Notes under the pieces: model-generated
The model's database searches: none
What the model was told of the DNA's origin: nothing
What the model saw: only the letters and a program-made list of their open reading frames with translations
Source of the DNA: Gracilaria vermiculophylla
Taxonomy: Eukaryota > Rhodophyta > Florideophyceae > Gracilariales > Gracilariaceae
Assembly: GCA_019155205.2 (NCBI GenBank)
Contig: JAHNZQ020000016.1
Span: 1,448,710-1,488,183 of the forward strand
Length of the DNA stretch: 39,474 bases
Direction of reading: 5' to 3'
Made by a program: the position numbers and the translations under genes
Shown: piece by piece, positions 1-39,474 of the stretch
Numbering within the stretch: the first letter of the stretch is position 1
How the letters are laid out: every line of letters starts with the position of its first letter

Positions 1-2
1 GG

Positions 3-812
3 GGACTGTTGGACTTGTTGGACTTCCCGCCTGTGCGCCCTCAACCTCAAGAAGGCCCGTGGCCGAAGGAGGGGGAGGCGCACAAAGTCCGTCGTGATCG
101 TGCCGCGCACTCGCGGACTCGCGCCGTTTCTACGGATAGTGAGGCCGTCCCAAACGTCGCCGCTTCGCGGGAGCGAGTCGGCCTACGTCGCACATCACTG
201 GCTGAGCCGTCCCTTCCGTCGCAGACGTCGACCATTCCGTCGCAAACGTCGGACTGCACTCCGCAAGAGTCGGATCCTCCGTCGCAGGAGTTGGCCCACA
301 CCACGGCAGAGCCGGCAAAGCCCCCAGAAACGGACATCAACGCGCCCGAACGGCGGGAGATACACGTCGGTGAGGGAGAATCAGAGAGGTCCGTTGCGCC
401 CATTTACCCTACCGTGCAGAGCAACCCACCAAGTGGTGCCGTCAGGACACTCGCAGCGTTACGGGAAGACGAGACACCGGCTAAGCCGTTGGACTCCATG
501 CGTCACTCACCGCATACGCCGTCCGGAATGCTGGACGACCCACGCGCAGCCAACCCCGACCGCTGTCGAGACGTCGTCGTTACACGGCATGTCCGGCAGG
601 TTTACCGTCAGGAATACGTGGTCGACCACATTGTGGAGCATTCCTATCACCCTTTGGGGTACATTCAGTACTTGGTCCGTTGGTACGGGTATGGGCCAAA
701 AGCCGATTCGGACGAGCCGATCGAGCATCTGCCCCGCTCCAAGGTGGAGCAATACCACAGGAGAACGCTCACGGCTTTGCTGACAACAATCAGCTGCGCC
801 CAAGTTGGGTAG
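3..812 (+). CDS. Ty3/gypsy pol polyprotein, C-terminal end with chromodomain (5' end outside window)
   Basis: The frame is open from the first bases of the window to a TAG at 810-812, so this is the 3' end of a longer gene. The first two thirds are a Pro/Ser/Arg-rich linker. The last ~60 codons (about 600-790) hold a chromodomain-like module reading YVVDHIVEHS, then a short loop, LVRWYGYGPKADSDEP and IEHLPRSKVEQYH. This is the usual end of integrase in chromodomain-bearing Ty3/gypsy elements, where it is thought to guide integration by binding chromatin. A paralogous module, with YAVDHIV, IDWFGYSSKNDTEEPLEH, ends the pol at 35996-36442 on the other strand. There are no stops or frameshifts here, so the copy may be young. 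The downstream neighbour is a convergent gene on the minus strand. The call rests on the chromodomain and on the paralogue, because the integrase core lies outside the window. Confidence 0.8.
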   Translation, partial: GLLDLLDFPPVRPQPQEGPWPKEGEAHKVRRDRAAHSRTRAVSTDSEAVPNVAASRERVGLRRTSLAEPSLPSQTSTIPSQTSDCTPQESDPPSQELAHTTAEPAKPPETDINAPERREIHVGEGESERSVAPIYPTVQSNPPSGAVRTLAALREDETPAKPLDSMRHSPHTPSGMLDDPRAANPDRCRDVVVTRHVRQVYRQEYVVDHIVEHSYHPLGYIQYLVRWYGYGPKADSDEPIEHLPRSKVEQYHRRTLTALLTTISCAQVG

Positions 813-1083
813 CTGACCCCTCGCAGGGAAGGCTAGATGAACCTTCGCGGAGAAGCCCTGGTGACCCCTGTGAGGGAAGGGTTGCGGAAGAAGTGACCCC
901 TAGTGAGGAGGGTACACAGTAGAACTGGATGATGAAGACCTGGAAAGGGAAGAAGAAGAGAAAGAAGATGGAACGAGATGCATAAGCATACGCAAGAAGC
1001 GGGACCTCCCGGTTTATTGGCACTCGACATTACGCTCGCGCACGCGGAAAGCCGGACCCCCTGCTGGGAAATCCGAAGCCAAC
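813..1083. other. Spacer between convergent pol and antisense gene
   Basis: This short noncoding interval lies between two converging reading frames. Around 815-910 it holds a few near-repeats of the form 'gacccctcgcagggaagg / gacccctgtgagggaagg / gacccctagtgaggaggg', about 3 imperfect units of 30-45 bp. It would contain the 3' ends of both transcripts. No other gene or RNA is seen. Confidence 0.5.
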
Positions 1084-2925
1084 TCACGGGTTGAATGCAC
1101 TGGGCGCGTCGTGGTCATCTCCGGCCTTGCCGTGGACTCCACGGAGGAACTGTGCTACCACCAAGGCTTCGTTTGCCAAAGGCGGTGGAGCTTCGATAAC
1201 TTCCGCTTCGTCCGGCAAGTTCGCGGCAGCCGTATCATGGAACGGCGCTGTCGGAGAACCCGGCACAGCGCCGCCGCTACTCGGTACCGTTGCCGGCCCG
1301 GCCGGACTGTAGCCCGTCCCCAGATTACCCGCTTCGGCGTCATTGGCCCCAATTACATCGTCGTCTTCATAGCCCTCATCGAGGAGGACGTCGTCGTCGT
1401 ACGCCGGGTGGTAGTCGTCGCAATTGACGAATCCACGCGGGTGACCCCGGGGAATAATCCGCTCTGCGGTGCGCAACGCTGCGGCCTCCGCTTCGAAGAT
1501 TTCGCGTCCCTCCCAAGGGTCATAGAAGATGAAATCTCCCGCCAATGGTGTGCGTCGCCCCGGAGACCGGTCATGGCCCCCGCGCTCGTCACCACGGCCA
1601 CTTTGCCGTAACGGAACGGTGCTCCAATCTACACGGTCGACGACATCCAGGAGTTCCTGAGCCTCCTCAGCGTTGTTCACACCCCCAAGAAGGACGCGCA
1701 AGTCGAGCTCTCGAATGCAAGTCCGCAAGCGCGGAGGGAGGTACCACAGTCGATACTGGTCGTAGGTCTCCCAGAGCATAAACGCCACCGTGCGGGCTGC
1801 CCATTCCGTTATTACTACGGACCACAAGCCGGATACCGGATTCTGTAATAGGTATGACCCTTGATAGGTGACCACGGGTGGCAATTTCACATTGTACCCG
1901 CGGCATACCTCTACTGCGGACCACCACCCTGGCAGAGGAACGTACCGGCCAAGCCAATGGAACGGATGGATCCGGTTCACTTCCGTGTTTTGATACGGAA
2001 TTTGGAACCCGAAGCGGGACCTTGACCGACGCTCGTCGCGGATGAAGCCCTGTAAGAACCGGGAGCGACCCTCTCGGTCTAGGTACCGGAATTCGGCCCG
2101 GATAATCGGGCGAACCCAGCAAAGCGCCGCTTGACGCGGAGTTACCTGGCCCCGCCACGCGGTGACATTGAGGTCAGCGAGACGGTCACAATAACCGATC
2201 TCGCCCTCCGTCCGGTACAACCGAAGGTCGAAGCCAAGCTCCTCAGAGAGCGGGAAACGGAATACCGCACGGTTCATACGGGAATATCCGATCCGCGCGA
2301 AGTTGGCGTGCGCCGCTGCGCGCGATGCGCCACTGCGCCGCATAATTGCGTGTTCGGGAACCGCCATTCGGCGTCGCCAATCCCACGAAGTAGTGACGAT
2401 TGCCGGAAGTTCACCCGGAAGCCGGTCGTTTCCGTCGGAGTACGACGCGATGAGCGCCTCGTCGAAGACGGCAGTGGGATGAAACCACGGCGCCCGCCGG
2501 AACAGCATTGCATGACGATGCGGATCCAACCCCACCAAGTCGTTGTACGACGGCCACGCACGCTGCGGCGGCATAATGTGACCCTGTCCGGCACCGCAAC
2601 CGCTGTGGAAGATACCGCCATCGGGTTGCGTGTGACCGCCTACGGCGTGAGGAGCCCCCCGGCGAGGATTCTCCCGTCCCTGCGGACCGGCGTTGTACCC
2701 GCTTTGCGGAAGAGGCACTGACTGGGAGCCACCGAAGAAACCCCCGCTGGCGTAGATGTTGTTGTTCCCGTTCATCGGGCTTGTCGCACGAGAAATCGGA
2801 GGGGAGCTGCTGGAGGCAGGGACGATCGCTGGAGACGAAAGACGGACGATGGAAAGAGAAGACCGCTTGTGCGGGTGTTGCTGTGCACGGCAAAGTTGCG
2901 TAGAAATATCCCGGGTGTTCGGCAT
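1084..2925 (-). CDS. Antisense gene of the gypsy element: intact 613-aa protein of unknown function ('PWFHP' family)
   Basis: This is a complete 613-aa frame on the strand opposite to pol, lying between the pol stop (812) and the polypurine tract and LTR (about 2997 on). I do not recognise a known domain. Residues 1-115 are Ser/Pro/Gly/Asn-rich and probably disordered. Residues ~120-480 are a Trp- and Arg-rich folded-looking core with the landmarks PWFHPTAVF (~146), LPGELPAIV (~165), PGWWSAVEVC (~320), AQELLDVVDRVDW (~420) and DFIFYDPWEGRE (~463). Residues ~500-530 are strongly acidic (YDDDVLLDEGYEDDD). No CCHC knuckle, protease or membrane segment is visible. The same landmarks recur in degenerate copies at 26182-26943 and 33606-35865, so it is a real gene family tied to these elements. 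Plant Ty3/gypsy elements such as Grande and RIRE2 are known to carry antisense genes in this position; homology to those is not claimed. It could be a diverged structural protein or a captured host gene. Confidence 0.75.
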   Translation of the reverse strand: MPNTRDISTQLCRAQQHPHKRSSLSIVRLSSPAIVPASSSSPPISRATSPMNGNNNIYASGGFFGGSQSVPLPQSGYNAGPQGRENPRRGAPHAVGGHTQPDGGIFHSGCGAGQGHIMPPQRAWPSYNDLVGLDPHRHAMLFRRAPWFHPTAVFDEALIASYSDGNDRLPGELPAIVTTSWDWRRRMAVPEHAIMRRSGASRAAAHANFARIGYSRMNRAVFRFPLSEELGFDLRLYRTEGEIGYCDRLADLNVTAWRGQVTPRQAALCWVRPIIRAEFRYLDREGRSRFLQGFIRDERRSRSRFGFQIPYQNTEVNRIHPFHWLGRYVPLPGWWSAVEVCRGYNVKLPPVVTYQGSYLLQNPVSGLWSVVITEWAARTVAFMLWETYDQYRLWYLPPRLRTCIRELDLRVLLGGVNNAEEAQELLDVVDRVDWSTVPLRQSGRGDERGGHDRSPGRRTPLAGDFIFYDPWEGREIFEAEAAALRTAERIIPRGHPRGFVNCDDYHPAYDDDVLLDEGYEDDDVIGANDAEAGNLGTGYSPAGPATVPSSGGAVPGSPTAPFHDTAAANLPDEAEVIEAPPPLANEALVVAQFLRGVHGKAGDDHDAPSAFNP

Positions 2926-2996
2926 GTTGAGAGAGAGCGCTTTAACGCCCGATCTTCGGCGCTCAACTCACTGCTGCGCAGGTGTGCTTCGCTCCT

Positions 2997-3009
2997 AAGG
3001 AGGGGGATA
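2997..3009 (+). other. Polypurine tract (plus-strand primer) of the gypsy element
   Basis: A purine run, AAGGAGGGGGATA, sits directly before the LTR. It is on the same strand as pol, as expected for plus-strand priming. A near-identical tract (TTAGGAGGGGGATA, 26961-26974) precedes a related LTR at 26975. That supports both the motif and the position of the LTR 5' end. Confidence 0.65.
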
Positions 3010-3770
3010 TAAAATGCAACGCCCTTCTGGGGGATTTCTAACGACTTAGTCGGTACTTGCACTCCGAAGAGGTATGGTTATTTTATGATGGTTAGCGCAG
3101 CGGTTGGCCGCTGAGGTGCACGCCGGACTGCCGAGTCACACACGTGGGTACAGTAGGGGTGCATGGCATTGCTGGACATATTAGATATTTTACTCAGATA
3201 ATTTTGGGCGGCGCGCCCCACTGTCAGGGTGGCGCGCCGACTACAGTATATATATCCCGCTACGGCGGCTGCCCAGTAAACCCTATGACGGCCCCAAGAG
3301 GGTTGTGGCTCTGAACTTTCCGCCTCCGGCGTCGCTTACCGCTGCTGCGTGTTGGCACCCGTTTGCACGGCAGTTCATCCTCCCTCGAGACTTAGAGAGT
3401 GTCATCACAACTTGTGTCTAATTCCTTACCGACATTGTCGTGTACTCGCCCCAGCATTGGGTCCTGTTTTTGTTGCTCTTTTCGTCCCGTGCCCACACAC
3501 CGGTGGACACGCTGTCGCTCCGGGTACCTTCCGTACCCTTCACTCTTGCTCGCTCGCGAGACTCCGTACCGATCACTCGTGGTTACTGCCGCTCCATTGG
3601 AGGAATCTCATATTCTACACTCTAGGTAACCGCCTGAAGGGCTGCCCTCGATCTTACAAATCGGCTTCGTCGTGGCACGCCCAGAATGGCTCTGTTTGCT
3701 TTGCTACCCCAGAAGGGGAAGATTCCGAACGTCTTCGTGGTGTTTTCCCGCCTTTGGCGTTGCACTACAC
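3010..3770 (+). repeat. 3' LTR of the gypsy element (3' boundary uncertain)
   Basis: The LTR starts just after the polypurine tract, with TGCAACGCCC at 3014 matching TGCACG-type starts at 26978 and 29378. Its landmarks are GC-rich short hairpins (ggcgcgcc pairs at 3212-3239), a TATATATA at 3246-3253, CAGTAAACC at 3276 and a run of C/T-rich sequence. The same order (A/T-rich stretch, ACAGTA, GC hairpin, CAGTAAA) is seen in the LTRs at 26975, 29373 and 30530. Its 3' end merges into an older integrase relic near 3750-3770, so the target duplication could not be read. Confidence 0.55.
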
Positions 3771-5026
3771 TTCACTTGCCAACCATTGACGCCGACGTCA
3801 AGGCCTTTGTTCAAAGCTGTCTCGTTTGCCTCCTGTCAGCCAGTGGTGACAAGGTGCCACGCCCCCTCAGACACCAGCTTCATGCTTAGCGAGTTGGCGA
3901 ACTCCTTCACTTCGACTACATATACATTGGCGAATCAAGCACACAAGACGAGTACATCCTCATACTTAAGGATGACTTCTCTGGATACGTGTTTCTACGG
4001 ACTTTCAAATCAGCAAATGCCGAGAACACTGCCAATACCTTGCTGGAGTATTTCTCAACATTCACTCCTGTGCTTGATTGGTTCTCGGACCAAGGTCGTC
4101 ACTTCCAGAACAAAGTGTTGGAGATCTTTGCATCAGCTTTCGGATGCAAGCACCGTTTTTCGACCGCCTACGTACCATAGTCGAACGGTACTGTTGAATC
4201 CGTTTGCAAGCAGGTCCTTCGAGTCATGCGCGCTATTAGTGCCGAGCTCCGCATAGCGGAGTCTGCTTGGCCTATTGTTGTGCCATCTATTCAAAGTGTC
4301 ATCAACAACTCGCCGTCTCGCCACTTGGACAACCGCGCACCTATTGAGGTTCATACAGGCATGAAACCTGGAAATCCGCTGTCCATGGCTTTGGCTTGAC
4401 TAAAGACTCGCGAAGTTGACTATGCCGAGCAAGTCGCAATCCTGCGCAAGCTCAAGATCGAGGAGATTCTTCATGCTCTCGACCAGATGCACAAGTCTGT
4501 CAACGAATCTTTATCCGCGTCTCGAACTCAAGCCGTAGATCGCGACAACGCCAAGACACACGTACGTCACTTCAAACCTACTGTGGGAGACTATGTTGTC
4601 GTTGCTCGAGCTCGTGGACCGCGGACTAAGATGTCATGCAACTGGGTCGGACCTCGTCGAATCACCCAGATTCTCTCCGACTTCACCGTCGAAGTCGAGC
4701 ACCTGCTGAACGAAGACAAGGAAATCCTACACGTCTCTCGAGTCAAGCCGTACGCCGACTCATCAGTTGGCACTTCTGTCGAGATGCGCGACATCGCAGA
4801 CTTTGCCGATAGAGTCTGGTGCGCCGTCGACAAGATCAAGGACATCCGCAAGACTCAGGACTCATTCGAAGTCCTTGTCAGTTAGAAAGGTCTGACAACC
4901 GCCAGAGACTCATGGGAGCCTCTTCCGGCAATGTTCGAGGATATTCCTTCCAAGGTTCGCGACTTCTTCAAACGTCGCAGATCTACTGTCGCATTGTGCC
5001 ACGCTAAGCGTTCCATCGGCCTTTGA
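3750..5026 (+). pseudogene. Ty3/gypsy integrase with chromodomain-like tail, decayed
   Basis: One + frame carries, in order, the end of the integrase zinc region (IDADVKAFVQSCLVC, ~3785), the first catalytic Asp (LLHFDYIYIG, ~3915), KDDFSGYVFLRTF, the second Asp (WFSDQGRHFQNK, ~4085) and the catalytic Glu (SNGTVESVCKQVLR, ~4185). After these come the GDYVVVA and NWVGPRRI C-terminal fold and a chromo-like end (KGL...DSWEPLPAMFEDIP). All three DDE residues survive. The frame is broken by a TAG at 3887-3889, a TAG at 4178-4180 (where a conserved Trp is expected), a TGA at 4397-4399 and a TAG at 4883-4885 (again at an expected Trp). RT and RNase H are missing; the 5' part seems cut off by the LTR at 3010. 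The style matches gypsy elements of oomycetes and algae, and this is a different lineage from the pol at 1-812. Confidence 0.8.
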
Positions 5027-5042
5027 GCCGACCGTGAGGGAC

Positions 5043-5212
5043 TGTGGTGCTACCCTGCAGCTTGGATGCCGCCATAAGGCGCGGCATCCAATTACCGGCC
5101 GTTATTCAAGGCCACTGAATTGTTTTGAGGACGTGTAATTCCAGCCCTCCTTCGCTCCTCTGTTTACGGCACCGCCGGTCGGTACAGGGGCCTTAGCGAG
5201 TGGTAGCACACA
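5043..5212 (+). repeat. Short LTR (170 bp) belonging to the decayed gypsy element upstream
   Basis: It begins 16 bp after the pol pseudogene stop, behind the purine-rich cgtgagggac. The ends are inverted repeats, TGTGGTGCTACC (5043-5054) and GGTAGCACACA (5202-5212), giving the TG...CA ends of an LTR. Inside is a perfect 11-bp stem (5062-5072 with 5081-5091, loop of 8). No partner LTR is seen, so this is the 3' LTR of a truncated element. The target duplication cannot be tested. Confidence 0.6.
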
Positions 5213-5309
5213 TCCACCTGGGGCGAAGAGATGAAGGGAGGAAAAGTTCGCGACCAGGACGCCGACCCCCCTCGCGCCGGTAAAAGCGGGAGATCTCCTT
5301 CTGCACTCT

Positions 5310-5740
5310 CATTGCGGGAAGTCAGCTGCCCGTAAAAAGACACAAGCGCCGTCGTCTAGCTTCCGCACCACGCTCAGCCTCCATCTCTCGTTGAGCCAGC
5401 CACGTGGATTGACACGCAACAGTTGGCGTGGTCCCCGTCGGATCATCAAAGCGTTTATCGACTTCGAGTGCCAAGTCGAAGACTTGCGCACGGACCATTT
5501 GGACGAAATACACGCGACGCCGCTTACATTCCACCCCTACAACGCGGTAGATGAACGTATGATCATGGATCACGTGTTGCAATCAGAACTAGGCATGCCC
5601 GTTGCCCGCCTTATGCATCCCTAAGATAGCTCTGGGGGACTCCAAGTCATTATTCGATGAAAGCGCCTTTGTAAGGCTGGGGGTACCGTCCAATCTCTCC
5701 TGAATGTCTTTGAAGACGTCCATTCCATGGTAAAGAGCTT
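5310..5740 (+). pseudogene. Gypsy integrase C-terminus/chromodomain fragment
   Basis: The + frame from ~5385 reads RNSWRGPRRIIKAF, then CQVEDLRTDHLDEIHATPLTFHPY, then ELGMPVARLMHP. After stops at 5622-5624 and 5658-5660 it continues LLNVFEDVHSMVKSLL. This is the GPF/Y-like and chromo-like tail of a gypsy integrase of the same general type as the copy at 3750-5026, but from a different element. The TGA at 5658 falls where the chromodomain Trp is expected (IIR-W-KRL). Both ends are degraded and no LTR was identified. Confidence 0.65.
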
Positions 5741-6289
5741 GCTGCATCGCGAGAAACATGCCGGCCAAGCTGGTCGCGACAGCTCGAGCCGCTCTTTGTC
5801 TTTGATAGGGAAGAGTGTGGTAGCGTCATTGTACGTGCGGTACCGTCGGCATAAGTGTTTTTCACGCCGCTGCCCAACAGCGGACAACCTGTCGAGAAAG
5901 AAACCGTTGGAATATAGTCCCCTCCGCAGGCTAGTGAGCTGTAGGCTTTTGTTTTATATCTCGACCGCCAGTGACCGGATGCCTCTCGTCCCCCGGGGCA
6001 TCAAACCCACTCAATCACGCAAAACGGGCCGACTCGCCGAGCCCTTTGTAAATTTCACAAAACTATCGCCGTTTCCCTTTCGTCTCGCTAAGCCCAAAGT
6101 TTGAACGCGCAGCCGTCCAACCCCGGGCGACCACACACAGTCTACATGGCTGTGAGTTTTGACGCTCGTCCAATCCGCGCCGAATAGCACACTGACAAAA
6201 AAGCTGACCGGAAAATGCCCTTATTGTCCTCACCGCCTTGCAGCGGGGCTCATTACTCGTCGCCATCCTCCGAAGTCAGGAAGACGTAA

Positions 6290-7004
6290 ATCAACAGTTG
6301 GCAACCTAACAAACATTCGTGCAAAGGACTTGGGGGACAATGAGATACTACAACGCTCGCTAGTGGACAGACACGGCACCTGCGTCGAGCGGGATGCAAA
6401 GTGGCGTAAACATACTGTAGATACGTACACTCGTCGCACAAAAGATAGACTTATCGACGTTACGGAAGGTGAGTACGTGTTGGAGGGTGTCATACAGAAG
6501 AAAAGAAGAGTCCCTGGCCTCTTAAACGGGTTCTGCTCTAGAACCCGTTTAAGAGGCCAGGGACTCTTCTACCTAAGAAAAGAAAACGATCAGGACATAT
6601 TGGAAGTCAAAGACATCCTACCTAGATAGAAGAAACTGCTACACCATACTAGATTGAAGCCTTATGCAACGGAGACTATGAAATGTTTGAAGCGCTCCAA
6701 GAACAGATAGCAAATTAGGATAATGAGCTTCTCGGTTTTTAAAGAATTCCATTACATTCCGCGAAGAAACGATCAGACGGAGCTATTTTTTCAGTGGGCA
6801 TGTTTCAGTGAAGACGAAACCGACTTTGTTGACATCACGTTACTACAGCAAGACGTATCTGAGCAAGTTAAGTATGTATTGTGTTACGCGAAGAAGTCAG
6901 TGTTGTGCAGACAGCGAGAAACCATCTCCAGAATCAAGAAAGGATACCCAACCCACAAGCTTAGGCGCAAGGGACTATTGTTCGCGCCCTGGACCGGCCT
7001 TTGA
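6290..7004 (+). pseudogene. Retrotransposon integrase C-terminal fragment carrying a hairpin insertion
   Basis: The + frame to 6629 reads RHTVDTYTRRTKDRL-like sequence followed by GEYVLEGVIQKKRRVP, then the hairpin at 6504-6570, then DQDILEVKDILPR, a TAG, KKLLHHTRLKPYA. This is the C-terminal domain that follows integrase in gypsy elements. From ~6723, in another frame, FKEFHYIPRRNDQTELFFQW, CFSEDETDFVDI and DVSEQVKYVL form a chromodomain-like segment. The segment between RRVP and DQDI seems replaced by the hairpin. At least one stop and one frameshift are present. No match to a specific named element is claimed. Confidence 0.55.
6504..6570. repeat. Perfect 31-bp inverted repeat (hairpin) with 5-nt loop
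   Basis: The left arm 6504-6534 and right arm 6540-6570 are exact reverse complements, separated by GCTCT. The structure sits inside the integrase relic and keeps its frame open. It is either a foldback duplication made during transposition or repair, or a cloning or sequencing artefact. Confidence 0.95.
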
Positions 7005-7209
7005 ACTACAAGGCATTAGCAAGTACCACCGGAAACGGGCTTTGATATCTAAACAGCGTACATTGTAGTCTTCAGAAATTAAATTTACCCTATAAGGCAG
7101 TGCGTCGTTCCGGTACCTACACCCGAAGACTGTGACCAGTTGAGAGCGGTTCATGAACAACGGCACGAAATAAAAACCGACCGCTGTCCCACAGAGAGAA
7201 ACGGTGGGA

Positions 7210-7229
7210 CACGGCGCAAATGCGCCGTG
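7210..7229. repeat. Short perfect hairpin (9-bp stem, AA loop)
   Basis: CACGGCGCA (7210-7218) and TGCGCCGTG (7221-7229) pair perfectly. It lies downstream of the integrase relic, in a position where the LTR of that element might be. No clear LTR ends were found. Confidence 0.7.
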
Positions 7230-7248
7230 CAATCAAAAAGGCCGTTAG

Positions 7249-7321
7249 TTAGAAATAGCTAATATATTTAGAAACAGCTAGTATATACTTAGACCCAGCT
7301 AGTATATTTAGAAACAGCTAG
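7249..7321. repeat. Tandem repeat of a TTTAGAAACAGCTAGTATA-type unit
   Basis: There are about four imperfect copies of an 18-22 bp unit (starting near 7249, 7267, 7289 and 7307), each with AGCTA followed by an A/T stretch. Differences between units are single bases or a 4-bp TATAC insertion. Function unknown. Confidence 0.75.
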
Positions 7322-7753
7322 TTCTTCTGAGAGTTAAAAGTAACCCGGCTCAATTCTCCCTAGAGATAGATTCGGGCAGACTCTTCTCAATCCTTCCGTC
7401 TTACAAAAACGGTCAGAGGAAACAGTTAAAAAAAGACAGAATAAAAACCCGACTCGAGTTCTACTTCTGTGGAGTCGAAAGCAATCTGGAGAGGAACCTG
7501 CAAGGTGCTTATGCGAACTACTCTGCCTGCGTGCCCGCGACTACTGTTTTGAACAAAAGAGAGTTTTGCTATAAAACTGTACATTCTCATGAGTACACAA
7601 ATGGATGAGTGCCGGCATAGTTTGGTGGACGTTAACGTCAAGTACAGCACAAACGTACATAAGAAAGCGATGCAAATTGCATGAGGTAGAAACTTAAAGA
7701 CGTGCGACTAAGATGTATGAATAGCAAGAGATGTGCGGAAGAAAAGCTTTAAT

Positions 7754-8131
7754 TCAGATATTGTTAGACACGACTAGAATAGATGCCTGATTATTGTTAG
7801 CGACATACGCTTTCTCAAGTCTATCCCAAGAGTTGGAAGGTTGTTTATAGGCCTTCGCCACCCTTACCTTGGGCTTAGAACTTGAACAGGTCCTCAGGAG
7901 AAGCCTGAAAGCGTGACTGTCAGGCCTATACGAAATCTCTTCCGTGACCGAGAACAAACAGAGAGCAGAAGCAGCTTCTTTTCAGTGAACCTCAGCGCGA
8001 AAACGAGGAGCTCTGACCATGACTACGATGTGCTCCGTTTTGCTGTAGCATTTTTGAACTGCACATCAAGCGTTTTGCAGAGCGAGAAAATCAAAAATGC
8101 CTTTAAACATATTCTGTTACTTTTTAAATAG
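7754..8131 (-). pseudogene. Possible Ty1/copia gag relic (weak)
   Basis: On the minus strand, 7957-7754 contains YKQPSNSWDRLEKAYVANNN. This resembles the 'a.eaWd.LekaY...n' signature of copia-type gag (UBN2-like) proteins. No zinc knuckle, protease or RT follows, and the flanks do not read as a protein. The remaining sequence from 7330 to 8560 is A/T-rich with nothing else recognisable. Treat this as a hint only. Confidence 0.25.
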
Positions 8132-8829
8132 TTCTAGCCGCTCTTTATAAGAGTTTGGAATAGACTGGAGATCCATGGCCTTCACGAAGTCGAACATACA
8201 CTCTTAAATTTTGTATAAGATAGAAAATGTTACAGTTGCTCTGTCAACAAGCACGCATCTGTGCGCAGATTAAACGACGAAAGATGCAGAAACAGAAAAG
8301 GAAAGGAGTGTTAGCCAAGTGTGACATTGTTAATTAATTTGATTGCCAAAAAAAAATTATTGATATGATTTGATGATTGTACGTTTGAATAGTTTGGATA
8401 AAATGGTTTGAAGGCAAACCTTAAAAGCAATCGACAAAAGTGACAAAGTATTAAATTTACTTTCGAAAAGAAGATAAAACGTTGAACAAGATGTAACATA
8501 GTGAAACGTAGCTACAGGAGAGTTTTACATCAATAAGGTGTACAATACACTTCACAGCGAGTTGTGAGCACAGGACTAGCATGGGCAGTAAAACTGTGGC
8601 AGCTGCAATGGAATGTCGGAAGAGGCGCCGCAGGCCACAACACTCACGATGGCGACAACGCGCTTCCCTCCGCATATCGCCCTTCTCTCGAAGCATCGCA
8701 AGTTATTTATACTTGTTTAGGCACGAGCTGCGACTGCAGCCCATGCGCAGACGCCACACCTGTGCCACACACGGCCGCCTTCGCGCACACCGCGCCTGCA
8801 CACAAAGGTACGCACTCTGGCCGCGCGGC
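8132..8829. other. Intergenic, A/T-rich turning GC-rich towards the bZIP gene
   Basis: Composition changes sharply near 8580, from A/T-rich, transposon-like DNA to GC-rich host DNA. Open frames on both strands here are by-products of GC composition. A TTTATA-like stretch (8705-8711) is a possible but unsupported core promoter element for the downstream gene. Confidence 0.35.
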
Positions 8830-9275
8830 GGGGAGCAGAGCGCGCACGAATGCACCCTGCGCCGCATGCGCGCAAGAGGCGCGCTCCACGCGTCGCGCGC
8901 GGCGCACGCGCTGCGCCGCTGCTCTCGCGCGGCACGCGCACATGCGCAATGCCATCGCCACGGCGCGCGCGCGCGCGTCATTGGCCGCGCGCGTGCGTCG
9001 CTTGGCCACCGCCGTCCCCGCTGCGGCTTCCGCCGCCGCCGCTCTCTGCGCCGCGCCGCGCCGCACCGCGCAGCGCGCCTGCGCACCGCCAGCGTGGCGC
9101 AGCCGCGCCTGTGCTCACTTCTGCCACTGCCGCTGCCAGTACAACCCCCCCCCCCTGCCGCGCCTGGCCGCCCTGGCCCCCCGCGCGTACCCGCCCCGCT
9201 GCCGCCGCTGCCGCCGCTGCCGCCGCTACCGCCGCTGCCGCCGCTGCCGCCGCTGCCGCCCCCGCCCCCGCCGCC
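8830..9275 (+). promoter_or_regulatory. CpG-dense 5' region of the bZIP gene
   Basis: This is an extremely CpG-rich stretch with an alternating CG run (about 8963-8977), an inverted CCAAT box (ATTGG, 8979-8983) and a CCGCTG/CCGCCG run directly before the start codon (9190-9270). The frame of the gene stays open through it, but the encoded sequence is an Arg/Ala smear typical of noncoding GC-rich DNA. I take it as promoter plus 5' UTR. Confidence 0.4.
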
Positions 9276-11171
9276 ATGTTTCCGCATGCCTTTCCGTGCG
9301 CACTGCCGCAAGCGCCCGTCGAGCAGCCCGTGATGCCCATGTTGCCCGACCAGTTTTGCGTCGCGCCCGACCTGGCGCATCCGCCTCCCGCCCTCGCCAT
9401 GCCGCCCGCCTGCGCCGCGCTCGCCGCGGCCCCCGGCGGCCCCTCTCCCGAACCCGCGCTCTCCTTCGACGTCGAGCATATGACCACGGCCGATTTGCTC
9501 AACAACATCCACCCCTTCCCTTTGGACCACATCAAGGACACCACCCCGCACCTTTTTTCCGGCCTTGTCGCTCAGGAGTCCACCAATATTGCCTCCAACA
9601 CCGAAGCGCCCGCCCCGACATTCCACACCATCCACTCAACCATGCCCGTTCCCTCTCCGCCGCCTATCGTTCACTACTCATCGACGCCCTCCCCACCTAA
9701 CACCCATTCCCTCCCGCTACCCATGCCCGCTCACAGTGCCGCGCCCGTTCCAGCCGTGCCTGTCACACCGCTGCTAACAAATCCCAATCACCCCGCCACC
9801 ATGCCGCTCCTCAACCCCAACTTCCGCCTGCAACCTGTCGCCCCGCCCGTGGGCCCCGCCATCCCTCCGCACCTCACAAACCCACCCTTCGCCACCCCGC
9901 CCGTGGCCCCCGCCATCCCTCCGCACCTCACAAACCCACCCTTCGCCGCCCCGCCCGTGGCCCCCGCCATCCCTGCACACCTCACAAACCCACCCTTCGC
10001 CGCCCCGCCCGTGGCCCCCGCCATCCCTGCACACCTCACAAACCCAGCCCTCCCCGCCCACAACCCCGCCCTCATGGCCGTCCTGCGCCAAGCCCAAGCC
10101 ATGGCCTCCGTCCCCCACTTCCCGCCCGCGCCGACGCCGGCGCCCGCGCCGCACCCCACCTTTGTGCCCGTTGCGCCCGCCTTCCCCACCCCGCCGCCGT
10201 GCGCGGCCAGCGCCGCCGGCGCCGGCTTCCGGCACGCGCCGTCGCCGCCTCCGCCTCCGCCGCGAAGCTTCGCGGCGCACCCGCCGCCGGCTGCGCCCGC
10301 GCTCCCCGCGCCCGCGCGCGCGGCGGCGAGGCCGGCGCAGCCGTCGCCGGGAGCGCTCGCGCTCGCCGCTGCGCCCGCGCCGCAGGGGGGGCCGGCGCAG
10401 CCGCCGCCGGAGGCGCTCGCGCTCGCAGCGGCGCCCGCGCGGCGGCAGCCGCCGCCGCCGGCGCCGCCGCCAGCGCCGCCGCGCCGCAAGCGGCCCATCG
10501 CTGCGCTCAAGCGCCGCGCGGCGGCCGCGCCCGCGGCCGCGCCCGGCTGCGCGCCGCGCGAGCGGCCGCCCTCCGTGTACTCGCCGGCGCCGGATGGTCG
10601 CGCCGCGCTGCGCCCCGCGGGCGGCGCGCTTGCCGCCGCGTGCGGCGCGGGTGGCGGCCGGCCGGGCTCGGCTGGTCCCGGCGGCGCGACCGCTTTGGCG
10701 CCGCGCAGCCGGGAGGCGGGGGGGACGGCGGCTCAGTCAGCGGCGGTGTCAGACCAGCCGGCTGACCCCGAAGCGGAAGTGCACATCGTGGTGAAGAAGG
10801 CCATGCGTGCCGAGCGCAACCGGCAGAGTGCTGCGGCAAGCCGGGAGCGCAAAAAGCATTATATAAAGGAGCTGGAACGCAAAGTGAGCGTGCTCTCGCA
10901 GGAAAATGCGAAGATGAAGAAAATGCAGTTCCGCTTGGCGCTGGAGAAGCGTGAGCACGAGTCGAAGGTCGTCGACGAGATGAAATGCCTTCGAAGGCAG
11001 ATCGTGGACCGTGATCTGGACGTCCATAAACTTTCACAACTGTTGCAAAATGCTAAGTTGAGGGGTGGAGGAAGCGACGAAGAGGATGACGAGTTAGACC
11101 TGCCGCGACCCAAGACCTGGGATGCAGCAGAGTGGCGGAAGAAGATGAGAGGGTACAGACGAAGAGCTTAG
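9276..11171 (+). CDS. bZIP transcription factor with long Pro/Ala-rich N-terminal region
   Basis: This is a 631-aa protein if translation starts at ATG 9276, chosen because its context (CCGCCATGT) is strong and because sequence upstream is low-complexity; the frame is open back to 8850. The C-terminal domain is a classical bZIP. The basic region has RAERNRQSAAASRERKK (N-x7-R invariant pair) near residues 508-525. It is followed by heptad hydrophobics (YIKELERKVSVLSQENAKMKKM and onward to ~580), then an acidic patch (SDEEDDELDL) and a basic tail (WRKKMRGYRRRA). The N-terminal ~480 residues are Pro/Ala-rich with few charges, typical of an activation or repression region, with one ordered-looking stretch (TTADLLNNIHPFPLDHI, ~70). 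Expected role: a nuclear, dimeric, DNA-binding regulator; target unknown. No introns are evident. Confidence 0.85.
   Translation: MFPHAFPCALPQAPVEQPVMPMLPDQFCVAPDLAHPPPALAMPPACAALAAAPGGPSPEPALSFDVEHMTTADLLNNIHPFPLDHIKDTTPHLFSGLVAQESTNIASNTEAPAPTFHTIHSTMPVPSPPPIVHYSSTPSPPNTHSLPLPMPAHSAAPVPAVPVTPLLTNPNHPATMPLLNPNFRLQPVAPPVGPAIPPHLTNPPFATPPVAPAIPPHLTNPPFAAPPVAPAIPAHLTNPPFAAPPVAPAIPAHLTNPALPAHNPALMAVLRQAQAMASVPHFPPAPTPAPAPHPTFVPVAPAFPTPPPCAASAAGAGFRHAPSPPPPPPRSFAAHPPPAAPALPAPARAAARPAQPSPGALALAAAPAPQGGPAQPPPEALALAAAPARRQPPPPAPPPAPPRRKRPIAALKRRAAAAPAAAPGCAPRERPPSVYSPAPDGRAALRPAGGALAAACGAGGGRPGSAGPGGATALAPRSREAGGTAAQSAAVSDQPADPEAEVHIVVKKAMRAERNRQSAAASRERKKHYIKELERKVSVLSQENAKMKKMQFRLALEKREHESKVVDEMKCLRRQIVDRDLDVHKLSQLLQNAKLRGGGSDEEDDELDLPRPKTWDAAEWRKKMRGYRRRA
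9843..10058 (+). repeat. Four 54-bp tandem repeats inside the bZIP gene
   Basis: Four in-frame 18-residue units of the form PPVAPAIPxHLTNPPFAx start at 9843, 9897, 9951 and 10005. Units 2-4 are nearly identical at nucleotide level, so the array probably expanded recently and may vary in copy number between strains. Confidence 0.9.
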
Positions 11172-12634
<1,463 letters not shown>

Positions 12635-12819
12635 CCATTATATCTCTCACTCGTTTGCACTCCAATCCACCCCATGTAAACCAGCGTTAATCATCTCTGA
12701 CCCAACTGTGTAGGCATTCATTTGCTATTCTCTACGGAATATCCGGCGCAGCTCCGTTGGAAATCATCCACTTAATACGTCACATTAATGCATCGCCTAC
12801 AGACCCATTCCCCCTTGCT

Positions 12820-15800
12820 TCACCCAACCCCAACCTCTACAATCCGCCTGCTCAAAACGTCTAGATCATTGGGTGCGCCCGGAGAGTTGATTCGCTTCAA
12901 CCGTGCGGCATCACCAACCTTCTCACGAATACAAAATGTGGCATATGCGCATAATACAGCGATTGCAGCTCCTTGACTGTCTTGGCTAAGCCACTTTTCC
13001 ACCAAATGCCGCTTGCCTGGCCATATTCCTTCCCATGAGACGTCTTTCGCCTCTTTCCTCATCCAGTATTTGGTCAGGTCTCTCAAGGAAGACAGGTGCC
13101 CAGAGCCGCTGACTTTTCCATACCCGGCAATCGCCAACGATGAAACCGCCACATCTTGTACCGTTGCGCACTGGATTCCGTGATCCATCGTGAGCAGATC
13201 CAGCCCGTCGTCGCCTTCCAGAACAGCTTTCTGCACTCTCGGATCCTCGAATGCCTCTGCCGCAGACTCTGGCACCCAGAATGTACCCGGGACGTGATAT
13301 ATTCCGGACTCATTCTGTAGTTCTTTTTTGTTGTCAATTCGTATCACAATACAAGAACTTGCCGTCGAAAAGCATATAATGGGTAGTTTCACTTTCCCCG
13401 AGCCACAGTCATTCTCAAGAGAATAATTCTCATCAACAGAGAGCCGTGCAGACTTGGAATCAATGAATACGCCGAGTTTTGCTCCAGGTTGAGCGAATAC
13501 GTCGAACCAGCGCTCGCAATCCGCGTCAGTTTTTGCTACAACCAGCTCGTAGTCGCTCGGAAGCTCTAGGCTGAAATCCATGTCTTCAACAATATCGTCG
13601 CAGGAGGCACTGGACCTCTCATCGTCACTTGTTCGGACGATTAGCTCGGACGCCTTGGGAACGCTGGCCATTGTCTTTTTCTTTGTTGCACGCACTGGAT
13701 CTACGAAGCATCGGTACTGCTCCGCACCAGACGCTTTCAACGCGATCAAAGTTTCCAAAGCCTTTCGAGCCCATTTTTGCTTTGCGCTACTTTTAGACGG
13801 ACCGTATTCAACGAAAATCTTTCGTCCGTGATCGTTTGTAAATAGCGTAGCGCTACACCGCCAGCGATCCTCATCCGTATCATTAACTTCTTCTGTTTCC
13901 ATGTTGGGCATGCACGGTAAATGCCCGTCGCGAACAAGCACGGAGATGGCATTCAACGCGGATTGTGACTTGACGGCTTGACCAGTAGGTTTTCCGTTTG
14001 ATTCGGCTTGAAACAGTTCTGGAACTCTGGACTCTAGACTCGAAAGAAGCTCTTTAGCTGCAGCTCTCTTTGCCCGTTTTTGATTTCGAGCGACTTTGGT
14101 CGTTTCAATTACTTCTGGAGGTGATTTGTTCAGCAGCTTTGCCGTCATTACACACTTCCATCCAGCTCCACCACCATCTTTCGCCTGCACTGGGAAAAAC
14201 AACGGGACTGGCAAAGACAAGAACTTCTTCTTCTGTTGTATTTGAATAAGACGAGACACATAGTCTACTCCGTCTTCTTCGTCGTCACATGGAATTTCGT
14301 CGACTTCAATAACGGAAGGATCTGCCGGCTTCTTTAATTGCTGTTTCCGAGCGGACTGTTTCCTCCTCCTCGAATTCTCGTCATCTTTTGCTACCTTTCG
14401 GTTATTTTCCAAGTCCAACGAGTCCGCAGATAGTCTTGGATTTTCTATGGTTTGCTGCGCATCTTTCCATGCCTGCTTATTCGTCTCATGCCCATCAGAT
14501 GCATGAACCGGTTGCGATGCCATTACTCGTGTGGAGACGGGTGCACTCTCGGGATCCAAACCGGGGACGACATTAGTGCTGGCAGATATTGGGTTACATG
14601 GCAATGGGGCAGCACCAATCGTGGGATTGAAAATAGCGGATTGGTTAGGGTATACGACCCCTTCAGCATGCTGAACATAGGGATTCATTGGCATATGAGA
14701 CACTTGAGGAAAGAATGTTGGCATCGGTGGGTGTTCTCGATACGCCGTCATCGGTACCATTGGCGGGAATGGAAGATATGAGGGATGAGGCATCCTATTC
14801 ATGTGCAGAACTGCGTGTGGTGGAAGTCCGTGAAAGCGTTCATCAGCAACCGCGCCTAGTTGTGGGGCGTCAAGCGCAAAGTGTTGTTTGGGGACCCTAT
14901 GATCAATCGCGTTAGGAGCACCCACCCCCGACCCCGTCATTCTGGAAAGATCAAATCCGAGATTGCCTCCTGGTCGCACCGGGGGCATCGCATAGGGAGA
15001 GCGAGGAAATGGTGGAGCTCCAACAAGTGGCGGTGGCATTCCGAATGGGATTCTGGTGTCTGGTGCGGGGAGTGTTGGCTCTTCAGCCATGGTGTGCATT
15101 TGGACATCTGCATTGCTTGGAATTGTGGTGGTTGTAGTCTTGGCGCTGTGGGTGTGCTCGTTCGGTCCAGGTTGCACGCCGAGCAGAGTTTCCTTTCGTC
15201 GATGTGGGCCAGGAGCTGAGTGCCTGCGCTGTTCGCGTTGCCTGGGTGGCGCAAAGGCGCGGTCAGGCATTGCACCAGGTGAAACGTGCGGCGGAACACC
15301 AAGGGGGTTGTCCTCACTTGGCTCGGGTAGTCGAATCGGTTTTAGCGAAGGCGAAGCGTCAAGAATCTCGCCTACCGCTGACATTGGGTTAGTCTGCGAA
15401 CGTGAGCGAAACGCATTTTTCTCTAACGCATCCAAATTGCCGCCTTGCTGCCGGATTGAACTTCCGCGAAGGCGAGGCAAACCGATGGGACCGTCTGAGA
15501 CCGGGGGCTTCGATCGTTTACTAGTGAGACGCTGGAAACTGTCTGTGCCTGGCAGCCGAAGACCAGTGCTGATGGGAGTGTCGGGGACGGCTGTGTTCGC
15601 GAAGTCATCGGTCGCTTCCCGCGTGGTATTGGCAGCAGGGTTGCTGGCAGGTTGAGATGACTGCGGTCGATTGTATCTTGGGATTCGGTCGTTGATGTCA
15701 TAAACAGGCACATTGGTGTCTAGCTCGGCGTTGTGGGTCGCGGCGCTTGGAACGGGAGGCGATGATTTGCTGATCGTCGCGGACATGCGTGCACGCGAAG

Positions 15801-16134
15801 ATGGGTTGTTGGGCGTCATGGGAGCGGTGCGTCGCCTTTTCAGGGCTTCTTGAGCTGATTTCGGGGATCTGCGCTTCGGTCGGCCATCAGGTATAGATGC
15901 ACGTCCGGGTGTGGCAACGCTGGGTTCATCATCTTCGACGAGAACGAAAGACAATGGTCGCGATTTTTTACCCTGCGAGGTGTCAAGGTGTGCGTCTCGC
16001 TCGCTTGGTTCCCAATCGCTGAACGACTCATATTCAACGCCGACGTCTTCCATGGCAGCTGACTTGCGACAGCCCGCGCACCTGGGAGAGCGCTTGCCGC
16101 CGCGAGCAAGATGCATCAAGGAGGGATTTGCCAA
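12820..16134 (-). CDS. Double dsRNA-binding protein with degenerate DEDD (WRN/EXD-like) 3'-5' exonuclease domain
   Basis: 1104 aa; a second in-frame Met at residue 28 is an alternative start. Residues 1-620 are Pro/Ser-rich and probably disordered. Residues ~635-702 and ~730-800 each look like a dsRBD: a WKCV or WRCS strand (W659, W758), a loop, and a basic K/R-rich helix ending AAKELLSSLE or ARKALETLIAL. Residues ~858-1068 follow the order of a WRN/EXD2-type DnaQ-fold exonuclease: LGVFIDSKS (D892, motif I), KVKLPIICFS, then VLEGDDGLDLL (motif II Asp kept), VQDVAVSSLAIAG, SLRDLTKYWM and a final IAVLCAYATF helix. The motif I Glu is Lys, and the motif III Tyr and Asp are Ile and Cys, so catalysis is probably lost. 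Expected role: RNA binding by a pseudo-exonuclease, as in Egalitarian-type proteins (inference). The fold calls are from pattern only. Confidence 0.65.
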   Translation of the reverse strand: MANPSLMHLARGGKRSPRCAGCRKSAAMEDVGVEYESFSDWEPSERDAHLDTSQGKKSRPLSFVLVEDDEPSVATPGRASIPDGRPKRRSPKSAQEALKRRRTAPMTPNNPSSRARMSATISKSSPPVPSAATHNAELDTNVPVYDINDRIPRYNRPQSSQPASNPAANTTREATDDFANTAVPDTPISTGLRLPGTDSFQRLTSKRSKPPVSDGPIGLPRLRGSSIRQQGGNLDALEKNAFRSRSQTNPMSAVGEILDASPSLKPIRLPEPSEDNPLGVPPHVSPGAMPDRAFAPPRQREQRRHSAPGPHRRKETLLGVQPGPNEHTHSAKTTTTTIPSNADVQMHTMAEEPTLPAPDTRIPFGMPPPLVGAPPFPRSPYAMPPVRPGGNLGFDLSRMTGSGVGAPNAIDHRVPKQHFALDAPQLGAVADERFHGLPPHAVLHMNRMPHPSYLPFPPMVPMTAYREHPPMPTFFPQVSHMPMNPYVQHAEGVVYPNQSAIFNPTIGAAPLPCNPISASTNVVPGLDPESAPVSTRVMASQPVHASDGHETNKQAWKDAQQTIENPRLSADSLDLENNRKVAKDDENSRRRKQSARKQQLKKPADPSVIEVDEIPCDDEEDGVDYVSRLIQIQQKKKFLSLPVPLFFPVQAKDGGGAGWKCVMTAKLLNKSPPEVIETTKVARNQKRAKRAAAKELLSSLESRVPELFQAESNGKPTGQAVKSQSALNAISVLVRDGHLPCMPNMETEEVNDTDEDRWRCSATLFTNDHGRKIFVEYGPSKSSAKQKWARKALETLIALKASGAEQYRCFVDPVRATKKKTMASVPKASELIVRTSDDERSSASCDDIVEDMDFSLELPSDYELVVAKTDADCERWFDVFAQPGAKLGVFIDSKSARLSVDENYSLENDCGSGKVKLPIICFSTASSCIVIRIDNKKELQNESGIYHVPGTFWVPESAAEAFEDPRVQKAVLEGDDGLDLLTMDHGIQCATVQDVAVSSLAIAGYGKVSGSGHLSSLRDLTKYWMRKEAKDVSWEGIWPGKRHLVEKWLSQDSQGAAIAVLCAYATFCIREKVGDAARLKRINSPGAPNDLDVLSRRIVEVGVG

Positions 16135-16386
16135 GATTCAACAACACCGGAAAAAAATCAAAAAAGAAACGAAAACACAAATCGTGAGGGAGCGCCAATC
16201 GGCTGGCTGGAGGTGGCACAGTCCAAACCCGAACTGAATGCGGAGAATGTGGGGATGGGAAAACGGCGAGTTCCACGTGTAAACGTACAAAAGCAGCGCA
16301 CCAAGCTGCGACGGGGGGCAACGAGCCTCAAAGTAGATGTTTTTACGCGGGAATTACAATGAGCGATGAAAAATTGGAGCTTACTT
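16135..16386 (-). promoter_or_regulatory. Short intergenic region upstream of the dsRBD/exonuclease gene
   Basis: Only 252 bp separate the start of the dsRBD gene from the stop of the next minus-strand gene, so the promoter of the former and the 3' UTR of the latter must fit here. An A-rich tract (16150-16185) lies just upstream of the start. No defined TATA or terminator could be recognised. Confidence 0.35.
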
Positions 16387-19300
16387 TCAGGGCTGTTGCT
16401 TGCGCGGGGGGGTGGCGGGCGGCGGGGCGGCGGGGATGCGCCGTGACAGCTCGCGCAGCGCGGACGGGGTGAACGGCGTGGGCAAGAAACGCGGCGTGGC
16501 AAATGGGACCCCCATCATTGTACACTTTTGCTGCCAAATGAAGGCGCGCAGGAAGCCGAACAGTGTGCTTACTGTGCCGCGCGACAGCTTGGCGTTTCTA
16601 TCGCTAATCGCCGCCTTCTGCACCTCATTGTCGTTCGTCAGCCAGTTCTCCCCGTCGTTGAACAGCGTGCTTAGCGTCGCAAAGTTCTTCGGCGGCCCGC
16701 ATAGCACCACCGGCTCCACGCGGAACCGAATCCTCGACCGCCGCATGCGCTTGGACCGCATCCCGCTTTGGTCCAGCTCCTCTTCCTCGTGATTTTGAAG
16801 AATGCTCTCACCCCTCTTGCGCTTCCTCGATTTCTCTGCCGCCGGCGACACAGCCTTCGCCAGCATGTCCTGCACCGTTGCCGCCGGCCCCATTCTCCCC
16901 GCCGCTCGACCACCGCCCATGCTCGAGCCGCTGCTTCGAGATGCATGCGTGGCATTGCCCTTTCCGACGCTTTCAGCAGGGAGAGGTCGTCGCGGAATCG
17001 AAAGCGGTGCTTTCATTCGATTCATTGAACTCATCACGTTGCCATTTCCGCGTTCCTGCTGCTTTTTTCTCTCGCTGATCCCGTCTCGCTTTGCGATATC
17101 TTCAGGTGAGGAACGGGCCTTGCCCGGTACCCCAGCTTTAGATCCTTGCTTGAACACAGGGTCTATTGACACCCTGTTTGTGCCAATGACCTTGTTCGTA
17201 GGCCCATTGCGTTCGCCGTGCTTTGCGCTGGACTCATATTTCCTCGAAACCGCTGTACCGTTTTTCCGTATTCCTGTAACTCGATCAGCTTCCGGCGAAC
17301 CTTCTCGACTTGATGAGCCGCCTGCCCCATCCACGTTTTTGACCTCCGTGGAACGCTCCGGTAAACCATGCTGTGCCATGGTTTTCAGAAGCTTGATGAA
17401 CAACTTTACCACGGAGGTCAGTTTTTCAGTTGCTGTAAGGCAGTCTTTGTCCGTAATCTGTAATGCCCTGCCTTTATCATCCTCCCAAAGCGATTTGATC
17501 AACTTCTTCAACGTTCTCAATTTCCCTCCGATCTTCACCCCGTCCCCAAGCTTATCCTTTCGTTTTTCTCCATCAGTCAGGCCCCTGGTAAACTCTTTGC
17601 AAAATTCCTTCAACGCTCGTGCGAATACTTCATTTTTAGCTGTTAATAAAAGCTCCATACGATTGCTCATAAATGTATACCATTTTAGGATGAACTCGGT
17701 AGAACGAAACCACGCTTTACAGCTCTCGTGGTTTCCGCTCTTGTAGGTGGCCTTCACACCATCAATAGCGTCGTACACTAACTCAATTCCTGTGTGCACC
17801 AGAATTAGCTCCTTGAATTGCTGAAACACTTCCTCATTTGAAAGCGAAACTCGAATTCCCTCCTGCAAAGCCTCACAAACGCATTTCAGGTGTACAACAT
17901 CGGCGTGAAATTCATCGAAATTAGCCTCACTGTTGCCACGGAGGCGTTCCCAACACAGGAGCATATTTTTCAAACCGCGAACATCTTCATCTCGCACCTC
18001 AGATTTGTCGCCACAACGACCAGGTCTCAAAATTACTCCAGATTCTACTCTTGACGGCTTTCCCGGCTCGCTTAAGCCACTGGTGGAAATCTTCAATCGC
18101 TTCATCAGTTCCATAGCTTTTCTGCTAAGCTCTGTAGGGCTTTCTCCTTTCCGTGCGACCAGTGCCGCCAAAACACTTTGCTTCATGTATATATTGAGTT
18201 CCATTCCTGACAGCCCTTCTCTGCTTCTTCCTTCCTGTCGCGCTCGCCCTGCAAGGGTAAGGAGACTCTGTATGATTGTCGAGTACTGGTCTTCCACAAC
18301 CTTTGAGACTCTCATTTCCGGTTGTTTTTCTCTTTGTGTTTCTCTAAAAACTTCGTCAGAATGGACACCATTACCAAGAGCCCCTTTCTCGGTAAAACTC
18401 GCCATCGCTGGACCCTGCGTACGAACGGCATCCGTAAATCTCGAAGCCTCGGTATCATCCGTGGTTCGCGCACTTGCGACAACAGTGTGAGGACTATTCC
18501 CTGTGGCGCTCGATAACTTCACACCTTCACTCCCGGCTATCTTGGCAGATGCAATAGGGCCCTCTGTAGGCCAAATAGAAGTTGCTTCTCGGGCTTGTGG
18601 GGAAACCGTCATTGGTTTTTCCACATGGAAATGACTAGTCGGGGTTATGTTTCCAAACTGTGGCTGAGCACCACGCTCAGCAGGAGTATTTTTCGCGCAG
18701 GTTGACTTTGAGGACATGCCCGGTTCTGGTTGAGGATCAACTCTGGTTTCTGCAACCTGAGTAGGCATCGGTTTGGATATTCTCTTCACATCCAAATTCT
18801 CTCTCGGTATAGGTTCCATACCGGCATTCTTTCCAACATCTTTCCCGACAAATGATGCTTCTGTTCCTTCCCGGGGTAAAGTAGACAGTTTTTGGATGGA
18901 GACATCCTCAATAATATTGGACAACGGTCTCAATGGACGAACAGAAGGCTTTTCCGCAAGTTTCTCTTGCTGGTGTGAAGTCTGACGTTGTATAGTGCTA
19001 TCCATTGCCTTTTTCTTTTCGTTGTAACGGGCCTTGTCCGTTAAACTCATTCCTTCAGGTAAATGAAGTGATTTTCTCGGAGGTGACGTGGGCTTGGTTT
19101 GATCTTTTCTGCCGGCCGCAGACTTCGCCTTAATCCCGGAAGACGATGACGCAGTGATCTTGAGTACGGATTCATCTGCATTTTTAGTCACGGCTGCACT
19201 GACTGGAATCTGTTGTTGCTGTTCACGCCCCGCATTGGAACCAAGTAAGTCATTTTGTACTTTTCTCAATGTTTTCGGAGCCTCTTGCGACGAAGATGCG

Positions 19301-19866
19301 TGAGGTTTTGGTCCCGTAGACTTCGTCGCTTGCTTCATTAGCACGGCTGATACCATGGGAGAGCGGTTGTATTTCGGAAACGGTTTTTGGGCAGAGCTGG
19401 CAGCCTGTGCGGTTTGATATTTCTTCGCAAGATGTTGATAGTCCTGCCGTGAAGTAGGACCCGATGAAGGATTCATTGCGGCACCAGCGAGGGAAGCCGC
19501 TGAAACAGAGCCAAAGGTAGGGGCTTTCCGCCTGAGTTGCGACTCCTGAGGGTTTGAATGCCGTGCGGGAAAGGAAAACGAAACACGCGAAGTTGGCAGT
19601 CTGGATGGCTTCAGTGGTGCAACGTTCGGGGTTGTGACGGCATTGTTCGGCGCGAGAAGACCGGGTGTGCTTTCTACCAGACGGTTTGCCGGTGTTGGGG
19701 GGTGCGCAAAGACTTGCACAACAGGATTCACCGAGCAATTCGGGCTCGGAACGGTGTGAAGAAGCTCTGGAAACTTTGCGATGGAATGAGAGGAAAGTCC
19801 AGTCTTCGGGGTCCAAACGCTATCACGCACGCCTTCTCCTTTGACAATATAAACAGATCCTGGCAT
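16387..19866 (-). CDS. Large nuclear-looking protein of unknown function (1159 aa)
   Basis: I do not recognise a family. Residues 1-515 are Ser/Pro/Thr/Lys-rich and probably disordered. Residues ~520-840 are a helical, Leu/Lys/Glu-rich block with no catalytic motif visible; examples are QYSTIIQSLLTLAGRARQE and LKNMLLCWERLRGNSE, later FKELILVHTGIELVYDAIDG and FARALKEFCKEFTRGLTDG. Residues ~1010-1045 carry dense basic clusters (SRKRKRGE and SKRMRRSRIRFR), likely nuclear localisation signals. A short conserved-looking module follows (VVLCGPPKNFATLSTLFNDG, then LSRGTVSTLFGFLRAFIWQQ), and the end is Pro-rich. No signal peptide or membrane segment is seen. The uninterrupted length and balanced codon use favour a real gene. 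A chromatin or RNA-processing role would be a guess. Confidence 0.75.
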   Translation of the reverse strand: MPGSVYIVKGEGVRDSVWTPKTGLSSHSIAKFPELLHTVPSPNCSVNPVVQVFAHPPTPANRLVESTPGLLAPNNAVTTPNVAPLKPSRLPTSRVSFSFPARHSNPQESQLRRKAPTFGSVSAASLAGAAMNPSSGPTSRQDYQHLAKKYQTAQAASSAQKPFPKYNRSPMVSAVLMKQATKSTGPKPHASSSQEAPKTLRKVQNDLLGSNAGREQQQQIPVSAAVTKNADESVLKITASSSSGIKAKSAAGRKDQTKPTSPPRKSLHLPEGMSLTDKARYNEKKKAMDSTIQRQTSHQQEKLAEKPSVRPLRPLSNIIEDVSIQKLSTLPREGTEASFVGKDVGKNAGMEPIPRENLDVKRISKPMPTQVAETRVDPQPEPGMSSKSTCAKNTPAERGAQPQFGNITPTSHFHVEKPMTVSPQAREATSIWPTEGPIASAKIAGSEGVKLSSATGNSPHTVVASARTTDDTEASRFTDAVRTQGPAMASFTEKGALGNGVHSDEVFRETQREKQPEMRVSKVVEDQYSTIIQSLLTLAGRARQEGRSREGLSGMELNIYMKQSVLAALVARKGESPTELSRKAMELMKRLKISTSGLSEPGKPSRVESGVILRPGRCGDKSEVRDEDVRGLKNMLLCWERLRGNSEANFDEFHADVVHLKCVCEALQEGIRVSLSNEEVFQQFKELILVHTGIELVYDAIDGVKATYKSGNHESCKAWFRSTEFILKWYTFMSNRMELLLTAKNEVFARALKEFCKEFTRGLTDGEKRKDKLGDGVKIGGKLRTLKKLIKSLWEDDKGRALQITDKDCLTATEKLTSVVKLFIKLLKTMAQHGLPERSTEVKNVDGAGGSSSREGSPEADRVTGIRKNGTAVSRKYESSAKHGERNGPTNKVIGTNRVSIDPVFKQGSKAGVPGKARSSPEDIAKRDGISERKKQQERGNGNVMSSMNRMKAPLSIPRRPLPAESVGKGNATHASRSSGSSMGGGRAAGRMGPAATVQDMLAKAVSPAAEKSRKRKRGESILQNHEEEELDQSGMRSKRMRRSRIRFRVEPVVLCGPPKNFATLSTLFNDGENWLTNDNEVQKAAISDRNAKLSRGTVSTLFGFLRAFIWQQKCTMMGVPFATPRFLPTPFTPSALRELSRRIPAAPPPATPPRKQQP

Positions 19867-20430
19867 TTTTTGAAGCGATACGGTTGAAAACTCTCGGAGA
19901 CGCTAGGACATGCGTCCACTAGTCAAGCGTGGAATCTTTGGCTGATCGTCGACCTGGTGCTGCAGTGCGACTGACAATTCCTAACACTCAGACTGCAGTA
20001 AACTCCTTGCAAGGCCCGTGCTGGGAGTTGTACTACGGAGGCTCTCTAACCAACTAAGGCTGCTTTCTATGCACAAGAAATTGTGGGTCGTTGAGGGAAC
20101 GCGGGAAACTGAACCTCGTTCGACAAGCGATGCCTATGGAGAGGAGTCCGTGCTGACGGAAAGTTCGCACTTGCTCAAGCCGAGTGGGATGGCCGCGCCA
20201 AATACGGTATCAATTTGAGCAATCCTGAAGTCTCCTCCACTTTATTAGAAACCCAAATTTTGTGTAACTTTTAATTGCAACCTATTCATCGTAATTTTAA
20301 ATGAGGATAAGATCTTTTTTCGAGCTCGTCACGGTTTCTCGTTCTCTGACCACTTGAATTATCGTCAAGTATTAATGTATTATTGTGCATCAAAAAAATC
20401 AACCGATAAGAGTGTTAACTGGCAGAAGTA
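19867..20430. other. Intergenic, upstream of the 1159-aa gene
   Basis: About 560 bp, probably holding the promoter of the minus-strand gene starting at 19866. Small open frames here show no family resemblance. Composition becomes A/T-rich after ~20230. Confidence 0.35.
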
Positions 20431-20498
20431 CAGACGGTTCGTTTTTATTTCTGAGCCAATGGCAAAAGTGCTGTGTGTCGGTCGCGAATGTTGCGGAA

Positions 20499-20553
20499 TG
20501 TGCCAGACATTGCTGGAACACACGTGTAGAATGTTCCAGTATTGTCTAGCACA
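20499..20553. repeat. Imperfect 22-bp inverted repeat
   Basis: The arms 20499-20520 and 20532-20553 are complementary except for 3 positions and are separated by 11 nt containing CACGTG. It lies ~190 bp upstream of a TATA box. It could be a regulatory palindrome or a small-RNA-type hairpin. Confidence 0.75.
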
Positions 20554-20739
20554 TTGCACGCTTTGTTGGCCCAGCAAAGACTACAGTATTTTAGTAATGC
20601 TGGCGCAAATTGTCGCTTTATTATTGGTTAGTGTGCAGCTCCAGAGGTCTCCAGAAGTCAATGGAGTAACCTAGACGCACACATGAGTAACTAAAAAGTA
20701 GAAATGCGTATTTGGCTCGTTTGTAGTGCCTCTAAACAC

Positions 20740-21571
20740 TATAAAAAGAGGTTTTGAGCTTCAGACTTCGGTTTGAACTCACCTCAACAATCGACCAACA
20801 TTTAAGCCCCACCTACCATCAACCTTCAGCCACTTCAACTATCATCAACAACCAGTGAGGCGTTCGCCACTGGATTAAGGGCTTCTAGTGAGGCGTTTGC
20901 CGCTAGTTGTCTGATAGGGTGGGGGAGTACCGTCGCCGAGACCGGTTGAAGCGCCTCAGGCGTGGATGGGAGACAGACAGTTTATACCAAAGGTGTTTCT
21001 GTCGTCTGTGAGCCCCACCAGAGTTTTGCTCAAATAACTGTGTCGGTCGAAAGCCCTGGTGATATCCGGACGGGAGTACTTGACAAGAATCTATCCGCAG
21101 GCGACGTGCCCTGCAAGCTTTTCTGCAAAAAGCCAGCTTGAGTATAGAGTGAAAGCATATCTCGCTGTTCGTAGTTCTGCTCGAGAAGCCCTGTAAGGAT
21201 TGTATGTGCCTGCTTCTGGTTAGTTCAGAGGTAGGTAGGCTGCAGAATGCACTTCACCTCTGGAGTGTCTGATCGGAAGCCAAGGGTCTGACCCTTAGTG
21301 ATCCTTGACATTATTCTTGGGTTGCGCGCCGTTTGAACAAGAAGTTTAGAAGTTTTATTTACGGATTGCGCCTCTTGATCTCCCTAGTAATATTTTCTTT
21401 CATCGAGTGAGTTTCGGTCTTTTGATCCCACCGTTTTCAACTTGTTATGGGGCTTTTAGATAAGAAGAGCACCCTTTTGGCTTTCATTATTACAAGTTTT
21501 TAGCCCCCTGCGTCACCGTTCCGTGATGGCGCCCACACTGTGCAAAAAGATGTGACCATCCGCAAAATAAA
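20740..21571 (+). ncRNA. Candidate noncoding transcription unit or solo LTR
   Basis: A TATA box (TATAAAAA, 20740-20747) is followed by a G-poor, CAA/CCA-rich leader without ATG (about 20778-20853). Next come two matching hairpins of the CCAGTGAGGCG...CACTGG type (near 20851-20872 and 20887-20908), more hairpins (for example AAGGGTC-T-GACCCTT at 21282-21296), and an AATAAA at 21566-21571. No long reading frame is present. The layout fits an LTR (promoter, R, poly(A) signal) or a structured noncoding RNA gene. No copy of it was noticed elsewhere in the window. Confidence 0.3.
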
Positions 21572-21758
21572 CCAATACTGTGTACCTAGTTGAATTTCTT
21601 TGAAACAACAGTGCAACACGTTAACACATAAAAATCAAACACTGATAACGTCTGTTTCAAAAGTATACGACACCTCGCATTTTGTTTCAAATCATCAATG
21701 TTAGTGCTGTAAGCCTATGCAAACCAGTTTTTGAAAATTTTGTTCGTTAAAAATTCGT

Positions 21759-23369
21759 TTAAAAATGATAGGACACTTTATACTTCAAACGGTCATTATC
21801 TCTAGTTCTATAATTGATTTTTGCACCTTTTTGCTGGATTACTCTCATGCGACGCTTTGGCATTGAATCTATGTAAGTATTTATACTTCAACTTTTGATA
21901 GTTTTCCAGCAATTTTCAATGCAAGTGTTTTAATCAAAAACTGTATTACATTGTCTGCCATGGCCATAAACCATCCTAGCCAATAAACCCTAGACATTTT
22001 CAGTTGGATTTAAATCCAGCAATCGCGCTGGCAACTGCATGACATTCATGCTAAGCTCAGAGTGTATTACAGTGGCTCCTACGGAAATACAGTGGTTTGG
22101 CATTAAGATATAATATTCCTAAAGAGGGTTCGTAATTTATTAGCTGGGCCACGTGGTGCATAATCTTGCCCGCGTGCGCTACAGTATCCGTAAGGTACGG
22201 TAGAATTTATTATTTATTTTAGATATTTTATGCAGGTAATTAGCACAGTAGTGCGACCTGCCGAGGCGGGCTCCCGGCTTGATATTTAAGCTGCCGGTTG
22301 AGCTCCACCTCTGGGGAAGTAAAGGGAAGCATTTTTGAGTCTTCTTCTACATTTTCCAGTTGGAGTCTCTTGTCTATTCACGCAGGTTGCTAAGCCGCCG
22401 ATCCCTAGGACGCATCATAGCAGCGCCTGTAGGAGCATTGTCCGCCCAGTGAACCTTCCCCTTGGCTTGGTGTTTGCGGATCCCTTTCCGAATTCCCCCG
22501 GGTCGCGACAGCGGATACCGGAGACCACCTTTGGGAATACGCGCCTTTGGAGTCACTAAAAACTCCTAACGGACGTTGTGCTTTACTACCTCGACAGGAG
22601 GGCTGACAGTACCACACAGAGAACCAATCTTTCATGGAGACAGAAGTATGTACCGCAGCGTTATCTTGCTGAAAAACAAAATTACTCTCATGCAAGCTAT
22701 ATGCAAATGATAACCAATAGTTGTAAAGAACATTCTGATAACTTTCCTTATTCATGTTACTCTCTATAAAAACAATATCAGTAGTCCATTTCTTAGAGAT
22801 TCTAGCCTTGACTATAACAGAAGGTCCACTTGAATGCCTGAATGGGAAAGTTTTCCTTTTTTTTATCTTTTCTCAGATCATGCCAATAATATTTAAAATA
22901 GTATGGTCCGTCTAAATTGAACTTCTTCTCATCTGAGAATATAACATCTTTCCATTCATTTTTTCAGCAGGCCATCTGAGCACACCATGCAACGCAATTT
23001 ACTTTATGGTGGTCCCGCAAAACGAAAGTTCTCTTCAGTTTGACAAATTGATATAAATTTGTTTGTTTGATTGCTCGGCGAACCGTTGTTTTTGAAACTT
23101 GTTTAAGTCCATGTTTTTGCATTTTTCGTGGACGATGCTCTTCCTCGTGACAGTTTGCGCTTTATACGTCTCTTATCAGCAGGTTTCCGAAGTTTTAGGC
23201 GTTTAGTGGAATATTTAAATCCATATTTTGTCGGATTGGATAGAAAAGATGCTATAAAATGACGCGAACGGCCAAGATTTATTGCAATATTGAACACGTT
23301 GTGTCCTTCTCTTTCCTATTTAAGGACTTTGTGTTGTTCTGAAAGCGGAAGAGGACTTCCTCTCGCCAT
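21759..23369 (-). pseudogene. Tc1/mariner transposase 1, decayed and interrupted
   Basis: Reading on the minus strand from 23369, the N-terminal helix-turn-helix region (LRKPADKRRIKRKLSRG; VSKTTVRRAIKQ) leads to the first catalytic Asp ([25 protein letters not shown], ~22900). The second Asp follows (NFVFQQDNAAVHTS, ~22660), then KDWFS. The frame is then split by a 540-bp repeat (22070-22609). Beyond it, LPARLLDLNPTENV (position of the third acidic residue), GRQ, SMPKR and VIQQKGAKINY complete the family pattern, with a TAA at 21759. Several stops and frameshifts make it inactive. Family: DD34E-type Tc1/mariner cut-and-paste transposase. Confidence 0.8.
22070..22609 (-). mobile_element. 540-bp TA-flanked repeat, copy A (MITE-like)
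   Basis: It is flanked by TA on both sides (22068-22069 and 22610-22611), with imperfect terminal inverted repeats (CAGTGGCTCCTACGG at one end, CTGTCAGCCCTCCTGTCG read inward from the other). It aligns along its whole length, in opposite orientation, with copies B (30008-30524) and C (32233-33085). It is GC-rich and split the A/T-rich transposase 1. It has no gene of its own that is conserved in all copies. The TA duplication suggests mobilisation by a Tc1/mariner-type transposase. Confidence 0.65.
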
Positions 23370-23715
23370 AACTGTGGGATACTACGGAATGTCCTATGCT
23401 TTTGAAACGCGTTTTTTATGGTATTAACGAAGGAGGGTGGCTACAGTAGGCTAAAATCCATATTTTGGCGCGCTTTTACAGTGTGTTATACTTTTAAAAT
23501 GCACTGTACATTCAAAACATTGCATAACAAAGAAGAGGTAACAGTCCAACAAAAAATTGTAATTAATAACAGTGCAAAAAAAGTTCATTTTAGCTAGACG
23601 TTCATAATTTTCTTGTGACGAGCAAATGTTTTTTCGCAAAATAAAGTAATTTTCATATACATAACAGCATCCGCATACTATGCTTCAACCCTCAAAACCA
23701 GAATTTTATTTCTAA

Positions 23716-24738
23716 ATGAATAAAGATGAACAGCTATCAGCGAAAAAACTCAAAATCATTGCAGAACGATTGAAAGTTGGAAACAACTCTCAAGATAATT
23801 CGAATGCCATCGAAAGATCTGTAACAGTTGTTTTCAACTACCGTACACATTAGAATAATTATGGAAATCAAAAGCGCCTAGGAGCACCAAAAGCAATCAT
23901 TGTAGCAATGCCTCGCAGTTTAAAACGTCGCCTAATGGGGGCACTTTACATTCATTTAATTCTGTTCATCACGTCTAGTAATTATCTGTCAGCATTTTTC
24001 TCTTTTCAACAAGCGTCAAAACAAAATCCTAGTATCGCCTACAAAAGATATGCTCTCTGTTGATTACATATAAGCTCAAAAACTTTTTAACGGATTCGGC
24101 TCATAAATGTTTGACATGAAAAACTACAAATGGTCCACTAACATATTCCGTGACGAAGCAAAACTCTATTTAAATAAAATGGATGGTTTTTAGCACTTCT
24201 GGCTTTATCTAAAGGACAAAGAAAAGATACATTCAAAACGTCAAAATAAAGTTGGCTTTTTAATTACATAAAAATCATTTTCTAGTTACTGAAAAACAAG
24301 TCCATGAATTTTTTATAACAAACACAATGCAAGAATAGATAAGGACACATTGTAAGAGTAAAAATTAACTTTTCTCTTCGAGTAACGTAGTTTGGAATCC
24401 GACGTCAATTACGATAATGCTTATATATACATCACAAGTCATACACAAAAATTGGGGTGAAAAATATACTATTGAAAACAAACACTGGGCAGCGAGTTCA
24501 TTATATCTCAATCCAACCGAGACTCAATAAGGCATATTTACCCGTACATATTACGGTGATAGAACTTTTACTACTTTCAGAGTGTGGAAAGAGGTTTAAA
24601 CGCGAGAACAAGAACTACATTACGATAGAAGTGTTCCAGATTCTAGTTGAGTCTTTGCATAATCATACAGTCCACGAAATACGAATAAAGCCACCCCCTG
24701 CCTCTACAGGTGTTGCTGAACAACGTTACTTTCCCTAA
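23716..24738 (+). pseudogene. Tc1/mariner transposase 2, decayed
   Basis: The + strand starts at MNKDEQLSAKKLKIIAERLK (helix-turn-helix region), then VFNYRTH-like and NYGNQKRLGAPK sequence. The first catalytic region is FRDEAKLYLNKMDGF...HFWLYLKDK (~24150), and late NWAASSLYLNPTETQ...GIFTR (~24480-24540) stands for the third acidic region. The second Asp region is unreadable. Many stops and frameshifts are present. Confidence 0.65.
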
Positions 24739-24964
24739 ATCACACTATTTCATGCACATGAAACTGTTATTCGTAACGTTTTTGTCAAATTACATTACAG
24801 TACGACATTTTCTGTTGCCAGAAGGAAACCAACCACGATGAAGACCGGTGAAATTCAAAAAAAAGTTTGATTATGTTTTCTCTACCTCTTTTATATACCA
24901 GGACTGTTCCATCTCAGTCTTTCTCACCTCTCCAAACCATAATGAAAAACAATGGAAAGTTGTA

Positions 24965-25950
24965 AGCCCCATTTGGAAATATAGAAAAAGGAATGGTTTC
25001 GGCTGCCAAAGCTCATTGTTTCCCGCAAAGAGAAATTGCTGACACACTCAATCGCTGTCAAACGGTTGTACAGAATGTTCCGAGGAATTTGGGCAAATAC
25101 AACATACGTTTTAAAGGATCTACTAACATAAAATGACACCATCTGCGAAGAAAGCTCTACTTTGTGCAGCATCCAATTCGAATCAATCTGCAGAAGAGCT
25201 TCGAAACTCTCTGTCATGATCGGTTTCTGTCCGCAGAGTGCAACAGATCCTGAAAGAAGATTCGAATTTGATATATAAAAAAATTCGACCTGTACGAATG
25301 ATGACAGAAATTCATAAGAAGGAAAGAGAAAATAGTGCTCGTCATAAAATGATATATTTTTTGGGACAGTGAAAAAACATAATTTTTTTCTGATAAGAAG
25401 AAGCTTAACTTTGGCAGCTCAGATGGCTTTGCCTAGTATTGGCATGAAATCCGTAAGAAGGAAATCATTTTTTTGAAAAGAAAAAATGGTTGAGATTCTA
25501 TCATGCGATGGGGAGCTTGTTCATTCTCCGATCTGAACGAATTAGTGGTTTTCAAAGAAAAAATGGATTCTAGGAAGTACTACAAACTTTTACAGGATGA
25601 AATGCTTCCGTTAGCAGCTGAAACATAGGGAGAATGTTTAACATTTCAGCATGATCGTGCCCCTGTATATTGGTCTGTATATACTAGAAAGTGGATAGAG
25701 CACAGCAACGTTGATATGCATTCATGGCCGGCCAAGTCGCTGGAGCTCAAAATTATGGGGAGTATTTGTGGGGTATTGGACTGCCGAGTATGCGCGAATC
25801 AGCGCCAATTTAAGGATTTTGGAACATTTTTTGAGGATGTGATTGATTAACGGAATGAGCTTACTAACAAATACTTAGAAATGCTGTAAAACTTCTTACA
25901 AGGGCGTTGCATTAAGGTGGAGGAAAAAAAGAGAGAAATGACAAAGTATT
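24965..25950 (+). pseudogene. Tc1/mariner transposase 3, decayed
   Basis: Across shifting + frames, an N-terminal helix-turn-helix (AKAHCFPQREIADTLNRCQT) is followed by TPSAKKALLCAASNSNQSAE and VRRVQQILKEDSNL. Then come KLNFGSSDGFAWYWHEIRKE (first Asp region, ~25400), MRWGACSFSDLNELVVF, KMDSRKYYKLLQDEMLPLAAE and FQHDRAPVYWSVYTRKWIEH (second Asp, QDNAP changed to HDRAP, ~25650). WPAKSLELKIM stands for the third acidic motif (normally SPDLNPIE). The 3' end is ragged, with several stops. It is distinct from copies 1 and 2. Confidence 0.75.
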
Positions 25951-26181
25951 GAGACAAGTAAATATGTTTCTTTTTTGGACTTTGCTTAGATATCGTCTTC
26001 TTTCTTATGTTTTCTACCGCTACACGTAAAACGAAAACAGTTGGCGTTCTACAAAGCTACATAACTACATTTGTTGTTTAGTTGAAAAACCAAACCGTGC
26101 CAAGAAGTGTCTTTCTCTACCATATATTTTGAGCGAAAAAAAGAGGCCGGTGGCCTAATTCAGGTTTCGCACACTTCGGCA

Positions 26182-26943
26182 TTAGAGTCTTATTGTAGTG
26201 TACTTCCCCGAAGAGAAATGTACCACGAGGGATGTTCGGAAACATTCTCTCGTGAGGTGCCTCAGAGACAGAGCTTTCCTCAGACGAGGCACATGAGCCG
26301 GGCGTAACTGCGAGGCTACGCGGTCGCAACGGGGGCAGAAGGAAACATAAATAGAGGAACTGCGGATTTGGCGAGTCCGCTGAATGAGGCAGTTTCCGTG
26401 GGTTCGGTGAGATGTCCTTGTAGGATTTCGGGCTATCTCGGCGCGGCCATCCCCCGGAAGTACGTCGGTCCCGTCAACATAATGGTGAACGAGTTCACCG
26501 TTCCGCACTGAGGCGGGGTGAAACCACGGTACAAACACGAGACGTACCGCCGCTTGTCGGGTTCGCGGGCTGAGTCCCGCCAGGGAATCGTACGACAGCC
26601 ACCGTAGGCCGATGGAGTCCTCAAAGACTGACTGACCTGCCCTTCGAGTAACATGGGAAGAAGCCGGTGGAGCCAGCATCGAGCGAATCCCAGTGGACAG
26701 GTTGTTGTTGGAGTCCAAGACTTCATTTAGCAACGAAGTTGGAGGATTCGGAGTCGGCTCGCCGATGGGGAGGTAGAGAATCTGCGTTACTGGTAAAACC
26801 GTCGCAGACGGAAACGTTTGCCATGATGGGGAGGATTGTTCAACACTTGTCGCGTGCACTGCCGGCACACTTCCGTGACCTCCCGGCGAGCCAAAGATGA
26901 GCGCTAAATCATATGTCTTACCCGCATGCCGGATGCCCACCAC
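26182..26943 (-). pseudogene. Antisense 'PWFHP' family gene, copy 2 (partial)
   Basis: 253 codons on the minus strand. WLSYDSLAGLSP, VPWFHPASVRNGELVHHYVDG and VLPGDGRAEIA align with the core of the intact 613-aa protein (RAWPSYNDLVGLDP, PWFHPTAVFDEALIASYSDG, LPGELPAIV). The similarity fades after an apparent frameshift near 26400. It is followed, in the same geometry as the intact copy, by a polypurine tract (26961-26974) and an LTR (26975). Pol is missing upstream, where mariner debris is found. Confidence 0.7.
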
Positions 26944-26974
26944 GGGTTGGGGCCCTTGGCTTAGGAGGGGGATA

Positions 26975-27745
26975 TGAAGTGCACGACCGTTTTTCGGGGT
27001 ATTTCCGTTTACGGATTTCTACTAAGAAACTCGCGTTAGAAGGCTGATAATGTTGAGTCCCGCGCGAGCGGCCGCCGGCGCAAGCTCTACAAATGTGGTA
27101 CTGGAAACCCTCGGGAGGGTCGGTGCCTGGAACAGTGCACTGGTGGTGGCTCAAGTGGCCGTGTATTAATTTATTTTGAATTTCTCCATTTATTTAATTA
27201 GCAATTCAATACTCAAGGCGCCAGCGTCACCGCTGCGGTGCTCAGTAAAAAGTAACCAAGGAGTTACGGCTCTAAGCCTTTCGTCTGCGTCGTTATTTGC
27301 CTCTCACGAGGGAAATCCCGTAGTGTACGGTTGCTCATCCACCTTATTCGCTGAGAGTGCCCATACTTGAGGTATCCCCAAATTCACTATGATTGCTTCT
27401 TGTTTAGGGAACGGAACTTGACGGCTCGCCTTTGTTTGGCTTACGGGTACCCCACGTACTCCCAAGTTGGATGAATATCTTCCACCTTGTGGATCTCGGG
27501 ACCCACGTTCCCACTCCATTTCCCATCTCTTTCTCTCCCGTAGGCTTCCCACACTCAAACATCCACCTAATGGGGATCTTTCTTTTACCTCTCCGGCCAT
27601 GTGCTGCCGAAACAACCTCATTCATACACCTCAAATTGTCTTGTTGTTTTCCCGAGAGGGGTCTACCGCCAAACTAGCACTGCAGAGCCAGATTCGGACG
27701 TTCTCGTGTGCTTTTCCCGCTTGCGGGATGCTGCAATTCAGAAAG
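26975..27745 (+). repeat. LTR copy 2 of the ambisense gypsy family
   Basis: It starts with TGAAGTGCACG directly after the polypurine tract. It aligns with the LTR at 29373-30007 from start through the A/T-rich stretch, the GC hairpin and CAGTAAA motif (~27243), the GCCTCTCACGAGGG hairpin (27298-27311) and the CACCTTGTGGAT stretch (~27482). The 3' end is placed where similarity changes to an antisense-gene fragment; it is uncertain. Confidence 0.6.
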
Positions 27746-28090
27746 TACCACGAAAGATATTCGGAACTTTGCTCTTGAGGGGTGTTTCAGAAGCAGAGCT
27801 TTCCGCAGGCGATGCACACGAGCAGGGTGTAACTTTGGGGCCAAGCCGTCGAAACAAGTCCAGGAGAAAAGACAAATAGAGAAACCGCGGATCCGGCAAG
27901 TTTTCTGATTGAGGAAGTTTCGAAGGGTTCAGTGAGGTGACCATGTAAGATATCGGTCTATCTCGTCGCGGCCGGGTAGTATCTTGTGCCGCGCGGGTAT
28001 CGGGCAAGCAACGTAGAGCAGGTGGCGGACGTGGTGTGAAATGGAGTAAACCAGAGCTGCGGTGGGGCTAACCGCGTACAAGAGCGAACC
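27746..28090 (-). pseudogene. Antisense 'PWFHP' family gene, fragment copy 3
   Basis: Nucleotides 27746-27980 match 26212-26470 with many substitutions. Both begin GTACCACGA and share the run CAGAGCTTTCC. Upstream on the minus strand (~28080-28000) LWFTPFHTTSA and YPRGTRYYPA recall the PWFHP region. The frame is broken. The copy sits directly against LTR copy 2, suggesting a rearranged or nested element. Confidence 0.5.
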
Positions 28091-28346
28091 TGAAGAAAGA
28101 AATTAGTATTTCAGATGAGGGTTCTCGGCATCATGGGCAGTTGACTTCCGTAGTCCACTGTGTACTTCCCCACGTTGAAGAGAGTGTTGGATGTTGACCT
28201 TGTACTGTCACTGAAAACAAAAAAGTGCTGCGGAGCATGGGCTGTTTTGGAGGGTGGTGCTGGAAAAGCGCATATGCGCCTGTGTGCAAACTCAACGTGA
28301 AACGGGCTTCTGGTTGGCTACTGCAAATGCTCATATGCACTGTGAT

Positions 28347-28446
28347 NNNNNNNNNNNNNNNNNNNNNNNNNNNNNNNNNNNNNNNNNNNNNNNNNNNNNN
28401 NNNNNNNNNNNNNNNNNNNNNNNNNNNNNNNNNNNNNNNNNNNNNN
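28347..28446. other. Assembly gap (100 N)
   Basis: Exactly 100 unknown bases, the usual placeholder for a gap of unknown size. The flanks are repetitive LTR-like DNA, which probably caused it. The order and distance of features on the two sides are not proven. Confidence 0.98.
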
Positions 28447-28549
28447 GCGAAGTAGCACTATATAAGTTGTGACTTGAGCACCTCCAAGTAAACTCCGAGC
28501 CAGAGCTGGCGAACTTCCTTTCATTCCCCCATCCTTTCTTCAACTTTCC

Positions 28550-28990
28550 CTTTCCCAGCTATAACCTCTATCAGAGAGTTACCCGCATGGGCGGCAAGTT
28601 CAGACCGGAGATTCTTCTTGGAGCGTTTTATTAGGCGCGACGGCCGGGTTGCCGTTGCACTAAGTACTGAAGCGCCAAGACCAAAATGGCCAAAATGCCT
28701 AAATAAATGAACATGAAGAATACAAAAATAACCGTGCAAAGCAGGTGCCATCCGGCACTTGTACTGGAGCCAACGAGACGCGCGCGGGTGCCGCGCAGGG
28801 GCCAGTAGGCTGTCTAGCACGCCATCCAAGTCGCGCGACACGCGCTTGGTCGGCTGCTCCGGAATCCACTGAGCAAATGGACGTGAATTGCGTCTGCGAC
28901 GTAAAGCTTTTTCATATGTACGGCCTAACCCAAATCCGGTGAGACGGCAAAGTGCCAAGAAAAACCTCCCCGGAGGGCGTTGCGTTTTTC
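28550..28990 (-). repeat. LTR copy 4 (inverted)
   Basis: The reverse complement aligns with 30530-31060. Shared landmarks in order are GCCCTCC-GGGAGG hairpin, GGCAC-TTGCCG, CACCG, TTAGGCCG, TGCACGGTTTATTT, TACTTAG and CGGTCTGAACTTGCCGCC. It belongs to the same LTR superfamily as the copies at 3010, 26975 and 29373. Minus-strand frames in it are spurious. Confidence 0.6.
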
Positions 28991-29372
28991 CTGCCAAACG
29001 CTTGAAGGATTACAAAATAATAGAAATAGTGAGATGCTTGAAGAAATAATTTTAAGTGTTGGTGGGCCATTCTTTCTGCTCAGCTAAATTTTTGGAATTT
29101 GTGTGGAGCAAACGCTGTTAAAAGGGAGATATACTCAAATGGTTCCCAATTTTGCTTCCTATACGGGTAGCTTGGTGACTGAGCCATCCGTATCACGTGG
29201 ATGTTGGGTGTAAAACCGAAAGTGAAGTCGGAAATACCACAGAGGTAAGGGCGGCAGTGGTGATCCCAAGGCATGGTATAAGGGATGTAGTAGTGTAGAA
29301 GCACTGGATACAGAGGTCCAAAAAGGATATAAAAAGGGGAAAACAGGAAATGAGTAGAGATTCGTACTTGCG
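28991..29372. other. Unassigned repeat-derived DNA
   Basis: A/T-rich sequence between two LTR copies. A purine-rich tract (29325-29362) ahead of the LTR at 29373 may be a decayed polypurine tract. No coding sequence is supported. Confidence 0.3.
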
Positions 29373-30007
29373 TGAAATGCACGTCCGTTTTCGGGGGTAT
29401 TCCCGTATGCAGAATTTTACCGAGCAATTTGTGTTTAGCGGTTAATTTGTTTTTTTCCATCAGAAGTGGTTGTCGGCACGCGTCCTGCACGTGTGGCGCG
29501 AAGAATCCTAGGTAGGGCCAGTGCCTGGGACAGTTCACGGGTGGTGGCCCAAATGGCCTGATACATTTATCTATTTCTTTATTTAGAATTTTCGTTATTT
29601 CATTAGTCTTTCAGTTCTAGCACTACAGTATTTAATGGCGCCGGCTTTGCCGCCCCCATCCTCAGTAAACTGCAACCAAAGTTCCGGCTCTGAGCCTCGC
29701 TTTTACGTAGGTATTTGCCTCTTGCGAGGTATATCCCGTAGTGCACGGTTGCTCATCCGCCTTGTTTGCTGAGAGCGTCCATCCCTGGTATACTACCATC
29801 TTCACTGTGCTTGCTCCTTGTATAAAGAAATTTACGATTTATATCGTTTGTCTCACAATTACCTCTCCATTTTTGCACCTTGGTGGGACATCTTTCACCT
29901 TGTGGATAGCGCAATCCGCGCTCCCCCTTTCTTTTCCATCTCTTTCATCCATGGAGGCACCGCACACCCATAAACCTACCTGGTGGGGATCCTTCTTCTA
30001 TGTGATA
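29373..30007 (+). repeat. LTR copy 3
   Basis: It starts TGAAATGCACGTCCG and aligns with the LTR at 26975: similar A/T-rich block (~29570), ACAGTA (29624), GC hairpin, CAGTAAACTGCAACC (~29666), GCCTCTTGCGAGGT hairpin (~29707) and CACCTTGTGGAT (~29898). It stops where the TA-flanked repeat B begins, so it is probably truncated by that insertion. Confidence 0.6.
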
Positions 30008-30524
30008 CCTTTTGTTCTCTTTTCGAAGTGGTAGCGCCCAACATCCGTGCGGAGTTTTTGGTGACTAAAAAGGCGCGATTTCCTAAAGGTTGCCTCCGGT
30101 AATCACGGTCACGAGCCGAGGGAATCCTGAAAGGTGGCCCGCAAGCACCAGGGAGAGAAGAGGTTTCACTGGTAGGCCAATGCTCCTATAGGAGCTGCTT
30201 CATGGTGGCCAGGGAAGCGGCGGCCAAAAAACCTGAAGTCGTTGGACAAGAGTCTCCAACCGGAAGAAGTAGAAGAAGACTCAAGGGTGCTTGGTTTACT
30301 TCCCCCGGAGGGGCAGCTCAACCAGCAAATTATGTACTGTGCCGGGAGCCCGCCTCGCCAGCTCTCACTACTGTACACAAGTCTAATTACCTGTACTAAT
30401 TAATTTAAAAAAACCTAAAGTGTATAGTTCCTCAGGAGGAATGTATTCAGTTAGTAAACTACAAACACCTCTTAGGAATACCCTGTTATAAAAACAAAAG
30501 AAAATATCCCCTTAAGATCTGAAG
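30008..30524 (+). mobile_element. TA-flanked repeat, copy B (~517 bp)
   Basis: It is flanked by TA (30006-30007, 30525-30526) and aligns with copies A and C. Shared stretches include the GGAGTTTTTxGTGAC region (~30051), CAATGCTCCTA (~30178), GAAGAAGACTCAA (~30270) and GGGAGCCCGCCTCG (~30344). It lacks part of the 3' half present in A and C and is the most diverged copy. It interrupts LTR-derived DNA. Confidence 0.6.
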
Positions 30525-30529
30525 TACAT

Positions 30530-31060
30530 TGCCCTCCAGGGAGGGTTTTCTCGGCACCTTGCCGGTTCACCGAGTTCCGCTTAGGCCGCACTTATGAGAA
30601 CGGGTAATGTCGCGAGTGTGATTTTTGTCCTTTTGCGCGGTGGGTTCAAGAGTAGCCGACGCGGCGCGTGTCACGCGTGGTAGCACGCGCGCAGCGACCG
30701 CATGTTGCCCGATAGCTACAGTATGAGCGCCAGATGGCGACTTCCTTGCACGGTTTATTTAGTAGTATTCGCTTTTTTATTTATTTAGTTATTTCCGCCA
30801 TTTTCGCCCCAGAGATACAGTACTTAGCGCGATGGCACTTCGACCGTCGCGCACAGTAAACCGAACCAAGAGGGATTTTCGGTCCGAACTTGCCGCCCAA
30901 GCCAGTATCTCTCTCCACCTAGGAGAAGTACGCCGTAGACTACGGAAGTCACCCGCCCGTGACGCCGAAAATCATTTTTTGGGCTATTATCCCCTTATTA
31001 TTCAGGTTCACCTTCGCACGCGATTATCTCCACCGGATCTCCGGTTTACTTCTTTTTGAA
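30530..31060 (+). repeat. LTR copy 5
   Basis: The partner in inverted orientation is 28550-28990. It contains a hairpin GCCCTCC-AGGGAGGG (30532-30546), a TTTATTTA-rich block, ATACAGTACTTAG (30815), CAGTAAACCGAACCAAGAGG (~30855) and GGTCCGAACTTGCCGCC. The short open frame across it is not a gene. Confidence 0.6.
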
Positions 31061-31199
31061 ACCGTCCGACCCCCGCTCAACGCGGCTTGAAGAATAGCTG
31101 CGCTGCCTAATGTATTACCCGGCGGCGCCAAAATAGCCCGAAATATTTCACGGAAATCTCATCGTACGTGCGGAGACTGCCTCAAGCACAGGACTTTCC

Positions 31200-31376
31200 A
31201 GATCACTAGTTTCTCCACTCGTGGTTCTAATGCACCCGATGCGATGGCTTAGCTCCAGAGTTACGCCCGGCTCGAGTGCCTCGCCAGAGGAATGCTCTGC
31301 TTCTAAACTACCTCGCGAGAGGGAGGTCCGAACATCATTCGTGGTAATTTCCCCTTTGAGTTATTGCACTACAGCA
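31200..31376 (+). pseudogene. Antisense 'PWFHP' family gene, fragment copy 4
   Basis: The reverse complement matches 26212-26350 and 27746-27880 (shared CCACGA, ATGTTCGG, AGCAGAGC, GAGCCGGGCGTAAC). It is on the opposite strand to copies 2 and 3. It is short, with no intact reading frame claimed. Confidence 0.45.
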
Positions 31377-32232
31377 TCCAATTTATTACATCCTATTTCT
31401 TCCGCAAAGTGCTTCCAGGACAGCCTGGGGTTTGCACCCAACATTTTCGTGTTGTTCCCACGAGAGGGTTTTATAGTCGATCTATCTCTGTAGAAGAAGA
31501 TTGATACGTCTCCATATTCTTTTCCGGCTGGCGGGCTATTGCAATACAACTTCGTTTGGTAAAGATCTTCAATGAAAAATACTTGAGTCACGAGAGAGAG
31601 AGTAGCAACGGCGACAATCTCCTAATAAGGGGTGGAAGGCTGTCCAAGGTACACAAGAAAAAACCCAACATACGGTACAAAAAAGGGTACGCTTTGGACC
31701 ATTTTTTCCTTGATGGCCCTAAGGGAATAGTGCTATCGTAACTAGTCGTGATTTATCCCGCAAAGGATACAAACCCAAGTAGGCGGCACGTCACTTGTGC
31801 TCACACTCTATTCAGAGTGTCTCTCGAAGAAGAGCCTCAGTTCCCTGTGCCAGGAGGAAGTGATGGCGAGGAGCCATCGCCTAAGAATGCCCGCCCATTG
31901 TGCTTGTCATTGCGGTATGCAACCTGCATTACAATACATTTCGAGATCCGGAGATGAACCACCCACAAACCTTCTCGTGAGAAAAACTTTTCTACATTTA
32001 AAAATACTCAATCCCATAATACTGAAGAACGGATTCGCTATCTAACCATCCATGTCCAAATCCTCAAGATTACCGAGCTCTGGTATGTGTCATTACCCTG
32101 ACCGTGTCCATGTGGCTTCCCAGCAAGGACAGCGCATCTCATGAGGAACGCTCCCCCTACTACAAGATACACGCGTTACACAGTGCTTTTCAAAAACATA
32201 ATACCTCTCAAAAGTGCACCAAAAATGTGGTA
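31377..32232. repeat. LTR-derived mosaic and unassigned DNA
   Basis: 31380-31560 resembles 27560-27745 (near-identical arrangement of GTTGTT-CCC-GAGAGGG and TTTTCC-GC...GCGGG...TTGCAAT). From 31560 to 32232 there is a small GATGGC-GAGGA-GCCATC hairpin (31861-31877) but no gene or clear repeat match. Confidence 0.4.
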
Positions 32233-32717
32233 TTGGCAGTTCTCCTTTTGAGGTAGTAGAGCACAACGTCTGTTAGAAGATTTTGTTGACTCCAAAGGCG
32301 CGAGTTCCACAAGGTGGTATCCGGTATTCGCTATCGCGAGCCGGGGGATTTCTTAAATGGGATCCGCAAACACCAAGCGGTGGGGGAGGTTCACTGGGCG
32401 GACAATGCTTCTACAGGCGCTGCTATGATGCGACTTGGGGATCGGCGGCTTAAAAACCTGAGGATGATCGATGAGAGTCTTCAATCGGAAAAGCAGCTGA
32501 GGACTCAAGGGTGCTTGGTGTTATTCCCCAGAGGTTGAGCTCGACCGGAAGACTGCGTATCATGCCCGGAGCCCGCCTCGACAGGTCTCACTGCTGAAGT
32601 AATTACCAGCACAAATTAACTAAAATAAATATAAATTCTACCGTCTCTTAAAGATACTGAAGCGCACGCGGGCCGAATTATGCACCACGTGGCTCAGTTA
32701 ATAAAATACGAGCCCTC

Positions 32718-33026
32718 TGTTGGAAAACAGATGAGCTATATGCGCTATACTCTCTTGTGACACAGGGCGCACAGTTCACCATTTGAACTATCAACACGCC
32801 CCCTCGCCCTGTACTTTATTACAGAACGAGACCTCGAGCTTACAGTAGCCAATCTTCACTACTGCTGTACACCTGTACAATTTCTCAGGCTCAGGTCACT
32901 TCTGGGAGTCGAACCCAGGGTCCTAGCGATTAGCTGGGCCCATAACCTGTTGGAAAACAGATGAGCTATATGCGCTATACTCTCTTGTGACACAGGGCGC
33001 ACAGTTCACCATTTGAACTATCAACA
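32718..33026 (-). mobile_element. Complete TRIM (miniature LTR retrotransposon, 309 bp)
   Basis: There are two identical 79-bp LTRs (32718-32796 and 32948-33026) with TGTTG...CAACA ends. In the minus orientation the 5' LTR (33026-32948) is followed directly by GGTTATGGGCCCAG (32947-32934). This is complementary to the anticodon arm of initiator Met-tRNA, the half-tRNA primer used by Drosophila copia-type elements. A G-rich purine tract (gggcgaggggg, about 32798-32808 on the minus strand) precedes the 3' LTR. The target duplication CCCTC is present on both sides (32713-32717, 33027-33031). The ~150-bp interior has no gene. It includes a tRNA-like T-arm (32902-32918, minus) and an AATAAA. It is non-autonomous, so copia-type proteins must be supplied in trans. 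Identical LTRs imply a recent insertion. Confidence 0.92.
32902..32918 (-). other. tRNA T-arm-like segment inside the TRIM
   Basis: On the minus strand CTGGG-TTCGACT-CCCAG forms a perfect T-stem and loop that includes a pol III B-box core (GGTTCGACTCC). The following AGAAGTGACC could be an acceptor 3' strand. No matching 5' acceptor or D-arm is present, so this is not a complete tRNA gene. Confidence 0.6.
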
Positions 33027-33087
33027 CCCTCCTTAGAAATATCATACCATAAAGCCACACCACCATATTTCCTTAGGAGCCACTATA

Positions 33088-33605
33088 CATAATACCCCCT
33101 TTCCTTAATTGCACCACTTTTTTGAGGTGCATCATCCAATATTTAGTTCCCTGGGTGGCTCCAATCAGTGTTGATGCCAGCGCGGCATTCGGCGAAGTGA
33201 CATATTCTCTCTTTCAGGCGTTCCATCATACCTCTATACTCTTGCGCGGCCTACCACTGCAGGATCGTGTTTTTTCTCTTGCGGTGTTTGCGGGCCCTAG
33301 CCCTCCTTGACCCAGCCCCGTCTCTTCCTTCGTTGCGTAACACGTCGGTGCTACCACGTCAGTCGGGTGCGTGAGCTTCCACGCACTCGAGCGTCTCGAG
33401 CGCAGCACAGGCATTTGACCTCCGCGGCGAGGGCAGGGGTCCGTCCGGATTGTACGCTGATTCCCTCAACGCACCCGAAGCTCCGATTCCTTCGAGGTTC
33501 CCCTTTTGGGGAACACCCGTTTCATCGCGTCCACTCGTTCAGTCTCTGTTAAGGTGCATCATCTCATATTCTTCTCGTCTATGCCCCCGTCCGCCTTCAC
33601 TAGAT
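33088..33605 (-). repeat. Probable 3' LTR region of the right-hand gypsy element
   Basis: Between repeat C and the antisense gene. It holds a perfect hairpin GTTCCCC-TTTT-GGGGAAC (33497-33514), comparable to hairpins near the starts of the other LTRs, and AGGTGCATCATC twice (about 33125 and 33551). Read on the minus strand, a purine-rich stretch lies near 33560-33575. Exact LTR ends were not found, so the call is positional. Confidence 0.35.
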
Positions 33606-35865
33606 ATGAACATGGTACTCCATACCCCGCCTGCCTTCGGTCGTCCGTCCTCTCCGCGAATCCCACGATGGCGCCTCGACGTGGCTCTCTCCCCGCTCGG
33701 GCGTATAACCGTGGGCCTCTCCCCAAGTGGCGTCAGATCACTCTCCTCAGGTGCTACGACAGGTGCGGTCGCCATCCTTCCAGCAACCCACATTTTTGGC
33801 ATGTCTTCTCCAACTCCCACGCTTACGTCTCCATCCAATCCTGAGGTGTATCACACCTCGACCTCTGCACTATTCCGCCCTGGGGAACAATTCGACCAAC
33901 ATACCACGTGGGTCTTCGTGCCATTTCACGACAGGCGCGTCGTTCTCCCCAGCCTCGTGGAGGACTACATCCACCACTTCGGATCGTACCTCCAGGCGAT
34001 GCGATTCCGTGCCGTACCGGAGGTTGCTTGGAACGACCAGAAGCGGAGCCGGGTGGACGCCTATCGCGCTCACTGGCTCCACCTTTCGGCGCACGGGAAC
34101 AACGCTCCATCCACGGTGGGTCACTGCGACACTCTCTATCTCAGGTGCGCCGAGGAACGGGAGGTCCAAGCGCGACTCCAAGTACTACTTCACAAGGAGA
34201 GATTGCGATAAAGAGTGGGGCGGCCCGGAAGCATTGCCGGTGGACGCTCCGCCCTCGCGGTGTTTCCCTTCGATCCCCCATACGATCGCCTCTACTGTCC
34301 CAACCAAAATCGTCGGGGGACGCATCTTGCGGATGAGACCCGAGAATGTACCGCCTTTGGGTACTTCTATGGTTGACATAACACGGAATTTCACGAAATG
34401 CCTTCCGGGCAACGTCCGAAGTACTCCCTCAAGGCGCATGACTCTTGGAGGTACCACGGGGTATCTCCGCACCTCTACGTGGCGACATTCGTTACCTTTG
34501 CGCACCACATCTCGAAGATTCTAGATCCTCATGACGTCCTAGGGCGTTTCGTCATATTGATCGCCTCAACGTAGTTCGCGGTCGGCACCTTGATGGCGTA
34601 TCTCTAAGCAGCGGACGAGGGCGTTACTTCCTAAACTCGGTGCCGCGACGGTCGCCTCTAATGGAATTCTTCGTATCAGCCGACCGCTTGACGTTTGCTC
34701 CCCTTGTCGGCGTCAATTATCCGGGTGCTGCCCTCCTTAGGCAATCAGAACCTGATCAAGGGCACCGCGTGGGGCAAATCCGGGGCGGAGACGCTGCTGG
34801 ATTACAACCTAGAGGTAGCGTAGAACGATACGCCGGGCTTTCTTTGGTACGACTACAGCGAAGATAAGTTCCACCCCATCTTGAGGAGTACCAAAGGAGA
34901 CGATAACGGGCGAGCCTACCTGGTCTTTTCTCGTCTGATGCCTTCTCGTGTTCCTCAGATGCCACAGCTCCGCGTACCCGACTATGACCTCGAGATGGAA
35001 AGCCTGGCGCATCATACGCCCCGTCGGGTAGAGGCTCCGTCCAAGGGTATGGGTGCGCCCCCTGAGGTGATAACGCCGTGGCCCGCTGCAATGCCGGATG
35101 CTCCCGCAGTGGTAGCCGCCGTGTCTGCTATGAAGGAGAACGACATTGCTCCGGTCCCGATACCTTCGGGCCCGGTGGTGCAACCCCGACTGCGGAACGT
35201 CCCTGCACCGCTTCTTCAGCCTCGCCTGTGGAGCGTTCCAATTTCCGCACAGCCGTCACCTCCGGTGTCGCCGACTCCATCCTTGGCTCTGCCGATCTCC
35301 ACGGGGGTGCCTGTGGAGTCCCTTCAGGGAGCCCCTGCCACTCCTGGTCCGCCGTCCACGGCTTTTTCCGTGGCGGTTGTTGCTCCGTCAACGTTGGTGG
35401 CCGATTCGGGTGCACCATCAGGCGGGTTATCTTCTAGGGCTCAGGGTGCTGCCTTCCGAGAGTTGGTGCAAGCATTCCTGGTGACGGACCGTCCATCGCC
35501 GGCTTCTTCTATTGAGTCTCTGTGCGAGGCGCGTGCCTGGGTCTTAGAACTCCACAAGGCCCGGGTGGACCGAGCCTCGATGGCCGCCATCAAGGAAAGC
35601 TGGCGGAGTTCTTCGAGAGCCAAGCGCTCACGGCAAAAGCTCGCCTTTAAGTAGAGTATACGACGAGAATCGATGACACATTGGTGAAAGATCCCCGGGC
35701 GATGGGAGTTAGTGCCAGATAGCGGCGTAATAAAAGATCCTTCAATTGGAGCAGAAGCTCCGTGAACGGTAGTTGCAATACGAACGGGCCGCGCTGGTGC
35801 ACTCAGCGACACAAGTGGCCGCCACGGAAGCGTGCGAAAAGCGAGCAACGGCGTCTTGGAGGTGA
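33606..35865 (+). pseudogene. Antisense 'PWFHP' family gene, copy 5 (long form, decayed)
   Basis: On + and tail-to-tail with the pol on -. The frame from MNMVLHTPPAFG (33606) runs to 34211 and includes TWVFVPFHDRRVVLPSLVEDY, matching the PWFHP region of the 613-aa protein. In later, frame-shifted pieces, FVTFAHHISKILDPHDVLGRF matches its VVTYQGSYLLQNPVSGLWS. AETLLDYNLEVA-stop-NDTPGFLWYDYSEDK matches AQELLDVVDRVDW...DFIFYDPWEGR; the TAG at 34821-34823 falls on that Trp. The open frame 34881-35654 is a Pro/Val-rich region ending AAFRELVQAFLVTDRPSPA and a basic helix. A coiled-coil-like remnant (ILQLEQKLRER, LQYERAALV) reaches 35865. So this version is longer than the 613-aa one. Several stops and frameshifts are present. 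Confidence 0.7.
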
Positions 35866-35995
35866 AAAAGAGAACTTCAGGTGGGGGGTAGACAGGGGAG
35901 ACGAAAAACAACTCCGGTTGGGAGCCGCCTCCCCCTTTCCTAAACGGAATCGCCTATAAGGAGAGGCGTTTCCGCAACAAATTGGCGTTGTATGT

Positions 35996-37349
35996 TCAAA
36001 AGAAGTTCTCCTGGATGTGTTCCAGAGGTTCTTCCGTGTCATTTTTTGAGGAGTATCCAAACCAGTCGATGCGGCACAGTATTCCTGCAGGGATTTGTCG
36101 ATGGAGGACGATATGGTCCACCGCGTAAAGGATAACACCTTCAGGGGTCAAGATGGCATGTGGAGCCTCCAGCAATGGTTTACCGAGGGGGGTGGTGCAC
36201 TTTCCAGCATTCACGGTATCCTGACTCCTGAGGTGGTCGGATGAGGAAGTTCCGCGCGTGGTCCCTGAGGTGGGGTGGTGGGTATTCCTGAAGGAGTAGC
36301 CCATCCGCTGGGTGCGCTGTGGCACGTGCCGCGATGACGGCACTTGGCGGGATGCGCGAGAGCACCAGATTGAAAGCAGCGGTCCCCGTAGAGCGGTGCA
36401 CCTGCAGGTAGCATGCATACGTGATGGGGCCCACATATGCATCCCGATCCTTCTGGTGATCCGCGACGTAGGGCTTCTGCCTCAGAGCGATGGTCTTGTT
36501 GAATCTCTTCGCATGTCTGTTGGTCTCGTGGTGATAGGCAGTTGTAAACAACTGTTTCATCCCCAGCATTCCAGTGATGGCACTGCAGAGCTTCGCCGCA
36601 AAATGGGGGCCATTGTCCGTAAGGAGGTACAACCGTATTCCAAATGGGTGAACCTAGTGATCCAAAACGGCGGCGGCAATTACTGCTGCAGTGGTGCTCC
36701 GGAGGGGAATTGCGCGCGTGGTCATTGAGAAACGATCGGTGATCAAGAGGATAAATCGGTACCCTCGCTCCGTCTAAAGGAGAGGGCCTAAAAAGTCCAT
36801 GGCCACGAACTTCAAAGGTTCTGTAAGCTAAAACAGAGTGAGTGGCGTCCGCTAATTCCGTATATTTCCCCTAGTGGCGGCGCAGGAATAGCAATCGGCC
36901 ACCGTTTGGAAGGCGTCATAAGTCATGTGCGGCCATTAGAACTCCCTTCTCATGGTGAAATACTTACGCGATCCACCGGGGTGCCTGGCAAGGCAAGGAT
37001 AGTGCGAGAGAAACAACACCCTCGCCCATACTTTCGTCGGGACTACCTTTTGGAGAGCTACATCCAGGAGAGTGCGGTGTACAATTACGCCGTCCCGGTT
37101 GATATCAAATAACGATGTTAGACTCCCCACAGTCGCGAGGCACTCCTTGCAGTACGCCTTCGTACTCTGCTCCCTCAGGAACTCCACTATGGTGATGGGG
37201 GGAACTTCTTTCTCCTCCTCAACAAGGGCCATCATCTCAGATATCCCACTGTAGTTTCCTTCAGGTTCAAAGCATTGCAAGCATTCTCCATCGGATCCTT
37301 CTTTCCAGTCGTCTTCCTTTATAACAAGACACTGGATGGTGTCCTTCAA
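35996..37349 (-). pseudogene. Ty3/gypsy pol, integrase and chromodomain part, decayed
   Basis: In minus-strand order: a linker frame 37349-36936 ends in the integrase zinc region (HYPCLARHPGGSRKYFTMRREF, a stop, WPHM, then DCYSCAAT, giving an HHCC pattern). Next are the first catalytic Asp (FVAMDFLGPL, ~36800) and the second (LLTDNGPHFAAK, ~36620). HHETNRHAKRFNKT (~36510) follows, where the catalytic Glu of the usual QVERFN is Lys. LVLSR and the chromodomain (YAVDHIV, IDWFGYSSKNDTEEPLEH, ~36130-36010) end it. Frameshifts separate these parts. The chromodomain is paralogous to the one ending at 812. The element cannot integrate by itself. Confidence 0.85.
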
Positions 37350-39474
37350 GGTGCTTTTTCTTTGCCCTCGGTGGAGATTCGCGAGAACGCGTCCGCTGCC
37401 TCGTTTTTAACACCAGGAAGTTGGACAATATCAAACTCGAACTCCAGGAGGCGTAGTCTTCACCTTTCCAGGCGACGGGAAGCCTCCATCAAAGACAGTA
37501 TCCACCTCAGTGGTGCGTGGTCTGTCCTCAAGGTGAAACGCGCGCCTCCTAGGTACGGGCGTAAAAGCAAAACCGCCCACACGATGGCGAGACACTCGCC
37601 CTCCGAAGTGGAATAATTCCGTTCCGTAGGGGTGAGGCTGCGACTTCAATACCCGATGGGTTGAAGTCCACCTTCAGGTTGTTCCTGTAGGAGGGCACAT
37701 CCAACCTGATACTTACAGGCGTCAGTGTCCAGCACCATTCGGCCGGGTCGTTTCGGCAATACCAAGATTGGTGGTTCTATTAGTCTCCTCTTCAGGGTGT
37801 CGAAGGCTTCAAACTCTTCGTCCGTCAAGAGAGCCAATTGCGTCGGCTTGTCCTTCTCCAGGAGGCGATTTAACGGCGCTGCTATACGGGAGAAATTAGG
37901 GACAAACCGCCGGAAGACGTTACAAAACCCAAGGAAGGAGCGGAGCTCCGTCTGGTTTATGGGAGGGCGAGCTTCCTTAATGGCGTCCTGAGTTTTCCTA
38001 GAAACCTGTAGGCGGCCCGGAAGCACAACGTGCCCCAGGTAGTCCACCGACGACTTGAAAAAGAAACATTTCTCCAGCTTCAAGGTGAGGCCAGCATCCT
38101 TTAGGAGTTGGAGCACGTGCTTCACATGAATGAAGTGCCCCCCCACGCTGCGGGAGTATATGATGACATCATCGATATACACCAAGGCGTCCTGCCATTT
38201 TACCTTTGACAGGATAATGTCAACTGCTCGTTGGAACGTAGCGGGTGCATTCTTCAACCCGAATGGCATCCTTAGGAATCTGAAGATCCCACATTGCGAG
38301 ATGAACGTTGTCTTATCCTTATCGGAGTCGTCCATCTCAATCTGCCAGTAGCCGCTATTGGCATCCAGCGTGGAGAAAACGGACGCATCGCCTAAGGAGT
38401 CGATACATTCATCCATCCGGAGTATCGGGTACGAATCGCGTACCGTCACCTCGTTAAGGCGCCTGTAGTCAATAAAGAACCTTAGGGATCTATCTTTCTT
38501 TTTGACAAACACCACCGGGGAGGCCCATTCGGAATTGAAAGGCTCTATAACGCCCATCTCCAGCATCCGGTGAACCTCATCGCGTTCAAAGTCGCGCGCG
38601 TGGGGTCCGGCTCTCCTCATGAGTTGATGTACCGGCTTAGTATCCGGTGTGAGCTGGATCTTGTGCTTGGCCAGGCTGACCTGATCCAGGCGACCAGACA
38701 ACATGTCCTCGAAGGCGGATAGCATCTCCACTATCTTGTGGCGATACCCTTAGAAATCATCACCAATTTGGAGCTTCTCCTGCCAGGTGGCAGGATTCTC
38801 TTCCTCTGGAGGCGTTGATGTCGCTTTCGTCTCCACGGAGGCGATAGCATCGCGGTCCGCAAGGTCTTCCGCTCGTGGAAGGTGAGCCAGTCCTGCAGGG
38901 GCGGGTAGTGCGAGCCCGACGACACTTCCTTTCTGGAGCCGTAACGGTGACTCCTTCAGGTTAGCGAGCACCACCCTAAAGGGGACGTTCGGTATTACTT
39001 CCATAACACCGTTCGCCATCATGGAGTGCTGCTTTGTCGTCAGGTCGGGACTCCCCTGTAGGAATGAAAGGCCAGATGCAGAGGTCTGCACCCAGACTTC
39101 GGCCTGACTCCTCGCGGGTATTTCAATGCTCTTCACCACGCGGAGCTTATTCGACTGCGTCTCCTTCGGAAGGGTACCCACTTGATGCGCGTTCGCGTCC
39201 GGTCCAGGAGATGCGGACACAATACCTACAGGCGCAGCGTCATGAAACGTCACCTTCCGCAGGCATGGGTAGATTGCACGTACATATCGATCCACAAAGG
39301 AAGTGCCCAATATGCATTGTGCGCCCAAGTTGGTCGCCACAAGGAACCACACTTTCACCTGTAAGGAGCCCAACCGGAGGTACAAGGTGATTGCACCAAG
39401 GATGGTCAATGCTCGTCGCGACGCATCGCGTACCGTCGGGAGCTTTCCAGTCCTCACGGAGCCGAGAGCAGCAA
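37346..39474 (-). pseudogene. Ty3/gypsy pol, protease-reverse transcriptase-RNase H part (5' end outside window)
   Basis: A single minus-strand frame from the window edge to 37346, broken only by a TAA (38750-38752) and TGAs (37646-37648, 37460-37462). The first part is the C-terminal half of a retropepsin (CILGTSFVDRYVRAIYP, ~39290); its DTG site lies outside the window. RT follows with all key blocks: KKKDRSLRFFIDYRRLNEVT, FSTLDANSGYWQIEM (first Asp), FLRMPFGLKNAPATFQR, and YIDDVIIYS (catalytic YxDD, ~38180), LGFCNVFRRFVPNF. RNase H begins LDTDACKYQVGCALLQ and continues past the stops with SEGECLAIVWA, RTDHAPLRWIL and GVKNEAADAFSRI. Both TGAs stand at conserved Trp codons. RT itself is uninterrupted, so decay is recent. 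Confidence 0.92.

Follow-up and report, generated by a model that had tools for sequence, protein, structure and literature searches.

Does an intact reading frame that runs backward between pol and the 3' LTR of a red-algal retroelement belong to that element as a gene, and what might its product do? The question is raised by the first part of the window, by which we mean the whole 39,474-nucleotide stretch of Gracilaria vermiculophylla DNA analyzed here. On the plus strand, the C-terminal part of pol (1–812, stop codon 810–812) carries a chromodomain, detected in the Pfam search as PF00385 (E = 1.9e-7, residues 205–254). On the minus strand, an uninterrupted 613-codon ORF (1084–2925), read from its ATG, encodes a 613-residue protein of what is termed family A. 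A 271-bp spacer (813–1083) separates the stop codons of the two genes, and a leader (2926–2996), delimited by the ORF and by aligned copies, extends from the antisense ATG toward the LTR. The polypurine tract (2997–3009, plus strand), placed by alignment of copies, and a 760-bp 3' LTR (3010–3769, plus strand) complete the arrangement. The partner LTR lies at L031:3733–4492 and is 98.3% identical over 761 aligned bases. Because a CTTCA pentamer, read by eye as the target-site duplication, brackets this pair (L031:3728–3732 and 3770–3774 on the plus strand of the window), the tract, the LTR, and the antisense gene are parts of one element, as the initial annotation had taken them to be. The window antisense gene sits within a complete Ty3/gypsy-type element. 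The annotated 613-codon gene, the end of pol at 812, the tract to about 3009, and the LTR behind it are all borne out, but the gene does not quite fill the entire interval between pol and the tract, as had been claimed: the 271 bp of the spacer and 84 bp at 2926–3009 lie outside it.

The most similar other copy of pol (L032:7110–8894) contains both rve and Chromo matches; together with the PF00385 match in the window pol tail, this is the order, integrase and then a C-terminal chromodomain, by which Ty3/gypsy chromodomain elements are recognized. The antisense ORF occupies the position that defines an aORF-3R, inside the element between the pol stop codon and the polypurine tract and 3' LTR, and the gag position of the element is occupied by other ORFs. 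The window element is itself nested inside another gypsy-type pol. A purine-rich tract is present at the polypurine position in all 10 aligned copies, with one pyrimidine in that of L012. Tract and LTR adjoin the 5' end of the antisense gene in the window copy and in 10 of 11 further copies examined, the remaining copy, L018, having neither beside the gene. Inspected by eye, the minus strand of the LTR shows a TATA-like stretch in 8 of the 10 aligned copies, which is suggestive only; the leader (2926–2996) plus the LTR is the likely site of the antisense-gene promoter.

Relatives of the family A protein occur at 70 places in the genome of origin. At least 43 of these have pol tail-to-tail on the opposite strand (integrase and RT matches included) and two have pol solely in another arrangement; at the other 25, which include degraded copies, no pol was found among the matches listed. 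The expectation that genome-wide matches would lie beside pol is thus upheld. A pol tail lies within 3 kb at 38 of the 70 places, in the opposite-strand 3' position in all 38, compared with a mean of 0.36 and a maximum of 2 in 200 random placements. Of the loci with both parts within the flank, all 26 have the pol tail antisense to the gene, and gene and pol tail co-diverge (r = 0.876; 0 of 2000 permutations). Viewed from the integrase side, among the matches listed, 70 integrases reach 45% or more likeness to the A lineage, with an A gene accompanying 26, a B gene 1, and neither gene 43; of 62 that are 40–45% like it, none has an A gene, 23 have a B gene, and 39 have neither. Six of the 43 A-lineage integrases with neither gene nearby were examined, one of them, L051, in sequence that is mostly masked. 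Antisense-gene remnants were recovered at L047 and L048 (E about 2e-9), L050 is an A-lineage element with an LTR that has lost nearly the entire antisense gene, and neither gene nor remnant was seen at L046 or L049. Within the window, a second family A fragment lies at 26185–27018 on the minus strand (profile E = 1.7e-13; best part 26449–26601). The initial annotation had seen the full geometry repeated at 26182–27745; the gene fragment is there, whereas three A-type LTR queries gave no match at that place.

The constraint measured on the antisense frame differs between older and recent pairs. In four older family A pairs, dN/dS is 0.13–0.36, indicating strong constraint; in 14 recent pairs it is 0.47–1.05, a weak constraint nearing neutrality, with 0.47–0.69 when the open copies L008, L010, and L012 are compared with one another in three pairs. 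The prediction that ratios between intact copies would not lie near 1 therefore holds for the older pairs and more weakly for the recent ones. A comparison of all six frames in three older pairs gave the lowest dN/dS for the antisense frame (0.13, 0.27, and 0.37), in which 1–4 codon pairs held a stop versus 10–27 in the other five frames. The opposite-strand frame that has third positions in common also shows reduced dN/dS (0.30–0.69), but with 15–23 stops. Family A thus displays the protein conservation expected of an aORF-3R, both in its co-divergence with pol and in the dN/dS of older pairs. Presence in most copies, a further trait of such ORFs, is less clear, given the 43 of 70 A-lineage integrases near which neither gene was seen among the matches listed. 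These comparisons indicate that the antisense gene is long inherited together with pol and is under purifying selection on the protein, and the ORF is almost certainly a genuine protein-coding gene, borne as a selected accessory by a lineage of chromodomain Ty3/gypsy-type LTR elements.

The family A protein is large and comprises a Ser/Pro-rich N terminus (by eye), a conserved, basic, Trp/Arg-rich core (residues about 136–470, pI 9.75), and an acidic tail (residues 471–613, pI 4.1). No membrane-like stretch is present, the best 19-residue hydropathy mean being 1.18; this value and the antisense orientation do not fit an envelope-like 3' gene, which would have a transmembrane segment and run in the sense direction. 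Outside the genome, the same four homologues were obtained with single-sequence and alignment queries (7992 best word-sharing candidates scored each), two of these four being hypothetical proteins of Gracilariopsis chorda (BWQ96_03215 and BWQ96_10156). A red-algal homologue, P0002, is full-length, with 617 residues and 44% identity over 96% of the query. No Pfam family was matched by the window protein or by eight family A members at E ≤ 1, no PHROGs match was obtained with four family A proteins, no NCBIfam match with five proteins (one of family B), and no PDB sequence matched the family A profile. The viral-contig and genome-contig collections yielded no confirmed relative, and two AlphaFold models, with mean pLDDT of 30.0 and 38.8, gave no usable core fold. 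Judged by these searches, the protein family has no counterpart of known function in the libraries searched.

A second antisense family is visualized at the far end of the window. The family B gene (33450–35654, plus strand) is broken, with frames at 33450–34211 and 34881–35654, and is antisense to a B-type pol (35975–39472, minus strand) containing RT/RNaseH (37646–38731), integrase (36237–36842), and a chromodomain (35975–36127). The tail-to-tail layout noted at 33606–39474 is thereby confirmed, integrase and chromodomain (36842–35975) facing the plus-strand gene. Family B has at least 150 matches in the genome; among the matches listed, pol was not found near 88 of 150 places and lay only in another arrangement at 5. 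The dN/dS is 0.24–0.38 in four of five pairs and 0.57 in the remaining one, from which family B is judged to be likewise under selection. The family A profile fails to detect the B gene at 33450–35654, and a protein search found no outside homologue of family B among 7990 candidates scored. Profile comparison of A with B scores 35.3 versus at most 23.5 in 40 shuffles; the likeness is one 80-column match with an hhalign probability of 19% (P = 0.0012). By position and sequence, family B is a far-diverged antisense family in the same position of a sister pol lineage. Families A and B are probably homologous by profile, and because of this both lineages probably inherited the ambisense layout from a common ancestor. 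We lean toward the wider view that two or more red-algal lineages of chromodomain gypsy-type elements, long separated, derive the layout from a common ancestor, A and B having come from one antisense gene, with a product whose fold would not be known elsewhere, that diverged past ordinary sequence detection opposite pol.

Antisense genes in this location have been described in other LTR elements. Flowering-plant elements of the Retand lineage, which are also Ty3/gypsy, carry antisense TRP28 (PF04195) ORFs and have LTRs of 315–1,194 bp, a range that includes the 760-bp LTR observed here (PMC11963269). They are non-chromoviruses (PMC11963269), in contrast to the algal element with its pol chromodomain, and PF04195 is unmatched in eight family A members at E ≤ 1. 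Membership in the Retand lineage was rejected on the chromodomain and the lack of TRP28 (none of eight members having a Pfam-A match at E ≤ 1). The antisense genes of maize Grande (gene23, reported to be driven by an upstream promoter of its own and to encode a protein that is nuclear) and rice RIRE2 share the position and strand of the algal gene (PMC7264820). Their hosts are plants, and their proteins are set apart only by absence from the family A search matches. Boty of Botrytis cinerea, in a non-plant host, has an antisense aORF in the same pol–3' LTR interval (PMC7264820); this element is fungal, and the likeness drawn here is one of layout. HTLV-1 HBZ is a retroviral bZIP protein, unlike the family A protein, in which Pfam detects no domain of any kind. 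Similar to the algal gene, the gene of HBZ, a protein named in PMC11963269, lies on the minus strand of an LTR element, at the 3' end, and its product is nuclear; HTLV has an antisense promoter within the 3' LTR (PMC7264820). Because antisense genes are known in Retand, Grande, RIRE2, and Boty, the algal element is a variant of a known layout with a new protein family. The suggestion of a new class thus stands for the protein, for which the libraries searched gave no match, but not for the architecture, already described in these sources (PMC7264820, PMC11963269). Titles and abstract openings in the open-access literature searched name no red-algal antisense gene.

On balance, we favor an account in which a selected antisense accessory gene would encode a trans-acting nuclear regulator. 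A promoter in or adjoining the 3' LTR would drive transcription toward pol, and the product, basic in its core and acidic in its tail, would be soluble, in keeping with its charge layout and the lack of a membrane-like stretch. Its target, reached in trans and most likely inside the nucleus, would be the transcription, the RNA, or the integration complex of the element that encodes it, much as proposed for Grande gene23, Retand TRP28 proteins, and retroviral HBZ. The nuclear role itself, drawn by analogy, is tentative. The size of the protein and its conserved core would also suit a structural or particle-associated protein (an extra capsid, envelope-like, or movement protein), and env-like genes occur 3' of pol in some elements (PMC7264820). 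This is unlikely given the lack of a membrane-like stretch and the presence of ORFs in the gag position, to which the antisense gene shows no profile similarity above shuffled controls (8 shuffles each); gag was rejected as the source of the gene by the same comparison. Still less likely is a silencing suppressor directed against small RNAs, for example, those derived from sense and antisense transcripts that converge. Two genes that meet across a 271-bp spacer could yield double-stranded RNA, but no Pfam family was matched and therefore no suppressor family within Pfam. All three roles had been raised in the initial annotation and stay conjectural.

Two further alternatives concern the antisense RNA and the origin of the gene. 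Antisense non-coding transcripts are reported in other retroelements (PMC7264820), and the antisense RNA, regulating in cis through its transcription, might matter instead of the protein; frame-specific purifying selection in both A and B, and a full-length protein, 44% identical, in another alga, make this highly improbable. More improbable again is capture of a gene from the host, or chance nesting of an unrelated element in the pol–LTR interval. Nesting does occur here, as the surrounding gypsy-type pol illustrates, but place and orientation are constant in 26 of 26 loci, the gene co-diverges with pol, and the purine tract and LTR immediately adjoin it.

The antisense accessory genes of LTR elements treated in PMC7264820 and PMC11963269 belong to flowering plants, a single group of fungi, and retroviruses. 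If the layout is indeed ancestral, the red-algal lineages would represent another long-lived, probably independent origin of such a gene besides Retand/Grande, Boty, and HTLV-type retroviruses. Family A gives a family to two proteins presently annotated as hypothetical, and families A and B together would offer a comparative system for the function of such antisense proteins. A copy-rich, selected, two-family red-algal case would show that carrying a gene in reverse next to the 3' LTR is a strategy that recurs and lasts.

The window opens within a pol gene whose end, with a chromodomain, lies in the + frame at 3–812. As the initial annotation claimed, an uninterrupted 613-codon gene on the minus strand (1084–2925), the window member of family A, is located between this pol end and a purine tract, followed on the + strand by an LTR (3010–3769). 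The partner of this LTR is found in the 10 kb directly upstream of the window (L031, 3733–4492; 98.3% identity, 761 aligned bases), and the pair is flanked on its outer sides by an identical 5-bp word; the termini differ, the 5′ copy starting with TG and the 3′ copy with TA. The antisense gene thus lies within an LTR-bounded element of ~10.0 kb, as measured from the coordinates of gene and LTRs, and the LTR pair and shared 5-bp word that enclose it argue against the purine tract and LTR belonging to another element. In the sequence analysed, the upstream part of pol in this copy is N. ORFs in the gag position (L031, 4663–6363) matched no gag model in Pfam, and "gag" is here a positional label. 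The antisense-bearing element sits within the pol of a second gypsy-type element, visible at L031 436–3676 and from window position 3775 onward, with RT and RNase H upstream. L031 1–232 and window 5193–5424 are 95% alike and are perhaps repeats of this outer element. Elsewhere in the window, a long ORF (8850–11171) contains 54-bp periodic repeats (9785–10108) and has an end that appears bZIP-like by eye.

The 613-codon protein has 73 matches in its own genome (44.8 Mb, 27 contigs), which merge into 70 places. The pol tail, searched separately (at least 148 matches), lies within 3 kb of at least 38 of these, in all 38 on the opposite strand and the 3′ side, compared with 0.36 places expected under random placement; widening to 3.5 kb adds, among the matches listed, one place with a same-strand pol tail on the 5′ side. 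RT matches within 7 kb occur at at least 5 family A places (antisense position in 3) and at least 39 places of family B, a second, far diverged antisense gene family (antisense position in 35). With an integrase search added (at least 132 matches), pol is tail-to-tail antisense at at least 43 of the 70 family A places, in another arrangement only at 2 and missing among the matches listed at 25, such a lack being weak evidence of real absence for either family. These counts oppose the possibility that matches lie mostly away from pol. Viewed from pol, 43 of 70 integrases of the lineage carrying family A have no A or B gene nearby among the matches listed; six of these 43 loci were inspected, revealing antisense remnants (two), none (two), an LTR-bearing deletion derivative (one) and mostly N (one).

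The linkage is visible in individual loci. In 28 loci (L001–L030, two redundant ones removed), a pol tail is detectable in the 1.5-kb flank of 26, and the gene is antisense to it in 26 of 26. Gene distances correlate with pol tail distances (r = 0.876, 320 pairs), a value reached by 0 of 2000 permutations. An LTR adjoins the 5′ end of the gene in 10 of 11 copies besides the window copy (L018 is without), and all ten aligned rows, the window and nine others from two subfamilies, have a purine-rich tract and LTR there. The antisense gene is a long-standing, fixed component of the element.

Among 18 pairs of family A copies, 14 close pairs have dN/dS of 0.47–1.05, as expected for decay of copies after insertion, and four more distant pairs have 0.13, 0.25, 0.35 and 0.36. 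A ratio near 1, raised initially as grounds for doubt, is thus approached in close pairs but not in distant ones. In a six-frame calculation on five pairs, the antisense frame is almost free of stops (1–4) and has the lowest ratio in every pair (0.13, 0.27, 0.37, 0.57 and 0.54). A reduced ratio (0.30–0.69) is likewise seen in the opposite-strand frame with common third positions, yet that frame contains 15–23 stops. An outside relative is a 617-aa hypothetical protein of the florideophyte red alga Gracilariopsis chorda (44% identity, 96% of the length of the 613-codon protein). Because the antisense frame is nearly stop-free and lowest in ratio, and because this relative is 44% identical, the sequences are most simply read as reflecting purifying selection on the protein.

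The tail-to-tail pairing that the initial annotation saw recurring at 33606–39474 holds as a layout, a gene at 33450–35654 (+) opposing a different pol at its integrase and chromodomain (35975–36842, −), but this gene belongs to family B and went undetected when the A profile was run on the window. A genome search with the first piece of the B gene gave at least 150 matches and 621 candidates; in the best 150 of 621, pol is tail-to-tail at 57, in another arrangement only at 5 and missing among the matches listed at 88. A genes pair with integrases close to the A lineage and B genes with more distant ones: among the matches listed, integrases of at least 45% identity to the A lineage have an A gene in 26 of 70 cases and a B gene in 1 of 70, and those of 40–45% identity in 0 of 62 and 23 of 62, respectively. 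All nine aligned copies of the B gene keep a PPT-like purine tract on their upstream side. Family B is likewise under purifying selection, with dN/dS of 0.24–0.38 in four pairs and 0.57 in a fifth. Profile–profile comparison of A with B, the latter profile made from stop-free pieces, gave an 80-column alignment with a score of 35.3 (P = 0.0012, probability 19%), compared with scores of at most 23.5 in 40 shuffled controls and 18.9 in a reversed control; homology is likely, though not proven. Also in the window are the end of an old LTR (31261–31373), related to the A-type LTRs at 76%, and a 98% direct repeat (32717–32802 and 32947–33032, starts 230 bp apart). A tRNA-like T-arm was noted by eye on the minus strand between the repeat copies, where ARAGORN found no tRNA.

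The architecture is of a known kind, a conserved antisense ORF between pol and the 3′ LTR (aORF-3R), but differs from known examples in its host group, chromodomain-bearing pol and protein family. Of the suggested new class, the distinct protein family therefore stands and the novelty of architecture does not. Membership in Retand was rejected because TRP28 was not found and pol carries a chromodomain. The family A protein matched nothing in Pfam, PHROG, NCBIfam or PDB, and structure prediction on five sequences gave no usable model. It comprises an N terminus of Ser/Pro-rich appearance, a basic core with 13 Trp and an acidic tail; no membrane-like stretch was found in the 613-codon protein, and the window copy is missing part of a C-terminal segment common to several relatives. 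From this composition, it looks like a soluble, nucleic-acid-associated protein.

Transcription of the accessory gene would be driven by an antisense promoter in or adjoining the 3′ LTR. A candidate element is a minus-strand TATA-like stretch at ~3074–3090; of ten aligned LTRs, drawn from two subfamilies, eight show it by eye. One A-lineage copy, L050 (C3:1258900–1263000), retains the pol tail and an LTR of 93% identity but has had almost all of the antisense gene deleted, a state that fits a product acting in trans and is equally compatible with a dead deletion derivative. Comparison systems are Grande gene23, reported to have its own promoter and a nuclear product (PMC7264820), the TRP28 proteins of Retand and the HBZ protein of HTLV (PMC7264820, PMC11963269). 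By analogy with these, our best guess is that the accessory protein would act in trans on the transcription, RNA or integration of the element.
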